A stretch of 64,000 bases of DNA from Romanomermis culicivorax (lineage: Eukaryota > Nematoda > Enoplea > Mermithida > Mermithidae), in assembly GCA_963922205.1 (NCBI GenBank), contig CAWUHX010000238.1, positions 248,001 through 312,000 of the forward strand, given 5' to 3'. The notes beneath the pieces are model-generated. The model ran no database searches. It saw only the letters and a program-made list of their open reading frames with translations, and was not told the origin of the DNA. Numbering within the stretch: the first letter of the stretch is position 1; the number at the start of each line of letters is the position of its first letter. The translations under genes were made by a program, and so were the position numbers. Positions 1 to 64,000 of this stretch are shown one piece after another.

Positions 1-2400
1 GCAGAAAAAGAGAGATGCTAGATTGCATCGAAGTTACTACAACCCAATGTTTGCCCAAAGTGTGTATATACTATAGAATGATGGTGATACACCGGAAGAC
101 TGTTTGCTCATATTTTTCCTTGAGCAATGTGTCTCGAAAAAACCGTAGAATTTTTTCATGCACCAATTTTGAGGAAATTCGTTAAATATTGATTAATGAT
201 GTAAGTTCTTCTATTGACTCATATTTTTTGGCATTAAGGAAGTTTGAAGGTTATTTTCGGTTTCGACTGTTATTTTTTAATTTTTTGATTTCTTTTATTT
301 TGAAACCATATTCTGTGGAAAAGTTCCAAGTGAATTTGCTTTGGAAAACTAAATCGGGATAGTTACAGTAAAACAAAAAATGGTAGAAAAACTAATGTTT
401 TCGCTACAGTTGTAAAAGCAAAATTATGCTTAGAAGAAAGATGAAGAAATCTATTTCAAATTGAAACTAGACGAATCAAACTTACACGTTCAATCCTTTG
501 TATTTTTGTAACAGTTATTAATATCTATGCATTATTATTAATTTGACTAATTTTTCATGTTCAGAAGAAGATGCTTGGTGTCTGAGTAACAGTAAGACTC
601 ACGAAGCAAATAAATTTCCAAGATATACGAGCCTATGAGTGAATAAATTTTGATGAGCTATGCATCATGTGAAAATTGAAGCTCATTTTTGCATTTTGAG
701 TAACTTACAACAGTTCACGAAACGAAGTGCCTGTTAGCCTAAGATTTAAGTAAAGTGTTCAGTCTAAGAATGTTTCGTTGACTTTTCTACAAATCGATCG
801 ATTCCAGAGGGTTTCCCCGAGTAGTTTTTTCCACTGTTTCATCTGCTAATACTTGAAAGGAACTCCAGTTCGGGTCAACAAGAAGAAACTTCCGCTTGAA
901 AGACGTGCAAAATTTTGACTTGAATGCCAAATGAAGTACCTAGAATCAGCTGACATCATTTTCAAACATTAATTAAGTTGTTGGCTCATTAGCGGCCATC
1001 TTCTAAACATTAACTGCCAAGCCGATTTCATAATGATAATCACACATTAGCCGAGAAAATATATAGAGTAATTAGTATGTTGGTGAAAAAATCGCGATGA
1101 CGCCACATTTTTTGCCGTGCTTCTGTTAAAAAGGTTAGGAAGATAATTGCCCAATTCAATATTAGATGTCGAAAAGGGATGTATATGCGCGCAGAAACAT
1201 AAAACTTGCCAAGTGCAGCTGTTTAGCCATTTTCCAGAAAATGGAAGAAACAGTTGCGGCGAATAGAAGAATTCTGAAAATTCCAGAGTAATGGATAGTA
1301 AACGATAAATCATAAATGACTGAGAATCTTTCGAGACATGCATGCTAGTTCACTGTCAATCTTGAAACATTAGATGGCATCGTCTTATAAAGAAAAGAGA
1401 TATAACAAGCGTAATTTTATTCATATGCTATATCTGAAGATAGATTGTCTAAAACGATCGTTTCGTGAATAAAAAATAGAGCAGTAAATTTCAGGCATTT
1501 TTCTTTCTGTTCTCTACATAGAGGACACTAATCATTTGAAACACTTCAAGGTTTTTGCTCAAACCGGACTACACAAACAACAGTCTTTCACAAAAAATAT
1601 ACAATTACTCGTATACGGAAAGATTCTGTTATAAAATTGTTGACATCTGTATTTCAAGACAACTAAATCCTGAGAAACCACACAAAACAAGAGCATGGAA
1701 CTTGGAACATTAGTCATGTAGTCTTCAGAAAAAAACGAACTTGACACTTTCATGGTTCGAAGACTGAGCACAACTTTCGATAGTAGATTATGAAATGAAA
1801 TGTGTTACAATTACATCAGTAATTTTATGCTACCAAGAATTTGCATAAACATCGAGAGAGGAAGCTGGAATAATTCAGAAACGTGCAAAAGCTACCTATT
1901 GATAAAATTACTTGTTTCATAAAATGAAATTTTCAGCTTTGCTAGTTTTTTCTGCAGATGCTGAATATTGCAGATCAACAGCTTTACGACTTTTAATATT
2001 CCAAAAACAAAATGAAAAAAGATTCGACTTGCCAATTCAAATCAAGAACCTGATAAGAAATGAATTGCAGATGCAGAAATAGCTACTTTTAAACTAATTC
2101 AAAAAAATTTTACAAGATAGACTTAAATCGATAGACCTTAATAAGATCTATTCAAAAATATATCATAAAATTTTATGGCACAATTTTTGATAGTTACGGA
2201 AGTTAGTTTGAGCTGACTCATCCAGAGTTGTCATAGTTTTTTAGACACCCTGCAGCAGGCCGTTAATTTTCTAAAGTCAATTTTAGATGAAGCAATCGAT
2301 ATTTCAGCGAGTTAATTTCAGAAGTGAATCTAATCATCGACCATTCTTAATTACGAGTTTGACGATTCAATGTTTTTACACGCAGAGGAAATACAAGAAA
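1..2400. other. AT-rich non-coding stretch
   Basis: No gene is supported. Open frames here are short, AT-biased and without recognisable motifs. If the exon at 2406-2745 continues downstream on the minus strand, this stretch is its intron or 3' side, but I could not place a convincing acceptor followed by an open frame. Confidence 0.4.
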
Positions 2401-2405
2401 CTAAC

Positions 2406-2745
2406 CTCCAGGCCTGTAGGCGATATTATCGTGAGCGACGAAGCATATAAAATCGTTATTTTCTTTATAACGGTATACCTTGCCCCGTTTCAATTTCGGT
2501 TTTTGGTGCCCGTTCGAGCCACCGACGCCGTTCGAGCCATGGCAATTGTTACCGGCGCTACTGTTGGACGAATGACCGCTAGCGCCGGAACCGCCGGCAC
2601 AGGCGGTCGAAGCGTTCATCCACGGCGTATAATAAATCGGTTCGACTTCGGCTTTACCATTTTGAATCATGGATTCTAGCTCGGTCATAAATTTTCGACC
2701 ACCGTCGTCGACGACGGATTCGTGCAACGCTTGATCTTGATTCAT
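2406..2745 (-). CDS. First coding exon of an unrecognised protein
   Basis: The reading frame opens with ATG at 2745 and runs 113 codons plus one base to a splice donor (GAG|GTTAGT, exon end 2406), so this is probably the first coding exon of a larger minus-strand gene. It is visibly GC-richer than the flanks. Residues 1-45 are acidic and mixed (TELESMIQNG, EVEPIYYTPW). Residues 49-80 form a Gly/Ser/Asn-rich linker of the kind seen in nuclear regulators. Residues 82-89 are basic (KPKLKRGK). The end (VYRYKENNDF to NIAYRPG) weakly recalls the start of a BAH chromatin domain, where an aromatic-R-x-G-D motif follows a short strand; this is only a hint. No downstream exon was found, so the rest lies in the first 2.4 kb or outside the window. 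The start and donor are observed; the family is unknown. Confidence 0.55.
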
Positions 2746-3600
2746 TATCGCGCGCTCATTTATATAATAATTTTGAAACTTAAAAGGAAGAGGTTAGGAA
2801 AAAAATCATAAGACCACGTAATCAAATGTGTCAACTTTTTCATTTACGATCTAGGCTAATTTTATAGAGCATGGTGTTTCAAGTCAAACACTAGCTTCCT
2901 GACGTATCAACAGCTCGCTGCTGCTGCTGGCCTATCATTAGCATAGGAAATGGGAGGACGCGCGAAATACAGCTCGCTGCGCGCATCTTGAGAACGCACG
3001 ATCATATTGAGTTCGAGGAGAATGAACGGGCAATTTATAGTCCCATGGCCGAATAGTACAGGTTCGAGCGCTTTCGGTAGAAAATGGGCGAATAATTTAC
3101 GTGCCGCCTATCTTATACTAGGCCCCTACGCTTAAACATGTACGTACGCATTTTATATGGGAGCAGCGAAACATCGCAGATATAGGGTAACAACGTTTGT
3201 CGATTTTCGCCCCATGAAAAAAGAATGGCCTGCGTATATATACGTCGCTGTTATTATTATTATTATGACATGGTGGCGCTCGGGCATCCATCAAAATCAG
3301 GCCGGTTGGCGCAGTGTAGAAAAGAAGAGTGCTTGACCATGTTTTTCGCCGTCTATAGTATAAGTATACAAAAACCGCTTCTCTACGCGGTTTTTCTACA
3401 GTACTATTGCGTGTAAATGAATATACACAATAAATAACAATAAAATGGTTCCAGGTTGGCATTCTAGGAGGGTTGCTTCTTCCCAGAGGAAGGCTGCGCC
3501 TGCCTTTAACATCGAGGCGATCTGTCGACTTAATTTGCGTATTAACGTAATTATATATACTGCGAATTAATTAGGTGGAAAAATTTGCTCGGGGTAGGAT
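2746..3600. other. 5' flank of the 2406-2745 exon, possible promoter region
   Basis: No gene is supported here. This moderately GC-rich stretch lies upstream of the minus-strand ATG at 2745. A TATATAA run sits about 15-25 bp upstream of that ATG and a short (TTA)n run lies at about 3247-3266. ORFs crossing it show no motif. A promoter role is inferred from position only. Confidence 0.25.
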
Positions 3601-3894
3601 AAAAGGTGTACGGCCTTCTTTATCAAAAGGAAACAATAAAATTTGAAACCACAAATCATGACAAGAAAGTTAACTACACGACGCTTTATTGCAACAATAA
3701 AGGACCAGTTGTATTAAACACCCCTACACCACAAGTTTGCAGAAAGAAGAGCCTGAGGAAGTCAACCAAGCTATTTTTGAAAATTCTGCGTCCACAGAAA
3801 TTGTGCTCGGATTCAGCAAGCCCAGGGGAATAGGATAGAAAATTTTTCACTCTGGGTAACTAACAGAAAAGTCTTCTAGCAAGTCAAATATATA

Positions 3895-4110
3895 ATACTA
3901 TTTGCTTGGTCAGCACTTTTTCAAGTTCTAATGTTATTTCTTTTGAATCAAGTAACTAAGCATTGTTCAGAAAAATAGTTGAACTAAGGCAACGACTTTA
4001 TGTTCTTATCTCTTGCTATCATTGCTGGGAGGTCGAATCTGTTGGGTCTCAGCAAGAATCTTCTGAGGGTTAATTAAGATATGCTGGGGGCAATACCTCC
4101 CATGCGGGCG
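3895..4110. repeat. Diverged copy of the CTGGGGGTCAGCAA dispersed repeat
   Basis: The segment shares ordered blocks (TTTGCTTGGTCAGCAC, TTGAATCAAGTA, CATTGCTGGGAGGTC, TCAGCAAGAATCT) with better-preserved copies at about 20150-20560 and 43190-43600, all in the same orientation. No coding capacity was seen. The element class is unknown. Confidence 0.55.
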
Positions 4111-6330
4111 TACAACTATTACCCAAATTTCCCTCTTCTAATTCCCCAATTTCCCGTAATTCCCGTTTCCTTCAATATTCTGTTTCTCCCAAGAATGTTT
4201 CAAATCAAACATTGATTTTCCCTTTTCCCCCCCAAAGTTCATATTTACCGAATTTCTCAAATCCCGTTTCCCAGAAAATCAGAAAATAGACGAAGGCTAT
4301 TTTTAGATTGCATTTTGTAAATTGCTAACTTTTCCGTAGACATATAATAAATCGTAAGTTTCCCGGTTAAAAAAAAAATTCTCACCAAACTTCGCATAAT
4401 TCGCATCGTAATAGAAACTATTGTATTGTCGTTGAAGTTTGAATTATTGTCGAAAAATAAATTACGAAGATCTTGTTAACTTTGTTACTTGATGGAAAAC
4501 TTATTCTCATGAAGCATCGGAAATCGCAATTACTAAAACGTGACAATGAGGTCAATCCCAAATCAGAATGAAATTTTCCTGTTGCGATGAACACGAAATC
4601 ATTAATTTTCTCATACTTCTCCCTCATTTATGTAATACAGACATTGTCCGACTGAAAATCCGAACCAAAAGTAGCTTTCAAAGAGGCCTTGTCTAAAGAT
4701 TTTGAGCTCCATCCAAGTTGCTTCTCATTTCGACGATGATCATAATAATTCTCGAACTGCTAAGAAATATGAATTCATACAACTTGGTTTTAAGGAATTA
4801 AACATATATACGGTATTATCATTTACATATATATATATATGCTATCTATAGCATCCGGTCTGATCTGCAGTTTAGGATCCGGACCCGATGATTACAGTTT
4901 CCTAGATCTATGTCCGGATCCGATTCATCCGAAAAAGTGGATCCGTCCCATCCCTGGACCTTCGGGGTTAGGCCTAATGCACATTATTCGAGGAATCGGG
5001 ACCTTGAGATAACAGGGACCTTTGAGGAATCGGGACATTCGAGAAAAAGGGACGTTCGTGGAATGAGGACACGATGCCCGAACACCCCACATGCATGCAT
5101 GATTGTGTCCCATTTTCGTAATGCGTTTCAAAATTAAAATCGTTAAATTAGAATGAACGTTTAAAAACTGGAGCTTCACAATGAAAAAGTACCATCCAGG
5201 GAAAATCATTCACATTTTAAAACTAACTCATACTTGAGATAGAAGGACAGTCGAAATAAAAGGAAAATCGGGCTAACAGGAATTTGGATTTAATTGCTTT
5301 AGAATTAATCGGGGTAATGGCATAGTGTCGGCGTGATGGGAAGGTCCGGCTAACAAGGCGCAATCTTTATAAGTATCTCAATTAGATATATCGATTTATT
5401 TCCAATTTGCTGCATTTTGGTAAAAATTGCTCGATATCCGGTTTCATCAAAGACACTTGAGCAACAGCTGAGTTGTAGCTTAAGCTGCAACTTGACGGCA
5501 ACGATAACATACATGTAATAGTTGAATAACGGCTGAAGGTGCAGTTTAACTTTTTCTCTGTGTAAATGTTGCTGTCATAAACTGTTCATGGATTTAGCCA
5601 AAAATTATTTGTTTCTTTGTCAATTTTTCCACACGTGACGCTAAAATTCTACACAAAACATATCGAGAAAATTAAGCTGGACTTCCTGGCTTCCGAAAAT
5701 CAATGTATATATTAGTAATAATTTATTGTTACTTCCCAGTATTTTATGGGAAAATCCTGCCCAAAACTAATATTTCACATGTAACGCTTTTTATTGTTTC
5801 CAATAGTTTTTTCCAAATCGACTGTAGAGAAAAGTTGTAAAACAATTTTGTCGCTAAATGCGCCTTAAAAATGGCAAATCATGCTTGGGAATGATATCAA
5901 TTCGTTTATTCTTTTAACATGTATCATGAAAGTTAAAAGTTTCTATTGGAAAATCGAAGCTTTTTTTAAACTTGTTCACTTAAGCTTTCAAAATAGCAGC
6001 TAATAAGAGAAAAGATAGAGCGCGGTTTTCTTTCACATAATATGTATTAATGACACCTGCGAACTGCATCAAACCAGAAGCTCGTCAAAAATGACAAACA
6101 AAGCAATAAAGGTCAATGAAGAACGGTGAAAGGTGGTAATCACTATAACGTTTCACAGTATGTAGTACCGTAAGTTCAGCACGGAGAAATACAAAAAACC
6201 CTTATTATTGTAGTCAATAAGAAAAACGTTCTCGTCTAGGAGCGGTGAATATACAAGCTGTAATTTTCTTTGATAACCTGATAAATCGTCAACATTTTTC
6301 GGTTCATCCAAATCAGAAGTGGGTAAGCCA
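4111..6330. other. Non-coding stretch with degenerate GGAATCGGGAC repeats
   Basis: No gene is supported. At about 4855-5100 it carries degenerate tandem motifs of the GAGGAATCGGGAC type plus one TTAGGC-like GGGTTAGGCC, the same material that flanks the telomeric array at 39.6 kb. A short (AT)n run lies near 4829-4841. The remainder is featureless AT-rich sequence. Confidence 0.4.
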
Positions 6331-7325
6331 CGGGAAGACTACCGATTGGGTAGCAGATCCGCTACCTACTGCACATCCGCTACCTAGTGCACGACCGCTA
6401 CCTAGTGCACATCCACTACCATAGTCAGATCCGCTACTAGACAGCAAAAAATGTGAAAAGGGTTTTGCTATTGTTTTCATAAGGGTTTTCCGGACAAAAG
6501 AATAAAAGAAAATGGAATACGGTAGGCGTTCTGCGTGGTAAAAAATATATTGTTTGCCACTTTTATGGAACCGCAAGAATGGTTAAAAAACGTAATACTA
6601 CAGGGAGTCTACCTAAAGATAAGTCACTAATGAGTACGTAATAAAATACGTAAAAATACGTAATAAAGGCATAAAAATGTCCACGCAGCCACATTCTAAT
6701 GCGTGAAAAATTCTTATTTACATAACAAAGTAACCACACAAGCACCTCGAGTAACAGAACAATCAGTCTAGACGGACGTTTTTCATTCTTTACCTGTACC
6801 AATCCGGGTGATGAAAATATCGTTTTTGTTTTGTTTTTTAATTTTTTTCAAATACTTTTTAAAATTATTTTCAAATATTTTATCATCATTTTGAGTTCAA
6901 AATTTAAAAAAAACTATTGTTGAATATACCTCCCGAGTAGACCAAGGACTGAATATTTTCAGCAAACTTGGATCCATGACAATTATCCCATTTCTATCGA
7001 AAATTATTGGGTTAACCCTGGGTTTAGAACAACAAACCACTGCATCTCACCGGGGTTCGTGGCACGCATTTGGCAGTACACAATTTCTTGCATTTACTTC
7101 TGAAAATCCGGGGCAAATTGAAAAATTTGAGTCGCATCGGTTGCAACCGCATATTTCCCAATTCTTAACGGATGAAATTTTAAATTTTCACGAAACATGC
7201 GCCATCTAATTGGTAAAAAAATTAAATGATCCTAGTAACGTGTATCTTATATACCTCAGCAGAAAGTAGCGGATGTGCACTAGGTAGCGGATGTGCACTA
7301 GGTAGCGGATCTGGCACCGACCCAA
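6331..7325. mobile_element. Inverted-repeat element with 18-bp tandem units in its termini
   Basis: The left end (about 6343-6437) holds tandem copies of a unit containing GCTACCTAGTGCACATCC. The right end (about 7265-7325) holds the reverse complement, GGATGTGCACTAGGTAGC, also in tandem. Both ends carry a related outer segment (GGGTAGCAGATCC against GGATCTGGCACC). The interior of about 0.8 kb is AT-rich and codes for nothing recognisable. Terminal repeats that are themselves tandem repeats are seen in foldback and some MULE-type elements. Class is inferred and exact borders are uncertain. Confidence 0.5.
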
Positions 7326-10300
7326 GACTACCTAGTGACCTAAAATTGTGGCTGAGCACCAGCACTTCACCCCAATAAACTTTCCAAAGGTTGCGCACAG
7401 ACTTTTCAAGACGATACGTACAAAAAAACTATATCTCAAGCAAAAAGTGAATGCAACTTGACGCCAATTGTGAAATAACATAACATTGAATACCGAATTT
7501 CATTCCATTATTCAAACTAAAATTTGCATAAATGTTATCCAGATAGTGAATTCAACTTGCCTTTGTCTGACAATCACTGGAACACGGCGCAGCATGTGGT
7601 GCCATGTATCAGTTTTAGTAGATTTTGGGACTTGGAAATTTAGAAAATGTTCGACCTCACGTTTTTCGAAATGGTTCGAAACGTTGCGATTTCGGTATCA
7701 TTCTATTTAGCCGTAAAAAATGATATGGATTTGTCTATCAATGTTTCTGATAGGCTTAGAGGTGGTTAAAAATTGCTCTATTTTGTTCCTGATCCATACA
7801 GGTACACTCGCATTCGTTTCCATGAGACACCCTGTATACATTACATGGAAAATTTGACTTCAAGTTGTGCCTAAAAATATCATGAGTGACTAAAGAAGAT
7901 TATTAGAAAAAGTATCCTGTATATTATTACCGCCGCAGGTTTTCATAGAAAAGAAGCATGTCTAACATTGAGCCTCGAAATACACGATATCCGATGGAGG
8001 ATAAGAGTCTAAAAATAAATGGTCTCTACAAAAAAAGATAACGGAACGTCATTGCTTAATTCTATAAGCATTTTGATAATGCACATAACATGATATTCAT
8101 AGTATAAACCGCCGTTGCTTTTAGCATAAATCCATGTGAACGTAGACCAATGTTGATCACCTGGTGCATTTTTGATCCATCCAAAAAATAAACAGGAAAA
8201 AGACAGCTTGATTGATTATATGTTGCAAACGGCACCTTTTTGCTGACAAAAAAGAATATGGATGAAATAAATGATATTCAGAAGGATTTTCATTATTTTT
8301 CAAGTATATAGTCTCTGTTTCACTAAAATAAATTACACATGCAGTTAGTAAGAAGTTGGTCTAGCATAGATTTGTGTCTGTCACATGATTCTGTTTATGT
8401 GATACTTGTTCATTATGGCACTTTTACAATCGGGACACTAAGGTAAAAAATTTTACAAAAAAAATTTGACAAGTATTTTACGATTAATTTACAACAAATA
8501 ACGTCCGTGTAAACTGTGAAGTTCTAGGACGTCCATGACAATTTCGATGCTACACATGAACTAATAAATGAATGTTCTTAATTACCAGAGAGGGCCTTCA
8601 AGCGTCAATTCCGAAATCATACGAGTAATAGTATTTTCGATATTCCACAGCTGTATCTTACGCTGGTATTTGCATAAATGTGCCAAACTATCGAAAGTTT
8701 AGCTACGATCTCGGGAACTATAACAGACATGGACAAGTGGACACTCACGTTCAATAGAGTTCGCTGACATACGAAAAGTTCATCATAGAAGGGCAATCTG
8801 ATCTCGCATCATTTTTGATCTCTAAGCTCTCAAACTTCCTCAAAGTTAAGGACTATATATATTTTACAGGTTATTGAAGATGAGCTCTCATTCAAATGGA
8901 CATTATCGTAGGGCTCACGATTATCTGTCTAGTGCATGTCTCATAATGTTTTAAAACTTTTCCAATTTCCGAGCACGGGTATAGACGAAAAAACCACTGC
9001 AGATTACATTTGTGCCAATTTCAGGGTAACTGTGCCTTTGGACAAAAGAGACTGGTGTAACATTATTCGCTTAGTATCATTATGCAACTATGGAAACAAG
9101 CTTCTGTAAGCAATGCCACAAAGAGCTTTCTTTCATTTCCTACTTCTACATTCACAAGGTTCGTATATAGTCATAGAAATAACTATCACGACCTACTCCA
9201 TTCTAGAAAAAAAGTAGTAATCGAACGAGTGTCATTAATTTCCAAGTGTCAAGTGATGTCATCCATGATTTAACTCAAGATTTATACATAAATACAACAT
9301 CATTTATCAATAGCATAAATTTGCCTTGTCAAAACTTTTTATGAGTTTGGCATAGCGAAGTGAATAAGACGTGTAGCCAGTTGAAAGGCAACGCTTTCGT
9401 TGGGTTATCCGTATTCACATGCTCAAAGCTTATACACACACGTCTCTCAGGCTTTCCTGTCTACAAATGTATTTCGAGGGCGAAAAAAAGATAGTGAGAG
9501 AGAGCACAAAGCTTGGATGGAGGTTTAGAAAGAGCACACAAAGAGTGGAATCTCCTGCAGGAAAACATCAGAGTAGAGATAAAAGATATCAAATTCGTCC
9601 GTGTATGTTTTTAGCTCCTAGAGGAAGAAAGGGAGAGAAGAACGACACCAAAACGACGGCTTAATGAAGCTTGGCTGGAGGCTGCTGCCGGCTTTTCGAA
9701 TGAGAAAAAAATCCAGAATCGAGGAAAACTTATCAGCGAGATTGAAGAAGTTAATCGGTTTCAATCTGTTGACAACAATTTGGCGCAAAAAAGCATTTTT
9801 CAAATTGACACGATTGTCGAAGGACTGAAATTTCATAATAACACAGTTTTGAAAAGCCTTATTGGGAACGAGCAAGGGTCTAGTATGTTACAGCTATGCT
9901 TCTTTCTTCTAAATGTTCCTTTGACTACAGTAACAGTTGAGCTTGCCTCGCTTAGATTAAAGCACTGCTTTTTGATGTGAATTTCAGCACTATTGGCTCA
10001 ACTATTGAAGTGGCTTTTGATTGCAAAACTCGAGCTCTGAAGGCTGTTCTAAACATTTTCAAAAACAGTGACGACCGTCCCGAATGACCGACTAAGCCAT
10101 TTGGCCGGATTTTAAGCTTGTATACTATTTTAAATAGGCCTGCTCATGCGATTTTTCAATTCCAAAAGAGCTCACTATTTTCTTGAAAATTTTTAAAAAC
10201 TACCTTGGCTAATTTTTTTTCTAAAAAGCAAAAAAAAGGGTTCTTTCTGATATTAAATTTATCATCCCTTCTGATATAAAACTTATCATAGAATTAAATT

Positions 10301-10536
10301 ATCGTTCAGTGAATTTTAATTCATAAAACAAATAATAACTTGGTCAATTTTTGCAGTCTTCTGCCTATGATAAACTAAAAAACATATTTTATGAATAGCC
10401 CTTTTTCCAAATGAGTCTGGGCGCGCAGAAAGGTAATAAACAGCCTGCGTATAAGGACACCTTTTTTCTGGAGTTGACTGTATCGATTAGTTAGGCGACC
10501 AAATTGAGAAAAAAGATTTCGGCCTACGATGCAGGC
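7326..10536. other. AT-rich stretch without recognised genes
   Basis: Nothing recognisable was found in either strand. Open frames are below 90 codons and lack motifs. A mariner-like ACACCCTGTATAC motif occurs near 7829 without a convincing partner. Confidence 0.4.
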
Positions 10537-10608
10537 TTAAGCCCAATGCAGAAGTGAAAAAATTCTAGGATTTTTGTCGCCAATAGTCGCCGCCGATTTT
10601 AATCCTTG
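10537..10608. repeat. Partial copy of the GTCGCCG/AGAAGTG MITE family
   Basis: GCCCAATGCAGAAGTG, then TCTAGGATTTTTGTCGCC, matches one arm of the complete palindromic copies at 14298-14613, 14432-14503 and 24581-24656. Only one arm is present here. Confidence 0.6.
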
Positions 10609-10643
10609 GAATTGGGGATGAAATGCGGGAAATAGAACTCAGC

Positions 10644-11194
10644 ATTGTGTATCGGTTTCCCGAATGTACTGGTATCCCGAATGTATCAGTATACCGAATG
10701 TATCGTTATCCCGAATAATGCATTAATTCTCGGCATCCCGAACACACGCGACTTTATTTTCTATTTCGTCACATTGACTGATTCTCGTTATCCCGAATAC
10801 ACATTTTTCCGCTTAGGCTTAGGCTTAAGCTTAGACATAGCCATAGACTTAGATATAGACTTAAGCTTAAGCTTAGGCTTAGGCTAAGGTGTACGCTTAC
10901 GCTTGCGCTTAGCCTGAGGCTGAAGCTTAGGCTTAGGTTAGGCCTAGGTTTGGGCTTAGTCATAGACTTAGGTTTAGGCTTAGGCTTAGGCTTAGGCTTA
11001 GGCTTAGGCTTAGGCTTAGGCTTAGGCTCAGGCTCAGGCTTAGGCTTAGCTTAGGCTTAGGCCCTGACATGATTCAGGGTACCGATACGTTCGGTCTAGA
11101 GAGAAATTTTTTTACTGTGAACACTGATCGGGATACTGAAACATTCGGGATACTGATACATACGGGATACCGAGGAATACCGCTACACAATAAA
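10644..11194. mobile_element. Inverted-repeat element carrying a TTAGGC array (copy 1)
   Basis: The left end reads TTGTGTATCGGTTTCCCGAA, followed by tandem ATCCCGAATGTA-type motifs. The right end carries the same motifs inverted (CGGGATACTGATACAT up to CCGCTACACAA). Between them lies a TTAGGC array. The copy at 29761-31053 has the same ends and the same block next to the array (GTTATCCCGAATACACATTT), in opposite orientation. The array therefore appears to be an integral part of a dispersed element. No ORF of its own was seen; poly-Leu/Ser frames here are products of the hexamer. Confidence 0.65.
10812..11066 (+). repeat. Interstitial nematode telomeric array 1 (TTAGGC)n
   Basis: Tandem TTAGGC units on the plus strand. 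The first part (10812-10960) is degenerate (TTAGAC, ATAGAC, TTAAGC variants) and the second part (about 10975-11066) is nearly pure. TTAGGC is the telomere unit of most nematodes. The array is interstitial because unique DNA continues on both sides. Confidence 0.92.
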
Positions 11195-11740
11195 ACACTT
11201 CTATTTTTTCAGTACTGTTGCCGATTTTTTACATGCTAAGCGTAGGAAGCCAAGATTGCTCGAGCCATCACAAGGTTATTTTTAGCTTTGCCTAGACAAT
11301 ATAAAACCCCACGGTGTGCATGTGTATACAATCCACATGTGTGGGAAGAAAGTTTTGTTTGACTATTTTCAGGTTATTTTCTTTACTGTGAGGGAGATGT
11401 CTGAACTCGTTTTTCCAAAAATGTTGTTATCTTTTTTGTTCATGAAAATTATATGGATTTTTTTGGAGTGAAAATAAATTTGTTCGACTCTTGGCTACAC
11501 CCTATTTTTCAAACTTTGTTATTCCTGTCCTTATTCCCCGATGAATATCCCCTTCCCCCGAATGTCCCGATTCTTCGAAAATCAATATTCCCCCAAGGAA
11601 CCGATTGCCCGAATAATGAATAAAAGTCCCGTTTCTCACAACAATGAATTAGTCCCTATTACTTGAGTGTCCCAATTCCCCAAACACTGACTAAAACAAC
11701 ATTCTCGATTCCCCAAATGATTAATAAAATTTTATAAATC
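11195..11740. other. Non-coding stretch ending in degenerate TCCCGATTC motifs
   Basis: No gene is supported. From about 11531 to 11715 short motifs such as GTCCCGATTCTTCG, CCCCCAAGG and GTCCCGTTTC recur irregularly. They are the reverse of the GGAATCGGGAC motifs seen at 4.9 and 40.1 kb. Confidence 0.4.
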
Positions 11741-11905
11741 GGCGACTGTCGCCGATTAAATTCTTGGATTCTTCGACAGTCGGCGATTCTGCTGCGAATT
11801 CATTTCCTAAACTCGCCGACTGTCGCCGATGTTCGCCGATTAAATCTTATGAATCGGCGACAGTCAACGATTTTATTTCTGAATTAAGCTTTATAGTCTG
11901 CTCGC
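11741..11905. repeat. Cluster of CGGCGACTGTCGCCG palindromes
   Basis: Five or more copies of a short palindromic unit around CGGCGACNGTCGCCGA occur in about 165 bp, separated by AAATTC-type spacers. The same core lies in the interior of the AGAAGTG MITE family, so this is probably a diverged or rearranged member. Confidence 0.6.
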
Positions 11906-12164
11906 CGATTTCTAAGGATTATTTTGCTTCCGAAACTCTGTTGAATATGAATAGGGTATAGAATAATTCTAAGCGCCTAAGTACGACCTTAGTTGAAAGA
12001 ATCTCTAAAACACGTTCTTTCATAACAAGTGAGCCACATAAGCTAGAAACTGTTATTTTTCAATTAATGACTCAAAAGCATCCCCAACAGGCACCAAAAC
12101 CAGTAGTAACGCTTTTAGCTTCATAATGCGTTTTTTATACATATCACTATATAAAATTTTTCAC

Positions 12165-12290
12165 ATAGAAGTCCGCCACATAACATAGTCGGTCAAATGC
12201 GACAGTCGGCCACATAGCACAATCGGCCACATGGCACGGTGTGCCATACGGCGCGGTCGGCCACGTGGCACAGTCGATCACTCGACATAC
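12165..12290. repeat. Short tandem repeat of a GTCGGCCACATGGCACA unit
   Basis: Six or so diverged units of about 18-20 bp containing GTCGGCCACAT or GTCGGCCACGTGG lie head to tail. An overlapping open frame is created by the repeat and is not a gene. Confidence 0.6.
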
Positions 12291-12567
12291 AACGTCTTCC
12301 TTATGGTGTGAGGCATATGATCGCCGTTGTGTTTATGGCCATCGCCATGGTTTTCATGATCGGCGCGTATTTTGTGACCCAGTGGAGTTCATGACCGCCG
12401 CGCTACTCATGATAGCCGTGTTTATTGTAAGTTCATATTCAAATGTTTACATGACATGTAAAAACAAAAATGAATAAAAGTTGATGCACTGGCGAACATA
12501 GGGGAGACACTTTGCATTTTCTGGGCGAACCTGCAGTAGTAGCAGCTGCAATATTTTTCTAGATTAA

Positions 12568-13389
12568 GGCCCGTATTCACAATCGCGTGTTAAGTCAACA
12601 CGGTGTTAGGACTTAACACCGTGTTGGCTAACACGGCGATCGAGCTAACACCGTGTCAAGTATCACTTCGTATTCCCAATAGCGTGTTAAGTCCGTGTTA
12701 GCCAACACCGTGTTACCACCGTGTTACTTTCGTTATCACCATGTTACTTTTGTAACAGGGTGGCAGAATAAGCTCAAGCATGTTTTTTAATATGAAAAAG
12801 GATATAACAGGAAGAAAATAAGCATTGTGGTCAATGTCAATTAGGTTTTTCAACAATGCCAGCGTTTTTCAGTATGTAATATTTGACTTTGAACAGTCAT
12901 TTGATGAGCAGTTAATTTTCATGAATAAAACTTATGATTTTGTATTAACCTGAAGTGCTGGAGGAATCGCATGATTTCGACCAGAAGTTTTTAATTGATC
13001 CTGGAGAAGCGTAATCAAGTCTCGGGAACCATTTTTCGACAATTTGTATCTTGATTTAAAGGTAATGTCATCGTAGCCCTCAAATGGATTGGCACTATTC
13101 CGATAGTGACGAATATGATGTACTATTTCTTCACTTTCATCAAGATGATCCAATAGGTCAATAATATCCATGACAATTGAAAAAATTAACAAACAGACTA
13201 CTGCTAACACGCCGCTAAAACTGGTAGAGGGCAGGTTTAGAACGCCGTGTTAATTTTTCCATTTTTCGACCCTAACACGCGATTGTGAATACGGGGATAA
13301 AACTTAGCACCGTGTTACCACCGTGTTAGCCAAAATTTAACACCGTGTCAGCCTAACACGCCGCTAACACGCGATTGTGAATACGGGCC
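12568..13389. mobile_element. PIF/Harbinger-type non-autonomous element
   Basis: The ends are inverted copies of GGCCCGTATTCACAATCGCG. A 3-bp TAA flanks both sides (12565-12567 and 13390-13392), the target duplication expected of PIF/Harbinger transposons. Subterminal GTGTTA/TAACAC motifs recur many times, in both orientations, in the first 170 bp and the last 150 bp. The interior keeps a single transposase-like exon on the minus strand and no room for a DDE catalytic domain. The 822-bp element could move only with a transposase supplied in trans. The ends are well preserved, suggesting fairly recent activity. Confidence 0.85.
12950..13171 (-). pseudogene. N-terminal exon of a HARBI1-like transposase (remnant)
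   Basis: From the ATG at 13171, 74 codons run to a donor (CTTCAG|GTTAAT). An acidic N-terminus (DLLDHLDESEE) is followed by a Phe/Tyr-centred segment (FKSRYKLSKNG), a leucine-rich helix (DLITLLQDQL) and RNHAIPPALQ. The last motif is characteristic of the PIF/Harbinger transposase N-terminal region, where R-N-H-x-[IL]-P-P-x-x-Q precedes the helix-turn-helix. The DDE catalytic exons are absent: only about 380 bp remain before the element end. The family call rests on these motifs together with the TAA duplication. It is a remnant rather than a working gene, though the exon itself has no stop. Confidence 0.75.
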
Positions 13390-13392
13390 TAA

Positions 13393-14297
13393 GAGAATCC
13401 CAATATAACCCAAAAAGCATCAATTTATCCTCGAAGCAGAGCAAATTTTACGATCAACACGTTCACTTAAACATTGTAATTAGACAAAAAACTAGGTGCC
13501 CAACACAAGCACTGCCAGGCTGAGTGGCGCAGTTGATTATTCCCGTAGAGGGACGGGTGTCGGATAATCTGAAATTTTTTTTAAGATCCGTTTCTTATTT
13601 TTTCTTGATACTTTTGTCTGACATTTAAACCATTTTTGGCGGAGTGAAAGCCCGACCTTGGGTGAGAGAAACCCATCTATCCAATAATATACGTTGCAAA
13701 AAATGAACCCTTATCAACTCATTGACTATCCTCCTTTTGTGTGTGACCTTTCCCCATTGTTCATTGTTCAACGCATGTATTCAGCTCGCTTAATGCTTAC
13801 GAAAAAGCGCCCTAGTTTTCAAGGTGTGGGAGATCGATATATTTAAATTTCCAAATTTTATACACAACATCTTCGCAAATTTATCCTGACTACTACAGCG
13901 CTCCTGAATATTGCGGCGGACATGAATACACGGCGGTCATGTATTCCAATCAAGTCTTTTCGTACTAAACACGAGGCGGCCGATCAAAACTGATTCACAT
14001 GTTGCATTGGATGAGCTGTTTGGGTTGAACTTTTGACACCGCCTTATGCGAGTCTGTTTTTCTAATCCAACACATGAAAATGACTTTTGATGTCACAAAG
14101 CAGTACAGTACCTGATATGATTTTTACACGTCTTTTAGATTTTAGCGAAAATTGAACATACTCATCTGGGATTAATGATTAATTATGGACTCATGGACAC
14201 TTTTTTGGGGTTTCCCAGTTTTCGGTTTTGCAGTTTCAATTTATCAATTTCAATGTTTCGGTTTTATAGTGGCAAAACAAATAACTCATAGTGTAAA
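13393..14297. other. Non-coding stretch with a small structured hairpin
   Basis: No gene is supported. At about 13534-13570 GATTAT and ATAATC pair around an inner CCCGT/ACGGG stem, and an eight-T run follows within 15 bp. Just 5' lies GTGGCGCAGTTGA, which resembles a pol III box A. No matching box B or acceptor stem is present, so a tRNA is not called. Confidence 0.3.
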
Positions 14298-14613
14298 GCC
14301 CTATTTAGAAGTGAAAAATCCTAGGATTTTTGTCGCTGACAATCGGCGACAATCAGCGAATGTCCCCGATTCCTAGGTTTTATTCGGCAACAGCCGACGG
14401 TTCTAAGGAATGAATAGGCAATTTGCAGATAGCCCAATTCAGAAGTGTAAAAATGCTAGGAGTTTTGTCGGCGACAATCGGCAACTGCACTTCTGAATTG
14501 GGCCTAACTTTTATGTCCCAGTAAAAATCTTCTGGCGACAGTTGCCGGTTGTCGCCGACTATCGCCGATTATCGGCGATAAAAATCCTAGGATTTTCTAC
14601 TTCTGAATAGGGT
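14298..14613. mobile_element. AGAAGTG/GTCGCCG palindromic MITE (outer copy)
   Basis: The left end GCCCTATTTAGAAGTG and the right end, read inverted as CCCTATTCAGAAGT, are followed inwards by the shared block ATCCTAGGATTTTTGTCG. Interior palindromes of GTCGCCGACAATCGGCG type follow. A second, smaller family member is inserted in it at 14432-14503. Confidence 0.8.
14432..14503. mobile_element. 72-bp AGAAGTG MITE nested in the outer copy
   Basis: GCCCAATTCAGAAGTG at the left and CACTTCTGAATTGGGC at the right are exact inverted repeats of 16 bp around a GTCGGCGACAATCGG core. It lies inside the 14298-14613 element, so it inserted later. It is one of the shortest complete elements in the window. 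Confidence 0.8.
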
Positions 14614-14852
14614 TTAGTCATTTCAAAAAACTATTGACAAGCTTCTTTGATTTTCCCGTTCATCTGTAAACACGAATCTTTGTTTTTAAAAGATCAAATA
14701 ATCAACTGTTCAAGATTTGATGCACACGAAAGATGAAAATAGTGCCAACATTATCTCAACTATAGCTGCGTGTTAGAATCATAGATGATCGGCCATGATG
14801 TGAGGAAAAATTTTTTTTGATCCTACAGCAAAATGCACAGTAACCAAGCATG

Positions 14853-15102
14853 TATAGTCTGTTTTTCTTGAAATGCCTCCAAATTATGAATGTGGAAAGC
14901 AAGTAGTATTTCAGATTTTTACGATTTTCTGATAAACCGTATATAATAGAGCAATGGAAATTTGCGAGCATAGTGAACTAACCTTTGACAATTTTTCAAG
15001 TTAAAAATTTTACAGTAAGAGCTCTATGTAAGCAATTTTGACGACGATACTGATTTGTGTCACTTTTCCATTTGGAAGCATTTTATAAAAAACAGACTAC
15101 AG
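14853..15102. mobile_element. TATAGTCTGTTTTT palindromic MITE
   Basis: The left end TATAGTCTGTTTTTCTTGAA and the right end (inverted: TGTAGTCTGTTTTTTATAAA) continue inwards with ATGC(C/T)TCCAAAT, giving arms of about 33 bp. Copies of similar size lie at 28048-28256 and 38471-38677, and a further diverged one starts near 34043. No coding capacity. Confidence 0.75.
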
Positions 15103-17444
15103 TTACCCTTAATGGAGCACCATAGGTACGCAAGCTTGGGCTTTAAAATCAACAGGGTTTCTGCATTGAAGGAAAACGTGAGAATAGGCAAAAGACACCC
15201 CGGAATCTCAAGAACTTTTGGGTGCAAAATCTCGAAATTTTGTGAGTGTGAATAAGCCCAATTTCATCGGTAAATTTATGAGGAAATTTGAATCCGGTTA
15301 CAGTACATGAGGCGATAGTAACCCAATCTTTGAGTAAAAACTTCCCTTTGTACTTCACTCGTGATTAATTTAAAAGTGGAAATATAAACAAAATATTGTT
15401 CGCCATGAGAACTGACCTGAAGTGCTGGACCCTCAAAAAAAGGAAAATTCTCAGTCCTGTCACTCAAGTTTTTCGCATTTATCTTGCGGCTAATAACTTA
15501 ACGTTTCCAAATTTTTACAGCAAAATTGTTATATTAGTCAAATTATGTATATTCTAATTTTGATACCCACCAAATGACAACAGCATGGTTTGCAAAATCG
15601 TATGGCAAAGGTTTGACGCATTGCACTCTACAATGCACTGAGCTGTACTTCATATTTCTGAAATTTTATCGATCGAATTCGGCTCCATGCTCACCTTCAA
15701 AGTATGTAGATTTTGGCCTTGAGATTCCAGGGTGGGATGTATTTAGCCTATTTTTACATGTTTTTTCTAAATTTCCAGACACCCTGTTGAACTTAAGGTA
15801 CTCTTGCCTTAGGCAAAATGCACCTTGTAGAATAAAAAAAATTATATCATGGCAACCTGAACGTGCATGTATGGTTGCAACAGATATCAGGTCAGACTGA
15901 AAACAAAATGCATATTCAACCACAAAAGAATACTGCGGAGTAGTCAATTCAAAAGCGATTACATGAATAAAAATTGGAAATTTTTAACCAAAAAATGCTT
16001 GTAATTTTGAGCAATTATTCAATAATTTGTCATATAAAGTCGCATTTCTTGAAATATGCTCGCAATAACACAGTACGTTTATAACCGAAGTAGAGAGGGA
16101 AAAATACCTCCCAAAAATCCCGATTTCGGTTTTCCATTTCTAAGTTTCAAGGCTTCGGTTCAGCGGAACCGAAAATTAGATACTTTCCGAATAAAATTAT
16201 CAGTTTACATACGATTTCATATCAAAGTCAAATTCACAGCTGTACAGAAAAAATAAGCTTTTCTCAATTAATCGACTCTTTTCACAAAAAAAGTGACGAT
16301 GACATATTGCACTTTGGAGCAGGTGTCACAAATGGCGACTTGTCAGGAAAACATGGTCTTTTTTCTCAATCTTCAAAATAGCACCACTAGTACAACGTTA
16401 TGTAAGATTAGAAAATTCCAAACGAGCCAGATAAGCTGACTTTTTTGATGTTGGAGAAAGGACTCGCTGTTGGAAATTCATGCTAACCAAACGGGCCTAA
16501 TAAATTACAGCATATAGCTATAGCTAGTCCGACTGGCGGAACACATGTAAAAAGATTGAAATTTAATGGATTGAAGAGTGGAGCAAAAGCATGTTATAAA
16601 ACGAGCGGGCCGCCGAAAAGTGAGACTGACATTTATCAGCTTTTTGTTAGATAAAGTAAATATTTTAGCTACGGCAAATTGATATGGTATAACACAGAAA
16701 GTGTCGTTCAGTAATCAATCAGTCATGATTGTTATTGTGTATAGACAACAGAAAACAAGTGTTTTCCAATATTATCTCATAGCTAGAGAGAAAACTGTAC
16801 CTAGTCTGTTTTTTATAGAATGCTCTCGTAAATTCGCATGAGTGTTATCAAGTTTTACTAAAACATTTTTCATAATTAAATATTACGGAATCTATCAAAA
16901 AATAGTCCAACACTTACCAATCGGTACGTTAATTTTGAACGTTCGTAAAATTCGGGTCAAGGTAGTATCCGAATTCGGTTGTAGGCGTCTTCGGATCCTG
17001 GCCCGAACACCCAGCTCTGGACCAAGCTGGATTCGAAAATTTTTAAATTAAAGCCAATGCCGGCTACAAAATTCCGAATTATTGCCGGACCCGATGGGTA
17101 AAAGCCGGCGCCGGATAAACCTAAATTCCAAACCACAAATGGCTTATGGGTCCGGATTGGGGTTGAAGTCTTGGATCCCGAGTGGTAATTATACTCGAAC
17201 CCTGTTATAATATCATTTGTTGAACTAAGACTTGATGACTAATGTTCTGGAGTCATCCGAAGTGACCTGACGAGTAGTCACTCACATGACCTTCCTTTAA
17301 AATCTTCGAAATGACCACCACAACATCATCGTGATGGTGGTAAAATATCCAAGATCACCCCAGTGACCATTGTTCACTCTAATGACTTTTTTATCAAAAA
17401 ACGCAAAAGCAGTCAGCAGTTTTTTTCCACTACGCTAGAATGTC
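15103..17444. other. AT-rich stretch without recognised genes
   Basis: Nothing recognisable was found. A degenerate CCGGATCC/GGACCCGA-type repeat at about 16960-17180 resembles 4855-4930. ORFs of up to 108 codons here lack motifs and overlap on both strands. Confidence 0.4.
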
Positions 17445-17614
17445 CAAACTCAAAATAGCGAAACTCAAAACAGAGATTTTCATTACAGCGAAGTCTCAAT
17501 ACAGCGATTCTTATTAGAGCGAAGTCTCAAAACAGCGATTCTCAATACAGCGAATAGTAAAATGTTCTATGCAAATTAGCAAATGAGATATATTAAAATC
17601 GTTTTTGCTGGTTG

Positions 17615-18054
17615 AAGCCGTAGGCATACTTAGCCGCAACGGGCGAAATAGTGTGCGGCCCGCATTGCGATTTATGGACCTGCAAAGAGTTCTCGAGTGA
17701 AGTACTTTTTGCGGTTCTGGTAGCCACACTTGGTACAGTATATGCCGTTTTGCGCTGAATAACACTGAATACCTGATCTTTATCAACTAGAAAACTCAAT
17801 TTTTTCCAGAATTTGCTCTGTCCAACTTCTGTTTGAAGAATTCACATTCTTCAATGTTGAAAAAACTTCATGGAAAAAGTGCTCCCTCATAAGCACACAC
17901 GATTAAAAAATTAAAATTCATTTAACAAATTAAAAAATCGAATAATTATAGATTTTCAATATGTACAGTGAATGTTTCATTATGCCATTGTGAGAGCCGC
18001 AACCAATCCGCAATTGCGGGCCGCAAAAAAACCGGTCAAGTATGCCTACGGCTT
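17615..18054. mobile_element. 440-bp palindromic MITE with AAGCCGTAGGCATACTT termini
   Basis: AAGCCGTAGGCATACTT at 17615-17631 is exactly inverted at 18038-18054. A second inner inverted pair (GCGGCCCGCATTGCG against CGCAATTGCGGGCCGC) follows. The interior is AT-rich and non-coding. Confidence 0.75.
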
Positions 18055-18353
18055 GATTGTGCACGAACGGGCTATTCCAAAGTCACAGAGAAATAGCTGT
18101 CAGAAAAACAGTTTTTCAAAACGTTTGAATGTGATCTGAGAGTTTCGTACGACTTTTGTTGGTCATCGTTGCATTTTCTAAATGGAAGTTTATCAGATTC
18201 AGAGGGGCAAAGAAGCTTTGAGCTTGGATGGTTTTGCATATTGTATTGATGTTATTAAATCTGACCAAAAAATTTTGGCGCTGTGCTAAAACGCAATAGA
18301 AAGGTCGAATTTGGACCTCAGCTACGAATCTTACGAATAAAGATAGTCAGCAG

Positions 18354-19259
18354 ATGGTGTGTCAACATCGCCACTCTTTCCCAACATTGCCACCAGGAGA
18401 TTCCAACTCTGCCGTCAAGGGGTCCCAAAATCCACTAAATAATTACAACATTGTCATCATTCCAAGCCACAATATAAGGATCGGACGGGAAGCTCCTTAA
18501 CCCTTTTTCACCGGCCAAAGCTCTCTGGGTTGTGATACGGATCTCCAAAATTTTGTAAAAAACGAAACTTCCTGCGAACTTTTATTAGTGTGACTCAAAG
18601 ACTTTTCAAAATAAAAAAAAAACAAAATAAAAAATATGTAAAAATATATATGAAACGGAGCTCCATTCTAGGCTAGGCTCCATAGTCCCAGAGCTTCGTT
18701 GTTGTGTTCTTGTGCTCCATTGCTCTGGCAGAGCAGCTGGCAAAAGAGTGATGTACCCGTAGGATCTCACAAATTATTACATTTTTCTCTTGTTTAGATT
18801 TTTGCTTATCCATTTATCTTACTCCATTTATTTTTGTATCCATGTGTCCACTATTTTCTCTTATTTTTTCTATTTCCGTTTTTTTGTTGTTCTTTATTTT
18901 TCTTATTCATCTTCGATTTCATTTTCTCTATCTTTTCCTTTCCTTTTCTTCATTTTTCTGTTTATATTTTCATGCATTTCTCTTTATTCTGTCATCTTCT
19001 CAATCGAATTTTTTATACTTTTTCCCTTCTGTTTTGTCATTTATAATTTGCTTTCTGCATCACCATATTTGGATAGATGAGAATTTTGAAATAGAAGTTC
19101 AAAGTCGTACCACAACCCGGAGCTTCGGTGATGCATTGAGGGTTTATGGAGCTCTGGCAGAGCTAAAAAATACTGCTCCATTCGATCCCTTCCTGGTGGC
19201 GATGTTGGGAAAGTGAAAATGTTGGAATGATAGCAATCATTGGGACTACACATCGGCAT
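18354..19259. mobile_element. Inverted-repeat element with a long polypyrimidine interior
   Basis: The left end carries TTTCCCAACATTGCCACCAG and CTCTGCCGTCAAGG. The right end carries the inverted counterparts (CTTTCCCAACATCGCCACCA read on the minus strand, GCTCTGCCAG). Between them, 18780-19040 is almost all C and T on the plus strand, giving spurious Phe-rich frames. Borders are approximate. It abuts the mariner-type MITE that starts at 19268. Confidence 0.55.
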
Positions 19260-19267
19260 TGTGACTA

Positions 19268-20033
19268 TACAGGCTGAGCCAAAAAAAGGCGACCGGTACT
19301 GACTTTCATGGCTTTCAAATGGTTGAAGCTTTTTTGATGCAGTTTCCTGCCGTCGATAGATAAAACATCTGACATAATAACTGCAAAGTTTCAGCCAGAT
19401 TTCTATAATATTGACTGACTAGAATCAAAAATACTAAACGTCGATTTTTTGCAAATAAATTTTGAAAAATTGACAAAAATTGACAAAATCCACATGTTTT
19501 ACAACAGAAAAAGTACAGTAGATCCAATCATGAGATCCATATAACAGCTGAAAACTACAAGAAAGCCGCTTTAATGTGTCCTACTTTCTGTTTCACCGAT
19601 AATTTTGATCGTTTTTTGATCTGGTCAATGACGGAATTGATTTTGTTTTAATTTTTTTCTTTTTTTCCAATTTCAAAACAAAAACTCTTGATTTTGGCGA
19701 AATTTTGCACCATATTGAAACAAGAAGATTGACTTTGAATTACGTGTAACTTACAAATCTGGATGACTTTTAAAGTATTATTGTGTGTAAAAAGCTTTAC
19801 GAAACTTTTCTCACAAATGGGCAACTTTTACTTTGATTTCACAATTTTTACTTTTTGAAAATGACCACTTTCATCAAATTTCTGTTTGTACAATAACCAT
19901 AGCTAGGAGCATAAAATTTGGCCTTTATAACAAAGATAAACTGGGCATTCTAATGCAGCAATCCGCATGAAAAGAGCTTCATCCGTTCAAAAGTTATGGA
20001 AGTCAGCAACGGTGTTTTTTTTCTCACCCTGTA
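19268..20033. mobile_element. Tc1/mariner-type MITE (copy 1)
   Basis: The ends are TACAGGCTGAGCCAAAAAAA and the inverse of CTCACCCTGTA. A TA dinucleotide duplication flanks them (19266-19267 and 20034-20035), as expected of Tc1/mariner transposition. The subterminal blocks CTGACTT, ATGGCTTTCAAATG and GAAGCTTTTTTGATGC recur inverted at the other end. No transposase remains in 766 bp. The copy at 26117-26813 belongs to the same family in opposite orientation. Confidence 0.85.
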
Positions 20034-20149
20034 TATCCATGACAGGGGAGGGAATCTGGGGGCCAACTAGTTGCACCTTCTAGGGCTCAAATCAATTTCC
20101 CCATCCTGACATGCATATGTACCATATGTACCTTATGTACATACGTGCA

Positions 20150-20560
20150 CAGCATAGAAATTCTGCTGGGGGTCAGTCAGGACAGGGGGTGGAATACAAA
20201 TTTGTTTCATTCTTGATAATGAAAAAAGGTCCCAGATAGGTCGTCTAACATTCAAGCAACATATTCTTCAGCTTATATTAGTCAGATATGTGAAATCATT
20301 TGCTTAGACTGCACTTTTATAAAGTTTTAATGTTACTTTTTTGGAATCAAGTATGCTTTGTTTAGAAAAATTGTTAAACTACAGCATCATTCCCATTTTT
20401 ATGACAACTTTCTGTTCTCTGTTGCTCATTTTCCTTCGTCACCTTCTCTATCATTGCTGGTGTGATCAAATCTACTGGGGGTCAGCAAGTATCTGCTGGG
20501 GGTCGATCAAAGTCTGCTGGGGGTCAAACCCCCCAAACCCCCCCCCACGTGCATGTATGC
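20150..20560. repeat. CTGGGGGTCAGCAA dispersed repeat (copy 2)
   Basis: Ordered blocks are shared with 43190-43600: GCATAGAAATTCTGCTGGGG, GACAGGGGGTGGAATACAAA, a middle AT-rich part, then CTGCTGGGGGTCAGCAAG-type tandem motifs ending in CCCCCCAAACCCCC and GTGCATGTATG. The G-rich 3' part is a short tandem of about 25 bp. No inverted ends and no coding capacity were seen, so a non-TIR element (for example a Helitron-like or retroposed one) is possible but undetermined. Confidence 0.65.
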
Positions 20561-21155
20561 TTATGTACCACCAATATGACATTATAAACACCAATAGGAA
20601 AAGTTAGTGTGAATAGAAACATAAATAATTATGTACATTTAGTGGATGAAATCAGAGAAAGAAGTCTAGTGGCAGCCGAAAATTTTTCCGACGTTCGGAT
20701 CAGTTGATGCTTCACTTTATCGTGCACGCCATAAAAATTTTCCTCCATTGCCGAAAACATTGCCCGAAGGTCAGATTTCCCGTGACTTTCAGGTTACAAA
20801 AGCCAACCAGCAGTTTTTGCTGTTTATAAGTGAAAACAAGGAAATCATAATTTTTGCCACGCGCTCAAATTTGCGAATGTTAGCAAATTTTTTCCTGCAT
20901 TAGTTTTACAGTGTACTTGTTCCATTTTAAGGTCAAGTGAAAATGATCAGTGGTTTACGAACCACACATTCCAATCTTGTCCAGCTCTATATGGTTTACT
21001 GTATAGTAAATAGTAAACAAGCTGCAACATATATATACATATCTTTTGGTAAAATTGTATTTTTGTGCATATATTTTTAAATCTTAATGTCAATGTGTGT
21101 ATATGACATCAACATACACATAAACATAATTGGATATGATCTTTATTTTGAGCAG

Positions 21156-21878
21156 ATTACTTTGTGATGAAGCGCAGCAATTGGGCATAAATTTAGCTCC
21201 ACGAATAATTACCATTGATTTCGAAGCAAGTTTTATTCTTGCATTGGGTCAAGAATTATTTAATGCTCAAATTCGAGCATGTTATTTCCATTTTTGTCAA
21301 GCAGGTTTTAAGAATGTTTAGTCCTTAGGGCTACAAGCTATTTACATAGAAGATGATGAAGCCGGAATGCAAGTTCGCATGCTAATGGCTACAGCTTTTT
21401 TACCTGAATCAATGGCTGAACCATTGAGTACAAGACCTTGAGTGTATCACATCTTTTCATTTTACAAGATTTTTAATGATCTTTTTTTGGAGGCGGATCA
21501 ACATCTTGAGCCACTTTTTCAATATTTTGAGCAGCAATGGTTAAAAAATAGCAGTCTTAATATCTGGAATATGCATGGAATCCATCGCCGAACCAACAAT
21601 GATTTAGAAGGCAAGTGAATTGATTTCTGTACTGATATTTTGTATTTATTTACCATTTTGATTCAGGCTGGCATTCACGTTTTAATCAAATGATTAGCAA
21701 AAATCACCCAAATTTATTTGAGTGTATCAATACAATAAAACGGGAGCAAAACTTAACAGAAGCTTTCATTTCTCAAATTGATGCGAGACAATTAGTTGTT
21801 CGTAAAAACAAAGTGTGTGAAACCATTGATAAGCGAATTAGAAATTTAGATCAAAGATTCTTGGATGGGTATTGTTGA
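21156..21878 (+). pseudogene. MULE-type transposase fragment, decayed
   Basis: After a probable acceptor (TTTGAGCAG|A) the frame encodes LGINLAPRIITIDFEASFIL, then RACYFHFCQAG. This is the MULE DDE core: the catalytic D in the D-F-E-x-A motif, followed by the C-x-F-H-F-x-Q motif. Further on, AFLPESM, a Trp-rich patch (QQWLKN, IWNMHGI) and RRTNNDLEG|GWHSRFNQ give the R-T-N-N-x-x-E-G-W-H signature. A 56-nt intron (21611-21666) with a GC-AG border lies exactly inside E-G-W-H. TAG at 21319-21321 and TGA at 21439-21441 break the frame, which ends with TGA at 21878. The N-terminal zinc-finger part is missing. A remnant of the 17.4-22.6 kb element. Confidence 0.8.
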
Positions 21879-23257
21879 ATATTTGAGAGAAATTGCTTAC
21901 AATTTGAGTCAGCCAATTGCATTCCGTTTACTGTTTTTTATTGTGTATGTAAAATTATCATTAGGATTGCCGATTAAAATTGTTTTGTATGATGCTTGAT
22001 TCCTAAAAAAATTTAAATCAATGAAATAAATAAACCAAAATGAAATAAGCAAATGAAATGAAATGAATAAAATAATTAAGCAGTAAAGGCAGAACAAAAT
22101 AGAAATAATAAAAAAACAAAAAGTAAAATTATATATTAAAAAGTAGATAAAAAATAGGACAAAAGTACACAACCTGAAAAAATTAAACAGAAAGAACAAA
22201 AATTGGCTCAAAATAGGAATATAAACGGAAATAAGTCAATAAAGGAAAAAAGAAACAAAAAACATGCATGTAGATATGTTTATAATAAACACACCAGGAT
22301 GAAAAGCTGTAATGTCATGAAAGCACTTGCTATAGAGCCATAATGTCAGAAATCTGGCGATTGTTGCCAAAATGTGTGACAAACAGCATCCACCAGATCG
22401 AAATGGAGGACCATATAAGCCATGCGCCAAAACGTCTAAACTCCATTTTTCCAGTCAAAAGATAACTTTTTTGAAAATTCGTTATTTTGTGTATCTGTTA
22501 TGAGACCTCGCTGTATTGAGAATCGCTGTATTGAGTCCCGCTATTTTGAGTTTCGCTGTTATGTGTTTCGCTGAATGGGGCTGAAACGGATTTGATAGCT
22601 ATTCAGTTCGTCAAAGCTATGATACAGGAACTTATACCCCGTCTTTCTTTAAAAGTTCCTCTAAATAATAAAAAATCAAATCTTCAATAAATTTCATGGT
22701 TTTCTTCAAAACTGCACGCCTAAGGATATTCAACCAGCATCTAATATTTTTTCGGAGTCTCAAATTCAATAGTTAAAATTTTATGTAAACGATTTTGACA
22801 ATAATATAGTTTATATATTTTGAAAATGGAAATGCAGCGAACCTATGAAGTGAGCTCAATTCCGAGAAATTGTGAGATGATTACTATAATCAATGTGGAA
22901 AACTTCTCTCGTCAATCGGCGAGAAACAGATCCATTGATAATTTTCTCTAAAATAATTAGGTATTACTGTCTAAATCGAAATGGATAAGCATGATTTTGT
23001 TTCTTTGGTGTTTCCATAGAAGATTCACATTTCTTCTACATGTATAAAGCTGTCCGCTGCGCGAAAATTGTGCGTCAAATCGAGCCTACTTTTTTCGCGT
23101 GGCTGCATCTGCCATTTCGACTGAATTGACTATAATTTTTTGTCATTTATTCAATTTAGAAGCGCATTTAATAAAAAATGACTTTAAATTTACTACTATA
23201 AACATAAATTTCCGCAAGAATTCATATTTTGAACATGATTCATATTAATATTTTTTC
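21879..23257. other. Purine-rich and AT-rich spacer before the GPCR 3' end
   Basis: No gene is supported. 22020-22260 is strongly A/G-rich on the plus strand (ATGAAATG-type simple sequence). The right TIR zone of the MULE-like element lies at 22498-22579. The last kilobase would include the 3' UTR of the receptor gene; no clear polyadenylation signal was assigned. Confidence 0.35.
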
Positions 23258-23889
23258 TCAATTAAGAATGAAAGCTTGCGGCGCCATGCTGACGCTCCTG
23301 ATTCTAGCGTCATTGTTCTTCGTCGCCGTTTCCGCTCTTTCGCCCAACGTAGTCATAGCCGATGTTTTTTGACCAACCATCATGCTTTTGGGCGGACCTT
23401 TACAGTAAGACGACGTCCTGCCGCCCGCACCGTCAACCAAAATTGTACATTCGTTGTTGTTGAAGGTGGTATGCGACAATTCGTACATCGACCTCGTGGT
23501 TACTGTAGGCGTCGTTTGTTGGCGTTTTTTGCGCGAGCAAAAATGCGCCAAATCGGTCAATTCTCGTTTCAACTTGAACGAATAATAACCGTAAATGTAA
23601 GGATTTATGCAACTATTAAAAATGGCGAAAATGTACAAAAATCGTTCCAAAATGGCCGGCACGGCGCCCCGACTACGTTGTTCGTCGTTTTGTAAAAAGT
23701 GCAAGGCCACCATGATGAAATAGGGCGTCCAGCAGACGAGGAATGTCAGTACGACCACTACGGTCATGCGCAAAGTACGACTTTTGGCCCGGCGCATGTT
23801 GTTATGGCTGGAACGTCGGAGTTGGACGAATTGGTGTTTTTCGTTGGCCGACGATGACAAGCGACTTACAGTATTCAATGGACTTCGAG
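23258..23889 (-). CDS. GPCR exon 3 (ICL3, TM6, TM7, C-terminal tail)
   Basis: Starts after TTTTTTTGCAG with a split Ala codon. It encodes a basic third intracellular loop (RRSSHNNMRRAKSRTLRM), TM6 (TFLVCWTPYFIM), a short third extracellular loop, TM7 (IFNSCINPYIYGYY), helix 8 (SFKLKREL) and a Ser/Thr-rich tail ending with a stop at 23258. The exon is GC-richer than the introns. The plus-strand ORF opposite it is a shadow. Confidence 0.92.
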
Positions 23890-26800
23890 CTGCAAAAAAA
23901 GATGAACCTGTGTAGAGTGGGGATTACTGTATTTTTATTTTGGTGAATCTAACGAAAAGTTTATTACCAAGTGAGCGATTCCCGTGTGAACCTCACGAGC
24001 GAATTCCCCATCGCGCGATTCTCAAATGAACAATTTGAGGATGAACAAATGAACATGTTCTTGATATTTTGACTTTTATTAGTATGTATTTCTTTTTTCG
24101 TTTTCTGTGTGTGTCGTTTAACTTATGCTTGTGCATGTTTTTGCGTTTTCATCTTTTGTCTCTGCTTCCTTTTATTTTCTTTTTTCTTGCAATCTACTTT
24201 TTTTGTCGTGAAACAATACATAGCGACTTGTCATCTTAGATAACTTTAGAAACTCAAGTATAATCCTTATGCACTTCGGCATGCTTATATGTTTCATCGT
24301 TGTAGGCGTGAAAATTTTTTTTTAAAACGTAAAAAAAAGAAATTCTGGAAGAAACAATGTTCAAGAGAAAGAAAACGTCATCAATGATGAAGGCATAATG
24401 AAAATAGGTAGAAAGGCGTTACAAAAAGAAGGAAAACTTAAAGAAAAGTGACAATAAAGAAAAAGCAAAACATAGAAAGCAACAAGAAAGAAAAAAAAAT
24501 AATGTGAAAAAAGAATAGCATGAGAATAGAAAAAGAGAAAAATAAAAAAATGATATCAAAAAACCAGGATGAAAAGTAAACCCCTATTCAGAAGTGAAAA
24601 ACCCTAGGATTTTTGTCGCCGACAATCGGCGACAGTTGGCGACTGCATTTCTGAATAAAAAAGCTTCAAAAGAGAAAATTAAATAGGAAAATGGAACGTG
24701 CAAAATGGCATAAGAATTATACCTGAGACTATGCTCATCCAAAATAGCATTTTTAAATGTATTGTTTCATCAGATAAAAAAAGAGGAAAATTGATGACAA
24801 AAAATTGAAGAAAGCAGAGACAAAAGATGAAAACATAAAAACATACATAAACATAACACATATGCAACAAGAAGAAAAATATGAAGAAAGTGTTATTACA
24901 TTCTCGATCGCTTCGCTCATTTGAGAATCGCTCAATCGGGAATTCACTCAAATGAGAATATGCCTAACGGAATACAAGAATCCCCAATTGGAAAACCTCG
25001 ATTTTTGAGTTACTTTGAAAAAAATAATATAATCTTCCTGAGAAAAATTATTTTTTAACGAAAAAATACATATGTTTTTCAAAACGCAATTTGATTGGTT
25101 GAAATTTCTAATCACGCGACGACGCTGCGATTGGTTCAGAACCAGCAGTATGCGTGTCCGAGTGTTTCATCATCAGTGTATTGTCTTTACGGAGATTTCG
25201 GGCGTGTTCAGTAGTCCCCACCTAATTTCACTTTCTGTGCCTCCCACTTCAGCCACTGACTGAGTCGATTCAACCACTTCTTTCTCGCATGGAATTTTGA
25301 TATTTATCCACATCAATCAATGTGTCTTAATCGGCAACAGAGTCATTGCATCCACTGTATCGATTCAGCCTCTGTTTTTTTGCAAAATGTGGGTGATTCA
25401 ATCAAAAATTAATCATTTCAAGAAATAATAATTGAATCCGTAGGTAAAAAGCCTCAATAGCACGTCACACAAATATCTGATTGCTGAATCAAACTGAAGA
25501 TCTCATGAGCTCCGAAGTGCGGGGCGGTCGGCGATTTTTTATGCGTGGGGTCATTGATCGCCCAAAACTCCACGGAAGTCATTGAGGGAAAAAGGAATTT
25601 CATTTTTTTGCGTCAAAAAAATACGAAAAATAGTTTGAAGAATACAAATTGATCTCTAAAAACAATAAAAATATGCAATAACGGCGTGAAACGACAAAAA
25701 ACCCAATTTTTCTCAAAATTAACTTTGACGCGTTTTTCAAAAACAACACAGTAGCTGAAATGACACTGTGAACGAAACGACACAGTGATCAAAATTATAT
25801 AGTGCCTGAATGGATACCCCACTCCAAAAAGAAGTGAGTGGATTGATTTAGTGGCTGAAACGGCACAATGGCATGAGAAGGGACGGTGACTATACTGATA
25901 CAGAATCCTCTTCACTTGAGCCAATCGTAACGTCGGCAAGTGATTAAAAACTTTAACCAATCATAATTGCGTTTTGAAAAATGTATAAATTTGAAAAAAA
26001 AATTTTCGAAAAATATTACTTTTATTAGTATAACTTGAAAATACAACTGTACTATAAATGTCAAGCAAAACAATGCATGATCATGAAACTGTTTCTATTC
26101 ATGAAACCGTGAAATGTAATGGGTGAGCCAAAAAAAGGCGACCCGTGCTGACTTTCGAACGGATTAAGCTTTTTTAATGCGGATTGCTGCATTAGAATGC
26201 ACTGTTTGTCTTTGTTACAAGGACCAAATTGTATGCTCCTAGCATTTATAGTTTCTGTACAAAGAGAAATTTCGTAAAAGTGGTCATTTTTTAAAAAGTA
26301 AAAGTTATGGAATCAAAGTAATAGTTATGTAAAGCTGTTTACATACAATAATACTTTAAAAATCACCGAGATTTGTAATTTATACGTAACTTAAAGTCAT
26401 CAACTTCTTATTTCAATATGGGCAAAATTTTGCCAAAATCAAGAGCTTTTGTTTTCAAACCGGAAAAAAAGCAAAATCAAAACAAAATCAATTTTGTCAA
26501 GGTCGAAAAATGTTTAAAATTATTGGTGAAACAGAAAGCAGGACACACTATTACGGCTCTCTTGCAGTTACGATTGGATCTATTTTACTTTTTCTATTGT
26601 AAAATATGTTGATTTTTGTCCATTGTCTCTTGTAATTTGCTTAAACATCGACGTTCAGTATTTTTGACTGTATTTAAGCAATCTGCTTGAAAGTTTGCAC
26701 TTTTTATGCTAGATCTTTTATCTTTCGATGGCAGTAAACCGCATTAAAAAAGCTTCACTCATTTGAAAGCTATGGAAGTCAGTACCGGTCGCCTTTTTTT

Positions 26801-27743
26801 GGCTCACGCTGTATTTTCAACTCGATTGTACTAAAACCGACCTTACCTCGCCAAATTTGATTATCTTTCTGCACTATAGTGACCATAATGGAAATGTAGC
26901 AAAATAAAATTACAGTAAACGGCAGTATGTAAATTTCCAGCGCGTTGATTATGGTATTGGCTAAAATTTGATTCGATATGGATTTATTGTTTGGGTATAG
27001 GTAGTGAATACTGATACACTGACTGTACCACCTGATCAATGGATGTTGAGCTTTTTGAAAAGTGAACACCTGAAAGTGTAGAACATTTACTGTTGTTTTA
27101 AAAATGATGAGAAATTGGGACTAGAAAAAGAAAAGAAAAACGACATACAAGTCAAGGCATACTGTAAATCCTGCATTCTCACTTGTGGCAAACCTGACAA
27201 CGCCGCCGATACCCACGCTACAGTAATCATAACTTTTATCCGCCTTTTGGCGTTAAAATTTTGCAAAGGTTTGACTATGGCGAAAAATCGATCTATGCTC
27301 ATACAAATCAATAAATTCGACGAAGCGTAAACGCCGAAAACGTCCATATATTTGGAAAAACGGCACAAAAAATCCGAACCCAACCATTGTACGGTAAACG
27401 AATGTATGATATCTTTCGGTATACAATAAAATGTGACCAAAAGATCGGCGATATTCAAATTTAACAATAATAAATGGATTCGATGATTTTTACGCGATGA
27501 ACATAAATTTCGGCAGATGATCAATAAAACGATCAAATTACCGATGGACGAAATAAAAAATGCGATTGTATAACAAACGATCATCATGACGTGATCCGCT
27601 CCGAATTTCATGTCATCCGGTAGTAGATCATGATTTTGATTTTCATAATTTTCCTGATTATCGATCGACATTTCGAATCGATGATCGATTGGAGAAAAAT
27701 TCGAACTAACGTTTATTAATGTCATTTTGATAGGGTCGTTCAT
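23258..27743 (-). CDS. GnRH/adipokinetic-hormone receptor-like GPCR, three exons
   Basis: The joined exons 27743-27183, 27069-26847 and 23889-23258 give 471 residues. It is a plasma-membrane peptide-hormone receptor of the rhodopsin class, probably coupling to a heterotrimeric G protein. Landmarks: N-glycosylation NVSS (11-14), TM1 with GN (68-69), TM2 with NIADLLVTF (97-105), VQWLG before the conserved Cys127, TM3 ending in DRF (151-153, a variant of DRY), LPQ after TM4, ECL2 Cys205, TM5 (about 224-252), TM6 with CWTP (314-317), TM7 with NPYIY (357-361), then a basic helix 8 and a cytoplasmic tail of about 100 residues. IADLLVTF with VQWL and the N-P-x-x-Y form point to the GnRHR/AKHR group known in nematodes. 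The exact ligand cannot be read from sequence. Donors and acceptors are canonical and both introns keep phase. A further 5' non-coding exon is possible. Confidence 0.9.
23965..24985. mobile_element. 1-kb foldback element in GPCR intron 2
   Basis: The ends carry GAGCGATTC/GAATCGCTC motifs in inverted orientation (GCGCGATTCTCAAATGA left, TCATTTGAGAATCGCTCAA right). Complementarity continues into the interior: TTTTCATCTTTTGTCTCTGC at about 24148-24170 is inverted at about 24805-24830, and GTGAAACAATACAT is mirrored by TGTATTGTTTCATC. Left arm T/C-rich, right arm A/G-rich. The GCGATTCTCAA motif resembles the termini of the 17.4-22.6 kb element, so a MULE-related origin is possible. Confidence 0.7.
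24581..24656. mobile_element. AGAAGTG/GTCGCCG MITE inside the intronic foldback
   Basis: CCCCTATTCAGAAGTG, CCTAGGATTTTTGTCGCCG, then an inverted GCATTTCTGAAT end, about 76 bp. Its core GTCGCCGACAATCGGCGAC is an almost perfect palindrome. It was inserted near the foldback centre. Confidence 0.75.
25041..26012. mobile_element. Long-TIR element in GPCR intron 2
   Basis: TTTTTCAAAACGCAATT, then GATTGGTTGAAATTTCTAAT at the left, is inverted at the right (ATTGCGTTTTGAAAAAT, ATTAAAAACTTTAACCAATC). Weaker complementarity extends inwards (CAGCCACTGACTGAG against the inverse of CAGCCACTAAATC). The interior holds degenerate AGTGGCTGAAA/ACACAGTG motifs. No transposase. Borders are approximate. Confidence 0.7.
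26117..26813. mobile_element. Tc1/mariner-type MITE (copy 2) in GPCR intron 2
   Basis: Ends GGGTGAGCCAAAAAAAGGCG and CGCCTTTTTTTGGCTCACGC are inverted repeats. The subterminal blocks match copy 1 at 19268-20033 in opposite orientation: the left side of one matches the right side of the other. No transposase. Confidence 0.82.
26847..27069 (-). CDS. GPCR exon 2 (ECL2 and TM5)
   Basis: 223 nt starting VFTFQKAQHP directly after TTTCAG. Carries the second disulfide cysteine (YSQC), one potential glycosylation site (NKS) and TM5 (EIYILPFTVILFCYISIM). It ends in CGAG|GTAAGG, phase 1, which joins the GCT of exon 3 in frame. Confidence 0.9.
27070..27182 (-). other. GPCR intron 1 (113 bp)
   Basis: GTGAGA at the 5' end and TTTCAG at the 3' end, the latter matching the strong nematode acceptor consensus. 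Phase 0. No insertion seen. Confidence 0.88.
27183..27743 (-). CDS. GPCR exon 1 (N-terminus to TM4)
   Basis: 187 codons from the ATG at 27743 to the donor CCACAA|GTGAGA. It encodes the extracellular N-terminus (about 50 residues, no clear signal peptide, one N-glycosylation site) and TM1-TM4, including the ECL1 cysteine and the DRF motif. The frame ends exactly at a codon (phase 0). Translation running on past the donor loses GPCR character at once, supporting the splice. Confidence 0.9.
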
Positions 27744-28047
27744 ATACGAAAATTTGAACTCCTATTCATGCTGTAGAAGAAGAAGAGATAAAAGTATACT
27801 TCAACTTTCTGGAAAAAAATCGATTCCTATTAATTGATATAGAAATAATTATCGCGGGACCATTGTAGAGAATGTTTTTATGATGATAAGGTTTAATGAA
27901 CTTTGACATTATCTTCGAAAGTACAGCAGTTGGAAAGACTCTTTTTGTAATCATCGAGATGGAAATTTAGAATGATTTGGAAGCAGAACGCGGAATCGGA
28001 ATCGTTAATGAGGACCTTCCTAAATTTTTGGACCACACCCTTGGAAC
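27744..28047. other. 5' flank of the GPCR gene
   Basis: AT-rich sequence upstream of the minus-strand ATG, which is preceded by TTCGTAT. No TATA box or spliced-leader acceptor could be assigned with confidence, although polypyrimidine-AG stretches compatible with trans-splicing exist. Confidence 0.3.
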
Positions 28048-28256
28048 TATAGTTTGTTTTTCATAAAATGCTTGTAAATAGAGAAATGACAAACAAATTT
28101 ACTGTCCGATTTTTTATTCGACAAATAGTAAGGGTTAGTGGAGTAGGCCCTCAAATTTCCAGTCTTATGCAATATATGGTTTAGCATAGGAGATAATGAG
28201 CAGTGCTTATTTTCTACTCTCCACATTTACAAGGATTTCAAGAAAGACAGACTATG
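28048..28256. mobile_element. TATAGTCTGTTTTT MITE family copy
   Basis: CTATAGTTTGTTTTTCATAA plus ATGCTTGTAAAT at the left is inverted at the right (ATTTACAAGGATTTCAAGAA, AGACAGACTATGG). Same family as 14853-15102. Confidence 0.7.
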
Positions 28257-29760
28257 GAAGCGAAATGTCGGGCATTAACACTAAAATATATTAATGCATT
28301 GTGAGAACTTCACCGACTTATTGGATGAAAATCATCATATATTCTGCGGATAGCAAGTCGAGAGAAGTTTTTCACTTGCGAAAACACGAACTACCTCAAT
28401 GAATCGAGGCTCACATTGTCCAAAAATATTTCCACACGATACTGAATGTCCTCATAATTTGAAATTTTTTTTTGTCTCAAAAGTCCAATATTCTACTAAA
28501 AGGCACCAATGAATTTTGATAAAAATTCTTCGAAATTCCATGTGTCGATCACTATAGATTTGATATTTACAGTTTAAAGAGTTGAGCTTGCTCATCAGAA
28601 AATAAGTAAGCAGAATCATAATTCGTTAGAACAATCGAGATTACGAGACTACTGGACCGCTGATATATTCGAAAATGCGTCAATTACGGCAGATGACGTT
28701 TCCATGCGTAATTTTTTTCTTTTTTTACGAAGGGATTTTTTACCATCATTTTAGGCTTTTCAACGTATTGATCACAGTGATTTTTCACCTGGTTTACGAT
28801 CATGGTCTGTTTTCTGTGAAAATGAGACGTAAGAAAAGTATTCATCATTAAATAAAAGCTGTAAAATTAAATAAAGTACCGTAAGATCGGCCAAGAAATC
28901 ATAGTGTTTACACAACATCTAAAGGGTTTTACAATAAACTGTCCGCCTAGCCCAGATCGGAGGTTGCATCAATGTCAACGTCACTTAATCATTCTAGGGG
29001 TTCGATAGATTCCTAGAGCATTTGAAAACGACAACTAAAAAAGTTGCGGTTGCACAAAAAGTCTGACTTTAGGATTAGGCTTAAGTTCAGTAGAACCACA
29101 CTGCAAGATTTTCTAGTGGTTAAAAAGGACTTTTGAGGGAATACGGATTATTTAAATGGAATGTACCAATCTGAAAGAGTAATCACTGAAAAAATGAAGA
29201 GTATTGACTAATAAACTTTTGAACTACTGAATCACAAGACCTTTGAACTAGTGAACCGCTAGAAGTGACCACTGAACCTCTTGAAACCCGACTGCTGTAG
29301 TAGTCTTAAATGCAATCGCAAAATGTACAACCACTGACGCGACTGCCGAACAACTAGGCCAATGAACTACCAGAGCATTGCATCCCAACAGTTAATCATT
29401 AGACTTTGTTGCAACCGGCTCTTTGTTAGCACGACAGTTCGAATGTTTCTGTATTAATTTTAACGAACTGATCAGAAGATTCAAAAATACGAATTTCATA
29501 GAATTACGCAAATTTGAGATGAATTTCAGAGCGAATGTTCAGAAGTGTACTCGCCTTTCAATTTTCAACTTTATGATTTCCTCTCTACCGGTTTTGATGG
29601 TATTCTAAATTTATTTCGGATCAAAAGCGTACTGAATCGGTGCAAGTATTTTAATTGAAAATGATTCGAATAATCGAAATAGATTAAATACTAGAGAAGC
29701 TATGGCGGGGAAGAAAACTATTTTAAAATCAATCAAACTTGATCAACTCAAATTTAATGT
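28257..29760. other. AT-rich stretch without recognised genes
   Basis: Nothing recognisable. Short motifs such as ACTACTGAATC/ACTAGTGAACC recur irregularly at 29215-29380. No coding signal. Confidence 0.4.
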
Positions 29761-29900
29761 TTGCGTATCGGTTATCCCGAATGTATTGATTTTTTGTACG
29801 TACTGGTATCTCGAATGTATCAGTATCCCGAACAGTCTTCAAAATAAAAAATTTCTCTGTGGACCAATGTATGGGTATCCTGAATAATGTCAGGGCCTAA

Positions 29901-30236
29901 AGACCCTGCTATACGTCGACGGCCAGCGCCGGTTGCAAATTTTTGCTGCTACACTTCATCCGATGCCGGCCGTGAGATACCTACTACAAACCTACGAAAA
30001 AATCATAAAACACCAAGATGCATTTTTCGCACCATAATTCATATGTTATAACATATGCGCCGGCTAGCGCCGGTTCAGAAATTTCGATTCAATCGAAATT
30101 GACAACCGGCGTCGGCCGGCGCCGGCAGTCATCAAAAAGACGAAGTATAGCCGCTCGAAACCGGCGCCGGCTATGAGCTGCTGACAGTGACGGCCAGCGC
30201 CGGCCAGCGCCGGCCTTCGAAGTATAGCAGGGCCTT
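29901..30236. mobile_element. GCCCTGCTATAC palindromic MITE inside a TTAGGC array (copy a)
   Basis: Ends AGACCCTGCTATACG and (inverted) AAGGCCCTGCTATACTT. The arms are very GC-rich with repeated GCCGGCGCCGG motifs. CATATGTTATAACATATG lies near the centre. Both ends abut telomeric-type hexamers, with TAA/TTA at the junctions as in PIF/Harbinger-like insertion. Confidence 0.75.
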
Positions 30237-30310
30237 AAGTCTAAGCCTAAACCTGAGTTTTAGAATAGGCCTAAAACTAAGCCCCATCCTAAGCCTTAGC
30301 GTAAGTCTAA

Positions 30311-30560
30311 AGACCCTGCTATACTTCGCCGGCCAGCCGGCGCCGGATGTCAATTTCGATTCAATCGAAATTTCTGAACAATCGAAATTTCTGAACCGAA
30401 ATTTCTGAAAAGCCGGCGCCGGTTGTCAATTTATCATTTTTTTGTATGTTTGTAGTAGGTATCTCACGGCCGGCACCGGATGAAGTATAGCAGCAAAAAT
30501 TTGCAACCGGTGACGGCCGTCGCCGCCTGGCGCCGGTCGTCGAAGTATAGCAGGGCCTTA
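30311..30560. mobile_element. GCCCTGCTATAC palindromic MITE inside a TTAGGC array (copy b)
   Basis: The 250-bp sister of 29901-30236 shares the arms (AGACCCTGCTATACTTCG; AAATTTGCAACCGG; GGTATCTCACGGCCGGC). It lies 74 bp further on, with only degenerate hexamers between the two copies. Confidence 0.75.
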
Positions 30561-30893
30561 AATCTAAGCCTAAGTCTAGGCCTAACCTTAAGCCTAAGCC
30601 TAAGCCTAAGCCTGAGCCTAAGCCTAAGCCTAACCCTAAGCCTAAGCCTAAGCCTAAGCCTAAGCCTAAGCCTAAGCCTAAGCCTAAGCCTAAGCCTAAG
30701 CCTAAGCCTAAGCCTAAGCCTAAGCCTAAGCCTAAGCCTAAGCCTAAGCCTAAGCCTAAGCCTAAGCCTAAGCCTAAGCCTAAGCCTAAGCCTAAGCCTA
30801 AGCCTGAGCTTAAGCCTAAGCCTAAGCCTAAGCCTAAGCCTGAGCCTGAGCATAAGCCTAAGCCTAAGCCTAAGCCTAAGCCTAAGCCCCAAA
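30561..30893 (-). repeat. Interstitial nematode telomeric array 2 (GCCTAA)n
   Basis: About 55 tandem TAAGCC units on the plus strand (TTAGGC on the minus strand), mostly perfect from 30585 on, with scattered TGAGCC and CATAAG variants. Long Leu/Ser and Leu/Arg frames on both strands are artefacts of the hexamer. Confidence 0.95.
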
Positions 30894-31053
30894 CAAATTT
30901 TTAGGCAAACTGAGGATGGACAACGTAGACAAAAAATGTGTATTCGGGATAACGAGAATCAGCCAATGTGACGAAATAAAAAATAAAATTGCATGTGTTC
31001 GCCAGGATGCCGAGAATTAATGCATTATTTGGGATAACGATACCGATACACAA

Positions 31054-34042
31054 CGAATTTGATAGAGGACTGCATCATGATTAGAATGGTAAAAACTGCA
31101 TCTTAACTAATCTATTACTCAGATTTTTAGCAACCCTGTTTAGGTCACTATAGAAATACTATTGATCAAAGTATCAATTGAATAGGCTAATGTAAAATCC
31201 AGAATTGGATCCTTCCCGGACTCCACAATTTTTGGGGCCACGACCCCGGCTTAGGCGATCGGATTTTCCAGATTCGAAAGCCTCAACTTCAAGCTTCGAA
31301 ACATTCAGCTTTTATGCTATTGAAAACGTCCTTTCTCAAAAAATTTGAATTTTAAGTTTTTGATCGTTCATCTGAGTCAATAAGGGAAAGTTGAATTTTG
31401 ATTCGAAATACTGAATGCTTATATACAGCATCGAATCAAAGACGCACCGATATGCGACTAACGAAGTATAAAAGATCAGAATCATTTATATAAATTTTTC
31501 GTTTGATATTTGAGCCGAAAAATATGCTTGTTTACGAAAATTTTGAGCACAACATTATATTGAAAAGATGACACATTCTAGAAATTTCGTTGTCACGGGT
31601 GCATTTTTTGCATTATTGTTTTTTGTGTTTTTAAGATATAATATCTAAATTTCTATGGAAGTGGTCAAGCGGAATATAAAATATCAGTGTTACGTTAAGC
31701 GTAGTGACGGGGTGTCCCGAACTCTTATAACCAACTTTTAAATGTAGGCAGTTTTTAGAGAGATAAATTCTTCAAACAGTAAGAAGGAAGATGTCTAGAA
31801 AAATCCGAATTTACCGTCTATTAGAGATGTGTAAATTTGTGCTGCTAAACCACTGATGCCAAAAATTTGAGTATTTGGAAAATTTTTATAAGAAATACAG
31901 ACTTATTCTTTCGGATTTTAAAGAAATAACAGTCATCTAGAAAGACATTTGAGACTACGCATGATAAAATGCGTTGTTCCACACTTAGCTCAAAATGGCC
32001 AGTCAAGAATCTGCAACGATTTCACGTCTCCAAGGTGAGGATGTGGAAAACTATGGTCTGCTCTTCATAAAATTTAAAAGATAACTTTTCAGCCAAAAAA
32101 ATTTTAACGGTTAGTTCAATTCGCTCAGAATCTCATTTCTATGTAACACACGGTTTAACAGAAAATCTTAAAAGTGGAAAATTGCTTGCAACTAATTTTT
32201 TATAATTTAGAAGCATTTAAGGATAAGCAGACGAAACGTGAATCCAATTAATAGCCTGTTTTTCATAATTGAAAAATGATAAAAACAAGTACTATTTTTA
32301 CAGTAAGCTTTTGAATTCGAATTTTCTAACCCAAAATATTTGAGGGAAGGTTGAGTTGGCTTACAAATTACTGGCTCCATATGATGTGTGATTTAACAAA
32401 AAACTACAAAAATAGTACTTTCTTTCAAGTTCTATTTTTAAAAGTATGTACTTTCAGAGAAAAAGAGGCTAAAGTTACAAAATCCAGAAATAAGCGTAAA
32501 AATTGATTTGAACCCCTTCCTGAATCAATTATCATCATGACAACTAGTAAAATTAGCGTTAAAACGGTAGAAAGTATATTTTTATAGCAACATTCAACAG
32601 TACGATTATCTAACGAATACAGGGTGTCCGGAAGAAAACAATTCGCTTTCACATCGTAAAGAATTCTCAGGGAACAAAAATTTGAAGTAAAGAACCAAGT
32701 TTCAGATTGACATCTTCATTTTTACTACTCACCTGAAGATGACATATAAAATCTGTTATAGCAATTTTCAAACATATTAGCCTTACAGTATGGTTTCGGA
32801 ATTTCGATATAGTACAGAGCAGAGTTGCACGATTCTATCACATTGTACAGTAAACTCTATCTGTCGCAGTGGGCTAAAGACTTTATTGGATACCAAGATA
32901 TGATGAGTGAACTCTAAAAGTTAATTGTTACCAGCGAACAAAAAGGTGACAACACCTCATTTTGACTGACTCCTAGAACCTCAGAGACTAATAACCTAGT
33001 CTATGCGACTTCATTTGTGTCAAATTTTCTTATTTGAAATGGCGCTGAATTCAAATGAAAATTCCGCTAAAAAATTGTGACGCCAGTGATCGAGCGCCGA
33101 TTTTACAGCTTCGCTGAACAATTGCTATAAAAATTGTGTCTTGAAGAAAAGAAAACTATAGATTTTTTATAAGATGCTAGTAAATTGAGAAATTAAGAAA
33201 ACAGTTGCCTTTTTCAAATTGCTTTCCATTGGGGCTTTGTAGTAGAACTTTTTTTACTTAAAAAATTTAAAATGGATAGTTGAGTAGGCTCATAAATTTT
33301 TAATCCTATACGACAGACTGCTTAGCTGGAAACCGTAGAATACTTTCGATACTGTAGCATTTGATGAAAAACGGACTGTACTTTGACGGAGTTCCAAATA
33401 GCTAGCATCTAAACATAACTCAAAGCTAAATCAAGAGTCAATGAGACTCTCAACTCACCGTTAGGACGAAATCTTATCCACAAAAATGTGAAACTTGTTT
33501 TTTCAGTGACTACGGGTTGGAAAATGAAAAAAATTTACGTTGTCGTTAAAACTGCTTGTACAATTATTTTCTAAGACTGTTAAAAAAACCTCGAAAAACT
33601 ACAAAAATAATAGTTTTGCTTTAAGATATTCCATTAACACCGTAAATTTTGAACGTGCTTAAAACTCTAAGATATGGTGCAACTACCGTACACTAAAAAC
33701 CGACTCCTCGAATGTGCTACTGTAAGGTAGCGCCTTTTATGTGGGCGATTTTTAGGACCACCCAGGGTACTAGAACCAGGGTTCATACATTTTTAAGAGA
33801 CTAGAAGCTGCTAGATAGAGTTACTAAGATGGATGTTACTATAGCACAAGCTAGTCTTCATTATGCGTCCCAGGGGTCGAATGTTAAAATCTGGGTTGTG
33901 CTTGATCGACCCTAGAAAGTGTCTATTTTTGTCCCAGTAGCAGCTAGTTGATATGGTGAGATTATAACATATGACCCCAGAGATTAAATAATACACAGTA
34001 GCATCATCAAAACTCCTACGTAGTTTCGGTGAATAGAGCACA
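31054..34042. other. AT-rich stretch without recognised genes
   Basis: No gene is supported. Isolated mariner-like terminal motifs (GGGTGTCCCGAAC near 31711, ACAGGGTGTCCGG near 32619) lie in the same orientation and so do not form a TIR pair. Confidence 0.4.
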
Positions 34043-34230
34043 TGCTATAGTTTGTTTTTCTTGAAATACCGGTTCATATTAAGAGCGGAAAGAAAGTAAT
34101 ATTTTATACATTTATCGTTTCCTGATACCACATATGTCGCGTAGAAATGAAAATTTATGAGCCTACTTAACTAATCTTTATCATTTTCGGGTAAAAAATC
34201 CTACAGTAAAAGTTTTGTGTGAACGACTTC
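34043..34230. repeat. Diverged TATAGTCTGTTTTT MITE copy
   Basis: CTATAGTTTGTTTTTCTTGAA at the left, followed by the family's internal order (GGAAAGAAAGTA, ATGAGCCTACTTAACTAA, TACAGTAA). The right inverted end is not clear. Confidence 0.5.
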
Positions 34231-34499
34231 GAGGCGATTTTATATTATTCAGTTGTCATAGAGAGCAACGCTATAAAGTAGGTACATGCTATAACATGGC
34301 CACTAACTCATTCACTAAGCTTAGCATTGCGATTTTCCCTCGGGGTCTATTGAACCCTAGCAATAAGCCTCACAAGTTGTGTCTGTTCAGGGCTGCTGGT
34401 AAACGAGACAACATAAAGGTGTGGTTCGGCTAAACAAAGCAAAAAGGTGATCATTGTTGCCACATGGACGAGTTTCAGTTTTTTTTTTGAAAGTGAAAT

Positions 34500-35560
34500 A
34501 TGACGCTGGCGAGTATGTATAAAACTATGCACCTGGGGTGCAGGAGTCCGGGGCAGAGAAAACTCACCTACGCTATATTCGGCATTGATATTGCGTTGAT
34601 AATGACCCTAGAAGTTTCTATTCCATTCCGACTTAAGCAAAAGGAGAAGAGTTTCTCAGATTTTCCTCGATTGGAGCTCCGCAATGGTTTTGCCTTAGAC
34701 GAAATCGATCGGTTCGGTTTTGGTCGGAGGGAAACCAGAGGAAAAATCAAACAAGTGGCTCATCCCATTTGAGGAGTGCATGTTGTATCAGGTGTTCGAT
34801 TAATGAATTCATACGAGGCGCATTTCAAGCTGAGACAAGGTTGGTATTTGTTGATGCAAGGTTGGTTTTTGCACAAATAGCAGATAAAATCTACTTAGGG
34901 CGCCAATTCAATGATGTGATTTGACCGTATGAATGTCCCGACTTTTATTTAGCATAATACAAGAGTTTGTGCGGACTTCTTATATTAGCAGCTCAATGAT
35001 CATCAATACAACATCTTGACCATGATTACCAAATACGACGTGACTGCCTGGGTACTGCCCTGGACAACTGCAGCCGGGATGCATGGTTCGGTTCCCATCA
35101 GCGTCGAAATTTACTTTGGAAAAAATTGGGATCGTCTATGCCTTAGTATTGTCTATTGTAGATTGCCCGTCAGGGTGCCACAGTTCTACGTTGTTTCCTT
35201 ACCACCAGCAGTGAACAGAGACTACCCGTGGGGCCTATGAGAGGTGGTTTAATAGACTTGGAGGCAACTGGGACAACGCTGAGATGGGTGAAAGAGCTAA
35301 GGACCTTGATTATTCTTGCAGGACATACTACTGGAATCAAAGCGTTCAACAGTTCTGTGACGTTAGCAAACGTAGGTCAAGATTCTCAACTTTGGTTAAT
35401 TTTCTTAAGCAAGATCAAGGAAAAACAAAGAATCCCTTGAATGTCACTGACGCTCACAAATCTAGTTTTCCGAATAATGAACTGACAAAAGCACATACAC
35501 ACACACAGAAAAGTAAAAGAGGAATCTTCTCTACCAAAGAGAGGAAGAAAAATTATTAAA
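34500..35560 (+). other. ORF-rich, GC-richer segment, possible decayed mobile-element coding sequence
   Basis: Plus-strand frames of 70-91 codons follow one another in changing frames with several stops: MTLASMYKTMHLG onwards (34500), MTMITKYDVTAWV (35016) and MGERAKDLDYSCRTYYW (35284). Composition is closer to coding DNA than the flanks. I recognise no catalytic motif. It could be a decayed non-LTR element or a host exon cluster; neither can be supported firmly. Confidence 0.2.
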
Positions 35561-36130
35561 AAAACCGCGCACCGTTCATTATGTGATCCAAATGTCTTTG
35601 TCATATGTACAAAAGGACTCTTTTTATTCAGTTGTCAAGAAAACAGCTATGTAAGCACGAAAAAAGTCATCGAACATGCAAAATTGCTTTTCTTTTTCGC
35701 ATGTGTGAGAGACAGAATGTGGGATGCACTTTTTCGTAGGCGACAATTATCGTGCAAGAAAAAGTTCCATGAAGCATGGATACCAGAACCACTTTCCATG
35801 AAGCGCAAAAACGTGATAAAAGTCCAAACGTAAAATAATATAGTTCGCACCACATATCGGCTATTTCAAAACGGATACTGAAACAAAACTTGGAATAATA
35901 TGAGCTGAGGCGAGGTGGAAAGGATGAGATTGAATTTCATTCTGGGCGGAAAAAGGCGAGTCGACAGTGAAGCTTTTAATGATTTGAGGAAGGAATCCAT
36001 TGATGGAAATCTCATTATTCTCAACGTTAATGATCAAGAATCAGTAGATAATTGAAGAATAGAAAAATTTCCAGGTTGATCATTTCGAGAAACCCCGGGA
36101 AGCACCACAATGCCAAAGGAACACTGACTC
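35561..36130. other. AT-rich spacer
   Basis: Nothing recognisable. An imperfect inverted pair TTTCCATGAAGC/CTTTCCATGAAGCG occurs near 35762-35800. Confidence 0.35.
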
Positions 36131-36425
36131 ATGTTTGTATGCATACCTGTAAGGGGTCCGACGAGTCGGGGAGGTAAACCCAAAATTTTGAGGTGGGTTC
36201 CCAAAATTTTGGAGAGGGCATCGGTCCGAAAAAACCCAAAACAGTCGGAAAAATTTCGAAAAATTTTCCAAAAAATGTCAAAAAAGCCACTTTTTTCCGA
36301 ATTTTTTCCAATTTTTTCGAGTTTGGGGCCGGGAGGGGGTTGACTAAATTTGAAGGTCCGACATTTGGATATAGGGTTCGATCAAGCCGGGTGTCAGGGT
36401 ACCCTGCAACCCCGCCCCAATTATA
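36131..36425. repeat. GTCCGAC-bounded unclassified repeat
   Basis: A distinct block with GGGGTCCGACGAGTCGGGG near the left, CCCAAAATTTTG motifs repeated twice, A/T-rich FFPxFF-type simple sequence in the middle and GTCCGACATTTGG plus GGGTACCCTGCAACCCCGCC at the right. Frames over it are low complexity. No family recognised. Confidence 0.35.
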
Positions 36426-37107
36426 GATGTGTTTATGTGTGGATCATCACTTGTTCGACCAATTGATAATATTCAATGTTCTTTGTAGAACACCGAAATA
36501 AATACATCGAACAAAATTTTCTAGCACCTGCCTATAAATTTCAGCACCAATTTTATTGAAAAGCCTGCCTTCCATCTCTTATCAGCCGAAGTTTTACCTG
36601 AAACTCTGTGAACAATCAGTTTCTACAGTACAAGGATCAGTCGTTCGTCATCTATGCTATTTTTTAACTGTTGTATGACAATAGGGTTCTGACAATATTT
36701 ACATGATATAGTTCATTCGATACCTAATAGGCATGCGAGTAAGTTTACATTAACCTCTCTTGTCCATATGCCATATTTACAGTAAAATTAGCATTAATGT
36801 AGTCTACGGTGTAAATGGGGTCTACGATCTCAGCAACTGGGATTTTTTAAAAGATGTTGAGACACTTGTGAGTACTACAATAATGTTCCATTACAAGAAC
36901 GTCCATTTCTAATAATCCATGAAAAACAGTTCTGAACTTTGATGAAGTTCAAGAGGGATTAGATTGCTTTTCTGTAAGAAACTTTTCGAGCTTTCTCGAA
37001 TGTGATTTTACATTTTTTTATATCTTTGATAGATTCTGAGATCAATTTAGATTGTTTAACACATTTATGCAAATTTCCGTGTGAAAAAGGCTTAAGGCAA
37101 AAATGGT

Positions 37108-39300
37108 CAGTGGGTAATTTTACTCAGGTTGCTGTGGGCTATTGAATGCATTATTAACATGTATGATTTCACAATTTGAACTTGAGGACCCTCCCTTTAG
37201 GGACAGACTACATGCCACTTATTTTAAAATGAGATGATGGAACGTGGTTATGTTTTTCTTTAAAATATACTATAGAGGAGAAAAAACTTACTTTCGCAAA
37301 CACTTTTTTTCTCAAATTGACCGTTAGACATACGACTTGTGTTGAAAGAATTTTCATATGTTTTCTTATCTGCAACAGCATATTTCTCTCTGCTCCGATC
37401 TTTATTTTTTAAATAGCTGACTACAGTACAACTAACCTATGTAGGTCGCAACACTTTGTTTTAGATACTGTGATTTTACTTGAGGAAGAATGAGCATAAT
37501 TATAAGAATATATGTTACGAAATGGCTGATGCAGCTATTCCATGAAAGCAAGTTCAATACGAAAAAGCTACGCTATAAAAATGATCGATGCAGCACTCGG
37601 AGTTGCGGCAAACACAGCCTAGAGATCAGGAAATAAATTTCGATAATCTTGAAATAATCGAAAAGAGTGACAAACAAGGAGACCGTTTCATGTAGAACAA
37701 AATTTATCGAATAGAGTCAACCAACTTACCATAATTTTGAATATAAGTTTGGCTGCGATCTCGATGGCATTAATCATTTCAAAATAAATAGTATGTGGTA
37801 AGCTTATTACTGTAATCAATAAAAAAATTTCATCAATAATTGGCAAACAGAGTTAGCTGAAAATCTGTTCAGTAGGCTAGTGGCTGAAATTTCTCGAGTA
37901 GCACTCAGGTATCGACTTAGCTCCATCCAAATCGATAGTGAATAAGCAAGATTGTTTCTAAATGATTCTGGTATACCCCCAAAAAATTAACGTGAAAATT
38001 GTGTATGAAATTGTACCCTGGTTTTCGCTGCTTCTATCATTTTGAATTGAATGGGCCACAGTAATTTTGTGACTGCATATTACCACGAGTAGATTATCAG
38101 AGCCTGTGAACTTCGTGAATAACGGTCACATCCATTAAGATGAGCCCAATAAATAACATCATACAATAAACCTGCATCGTAGATGGAATTTCGTTGACCA
38201 CTTACACGAGCATTGACGCGTCAAATGACCGATTTCTCACCGTAACTATAGTCCATTAATTACGAAATCGCAAATGCAGTTAGAGTTCTTGACTGTCATA
38301 AATTTGTTAAAGATTAAGAAATGCTCGACAGAATCTAGGAAAAAATTATAACCAAGAATGAGTCACGGAGACAAAAGTTTTTTAATAACTGTCCCTTTTT
38401 TGAGAAGTGTGCCCATTCAAAAGTGAATAGACCATTCAACGAAGAACAATTGCAGTGGATATATTACAATACCCTGTTTTTCTTGAAACGCCTGTAAATG
38501 ATAACTGTGGAAAGCAAGTACTAATTCGCACTTCTACAACTTTCTGCTAAACAATGGACTGGAAATTTGTAGCATTATTCAACTAAACTTCAACATTTTT
38601 TGGACGCAAAAGCGAAACGACATTCCTTATTTTTGTCATTTTTTCGATTTACACGCATTTTATAAAAAACAGACTTCAAAGAGATTAATACGAATGTTTT
38701 TGAAAAGACTTTAAAGTTTAGAAAACGCGAAAAAGCCTTTCCTTAAAGTGCAATGTTTTGTGATTACTGTGTATCCTTTTTGAAGCCTCTAAAGTCAGGC
38801 CTGCCTCTTTAATTATGATTTTTCGGTACAGGTCATATAAAGTACATCAGAATGAATTATCTATAATTAAAACTATTCTCTTTTGCACCAGGAAATTCTT
38901 CCTGTGATAAATACAGGTGGAAAACGGAGAAATACTTCGAAAAAGGGGAGTTTTCGTATACAAACAAGATCTGTTAATGAATTTTTCAGGAGGATAAAAC
39001 TCTTCGCTGGAAGGCTTGAAAAATACTGAAGACGTTCATTTTCTGCCACACTTTGTGATGAATCCCAAGTGGGAAAAAAGTTTATTGCTATCATAAGAAT
39101 GAAGCGACCAGCTTTGTACTCCAAATAGCTAATCAAATTGATGTGCTAAAATTCGCATTGATGAATTAAACAATTTTTTTGTCGAGAAAATTTGAACCCG
39201 GTTGAACTTACGGGGGAGGGTCTCAAAAATATAAATTCGCAAATTACCCCTGTTCTAGTACATTTGATAGCCCACAGCCACATGGGTAAAATTGCACCGA
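37108..39300. mobile_element. Possible 2.2-kb inverted-repeat element
   Basis: GCTGTGGGCTATTGAATG and AGGACCCTCCC near 37125-37200 recur inverted near 39190-39290 (GAGGGTCTC, GATAGCCCACAGCC). A related motif (GCCCGCTATGGAATGCA) is at 43158. The interior is non-coding and carries a TATAGTCTG-family MITE at 38471-38677. That both ends belong to one insertion is inferred. Confidence 0.4.
38471..38677. mobile_element. TATAGTCTGTTTTT MITE family copy
   Basis: CCTGTTTTTCTTGAAACGCC plus TGTAAAT at the left is inverted at the right (ACACGCATTTTATAAAAAAC, AGACTT). The internal order matches 14853-15102. Confidence 0.7.
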
Positions 39301-39399
39301 CTTTCCGCTAAGATTTGCATAAATTCACTAAACAATCGAATGTTAATAGTTACGCATGATCTCAGGAAGGGGAACATCACATGCGATAAAGCTGATTGT

Positions 39400-40250
39400 C
39401 TGTCCATTCATCGAATGTTCCGATTCTTCGAATCGTGCTTAAGATTTTATCTGGAGTCCCGCTTTAACGAAAGTCCCGATTCCTCGAAATTTTTTTTTCA
39501 AAAAATCCCGTTTCCTAGAAGATAATAAATGTGCAGGTTTAAATTTACCATTTTAAGCCTAAACCTAAGCCTAAGTTTAAGCCTAAGCCTAAGCCTAAGC
39601 CTAAGCCTAAGCCTAAGCTTAAGCCTAAGCCTAAGCCTAAGCCTAAGCCTAAGCCTAAGCCTAAGCCTAAGCCTAAGCCTAAGCCCAAGCCTAAGCCTAA
39701 GCCTAAGCCTAAGCCTAAGCCTAAGCCTAAGCCTAAGCCTAAGCCTAAGCCTAAGCCTAAGCCTAAGCCTAAGCCTAAGCCTAAGCCTATGCCTAAGCCT
39801 AAGCCTAAGCCTAAGCCTAAGCCTAAGCCTAAGCCTAAGCCTAAGCCTGAGCCTAAGCCTAAGCCTAAGCCTAAGCCTGAGCCTAAGTCTATGTCTAAGT
39901 CTATGTCTAAGCCTAAGCCTAAGCCCTAAGTAGAGTCTTCATATTATCAGATATGGTAATTTTGAAATTACAGTATTTACCATAAAATTTACAGACGTTT
40001 CAAGAAAATCGAACTGTTTGTATATGCACTTTCGGTTTACTGGGAGATGTGATGCACCAATGTTCGACAAATCATAAATTTTATCTTCTTTTAGAGGAAT
40101 CGGGACTTTCACAGAATCGGGAAAGGAAATTCATGATGCACTAAAGCAGGTTTCGAGGAATCAATAATTTATCTAATTTCCGAATAATCGGGATTTCCGA
40201 AGAATCAGGAATTTCCAGGAAAGGGGACGTTCGAGGAATAGGGATACAAC
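39400..40250. mobile_element. Inverted GATTCCTCG-type repeats flanking telomeric array 3
   Basis: Left of the array, TTCCGATTCTTCGAATCG, GTCCCGATTCCTCG and ATCCCGTTTCC recur. Right of it, GAGGAATCGGGACTTTC, AATCGGGATTTCCG and GGGGACGTTCGAGG occur in inverted orientation. The design, inverted short-repeat blocks around a TTAGGC array, parallels the 10.6 and 29.8 kb elements, but the terminal motif belongs to another family. Confidence 0.55.
39556..39930 (-). repeat. Interstitial nematode telomeric array 3 (GCCTAA)n
   Basis: About 62 tandem TAAGCC units on the plus strand, with few variants (CCCAAG, CTATGCC, TGAGCC, and TCTATG near the right end). It is the longest of the three arrays. The 134-codon Leu/Ser frame over it is an artefact. 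Confidence 0.95.
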
Positions 40251-40490
40251 CATAAAGCTCACTGACAAAAGTGTGACGATGCCCAAAAGGTGCCATCGTG
40301 CATTTTCCTCTGAAGCCGTAGACTTGATGTTGCTCATCCAAGCCACGGGCCCAGACCTGGATTTTTGTGACGGGCACTGCTGAAGTCTCAACAGGCGATG
40401 CAAGGCTGTGCAGTCGGTGGTAGAGAAGCTACCACCCAGTGTGCGAGAACCGTTACAAAAGAAAAGTTGATCTCGCACCAAAGTTCATCA
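40240..40490 (-). other. GC-richer segment with an unassigned minus-strand frame
   Basis: A minus-strand frame of about 80 codons with mixed composition (VRDQLFFCNGSRTLGGSF, then CPSQKSRSGPVAWMSN) stands out from the AT-rich surroundings, but a second frame of similar quality overlaps it. No motif recognised. It may be an exon or mobile-element relic. Confidence 0.2.
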
Positions 40491-43189
40491 CTGTGCATTT
40501 CACAGGCTATTAGAGACGAAAGTTTATTCTAATAGACTTTATTAGCAATTATCTTTCTAATGCATGTCTTAGCATCTTTTAAGCCTTCCCTGTTGCTAAA
40601 ATCCGGTATATAGGTACCATCTTATTACAGTGGACCACATTTTCGCAAATTTTGATGTAAATATATGGACAAAAAAGGTTAGTGTAAAATTCCTCGCATG
40701 CCTATAATCTATCGAACGCTCTGAATGTTCGGTCCTTACCGTCATTGAAATCTGAATTTGTGATCAGGAGTTAGCAGGTACTACATTAGCTCCCACCAGT
40801 GGTCATTTCAGAGGTTATGTGTGACCATCACGGTCAGCGTTTGAGCAAAATGACCGGATTGAAAATTCAAGGACAGTGAAAAACGATTGTACGCCAAAAA
40901 TATGTACGCGAAAGGCACTTTACATTAATGATTTGAACTTTTGAGGTTTCGTCAATGACTATGACTACCATGAGCCATGAACAAAATTCGGAACATGAAA
41001 TTCGTCTAAATAATGACATTAGGAAGCAAGACTACCTCATTTTTTTAAAATTATCTGCTTAACCACATCACATGAGACTGAAAATTTTTTAAAACATACT
41101 GACTTAGTTTTGACTATTTTTGTAGCAATCTGGGAAGCGTTTTGACGAAAGTAATATCTTTTGTAACTTTTCAAACTAAAGCATCTTATAGAAGGAGACC
41201 GTAACTCCCAAAAACATGAACATTACATATTAATCATGACGAAACCAATGCACGTTTTGCCCACGGCGTGGCTATGCTTGCAAATCAATGAAGTAGTGCA
41301 TGAGGAGTACATTAACGTGATGTCAAAATTCGAATCTTTCCGATCATGTGAATTTTAAAAGCACTCAAGGAAGATGAAAGCTGCAATTTACTTTTAGTTC
41401 CTATTGATATTGTTCTTCTAAAAGCTTTTTTTGTATTTCCTTTCCACAGTGAGCTGAGATGCTCATCCGTTTTCTAACAAGTCGATCCTATTTGCGTTTG
41501 CGTCATGAATTTCCGTGTTCCTCGAAAGCTACGTCACGTGATTCACATGACTGGCTGATATTTGATATGGTATGCAAATGCACTTTGAATGTTGGGAATA
41601 TGAATGCAGCTCAGCAGGAATCTACTTCGTAGGAAATATTGTATAGGTGACAACAGTTTATTTTGTTTGAAAGTACGATAGATTATGGAAAGAATATATC
41701 TGCGATCGACGTTACAGTAATTTTGTGAGTAAATGCTGACTTAGTGAAGAAATTGGCAAATCTTGCTAGTGCATTTTGTAGTGTAAACTTGAAAAAAATA
41801 ACACAGAAGTAATGGGCAATCCGATTTTTGATACTTTGAACCATAATACTGGACATGCCCGTAATGCAATGAAATTTGACTCTATGGATTCTTGAAACAC
41901 AAAACTTTGGAAAACTTGGCAGCATATATAATTGATTAATGATTTTACAAACTATCAATCTTTGACCATTTTCTGGCAGAATTTTTTCGCCAGAAATTCA
42001 GCTTTGACCGTGGATTTATGCCAATTTCGGATTGGATCGATCACTGAAATCAGTGGTTGCTTACAGTACAATATATTTTTTGTAATCAGACATTCAGTCA
42101 TGGAAAGAATTGGCCTTCGTGCTTAAGTCAGAACTTGTTTTGAGTCATAGGGGCTTCACTACGCAGAGAAGTTCCAAATTCCCAGAATTACTGGTTATTA
42201 CAGAGGAGAGGAAGATGAAAAATCGGAACTTCATATCAGACGTAACTGCATTAGTGAAACAATATTCATGAACCTTTCAAGATTCAGTCGTGTATACATA
42301 TGGAATTCGTTTTTTCATCATAAGCCATATATATGTATAGAGAACTAAAGTCGTTTTTCATTGCTGCAATTTTTTCACGTGTTCCATTTAACACATGGGA
42401 AATATCCCCAAAATTGATCTAGACGAATCCCATGTACAACAAAGCTGGATATGCATTATTAAACTAATCAATGTGCTACATAATGACGCCTAAAAGCTGG
42501 TATATTTTCACTTTGCAGTATGTTGATAAATCGAGATTGACGACAGATGCATCCTCAATTCACTCATTCACTTTTTTATTGATTTGGGCAGTGTTCATTG
42601 ATCGCATCACATTATTGCTGAAAAATCAATTATGGAAACCAGAAATCACTCCAGATACCTCGGAGACTTCACTAATCAATCGCCACATAAAATAAAGCGA
42701 GCAAGACGTTTTTCTTGCATCACGCTGCGGATCACGTGACACTAATTTCGCAGATTTTTACTCATCACTTACGGTAATCGTTTTTGACCACTAGTTGCAT
42801 ATACATGTAAATTTGCATAAATGTGGTCAACAGAGGATCTCAGCGACGGGGAAAGAATAGAATATGTTGTGCATGCATTAGATACCGGATTATGAGCATA
42901 ACGGTAATTTCTATTGAAAGAATTCATCTCTAATACCTTATGAAATATGTAATTCTAAACTTAGATGAAAGTCACGAGATCAGATTTCTTTCATGTGAGA
43001 AGCTGTTCTCATGTCAGTGAGCCATCTAATTTGGTTTTCCGCTCGTAGATATTAGTTTTAGTTCTCGAAATATCAGGTATAAATATCAGTTACAGTACAT
43101 TAATGCAATGTCAATGTACGGATAAAAATGATCAGCGTGAAATTGCTCAGGTTATTGCCCGCTATGGAATGCACTGTCAGAATTAGGGT
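40491..43189. other. AT-rich stretch without recognised genes
   Basis: Nothing recognisable on either strand. Open frames remain under 95 codons and lack motifs. Confidence 0.4.
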
Positions 43190-43600
43190 TAGGAGCATAC
43201 ATGCACAGCATAGAAATGCTGCTGGGGGTCAGCCAGGACAGGGCGTGGAATACAAATTTTTTTTCGTTCTTGATAATGAAAAGAAAGGTCTTAGAATGGT
43301 CTTATAAGCATATTCTTATACCTAGATTAGTCAGATATGTGAAATAATTTGCTTGGACAGCACTTTTTAAGTTTTTAATGCTACTCCTTTGGAATCAAGT
43401 ATGCTTTGCTTAGAAAACAGCATCATTTTCATTTTTATGACGACTTTCTCTTCTCTCTTGCTCATTTTCCCTTGTCAATTTCTCTATCATTGCTGGGGGA
43501 GTCAAATCTGCTGGGGGTCAGCAAGAATCTGCTGGGGGTCAATAAAAATCTACTGGGGTTCGAAACCCCCCAAACCCCTCACCTCCCCAAGTGCATGTAT
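43190..43600. repeat. CTGGGGGTCAGCAA dispersed repeat (copy 3)
   Basis: Aligns block by block with 20150-20560 (CATAGAAATGCTGCTGGGG, CATTGCTGGGGGAGTCAAAT, the tandem CTGGGGGTCA motifs, GTGCATGTATGG) in the same orientation, with a short deletion around TTAGAAAACAGC. Non-coding. Confidence 0.7.
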
Positions 43601-45236
43601 GGCTAGGAGGCATAGGCCTAGGAAACTTTCTCGTAATCCACTGAAAATTTTTTCAATAAAGAGACGGACTGAAAATTTTATCCCGTAATCTGCTCAAATG
43701 CACTTAGGTGTCGATAAAGTTCTATCGAAATCGAAAAGGAATAAGAAGTTTCTTCCTATGATTCCGCTTTGTCATGAAAAATTATTTTTTTTCTGCAGAT
43801 TTCTACGGAAGGAAAATTGCGTGTCAAGTTGGACCTAATTTTTTGTTGTTGTTGTTGCCATTTTACATTAGATGAGCTATAGAAACATTAAAAGAAAAAC
43901 AGATTATACTGTAGGGATAGTTTCATGATATAACTTTTAAAGTTGACATGCTTCTTGATCATATCAGCAAAATATCCCTTTTGTGCTAAGCTGTGCTAAT
44001 CAGAGTTGCTCATGACATCGGCAGCGAAAAAATCTGGTATAGGCCAAACGAATTTTTAACGAAATTTAATGCCAATTAATCAGTCGAAAACAGAGACAGA
44101 ATATTTCAAATTATGCTTTTGTGCGGTTCTCAACTATGTATAGTCCATTTATTTCGCAGCGACAACAAAAAAAGTACGTGCACGCAACTTTCACGGAGAA
44201 GAAAACTTGAAACTGTAAAAAATTTGAATTCTTTCACGGCAAAGTTGAGAATCAAAGCAACATAATTAGGCCATTGGTGAAAATTTTGAATCAGTCTGTT
44301 TGTTGCTGATGGAGACGAGAAAGTTTTTCTCATTGACTACAGTAATAAACTTACTATTTTTTGCAAATTGAACTTGCTTTCATCGGTTCACTGCGTTTGC
44401 CAATTCAAAATAATTAGACTAGCTTTAATTTTTCTGCTCAACTTGAGAGCTGGACGAAATCCACTTCACTTATATAAGTCCTGTATAAGCCCTCGACAGA
44501 ATACAGGAATATTTTGAAGTCGATAAGGTTTCATACGATTTTTAGTATAACGGAATATAATTAATACAACATTTCAAATCGAGCTCTTTGATGGAAAACA
44601 ATCAATGATCGTTATTATGCCAATAATTGTCTCTAATTGGCAAGAAAACAAGAATGATGTTGATAATAAACACGCTAGAAATCTATTAGCCACTATTAAT
44701 TTCGAAACAATAAATAAACTGAAACAATGACGATTATGTTTATACAATGAAAAAAATATCCACGCTCAACTAATGAGCTACAATTAGAGAATAGAATTCA
44801 GCTTGGAGAGCGAGAGAGAGAGAGAGAGAGAAACGAATTTTAGAAAAATTATATCGACGCCTTCCAGTTTCCACCAGAATGATAATGGAACTCGAACGAA
44901 AAGCCTTACCTATAACTTCCGATTTTTTAGTTGTTCAAATTCACAAGTTGTTTCTCGCAATTTGTACTTCAAAAAACAGTAATGTACGGCATTAGAAAAA
45001 ACCACTTGGGTTTTTCATCTTAGTTTTGAAAAAACAATGAAAAATCAGAAAAATGTACGTTAAATTTCCAATCACGTCAAAAATTACAGTTTTAAATCCA
45101 ATTTTGTATTATTTCAGTATTCAAGATGTAGACATTGGAACCGAAATAGAATAAGAAAAAGAGAAAAATTTCACAAAGAGCAACTATGTGCATTATTTTA
45201 GAAATAAAGTTGCATCTTGATTTTTAAACACTCAGG
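43601..45236. other. AT-rich stretch with a GA microsatellite
   Basis: No gene is supported. A pure (GA)n run of about 20 bp lies at 44811-44831. The rest is featureless. Confidence 0.4.
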
Positions 45237-45660
45237 TCATACATTGACTTCAAAAGAAAAGAATCGAGTTCCATCCAGATTGCACAATAGAGAAATCAAA
45301 GCATCTTTCGATGAAAAAATCAAAGTAGCATACTGATTAAAAAAAGAAATCAAGTGTAGCTTGCTTCCAAAAAATAGAACCCAGTTGCACTTTGATTCTA
45401 CAAAAAAAGAAATCAAGTGTATGTCAATATTAAAAAACATGCATCTTGATTTTGAAAGAGAGAACTCAAGTGCAGCATAACTCTGGAAAAAAATCAATTA
45501 CATTTCGATTTAAAAAAATCAGTTGCTGACTTCAAAAAAGAGAAATCGAGTGCAGCTTGATTCCAAAACAAAGAACTCAAGTTGCACTTGATTTTAAAAA
45601 GAGGAATCAAATGTAACTTGATTTTAAAAAGAGGAAATCAAGATGAGCGATCGACCAAAA
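45237..45660. repeat. Degenerate tandem of GAAATCAAGTGNAGCTTGATT
   Basis: More than ten diverged units of about 28-40 bp contain AATCAAGT and its complement CTTGATT, joined by A-rich linkers. Each unit is itself a small inverted repeat (ATCAAG against CTTGAT), so the block could form a row of short hairpins. The same words reappear in the foldbacks at 47-48.6 kb. Confidence 0.6.
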
Positions 45661-46089
45661 AAACAATCAAAATATTTGCTAGGCCTTCGGACGATGAAGG
45701 CGCCTTGATTTTAAAAAGGTGTAATTAATGAATATTTTGAACTGAAAATTCAATGGGCACATTTTTCACATTAATTTTTTACAAAGACGTGTGTTTCCAC
45801 CCTCTACAGGCAAAATTTAGAAAGTTATAATCTTCATTACTAGTTTTCTCACTCCTGTGCAAGGAACCTGATTAAATAAAAAAAATTTCGACAATTTTTC
45901 AAAATTTTAAAAATCCATTTTGATGTGGCAGTTTTGTTTTTGAGAATCAGATGATGATTTGTGATGACCAATTGACAAATGGTCATTTTTAAAAAATGTG
46001 AGAGCTTCACGTTCGAAGGAAAGTTCGAAATCTGAATAACGAGCGGTCATTAGGATTTTTGAATTTAGAATACTTTTTTAATGATATTA

Positions 46090-46853
46090 CGAATGACGAA
46101 ACAGGCAAAATCAAGAAAAAAATTTTCAAGAAAAAGTCTTTTTTTGCCAAGGAAAAAAAATTTTGGTTGAAAAATTTTTTTTCCGATTGAAAAATAACTT
46201 TTCTGTGATGAAAAATTGAAATTTATATTTTGCCGCTCTCGGGCACCTGCAATATTTCTCTTCGTCTGCTTATAACAACGCGAAAAACAAATTAAGTACT
46301 GCGCGGCTAAATGAATTATTGGGAGCTTTGGTCAAGTTCACCGGGCTAAGCCTGAAAAGGCTGCAACTTTTAAGATAAAAATTGTCATGGAACCTAGACA
46401 TTTTTCTAAAATAACAGGCATTTTTGGAGTCACAAAAATATTTATTCGGCATGAAGCCCCTAAAATATGAGATTTTGACTAAATTCTGATGAAAATTCGT
46501 CTTTTATTGGCCTATTAATCGGCATTTTTTAGAAAAATACCTGGGTTCTATGGCCATTTTCGTAGCCTTTCCAGACTTAGCCCGATGAACTAAACCAAAG
46601 CTCCCAATAATCCATTTGGCCGCGCAGTACTTGTCTTGTTTTTCACGAAAGAGGAATGATGCAGATGCCCGAGAGGAAAATTCAAATTTTTCATCGCAGG
46701 AAAAAATTTCTCCAAACGGAAAAACTTTTTTTTTCGGCCGACATATTTTTCTGTTCCGAAACTTTTTTTTTGCTGTCAAATAAAAATTTTCTAGCACAAT
46801 ATGTTTTTTCATAGTGAAACTTCTTTTTCTTGATTTTGCCGGTCTCGTCCATC
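46090..46853. mobile_element. 764-bp near-complete palindrome (foldback A)
   Basis: The left arm runs from ACAGGCAAAATCAAGAAAAA through GTACTGCGCGGC and ATTATTGGGAGCTTTGGT to TTTTTCTAAAATAAC. The right arm repeats all of these in inverted order (GTTCTATGGCC, ACCAAAGCTCCCAATAAT, GCCGCGCAGTAC, TCTTGATTTTGCCGG). Centre near 46471. Both arms can be read as one diverged sequence, so the element folds back over almost its whole length. Confidence 0.8.
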
Positions 46854-47255
46854 GTATGATACAGATATTAAAAGATTCATAACACAAACAAAAGACTATC
46901 GTGAAGTTCGAATTGAGTTGTCGATTGACACCGAAGATATACGACCATCGCTTTCAACAATGTAGGTCGTTAGTTGAAAATATTCCTTTCCATAAAATCA
47001 AAGAATAGAACCACTACTCCAAATTTTTCGACTGCTAATTGAACAAAGGGATCAAAAAAGTACATTGAATAAGATTTAGCAGTAAAAGTACGACTAGAGA
47101 ACCCATATAAGTGTGACTGTATCCGAAAAACGGCGTTTTTCGATACATTAAAACGGTCCTGCAGTGCATGGGTTTCGATCTCTTCAGTCAGAGAAGAGAA
47201 AAAATGAAACTTTATATGAAAAAAATGGTCTGCTGATTTTTAGCAAACTATTATG

Positions 47256-48602
47256 GAAAACAAAGACCACTTGGAAAAAATCGTCATCACTTGAAAAAAT
47301 TTGTTATCACGTGAAAAGATCTGTAACCACTTGAAAAAAATCGTTACCTTCAAACATAATGCACTACATTTTTTAAGATGCATCTAAAAATTTCAAGATG
47401 CATCGCAAAAATTTCAAGATGCATCACAAAAGCATCAAGATGTAAGAGTTTTCCTATGTTCGACTTTCTATTCAAGTGCATCGAATTTTTTTGCACCATA
47501 TTTATTTAAGATAATGTTGAAAAAATCAAGATGTCATCTTGAAAAAAAATTAAAATCCCACTTTGACCTATTGTCGAGAAAAATCAAGTTGGGCGGCACA
47601 TCAGAGAATGAAAAATTCTGAAACTGGCCAATCAAAGGCGCTGTCTTCGTCTCCTACGAGAACTCTTCAAAGTAGATTTCTGAGGTCACGACTTCCTAGA
47701 GTGAGGGCGTCACCGGAATTCATGGTCTGTGATAGGGAGAGGGAGTTTATCTTGCACGGGGAACCCGATGGACATAATGCTTTTTCATGAAAAAATTATT
47801 TTTTGAAATTTTTCAAAACGCCCGCTTTTCACCCAAAATGCAGTAATTTCGGAAAAAAGGATGTATTTTTGTTTCTTTGTTGGATGTTCTATGATCATTC
47901 TCTATATGCTCAGAAACCCGACAAAAAAGCGAAAATTTGGATCTTTTTTCTAAATTAGTGCATTTTAGGTGAAAATCAAGATTTTTTGAAGTTTTTCTGA
48001 AAAATCTCCAAAAATAAATTTTTTTATGAAAAATCAATATGTCCATCGGATTCCCCGTGAAAAATAAATTCCTCCACCTTTAATCTATTTTCAAGGGTTC
48101 TCGAAGATAAGAGGCGGAGCAACGCCTTCGATTTACTAGGTTCAGTAATTTTCATGCTTTGATGTGCCGCTCATTTTGATTTGTTATCGAGATGGGATCT
48201 TGAATTTTTCAGATTGCAATTTTGATATTTTTCAATATTGTCTTGAACAAAATGCGATAGGCTTGAAAAATTGCGATGCACTTGAAAAGAAAGTCCTCTT
48301 TTCCGACTTGTCTTTTCCGACGGAACGGAGAGAAATGCAATCGACGGAACTTGACGTAACGAAAGGGAAATTTTCGGTTTTGTTGGAGGTTACCATCGGT
48401 CGTTTTCCGGAAAATTGCAGTTGTCCATGCCGACCGAAAGTGGATTTTCAGGTTGAAAGTTTGAAGCTTTTGATGATCCATTTAGTTCCGTTCCGTCGTA
48501 ATAGGCAAGTATAAATGAGCCTTTACATCTTGAAATTTTTGCGATGCTTCTGATACTGTGCATTATGTCCTAAGGTAACAAATTTTTTCAAGTGATAACA
48601 TG
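47256..48602. mobile_element. 1.35-kb near-complete palindrome (foldback B)
   Basis: Inverted pairs in order from the ends to the centre: CACTTGAAAAAA with TTTTTTCAAGTG; TTTCAAGATGCATC with GATGC..CTTGAAA forms; GGCGGCACATCAGAG with CTTTGATGTGCCGCTC; AAAGGCGCTG with AACGCCTTCG; ACGAGAACTCTTC with GAAGGGTTCTCG-type sequence; GGGGAACCCGATGGACATAA with TATGTCCATCGGATTCCCCG. Centre near 47929. The ORFs inside (75-116 codons) lie on mirrored arms and are not supported as genes. Confidence 0.82.
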
Positions 48603-48683
48603 TTTTTAAATGCTCCTCCTCCTATTCCTTAAAATATGTATATTTTTATCGCTTGTTTCCTTGAAATGTAAAAGCAGCACATT

Positions 48684-50030
48684 GTCACGTGCCAACAAAT
48701 TTCGTTGAATGTCACGTGATTCAAATCACAACTTTTCGTTATGTTTTTCGTTACGTTTTGTGTTACAGTAATTTGCATCAATTTTACGTTTCGTTTTTAT
48801 AATTTTCACATGCAATTTATGTGTGTACTTTTTATGTTTCCTTTCTGTTTCATTTGTTGTTATTATTATATTTTTATATTGTCAACTGCGTTCGCCGCTC
48901 GTCCAATAAATTTGCATATTCTCGCCTCCAGCCTCCTTTTACGTTACCTAAATCCCCTTATTGGCCCTGACCTTAAGGGTCTGAGGGCTTTCTCAAATCA
49001 GGGTACTTCCAAGGGAAACTAGCTTAGGGGAGACTCCCACAAATATACCCTCAACAATAATAACCCCTGAGAAGACTCACTAAATCCTCTTCTCAAAGTA
49101 CTCAGCACTGGGTGACAGGTTCTAGGGTCAAAGCGTGGGGCATTACAGATGGCCATGAACGGGTACAGGAATCCGAGTGATTTGGCATGGGGTAATGCGG
49201 CTGTGGATCGGCAGGTGGCCGTATCAAACTTTTCCTCGGGGAGGGCCATAGGGTTCCTGATTAACGGGACGGGGGTGAGTTCCTACGGTCGGGTTGCTGT
49301 TGCTGGTAACGTAAACGAAGGCTGGAGGCGAGAATATGCAAATTTATTCGACAAGTGGTGAACACAGTTGACAATATAAAAATATAATAATAATTGATGA
49401 GCGGCAAACACGAAACGCAAGGCTAAAAAGACGCAACAACAGTTAGGCCCAGAAATGAGTGACAAACTAACGAAATGTGCCCTTTTAAAGGGCTCCATAA
49501 ACTACAGTATGCCTTGGGCGGAGTTAACATTCCCCCAAGCTAACTTCTGCAGCAGAAATCGTTGCGGAAGATGCCTATGGTCACATAGACATTTTCCAGT
49601 TCACAACGTTAAGCATTGGGGTGAGTTTTCACTCTCCATGCTTAACATAGGAACGTCAACTAGTGAGAATTTCAAACTAGTCGTTTCATGTTGTGAAACA
49701 TCGCTAGGTTTTACTGATAAGAGGTGCACATTGTGCTCCAATTACAGTGATGCCCTCAGAGAGCTTATCTCTGATGGAAATTCTTGACTAGCGGGTACAT
49801 ACTGTAGTCTACGTGTGCGATGGAAAATAATAAATCGAAACAGAAATAAAATGTGCAAAAATGAAACAGAAACGAAACACAAAAAGTACACACATAAATT
49901 GCATGTAAAAATTATAAAAATGAAACGCAAAATTGATGCAAATTACTGTAACACAAAATGTAACGAAAAACATAACGAAAAATTGTGATGTGAATTACAT
50001 GACATTCGACGAAATTCATCGGCACATGAC
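48684..50030. mobile_element. Inverted-repeat structure C at the left end of the retroelement
   Basis: GTCACGTGCC, GTTGAATGTCACGTGATT, GTTACAGTAATTTGCATCAA and GCATATTCTCGCCTCCAGCC on the left (48684-48946) recur inverted on the right (50030 back to 49306). The right arm carries about 430 bp of extra sequence (about 49410-49840). The spacer starts with the 46-bp repeat shared with the window end. It is either a third foldback or the retroelement's LTR with a fragment of a second, inverted LTR beside it; I cannot decide. Confidence 0.6.
48947..48992. repeat. Candidate left LTR tip (direct repeat with window end)
   Basis: 46 bp beginning CCTAAATCCCCTTATTGGCC is repeated at 63955-64000 with one difference (A/G). 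Neither copy begins with the usual TG, so this may not be the exact LTR end. Confidence 0.55.
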
Positions 50031-50045
50031 ACGGCGGTCCTTCGA

Positions 50046-50100
50046 ACTTCCACGGACATGCTGCACCCTTGTGTATTGGGTGCAGCATGTCCGTGGAAGT
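50046..50100. repeat. Perfect 23-bp hairpin
   Basis: Positions 50046-50068 (ACTTCCACGGACATGCTGCA plus CCC) are exactly complementary to 50078-50100 around a 9-nt loop (TTGTGTATT). It has no mismatches, unlike all other palindromes here. It lies 16 bp beyond inverted-repeat structure C and about 260 bp from the putative polypurine tract. Confidence 0.85.
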
Positions 50101-50359
50101 CAAAGGTTCAGGTGACGGTGACGGCGGGCGGTCTATGGTCCAGTGGTTTTTCGGTGCATTTTGGCTTGGGGAGTTATGTCAATGGTGCGTGGAGTTGCTG
50201 ACGTCAATTGATCCCTTTGGTGAAGTTGCCATTTGTCAATTGATTTGTGAAATCTGAAACGAGACTAAAAGAAAAATTTTAGAAGCCAGATATAGGCTAT
50301 CGCACAGATGCACCTGTGATATGAGGCAATACCCTAGTTTAGATGCATTGATCGCTGCT

Positions 50360-50372
50360 CATTCTCCTCTTT
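50360..50372 (-). promoter_or_regulatory. Candidate polypurine tract next to a TG-starting LTR end
   Basis: On the minus strand AAAGAGGAGAA is followed directly by TGAGCAGCGATC. This is the arrangement expected at the 3' end of an LTR element internal region (plus-strand primer, then LTR starting TG), and it lies just after the integrase stop. No second copy of TGAGCAGCGATC was found in the window. Confidence 0.4.
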
Positions 50373-50481
50373 ATACTGCTGTTCCAGCATGGAACAGGGG
50401 TGGGTATTCCATGAGGGGCACCACGGTTCTTTTGAAAAAGGAGGACCCCGTCCGTAAGTAAAGAAGAGAAGAGCTACTTGA

Positions 50482-51231
50482 TTACGGGTCGGAGACCTCT
50501 GCATCAAGATGTGGGTCAATGAGATCCTGTGTGAAATCTCGGTTTGTTGATGGAATCAACAAAGGTGCCATCTCGACTACCTGTGAAGAGGAAGGTATCT
50601 CCTCGGCCTCAGTAGGCTGAGCAGGTGACACATAGCATCTAAGCTGATTGACATGCACAGTATCTTCTTGATTTGTCTCAAGCCGAATGGTGACATAGGG
50701 GTATGCCACATTCCTTACAAAGTAGGGCCCATCATAAATGGGCAGCAATTTAGGCGTCAGACCATGTTTGCCGGTAGTGCGCAGTTTGAGCACTAGATCA
50801 CCAACTTTGTATGAGACATCTCGTGCCATGGGATCGTAAGACCTGGCATAAGCCGCCTGTGATCTCTCAATTCGGCTCTGTATCAAAGTCAAGGCATTTG
50901 TAAAATGCCGTTTGACCTCCATATCATAAATAGAAACATCTATGATATGGGCAAGAGGGTTGAATGAGAGCGCCGCATCAACAGGTAGCATGGGGGTATG
51001 ACCATACATGAGCTCAAAGGGTGAATACCCTGTGGACTCATTCATGCTAATGTTGACAGCAAACACAGAATACGGCAGGTGTTCATCCCAATCAGTATGA
51101 CCTTGGTGGACATACATACGTAGCCCTGTAGCTAGCATCTGATTTGCTCGTTCCACTTCTCCATTTGTCATCGGGTGATAAGCGGTCGAGTGGATTTTCT
51201 TAGTTGAACAAATGGCAGTGATTTCAGTCAT
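50482..51231 (-). pseudogene. pol: Integrase, C-terminal half (pol)
   Basis: 249 codons continuing the integrase after a TGA at 51316-51318. It carries the third catalytic residue (Glu25 in PMTNGEVERANQ) and helices of the catalytic core (WDEHLPYSVFAVN, GYSPFELMYGH). The GPY/F module follows (KVGDLVLKL, then LLPIYDGPYFV near 162-172) and a Ser/Glu-rich tail. No chromodomain was seen. The second catalytic Asp lies in the interrupted stretch just upstream (SDCGTDF). Confidence 0.9.
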
Positions 51232-51315
51232 CAGTTTGGAGGTGAAATCAGTACCACAATCAGACTGAAGAATCTGCGGTGCCCCATGTCTGCAGACAAT
51301 TTGTGTAACAAAAAG

Positions 51316-51735
51316 TCATGCTATGGTTTGCGCTGGAATGTCCGTAGTAGCGAAAGCTTCAACCCATTTGGTAAAGTAGTCGATAAAGACTACAATAAAA
51401 CGGTTTCCACTTTCACTAGTGGTCATTGGTCCCATACAGTCAACACCGACTCGATGAAATGGTCCCGTAATGGAGATCGGTTTCAGAGTTGCAGGGGTCT
51501 TTTGTCTCGCGGGTTTATTCCATTGGCAAAGATCACACTGCTGACAAAAGGACTTGATGTCCGCACTGAGAGAAGGCCAGTGGTACCTGCGGGCTATAAG
51601 CCTCGCAGTACATTTTGCACCAAAGTGTCCAGGAAGAATGTCATAATGGTGAGCCTCAATAATGGTAGTAACCATTGATCGAGGAATGACAATCTTGTTG
51701 GACTCGCCTGTCCACTTCTGAAGGATGTTATCCAA
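51316..51735 (-). pseudogene. pol: Integrase, zinc-binding and catalytic-core start (pol)
   Basis: H2C2 zinc finger: His29/His30 and His37 (EAHHYDILPGHFG) with Cys64, Cys67 and Cys70 (SFCQQCDLCQ). The core opens with the first catalytic Asp (RVGVDCMGPM, about residue 99) and VVFIDYFTKWVEAF. The frame is bounded by TAA at 51817-51819 upstream and TGA at 51316-51318 downstream. Confidence 0.9.
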
Positions 51736-51816
51736 CAGGTGGTAGCCATTAACATCATTCTGGTCACCATAGGGTTTTAGTGACCTAAGAATGGAGGCTA
51801 GTTCCAGATCCTCAAA

Positions 51817-52473
51817 TTAAGCTGCGAGAAGGTCATGGTGATGCGCATCCTGTGATATCTCTGCATAAGACTCAGACCTCTCCAGGCGCTGCTTACCATC
51901 AGTGGTCCTTTGGGATGATCTCGCCAGGCGCTGCACACCATCTGAGATCATTTGGGATGTTCTCGCCAGGCGCTGAGCACCATCAGAGATCATCATAATT
52001 TCTCCCTCGGGTCTGTATAGGGGAGTATCGTCAATACTCTCCCCGGCAAGGGAATTAGGATCGGGAAGGCGTGATAATGCATCAGCATTACCATTAGACC
52101 GACCTTTCCGGGGCCGAATTGTCAGTTTGAATTCAGCTAACGCAAGGCCCCATCGAGTTTCCTTGGCTGAAGGGTTGGGTTTTTCCAACACAGCCTTAAC
52201 AGCCGTATTATCAGTCTGAACGACCACCTCATGTTGAAAGAGGTAAGGCCGAAAGTGCTTGAGGAAATGGACAACAGCGAGAGTCTCTAACTCTCTAATA
52301 GTGTAGTTCTTCTCAGCTGCCGTTAACCCTCTACTGGCGTACGCAACAGGATGGTCGTATCCATTATCATCTAACTGGCTCAGAACTGCCCCTATCCCCG
52401 AAATACTTGCATCAGTTTGAAGCATGAAGGATTTCATAAAGTCCGGATTGCCCAGAACAGGAGGGTTCATCAA
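51817..52473 (-). pseudogene. pol: RNase H domain with a tandem-repeat tail (pol)
   Basis: Contains QTDASISGIGAVLSQ (Asp21), RELETLAVVHFLKHFRPYL (Glu61), VVQTDNTAV (Asp88) and NADALSRL (Asp131), the full catalytic set of gypsy-type RNase H. After it, residues about 162-203 hold three diverged copies of SDGxQRLARxSQ, an internal duplication I do not associate with the family. Upstream TGA at 52480-52482, downstream TAA at 51817-51819. Confidence 0.9.
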
Positions 52474-52479
52474 CAGCCT

Positions 52480-52671
52480 TCAGAGTTCGTTGAATGCTGC
52501 TTGCTGAGGTTTTGACCACAGGAAGGTAACTTCCTTCCGTAAGAGCTTGGTCAGCGGCTCACTGAGCTGAGCACAACCAGGGATGAAACGCCTGTAATAA
52601 GACCCAAGACCAAGAAAAGACTTGATGTCTTTGGGGTTTTGTGGAATGGGTAGATCCTGGACGGCAGCCAA
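52480..52671 (-). pseudogene. pol: RT thumb/connection segment (pol)
   Basis: Encodes VQDLPIPQNPKDIKSFLGL, YYRRFIPGCAQLSEPL and FLWSKPQQAAFNEL, the stretch between RT palm and RNase H in gypsy elements. It is cut from the palm by the 138-bp insertion at 52684-52821 and from RNase H by a TGA. Confidence 0.9.
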
Positions 52672-52683
52672 TTTGACTTTATC

Positions 52684-52821
52684 TATTGTAGTGTGTTTCC
52701 CCCGATTTTTCAGAGCCGCGCCAAACGCCCATCAAATTTTAAAATACAACACTGGTGAACCGTCTGGCTCACCTGTTGCAACCCTAGAACCCGCCGCCCG
52801 ATTTTTCGCCCGATTTTCGCC
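52684..52821. mobile_element. 138-bp insertion in the RT gene with a 19-bp direct repeat
   Basis: CAGCCAATTTGACTTTATC occurs at both 52665-52683 and 52822-52840, and the coding sense continues exactly once the insert and one repeat are disregarded, so the repeat is a target duplication. The insert is GC-rich with CCCGATTTTTC/GCCCGATTTTCGCCC motifs and, on the minus strand, GGGTTCTAGGGTTGC, which faintly resembles a pol III B box. The long duplication suggests a retroposed (SINE-like) origin. A TIR transposon is unlikely. Confidence 0.7.
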
Positions 52822-53186
52822 CAGCCAATTTGACTTTATCCCGCTCTAGGCCATTCTGTATGATACAAAAACCTAGATATTCTACCTCTGAGTGTAAAAA
52901 CTTGCACTTGCTCAGTCTGAGCTTCATTCCACCCTGACGGAGACACGTAAACACATCCATCATGCACTCAAGCATCTGGGTGTGAGAGTTCCCGAACACC
53001 AAGATGTCATCGAGATAGGTCAATGCTGTGCGCCACAGCAATCCCATGAGAAGCAGGTCCATGAGACGTTGAAATGTCCCAGGTGCATTGCAAAGACCAA
53101 AAGGCAGATAGTTGAACTCGCAAAGTCCAATAGGCGTATTAAATGCTGTTTTCTCTTTGTCTGCCTCAGCAATAGGTATAGACCAC
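52784..53186 (-). pseudogene. pol: RT palm with YLDD active site (pol)
   Basis: Follows the TAG at 53186-53188. The frame covers IPIAEADKEKTAFNTPIGLCE, FGLCNAPGTFQRLMDLLL, then TYLDDILVFGNSHTQ (the Y-x-D-D catalytic pair), CLRQGGMKLRLSKCKF and VEYLGFCIIQNGL. The last codons before 52784 are read into the insertion and are not RT. Confidence 0.9.
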
Positions 53187-54718
53187 TAGGCATTAGCCTG
53201 ATCAAGGGTAGTAAAGTATTTCATACCCTTGAGTGTGTCGAGGATATCATCAATCCGTGGGAGAGGATAGACATCCTTTTTCGTGACCTCGTTAAGACCA
53301 CGAAAGTCCATACACATCTGGTGTGACCCATTTTTCTTGCGAACCAGAATGGTGTTAGTAGCCCAGGGAGAAGTGCTAGGCCGAATAATACCTTTTTCCT
53401 GGAGCCCTTTGACTTCTTGTATGATGAGATCCTTTTCCTTGGGCCCTGTGCGGTAAGGGAAACGGCGGACTGGGGGAGCATCACCCGTGCTAATCTCATG
53501 GTGCACGAGGTCAGTGGAACCTGTGTCCTTTTCATCAATAGCATAGAGGTCAGTGAATGCGACCAGTAGATCGAGGAATGCTGTTTTGTCCTGTAAGTAG
53601 ATATCAGAAGATATCACAGCATTTGCTTCAACCCACTTTCGGTCAAGAATGGTATCAGACTTGACCGTGGATCCCTGTGAGGAATCAGTGTGCATCTGCA
53701 CATGACCAAAGGTTGTGTGCGGGTAGAGAACCACTGGGTGTGTACTCGGGTCAACTACCTGTAGGGGTATGCGACCATTTGTCACAGTTCTCACAGTACC
53801 AGCAAAATACACACTGCGTTGTTGTCCCAAAAGGGGCCTAGGAAAGAAAGCTACCTTGGGCACAGTCGCATATAATGAAGGTACAGGTGCAGTAAATTGT
53901 GTCAGCAAGCGAGGCTCAAGGACAATCAACTCCTGCAAGGGTAGCGCCCCACGAGCGGAAGGAGGATTGTGAATGAGGCCCTCACACGGAACCCGAAGTT
54001 CCTTGAACTGAAGAAAGGATTTCTCCCAGTTCAAACTGATGCGATTGAACCGTCCGAGGAAGTTCGTCCCCAAGACTAGTTCAGCTGAACAGTTCTCTTG
54101 AACTTGGACCTGAATCCTTTCAGAGACATCAGCCACTGTCATCGTGACATATACAGCGCCTAGCAGTAGAATCGGAGACCCATTGGCTGCTATGGGGCGA
54201 GCCCTAGTCTTTGTGAGTACCAAGTCGGGCAACTGAACCGCCAACTTGTGATCCAGGAGTGAGAAAACTGCTCCTGTATCAATTAGAGCTTTGGCTTCCA
54301 CCCAATTGTTCAGTAGAACTCTGATATGAGGGGTCTTCATTTCAGTGGGGTAGAACGCTGACACCACATGACCTGGGTCAGGCACGGAGTCATAAAAACT
54401 CGACTCTGGCACGTCGGTTTGCCTCCGTATGGGCAAACCAGTGCCTCGGAGTAATCCTACCAGAGCATAACCAACTGATGTTTCCGGATTGGCCCGAGGA
54501 GTGGGATGAACCTGAACAGTAAGTACATGATCTGATCTTTCTCCTGAGCTCTGCGTAGCTCCTAGTGATTCAACCTCAGCATCAGATAGTGGTGGCACCT
54601 CTAGTACTGGGGATGCAGGCGCATCAGAATCACTAGGCTCACGAAAATGGCCTTTCTCTAGTGTAACCGGAGAATTTCCAGGTGGGGGTCGAGGACAGTT
54701 TGACCCTGACCTAGCCAT
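53186..54718 (-). pseudogene. pol: Retropepsin 2 and RT N-terminal half (pol)
   Basis: 510 codons. Residues 1-130 are a low-complexity linker. Residues 130-225 form an aspartic protease: VEAKALIDTGAVFSLL (D-T-G at 147-149), PIAANGSPILLLGAVYV and CSAELVLGTNFLGRF, the flap and I-L-G-type motifs. RT begins about residue 405 (PVRRFPYRTGP, EVKGLQEKGIIRPSTSPWA, LVRKKNGSHQMCMDFRGLN, YPLPRIDDILD) and reaches the first catalytic Asp in FTTLDQANA before a TAG. The reading frame continues upstream past 54718 to about 55033 with one TGA (54794-54796), so this ORF is the main pol frame. Confidence 0.92.
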
Positions 54719-55165
54719 AAAATGACTACTGGCCTGTCTAGAAGTGGTCTGGCTACCTCTGGTTGACCCACGTGATGAGGCAACCAGGCAAGCTCAGGAG
54801 GGTGGCCGAGAAATGGATGAAGTCCTTGATCTTGATCAAGACCCGGACCTGTGTGAGGCCCTTGATAGTGAATGTGTGTTCTCCCACCAGGATTTGACCT
54901 GATCAATTTCGGCTGCTGTCAGAAGAAGTGGCAGTTCTACCCCATTCAATGGACAGACATGTTGTTGGTAATCAAAGGTGATATTCTGGAATTGTTCTAG
55001 AAAGTCCAATCCAAGAATCAGATTGACTGGTGCTCAGAAAGGAGACGTAGTCTTACACACATGGAGATGTATATCCACTCTTGTGTGTGGCTGACGGGTT
55101 CCAGGCAACATGATCTCATATGGTCCCAATAGGAGAGTATGGACGGCCTTCCCATTATACTCATT
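54719..55165 (-). pseudogene. pol: Retropepsin 1 C-terminal part and linker (pol)
   Basis: In the frame of the 53186-54718 ORF this region encodes NGKAVHTLLLGPYEIMLPGT, a TGA (55034-55036), then APVNLILGLDFLEQF. The last motif is the I-L-G-x-D-F-L signature of retropepsins. An Arg/Ser-rich linker with another TGA (54794-54796) follows. The matching D-T-G lies upstream in the glycoprotein ORF's frame, with a change of frame near 55160-55168. Two complete protease motif sets therefore lie in tandem before RT. Confidence 0.75.
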
Positions 55166-56898
55166 AATGGGTTAAAGTCGTGATGTTGCTGGAAAGCCAT
55201 CGCCGCCTTCGGACTCTCTTTAATCAGCGCTTTGTGAAGGTGTTGACTAATGATGGTCCGTGGACAACCAGTGTCAAGGAAAGCAGGAGTTTCCTTGTGG
55301 TCAACTAGTACGACAAAACACGGAGTGATCCTGTCTAACTGAGTTGGCACATCGTTCTGTACGTAATGAAAACCTACCCAACGCTGAACTTTCCGGAGGA
55401 GGTTCAACGGAGAGTATTGGCTAACAAACCGAACCTGTCTTCTCCGCAGGCCGTAACTGAGGTAATAGGAGATCCCAACGTAGATGAGAAATCCTGTACC
55501 GGTCAGCACTGCCAGAGCAATGAGTGTGTTAAAGATCAACTGCACTGGTCCACTCAAAAGAGGCTGTAAGCCCTGTATGAAGTTGTGCTGCTGACCAGTG
55601 ATCACGTGGTTTGCTGCCAGACCAACACCTTCCAGTGAGGCTTTGATGTCAGTCCCTACCCCCGCAACTGCCTGATACAGAGTATCTGGTTGTAGGGATA
55701 GACCAGCGGTATAATTTACCAACCGGTTCAGGACCGCTTCAATTTGCTCAGTCTTGTAAACGTACTGTTTAAAGAAAGCAAAACTTGAAGCGGTCATCTC
55801 CAACTGATCATGAAAGAGTGCAGGAGCGTCAAAGTGAGTGACTTTGAAGTGCTGTTTCCAGAACAGTTCAAGCGGAATGTGGCTAACATGGACCGTGCCA
55901 GACTCAGTAAACCAGCCCGAGCGATTTCGGAAAATCCCCATGAAGTGGTGATCACACCGCACTTTTGGACTGAATTTAGTGAGATCTGGGCCACCGGGGG
56001 TGGCAAAATAAATGGTACCGCCAACCTGTACGGGTAGATACTTGTAACAGGTGTCCCCCACCTGGTACGAATGGTGGATATAAGTGGCATTGACCTTTCG
56101 ACACGGCCATATCCTCAGTGCTTCACCCGTGAATTCTGCCATCAGATCATTCCTTTGCAGGAATACCCGGGCTCCTAGTGTAGGGTCAAAACGAAGCAAC
56201 TGCCAAGTCAGATCAAGGTAGCGTTGAGCATGAGAACACAACTCAAGCCACATGAATCGAAAATTGTTAATTTCCAACTCTCTGATCTGCTGAGCCAGGT
56301 AGTTCAGTTTGGCATTGACGGGGTCAGGACAGGAGTCCTTTGCCAATCCGAACAACCTTTGGGTCAAATTAAATCTTCCGTGGATGCGTAGAAGAAGACC
56401 CTGATCCGTTTGCACTGTGTTCAACCGGAGGTCAGGACAGAGCCGAAAGACGCAATAGTTTCTCTTGATCTTTAGGGCAACCTGAAAATCATCAATGATG
56501 ATATGGTTCCCTGACACAGACGCAGTGTAATTACCCTGAGGGCGATAATGACACTGTGCTGTAAAGTTTGTGGCAGGCCAAATTATTACCCTGTCTAGAG
56601 TAGTGCATTGACCTGCAGTGGGACTGCATCTACCTACATCTCCTAAGATACTTAGAGCTGTAGTGCCATCCCACGAAGCGACCTGTCCCTCTTCAATGAA
56701 GAGGTTAGTCACTGTTTTGCAGACGTCATTGCAGCACCATGAGTACATCACTTCCAGTGTTTGGTTAGTGCTATAAAAGCCAGGACGTATTTCCACGAGC
56801 TTTTGTAAACCAAATACCTTCGTGCGATGTGCTAGCGTACAAGCTGCAGGCGCTAGATGCTGAGTGGTAATGACGTCTGCAGTAATGCCCCTAGATCC
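55018..56898 (-). pseudogene. Envelope-like glycoprotein, main part, running into retropepsin 1
   Basis: The frame is open from about 56898 to 55018. In the ORF counted from 56796, residues 1-415 are an ectodomain with many cysteines (CCNDVC at 21-26, C57, C64, C82, C115, C120) and seven N-x-S/T sites. The segment CHYRPQGNYTASV with HIIIDDFQVAL is distinctive and, from general knowledge, recalls glycoproteins of chuvirus/Mononegavirales type that LTR elements have captured; this is not verified. Residues about 417-449 form one strong membrane anchor, followed by a basic stop-transfer (RRRQ) and a short tail. At 505-517 PAFLDTGCPRTII starts an aspartic protease (D-T-G at about 55275-55267). 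It carries no RT and precedes pol. Confidence 0.75.
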
Positions 56899-57251
56899 AA
56901 AAAACCAGTGTTAGTGCACACCTTACGGTTTCGCAACGTGCACTTCCATTCTAAAGTAGTGATTGGATCAGAAATAGGAACATACACTGTAACATTCATG
57001 CGTCGTGGACTCCACGAAGATTTTGGTGACTTGCATTCAACTTTTTGAGGTAGCTCAAGTAGATGACCGCTTCTTGAAAGACCACAAAATTGGTACTGAG
57101 TAGCATGTATTGCGGAGCTCATTCCTAGGAACAGTAGTGTCACGAAGGCCCAATTTACTATGTGCAAAATATTTACAAATGGTGCTCGTAAATATACACC
57201 AAAATGTACAGTTTTCACGCCTCGGGCGGCTTCATTCTTCGTCGTCATCAT
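56853..57251 (-). pseudogene. Envelope-like glycoprotein, N-terminal part
   Basis: The likely start is the ATG at 57251 (or 57248), which overlaps the last codons of the upstream acidic ORF. After about 20 residues a hydrophobic stretch (IVNWAFVTLLFLGM) ending in SSAIHATQ looks like a signal peptide. The ectodomain follows (QFCGLSRSGH, KVECKSP, LEWKCTLRNRKVCTN). The frame stops with TAG at 56853, while the coding sense continues in another frame. The shift lies at the A6 run 56899-56904 (T6 on the coding strand), either a one-base loss or a slippery site. Confidence 0.7.
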
Positions 57252-57823
57252 CGTCCAACGATACCGGGTCCTCTCCGGGGAAGTTGATGACCAAGCCTCG
57301 GCACAGGTGGACTTCGCGAAGAACGCCAATCTTCGGGGACCGCGGGATGGCTGCCGTCGGGAATGGCTCCATGATGCTGACATTGTCATTGACGGCGCGC
57401 AACATTTCTCCAAAGGCGTTGGCGACCGGTTGCTGTTGAGCAATCACCGCCAGTGTTTGGGCTCCTGTCGTCCTTGTTGATGGTGACGCTGCAACAACTG
57501 CTGAGGGCCCCACATTGCGACTGGCTTCCTCCACAGCCCGGCAGACGGCATCCATTGCCAGCAACCACGGTTCACCGTCCAACAGGATCTTGTCCACCGG
57601 GGTGGCACGAATCGTTCCGTCGGCGATAAACTTGAGTGCTCGTCAAGCGACGTCAGGTCCCAATATCCACAACGCTGCTGGCCCTGATAGCACCACATCC
57701 GCGGCTGTAAGCGCCTCAACCTCCAACGGCTCGTTGAGTAGCGCCCATGGGAGGTGCGGATACTTCTTGGCCAAATCCGTTGACCAAACGGCCCGCATCG
57801 TGTCGGTGACGGATGAGGAATCT
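57232..57823 (-). pseudogene. Unknown ORF between gag and glycoprotein, acidic C-terminus
   Basis: The frame runs from about 57823, after an acceptor-like TTTACAG, to a stop at 57232, with one TGA at 57643-57645. It includes [38 protein letters not shown], then [20 protein letters not shown], a Ser/Thr/Ala linker and an acidic end (DDDDDEE). The stop overlaps the glycoprotein ATG by about 20 nt, a compact arrangement typical of viral genomes. The family is not recognised. A donor-like GTAAAC near 57906 and the acceptor suggest a small intron joining a short ATG-initiated leader that overlaps the gag stop. Confidence 0.5.
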
Positions 57824-57916
57824 GTAAACCAGAAATCATTAAAGCCGGTGACTTATAAGGATATCTGATTTTCAGACCTGAAACGTCAGAAAAAGAAGGT
57901 AGTTTACCTAACAGAT

Positions 57917-59569
57917 TCATCGATTCCAATTGACGGAGACCTCCAATGCCGAGTCCATAGGAATTCCGGGCAGCGGTCCTTGGGTGATAAAACGTGCCCG
58001 AGGCGCCGGTGTACCTTCCGTCAGTCGATATGACGCGATTACGCTGACATCGTCAGTCGTTTTTGGTGTGGTTGACGGGTTTACGTTGACCGGCGTCACG
58101 TATTTCCGCGGCAGTGGCGGCAAAGCCGACAACGGAGTTGGTGCCGAAACCACTGCGGCAGCTGAAAACCCAATACTGATTACACAGACAGGATAACACA
58201 GTTGTGAGTGATCCGCCAGATGTTCAGCCAGAACTTCATCATTCAGATCAAACAGATCTGGGTGAAGAAGACTGTCGGTGGCCCTTACGGCATTATTTTG
58301 CCCTGGGGGTGACCGATATTGGTTCCCTGTCCCGTGAGGAGTTGGATTAGCATAATGCCGAAAATTTCCACTTGCCCCCTGAGGAAAGTAACCAGAATTA
58401 CCAAAGTTAGTCTCACCAGGCAGTGTCCAATTCCGATTTGGGCAGGCCGTAGCCCTGTGCACTCATAATTTCCGGCAATGCAGGCAGGGTCTGTCCCATT
58501 GGTCAGTTGGGTGCGCCCTCGTTCGACAAAAATAGCAACGGCTGGCGCCGGTGGCTGTGGCGGTGCTAGCGCCGGCGCTATCGGGATGTTGGGCCCAGCA
58601 ATTAGCGTTGTTGTGGGTGCAACATCCATGGTAGGAGCACATCTGTAAATGTGCCCCTAACGGGCGATCGCCAGCGTTTTGGATGTGCGTCAATGGCGTC
58701 CTTGATGGCATCGAACTTCTCCGAGGTGGCGCCGATTGCTGAGCCGTAAGTCGGGCAACATGAGCCGTAAGCGGGGCCATTTCCGATTGTAAATGTCCAA
58801 TTTTGTCGGACGGGGTTGCAGACGGACCTTGAGTGGTGCCCCTTTGATTCAACATTGACCTGATGTTGTCGGCGGTCGTTTGTTCTGAAGAGAAAACAGC
58901 ATTAGATGGGGCAGTATACCTAATCTCATCCCGAAAAATTTGCGATTCTGCATAACAGGCTGCTTTGAGAGTCTCTTCAAGAGTTGTGAACTCCCTGAAC
59001 TTAATACTATCTCAAAGGACTGGTCTCAACCCTCTCAGAAAGATAGGTTTTATAATGGAATCCCTAACGTCAGTTGCGAGATCCGGATAAGCCACCCTGG
59101 ACAGTCTCTTAAGGTGCTCAAGGTAGACTATCCCGGACTCAGTCGGCTTCTGCAGGTGATCCTGGATCAACTGCTGATGCAGATCTGAGTCACACCCTAC
59201 TGGAAAGTCTCGCCTAAGAAAAGCCGTGAACTCTTCGTAGAAGGGAGGCTGCAGAGTACCACCGCTAAAGTCCCGATAGGATGCGAGAGCAGGACCTGTT
59301 AGGCAAGACTCCAGAAACGCGATTTTATATGCATGATCCATTTCTGTTACTCCTTGAAGTGTAAAGAAACGGGTCACGTGAGATATAAAGTCCGTTATAG
59401 ACTCACCAAAAGCACCTGAAAAGGCAGGAGGGGCCATGAAGCTGGACACAGGAGGGTGCCTTCTGCCATTCATAGCCTCCAGCTTTTGGTTGAGTGGTCC
59501 AAGGGCATTTTCAAATGCAGCTTGGACCTTATTCTCAATCTGTGAAGGTAGATCGACTTCTGACGTCAT
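57917..59569 (-). pseudogene. gag: Gag (capsid and nucleocapsid)
   Basis: One frame of about 550 codons from the ATG at 59569 to TGA at 57917, with two internal TGA codons (59012-59014 and 58463-58465). Residues 35-185 are a retrotransposon Gag/capsid fold: PPAFSGAFGESITDFISHVT, KIAFLESCLTGPALASYRDF, FYEEFTAFLRRDFPVG, GIVYLEHLKRLSRVAYP. Further on are Cys/His clusters (CSYHGCCTHNNANCW; CYFCRTRAHPTDQW; CLHCRKL, stop, VHRATAC). The last resembles a CCHC knuckle with a TGA inside it. The C-terminal part is Pro/Ser-rich. Confidence 0.88.
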
Positions 59570-61200
59570 AGTTGAGAGTTCGTCTTCCTGTAAGGTTAGC
59601 TAAGACTGATAATCGTGCCTGTGAAGCTATTCGATCAAACTGAATAGAGAGGGGCTCACTTGTCTGCTTAAGCTTATTACTAAGGGGACAGGAACGTCTA
59701 GGTGTCTCTATTTTGTGAAGGTGAAGTAAGTGTTACTCTTGTAGTCGCGTGGCGAAGAGGTGCGGGAATTACGAGATTGTTTACGGGACGGCGTTTTGAG
59801 GCTTTAACGTTTGTTCTTTACAACAACTAGCGACCACTCAACGATGGGGCTAGAAAAGAACAAGGTTTTAGCCCTCAGAACGGCCAGAAGGTAAGATAGG
59901 TTGACTCAGAAGGGAAGTTATCTGGTCACCTATGTACTTAGAGAGGGGATAACCCGAGTGTAAAGAGAGGGGAGATTATACCCAAACTTTAGTGAAGAAA
60001 TGGTTCTAGACCGGGTTATTTAAACCAAAAGTAAATAAATTTAAATGAAATGGTGGTTTCCCAACCGTAAGAAAGAAGGACAACGTGAATACGTTCAGAT
60101 AAACCTGCCCAAAAGGGAATTTTATTTGGAGGTTAAGTCCATTGTGCTAGTTCACAAACCTTGGATATGGGAGAGCTCGTAATGGACAAATTCCTACTCA
60201 CCAGGAGTAGCGCATGGAGTAGCTTAAGAATTAATAAGTAAAGGGGGACAACTTAAAGTAAACTTAATGGGTGTAAATAGATAGGGACAAAATTAGTTTA
60301 CACACCAGACTATGCAAAGGGGATGCCCTATTATGCGATCAGTCTCACTCACTAGGAGCAATTGCGAACTCTGAAAAGTGTGATGACTAGACAGGAGGTT
60401 CCCAAGGGGACGACATTCGCACGTATTCTACAACCATGCCCAAAACGGGAGTGCGCGTCTTGAACAGAACAAGAACTCTCCAGGAGTATTATATATAGCT
60501 GGGGGCCGGGATTCCAGTCACTGAGATGAAGTGAGGATCGCTAGGTCACCAGTTGAGAGTAAGAGCACCAGGTACCGAGGTGCTATTCTGACACACTCAG
60601 TCAGTAAATGGGTGGCATGGGGGTCCTTGGCCCAGCTGTGCCTAAATGGAGGTGGGGAAATGCAGGCTTCCTCCTATGAATCGAGGCTAGGCCCAATGCA
60701 TCTTGAGATCAGGGGTACAGTCTGTCTCAATTAAATGAGTGAAAAGTGAAGGGCTAAGGCGGACTTAGTTGTAATGTGTTTAGGCGGACTCGAACACCTT
60801 CCCTTAGGCGGGCTAGCGGCATATTATGCTAAAGGACAAACCAACGGAGGTGGACTCAGGATTAAGGGCCACTCTAGTGCGGACATTATTAGGCCAGCTA
60901 ACGAAGGCGTTTGAGTGTAACGAATGATTACAGAGGGGTCTTTTACACTTTAGGCCCAAACAGTGGCTGTGCCGTAATTCCTGAGGAATTATTCTGGCAG
61001 GGACACTAAAGAAGATCATAGATGAGAAAGAAATGCAGGAATTTAGATAAGAAATTTACAGGAAGATTGTCAACCCTTGCAGTTGTTAGACACAGGCAGT
61101 ACTGACTGCAAATGCCTAATGGTTGCTTATGTTGAACAACCAACCCAGCTGAGGCCGAGTGTAAACCCCTTCAAACCTGCACTTAAAGCTCAGAAGGTGG
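59570..61200 (-). other. Leader-like region upstream of gag
   Basis: No gene is supported. Composition matches the retroelement rather than the AT-rich host DNA. A TATATATA run at about 60488-60498 is a candidate promoter on either strand. Motifs of the form TTAGGCGGACT/CTAAGGCGGACT recur at 60750-60900. A GTTCGAGTCC sequence (minus strand, near 60789) resembles a tRNA B box, but the flanks do not fold as a tRNA. Confidence 0.45.
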
Positions 61201-61540
61201 TCCATCAGTGCAGCTACCCTGGCAGACAACTTGATTAGTACCACGGACTGAGTGCATCCCAGGTTGAGTGAGCATATCTACTGATGTCTCCCAGGCACCA
61301 GTGACACACAGACACAACCCTCAAACAAGAGCCATAGGTGAGAAGGTAATACTCCAATCATCTCCTTGGACTCAAGTGGCATCCTGGAAACCCACAGTAA
61401 CCCGGTGCGGACGTCAAAAGATGTGATATACACCACCACACACTCGGTGCTGACCTCAGGTAACTGGGATGTAAGTGCCATAGTCTCATATTGCAGTATG
61501 TACGCAAAAAAGTATAAGCCTACGGCTACAGACTTCTTAT

Positions 61541-62230
61541 GGCAATATGGGGCATCGCCGTTGCTGATGCCAGAATAAGACTGTAAAGTCTTAATTCTGA
61601 TACTGGAATAGAGACATTATCATTGTGGACATCAGTAGATAGCACCCTAAGGCCAGCAACCCTGCTACGACAACACGGAGCATCGCCGTTGCTGACGTCA
61701 TAAGGTAATAGCTGAGTCGCAGTTATCCTACAACAATTATATGAGATGCAGTTGTTGCAGATGCCAGATGTGCGGTTTGTAAGGCCTCACATCTCTGAAC
61801 AACAATACGGTGCATTGTTGTTGCTGACGTCGAGGACTGAAGTCGGAATAGCTGACCAATCCTAGTGCAACAACACGAGCCTCTGCTGTTGCAGACGTCA
61901 GAAAGACAATGCCTTACGGTCACCATCCCGCAATAACAACCTGTTACATTGCCATTGCTGACGTCAGGGGTAGAGCCGGAGGGCCACCCACCCCTTAAAG
62001 CAACAGCAAGGGATGCAGCTGTTGCAGACACAGGGGGAGGACACAAAGAACCATCAACCCCTCAATTGCCACATGCTATGCGGCCATTGCTGACGTCAGA
62101 GGCATGACCCAGCTAGGTATGCCTCAGTGCAACAGCACCATGTGAGGTAGTTGCGGACGTCAGAGGTAAGGTCGCCAAGACACGTCACCTCATAACAACA
62201 ACACAATAAGTTGTTGTTGCTGACATCAGT
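61541..62230. repeat. Array of hairpin plus CRE-palindrome units, about 66-bp period
   Basis: Eleven CTGACGTCAG-like sites start at 61564, 61626, 61691, 61757, 61823, 61891, 61957, 62024, 62089, 62153 and 62219, spaced 62-68 bp. Three contain a perfect TGACGTCA (61693, 61959, 62091). Most are preceded by a hairpin of the AACAACA..TGTTGTT type, e.g. a 9-bp stem at 61798-61806/61814-61822, 9 bp at 62194-62202/62210-62218 and 8 bp at 62000-62007/62018-62025. Many spacers form a second hairpin with unit-specific stems: AAGACT/AGTCTT (61577), AGATGTG/CACATCT (61766), AGGCAT/ATGCCT (62100), GAGGT/ACCTC (62163). More degenerate units may extend left to about 61220. Function unknown. Confidence 0.8.
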
Positions 62231-63090
62231 GGTCACGATCGATAAGATGGTCATCACGTGCAGCTACCTAGAGAGAGAAGAGAAGGAAGAAGAAGACCGT
62301 ACATTAGTGGAAAAAAATAATAAAAATGACCTACTGAAGGGTTGCCAACTATGACATATGTGTGACTGGTAAAGAAAATGTGTTTTTTTTTGATAAATTT
62401 GAATAGAAGTGAGAAGAAAATGTTCATTTGCTTTTGGTAGGAAAAAGGATAAATTTTAATTTGTTTGTTTAGAAAAGGAGAGAGAGAAAAAAATGGATTA
62501 TTAGTCTTTATTTGAGTTGATTTTTGAGATAAGAAAATTTATTGGGTGAAAAAGTTATGATAATTGGGTCACACATTATGCATAGAAGACCGAAAAAAAT
62601 AAAAATTAAAGTACATAAAATAAAATTTGAGGCCCGAGAGATAAGCAATGTGATCTGCTAAGTATGGTGTTATATGTGTCAACAGTATAATTTTGGCTTG
62701 TTTGGCCGGAAAAATGAGCAACTTGGCTAGTGCTCAGTGAAGATGAGAAAAATTTTGAAAAAGTGTGTTGACACACATACCGGACACAGATAACCAATCA
62801 CGACCACACTTGAGGTCCAGAATCAAGAGCGGAAGGAGTACTGTATCTCGTGATCAGAGATCCCAAAACACTCAGGGGCTGTGAAAACCTCATGGGCTGT
62901 GATACTCAAGTACCTGTACCCAGGTATACTGTAGTTAGAGTACGTGCAAATCCCAGTCGTACTGTAACCAAATAGCCATACGGCGGTACAGTAACCTATC
63001 TGATCACAGGCAGTGGATGGAGCCCAAAAAAATGGAAAAGAAAGAAGAAAAAAACTAAAGAAGAGAGCTCAGAGGAGATTTAGGCAGAAT
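62231..63090. other. Purine-rich and AT-rich part of the leader region
   Basis: No gene seen. 62265-62305 and 62460-62490 are GA-rich. Several TACTGTA/TACAGTA motifs occur at 62930-63000. No open frame of note. Confidence 0.4.
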
Positions 63091-63099
63091 ACTCTATTT

Positions 63100-63560
63100 A
63101 CTCGACTCTGGGAAATTATGACTCTTGGGGATCGACTCTGGGGGAAAATCTGACACCAGGGGATTAAATAAAGCTTACGGGTGTTACTGTACTCATAAGG
63201 CATTAATTTACTCACAAGAATCAGGAATTTAATCACACGTGGGGCAAATCCCGACCTACAGTAATTAAACTCTTACTCAAATGTGGTGCTATCTGAGTTG
63301 GCATTAAAACTCGACCATAAGGGCCTATTCCAACCTAAGGGGCAGTGTACCTGCTTACGGGCGTATCCGACTTACATGAGGGCAAAAATTCATCCTAAGG
63401 GTCAGTAATCCCACTTTGAATGCAAATCAGCCGACCTGAGAGAGGTTTCCCCCACTCAAGTGGTGATTCTCATGATCTGAGAGAGGTTGCCCCACTCAAA
63501 CCAAAATTTTACCTAATTGAAAGAGGTATCTCACTCAAAAGGGTAAAAGGTTCGTTCCTA
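63100..63560. repeat. Degenerate tandem of an ACTYACAAGGGCAAATTCC-like unit
   Basis: Words such as ACTCATAAGGCATTAAT, ACTCACAAGAATCAGG, ATCACACGTGGGGCAAAT, ACTTACATGAGGGCAAA and ATCCTAAGGGTCAGTAAT recur every 18-32 bp for about 450 bp. No two units are identical, so it is an old tandem array. It lies between the hairpin array and the candidate LTR start. Confidence 0.5.
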
Positions 63561-63954
63561 AGGACTGTAAAGTCAGACTTAAAGGTCGATTTTCCAGCCT
63601 CGCCATGTCACATTAACTGAAATTGGGAGCCATGTCACATTAAGTAGGGTTGTGATCAGTCACATTGATGGGAAAACTCATACCGTATCCCGTAGGTAAT
63701 ACGGCCATGACACTGCAAGTGACATGCTGTGACCCTGTTGGGTGGCTCCCTTTATGGTTTCAGTTTGGGAACCTAACCCAGCTGGTACTACCACAGATAA
63801 ACCTATGGTGTACCTCAGCCTCGTCCTTGGGTTCACCTGTAGAATAATAGACAACGCGGCCTGGTCAGGGGTGCCAATCCCTTGTCCTCATTCACTGGGA
63901 ATGAGGGACGGTGCCATTCGCAGAATGGCGTACTGAAGGGGACCCTATTGTTAA
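63561..63954. other. Unassigned stretch adjoining the candidate LTR
   Basis: Contains a local direct repeat of ATGTCACATTAA (63605 and 63632). Open frames of about 60 codons have no recognised content. The minus-strand sequence next to 63955 does not show a standard tRNA primer-binding site. Confidence 0.35.
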
Positions 63955-64000
63955 CCTAAATCCCCTTATTGGCCCTGACCTTGAGGGTCTGAGGGCTTTC
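63955..64000. repeat. Candidate right LTR start, cut by the window end
   Basis: Second copy of the 48947-48992 repeat. No standard TGG-starting primer-binding site was found just inside it on the minus strand, so the LTR reading is provisional. Confidence 0.5.

Follow-up and report, generated by a model that had tools for sequence, protein, structure and literature searches.

A tandem array of hairpin units with GACGTC-type linkers in the leader of an env-bearing Ty3-like element of Romanomermis culicivorax

Does a row of evenly spaced palindromes and hairpins in the leader of a retroelement act as RNA, as a set of DNA-binding sites, or as neither? This question is raised by a locus of the mermithid nematode Romanomermis culicivorax, located in a stretch of 64,000 nucleotides (contig CAWUHX010000238.1, positions 248,001 to 312,000 of the forward strand) which is called the window here and whose coordinates are used throughout. 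An original prediction made from the letters alone had described eleven units with a period of 62-68 bp at about 61541-62230 and had proposed selection on structure, with a palindrome-generating mechanism or a multi-site enhancer as other explanations. In this study, we analyzed the array by folding, by comparison of its copies and by searches of the organism's own genome (359 Mb, 595 contigs); all copies reported come from this one genome.

The array belongs to an env-bearing Ty3-like element on the minus strand, in which the leader is the stretch separating the 5′ LTR and gag. The inner end of the 5′ LTR was found at 63954-64000, continuing to window-equivalent position 64628, and the 47-bp repeat at the end of the window is this inner part. 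The 3′ LTR is located at 48946-49623, and comparison of the LTR pair (48946-49623 vs. window-equivalent 63954-64628) gave 91.8% identity across 680 columns. On the minus strand follow the untranslated leader (59570-63953, delimited by the LTR boundary and the gag ORF), the start of the gag ORF (59012-59569), an env-like ORF (55018-56910) that precedes pol and carries a Monjiviricetes_fusion domain, and pol itself (50482-54793), which contains aspartic protease, RT, RNase H and integrase H2C2 domains in several frames. The gene order in the window at 50482-59599 is gag, env-like fusion glycoprotein, then pol, and the domain order RT-RH-IN as well as the RT, RNase H and integrase themselves are as in Ty3/gypsy-like LTR retroelements. 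Two LTRs around gag and pol, as expected of such elements, are present, the gag match being weak (Ty3_capsid, E 0.0079, under its curated cut-off). In the 3′ flank, 48683-48948 repeats some of the LTR and the 3′ UTR (49305-49393, 49859-50031) in inverted orientation, and therefore the window copy may be rearranged. At the BLAST-defined boundaries of this one possibly rearranged copy, TG..CA termini, a target-site duplication and a tRNA primer site were not seen by eye, and we therefore use the name Ty3-like without a clade. Within the 4.4-kb leader, which judging from the anatomy of the element is probably transcribed, the array lies about 1.7-2.4 kb past the 5′ LTR and about 2 kb ahead of gag. 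The location in a retroelement leader had been predicted correctly, as seen from the LTR pair with 91.8% identity and the gag ORF starting at 59569.

Some further features of the window were recorded. The env ORF at 55018-56910 ends in a protease-like DTG stretch, as judged by eye, besides the Pfam aspartic protease in pol (53186-54793). At 50194, in the 3′ untranslated part, a lone exact GTTGCTGACGTCA is followed by a TCAATTGA...TCAATTGA repeat. Also, interstitial (TTAGGC)n arrays of 250-380 bp are located at 10811-11062, 30564-30888 and 39554-39930; TTAGGC is the nematode telomere repeat.

The whole array covers 61565-62228 with the minus strand as sense strand, and it consists of 11 GACGTC-type sites and 10 spacers with mostly two hairpins each. 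The sites end at 61572, 61634, 61700, 61766, 61832, 61900, 61966, 62030, 62098, 62162 and 62228, which corresponds to successive spacings of 62, 66, 66, 66, 68, 66, 64, 68, 64 and 66 bp and bears out the predicted number and period of the units; the period is near 66 bp with a 132-bp echo. In the window copy, the TGACGTCA core of a CRE/C-MARE site cluster is exact at three of the 11 sites, and GACGTC is contained in six. In the computed sense RNA, most of the ~66-nt units fold into a pair of hairpins, A and B, connected via the conserved linker UGACGUC(A)GCAA. The stem sequences vary from unit to unit while pairing persists, and all four stems named as examples in the prediction (AAGACT/AGTCTT, AGATGTG/CACATCT, AGGCAT/ATGCCT, GAGGT/ACCTC) are present in the sequence.

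All units have the minus strand as sense strand. Unit u10 (62155-62228) comprises a site, hairpin A (AACAACAAC/GTTGTTGTT), hairpin B (GAGGT/ACCTC) and the next site, and u9 (62091-62162) has the stems GCAAC/GTTGC in hairpin A and GAGGCAT/ATGCCTC in hairpin B. Hairpin B is weaker in u8 (62023-62098), and u7 (61959-62030) has a degenerate site at 62023-62030. The spacer of u6 (61893-61966), whose stems include G-U pairs, folds with -22.5 kcal/mol in sense vs. -6.0 in antisense. After u5 (61825-61900) follows u4 (61759-61832), whose hairpin A shows the clearest compensatory changes against the subfamily V described below. For u3 (61693-61766), the energy model did not recover the two-hairpin fold. 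The array is completed by u2 (61627-61700) and by u1 (61565-61634), in which hairpin B (GAATTAAGACT/AGTCTTATTC) has one bulged T; an extra degenerate unit, u0 (61508-61564), is better kept in subfamily V. Tandem two-hairpin units with a conserved joint might suggest an array of small-RNA precursors or ribozymes, but no Rfam family came near its gathering score in 59000-64000 (two matches, E 1.1 and 3, both outside the array), and we consider this origin of the hairpins hardly credible. A tRNA scan gave nothing within the array.

For the evaluation of the hairpins, both strands were folded and compared with shuffled sequences. The ten spacers alone gave a Stouffer z of -7.8 in sense and -5.0 in antisense, with z above 0 for 2/10 spacers on the plus strand and 0/10 in sense, and the best stems contained 164 Watson-Crick pairs vs. 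117.5 ± 6.8 in shuffles. Both the folding z and the pair count of the spacers are beyond those of shuffles, and thus the second hairpin predicted for most spacers is real. Folding of 61541-62230 as a whole, with 20 shuffles per strand, resulted in z -5.1 (plus) and -6.0 (minus). In local folding, the array again exceeded shuffled sequence (z -7.55 sense, -5.48 antisense), and the sense/antisense values for two control regions taken from this leader were -0.35/-1.41 and -1.21/-0.61. A sliding scan of 48500-63950 revealed good folding elsewhere too, e.g. at 49500-49850 and 50000-50149; therefore, the array is not the only structured part of the element.

G-T and A-C appositions in the stems can be used to distinguish the strands, and for this comparison stems were chosen by a score treating both equally. 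The window stems have 19 G-T and 6 A-C, with a difference of 3.4 ± 3.7 in shuffles. Over 40 copies, which are non-independent, 690 G-T and 178 A-C were counted (fraction 0.79 vs. 0.59 shuffled), and G-T exceeded A-C in 40/40 copies. This excess points to sense RNA, not to double-stranded DNA or first-strand cDNA, as the form in which the stems pair.

Further copies, which the prediction had suggested to search for, are present in the same genome, including 39 matches of the window type (W) and three loci of a second subfamily (V). The W set comprises 40 scored matches among 984 candidates, of which one is the window and the remaining 39 match at 92-94%; the hairpin of one unit alone had 317 matches with up to three mismatches (control 0). 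Mean pairwise identity of the 40 copies is 0.909 and the minimum 0.761, flanks counted, and the copies are old and decaying. At seven of the 11 sites GACGTC is predominant, each time in 28-33 copies, and the remaining four sites are mostly TGGCGTCA, TGATGTCC, TGGCGTCT and CGTCTGCA on the sense strand. Divergence in the array is 0.037 compared to 0.068 and 0.121 in the flanks, a difference without evidential weight since the copies were picked by their match to the array. A decayed satellite or tandem duplication trapped in the leader and having no function would agree with the ~66 bp period and its 132-bp echo, but the sites stay in register across the aligned copies, the units diverge yet keep their structure, and V retains the period; we regard such an origin as very improbable.

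Subfamily V was found via a triple-site pattern in which three exact sites are separated by 52-74 bp, corresponding to two intervals of 60-82 bp. This pattern fixed two intervals, so the spacing in V is partly imposed; the other intervals were free. The three loci (C4, C21, C51) have arrays 64-66% identical to W, with a spacing of 62-68 bp apart from a last interval of 95-96; about two W units are absent from V, and the C4 copy has an additional deletion. Their 8, 9 and 9 spacers gave Stouffer z values of -3.5, -3.1 and -2.8 in sense and -1.4, -1.3 and -0.6 in antisense, and several single V spacers fold no better than shuffles. Hairpin A of u4 is AACAACAAT-gcaccgt-ATTGTTGTT in W and AATGGTGAC-gcaccgt-GTCACTATT in V (C4 and C51, two of the three loci), with 5/9 pairs changed on both sides and one pair on one side by manual reading. 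It differs again in C21, where the loop is gcaacgt, and individual W copies vary there too.

Arms pair better within than across subfamilies in 12/16 helices (Wilcoxon p 0.008), cross-pairing being equal or better in the other 4/16. Mean arm pairing was -10.2 within vs. -8.8 across (antisense letters -8.4 vs. -7.3), a gain which comes largely from hairpin A of u4 and was obtained with hand-set, partly overlapping arm limits. In an alignment of 18 units, fitted to a structure that we had drawn ourselves, the covariation score was 0.319 vs. 0.238 ± 0.019 in shuffles, none of which reached it (0/500), and slid versions of this alignment scored at most 0.239. Double changes in the same alignment affected 7 pairs vs. 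5.3 in shuffles (85/500), which is not above chance. When 121 window-derived pairs were transferred to one V copy by plain sequence alignment, 10 were preserved through changes on both sides and 27 were lost; shifts of -1 to -3 still gave 7-9 double changes compared to 10 without a shift. Computation thus shows that stems covary between W and V, in accordance with the predicted covariation between copies as far as the score above 500/500 shuffles and the 12/16 helices are concerned, but not in the count of double changes. Likewise, conserved sense-RNA structure upstream of gag, a trait of packaging and dimerisation leaders, was found by computation and is weaker under plain sequence alignment.

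These results also bear on a mutational mechanism that makes palindromes without selection, i.e. template switching by reverse transcriptase, or editing of double-stranded RNA giving G-U pairs. Stems varying between units would fit such a mechanism, and A-to-G editing of paired RNA could also yield the G-U excess. The orthologous hairpins of W and V, however, persist with compensatory changes, with the loop of u4 nearly unchanged, and we judge the mechanism improbable.

Selection on RNA structure, as proposed at the outset, is supported by the stem covariation, the sense bias of folding and the G-T excess, but the rival reading as CRE-type DNA sites has support as well, because the motif is strongly enriched in the genome outside the element. 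The C-MARE of Maf is TGCTGACGTCAGCA. According to this reading, the array would be a multi-site enhancer or insulator to whose evenly spaced sites a host bZIP factor of the CRE or Maf C-MARE type binds, with hairpins that are incidental or secondary. TTGCTGACGTCAGCAA occurs 304 times in 359 Mb (reversed control 0), the places listed being scattered over many contigs, and triples of TGACGTCA with 52-74 bp gaps occur 191 times (reversed control 0). Among the 50 triples listed, 6 have spacers resembling those of W or V, and the remaining 44 come from C96, C97, C115 and C118. These contigs contain dense TGACGTCA clusters at C97:213-223 kb (L107), C96:926-928 kb (L109), C118:5.9-7.4 kb (L108) and C115:79.4 kb (L110). 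Three dense regions have 64, 17 and 52 TGACGTCA in 3.0, 1.5 and 2.5 kb with GCAA as the commonest flank in each, and the fourth has 6 in 0.8 kb with different flanks. TGACGTCA with a GCAA flank is therefore a favoured motif of this genome, and the array linker equals it: GACGTC is followed by N + GCAA in 211/240 cases in the 40 W stretches. The dense clusters outside the element hint at a possible undescribed host chromatin or regulatory system. A precedent is the gypsy insulator of Drosophila, where the 5′ untranslated region contains 12 binding sites for Su(Hw) (PMC8228293).

A DNA-site array would predict no covarying stems, no G-T excess and no sense-strand bias, and the clusters elsewhere show little or no spacer structure. 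For their spacers of 25-90 nt (31, 13 and 29 in three clusters), mean z was -0.11/-0.20, 0.35/0.45 and -0.45/-0.72, with a weak signal in the third (Stouffer -2.4/-3.9). The four TGACGTCA-rich regions have no similarity to the window leader or V at E 0.001. A covariance model of the unit (R1) gave 94 matches with E<=1 in these regions, which were rejected as they reached 7-26 bits and lay on both strands; 13 V matches scored 31-65 bits and window units up to 73. Such weak matches probably reflect the end motifs alone. As a complete explanation, we regard the DNA-site reading as rather unlikely; the RNA-structure and DNA-site readings are not mutually exclusive.

The leaders of related elements provide a further comparison. 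Many such elements were found with P0001, a metagenome env-protease-RT protein which has the same env-protease-RT order; in related families of the nematode, the match is spanned by an open frame reaching 2765 aa, with gag probably in frame. The order gag, env-like gene, pol recurs at many of these loci. Leader stretches of 6.6 kb from four related elements contained 0-2 GACGTC and no cluster, and the single R1 match in four other-family leader stretches (E 0.83) was counted as none. In family C (C278, C179, C53, C82), a leader stretch of 360-410 nt (L093 5840-6200; also L096, L097, L098) is structured in sense only in 4/4 copies tested, with z of -6.9, -3.6, -3.5 and -4.1 in sense and -0.3, 1.3, 0.9 and 1.2 in antisense. 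The four copies are non-independent, C278 and C179 being 98.6% identical in this stretch. AACC occurs 16-21 times vs. about 3 expected, and in three copies it is unpaired to 93-96% vs. 57-59% background, located in hairpin loops in only 6/21, 5/16 and 4/17 cases. Sequence alignment showed 0/91 pairs doubly changed and 8 broken. With no double changes and few motifs in loops, the case of family C is therefore confined to its fold bias and the unpaired state of its motifs. A leader that is structured and exposes a motif thus occurs without TGACGTCA.

In addition, L091 (5566-5790) and L092 (5749-6023, reverse complement) have tandem units near the gag-side ORF in which stems formed by inverted repeats can be seen by eye (outer stems GAGT/ACTC, GGGTT/AACCC, AGGTT/AACCT; loops UGG/AGG). 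As hairpin units these repeats were rejected, with sense z of -1.65 each and 3 and 7 of 100 shuffles as good. Among viral contigs, a search with a pol piece gave three pattern-matching stretches, none a relative, and a motif-pattern search gave 34 stretches, 0/34 with GACGTC pairs 55-75 bp apart, which were taken as chance. Viral contig L029 (538-3252) has eight TGACGTCA in about 2.7 kb with a spacing unlike that of the array.

An array acting as RNA only, its linker resembling the host motif by coincidence or shared descent, would agree with the fold bias, the G-T excess, the covariation evidence and the structured leader of another family without TGACGTCA clusters. Chance is, however, unlikely to produce a match of 12 bp (TGACGTCAGCAA) to the form favoured in the host, and we consider this version improbable.

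In our tentative reading, to which we give not quite an even chance, the array is an RNA domain that acts in cis and is multivalent, located in the leader of the genomic RNA of this Ty3-like, env-bearing element. Repeated motifs and self-complementary linkers would allow the RNA to bind or pair at many points, in dimerisation, in packaging by Gag or in export. The RNA of yeast Ty3 is reported to dimerise through short palindromes near its 5′ end (PMC11381356), and by analogy the linkers are plausible pairing points; a dimer role for every linker is unlikely, because at four of the 11 sites most copies of the family deviate from GACGTC. In integrated DNA, the same linkers could be sites for a host CRE/Maf-type factor regulating the element, and the array thus appears to carry DNA sites of a host type together with its own RNA hairpins. 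A fuller version is possible, if on the doubtful side: as DNA, the array would offer evenly spaced host-factor sites; as RNA, these would become the linkers of a tandem hairpin domain multimerising or marking the viral genome, and related lineages in the same genome would fulfil the RNA role by differently structured leaders that expose another motif (AACC).

With this array, an LTR element bearing env has in its leader a modular RNA domain that is supported by covariation. Its natural variants, some 300 copies, two subfamilies and a differently built structured leader in another family, make it directly testable how elements of this kind mark their RNA as their own. The host DNA motif shared by the array also forms clusters outside the element, a hint that these elements may be connected to a chromatin or regulatory system of the host not described so far.

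That no LTR leader of this design had been described was part of the original prediction, and it stands for the combination of hairpins and palindromes, of which we found no description in the literature searched, largely papers accessible without subscription; it does not stand for the components, as multi-site arrays in leaders and palindromic motifs in LTR elements are known. The Su(Hw) motif of gypsy is also used elsewhere in its host genome. Like the gypsy insulator, the array is a multi-site array in an LTR-element leader with a repeated motif favoured in the host genome; unlike it, it has TGACGTCA-type sites, a spacing of ~66 bp and covarying RNA hairpins in the spacers, and insulation would here be an analogy. 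Sirevirus elements (plant Ty1/copia) carry multi-copy palindromic motifs with a CGG-CCG core in LTRs and upstream of ENV, according to the excerpted text of PMC2829016, and thus share with our element many palindromic motif copies in non-coding parts, often together with an env-like gene. Our array lies in the leader, and the Sirevirus description in that excerpt is without covarying hairpins. With the dimerisation and packaging leaders of retroviruses, Ty1 and Ty3, the array has in common a structured 5′ RNA with self-complementary sequences, and it differs from these leaders, as far as the excerpt of PMC11381356 describes them, by up to two hairpins per unit, ten tandem units, and palindromes that lie in linkers and not in loops. 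Anakin belongs to the BEL/Pao elements. Anakin and similar elements combine a chuvirus-type glycoprotein with an LTR element (PMC12440569), as does the present one with its env-like gene of this type; unlike in Anakin, pol has Ty3-type domains here and env is located between gag and pol.
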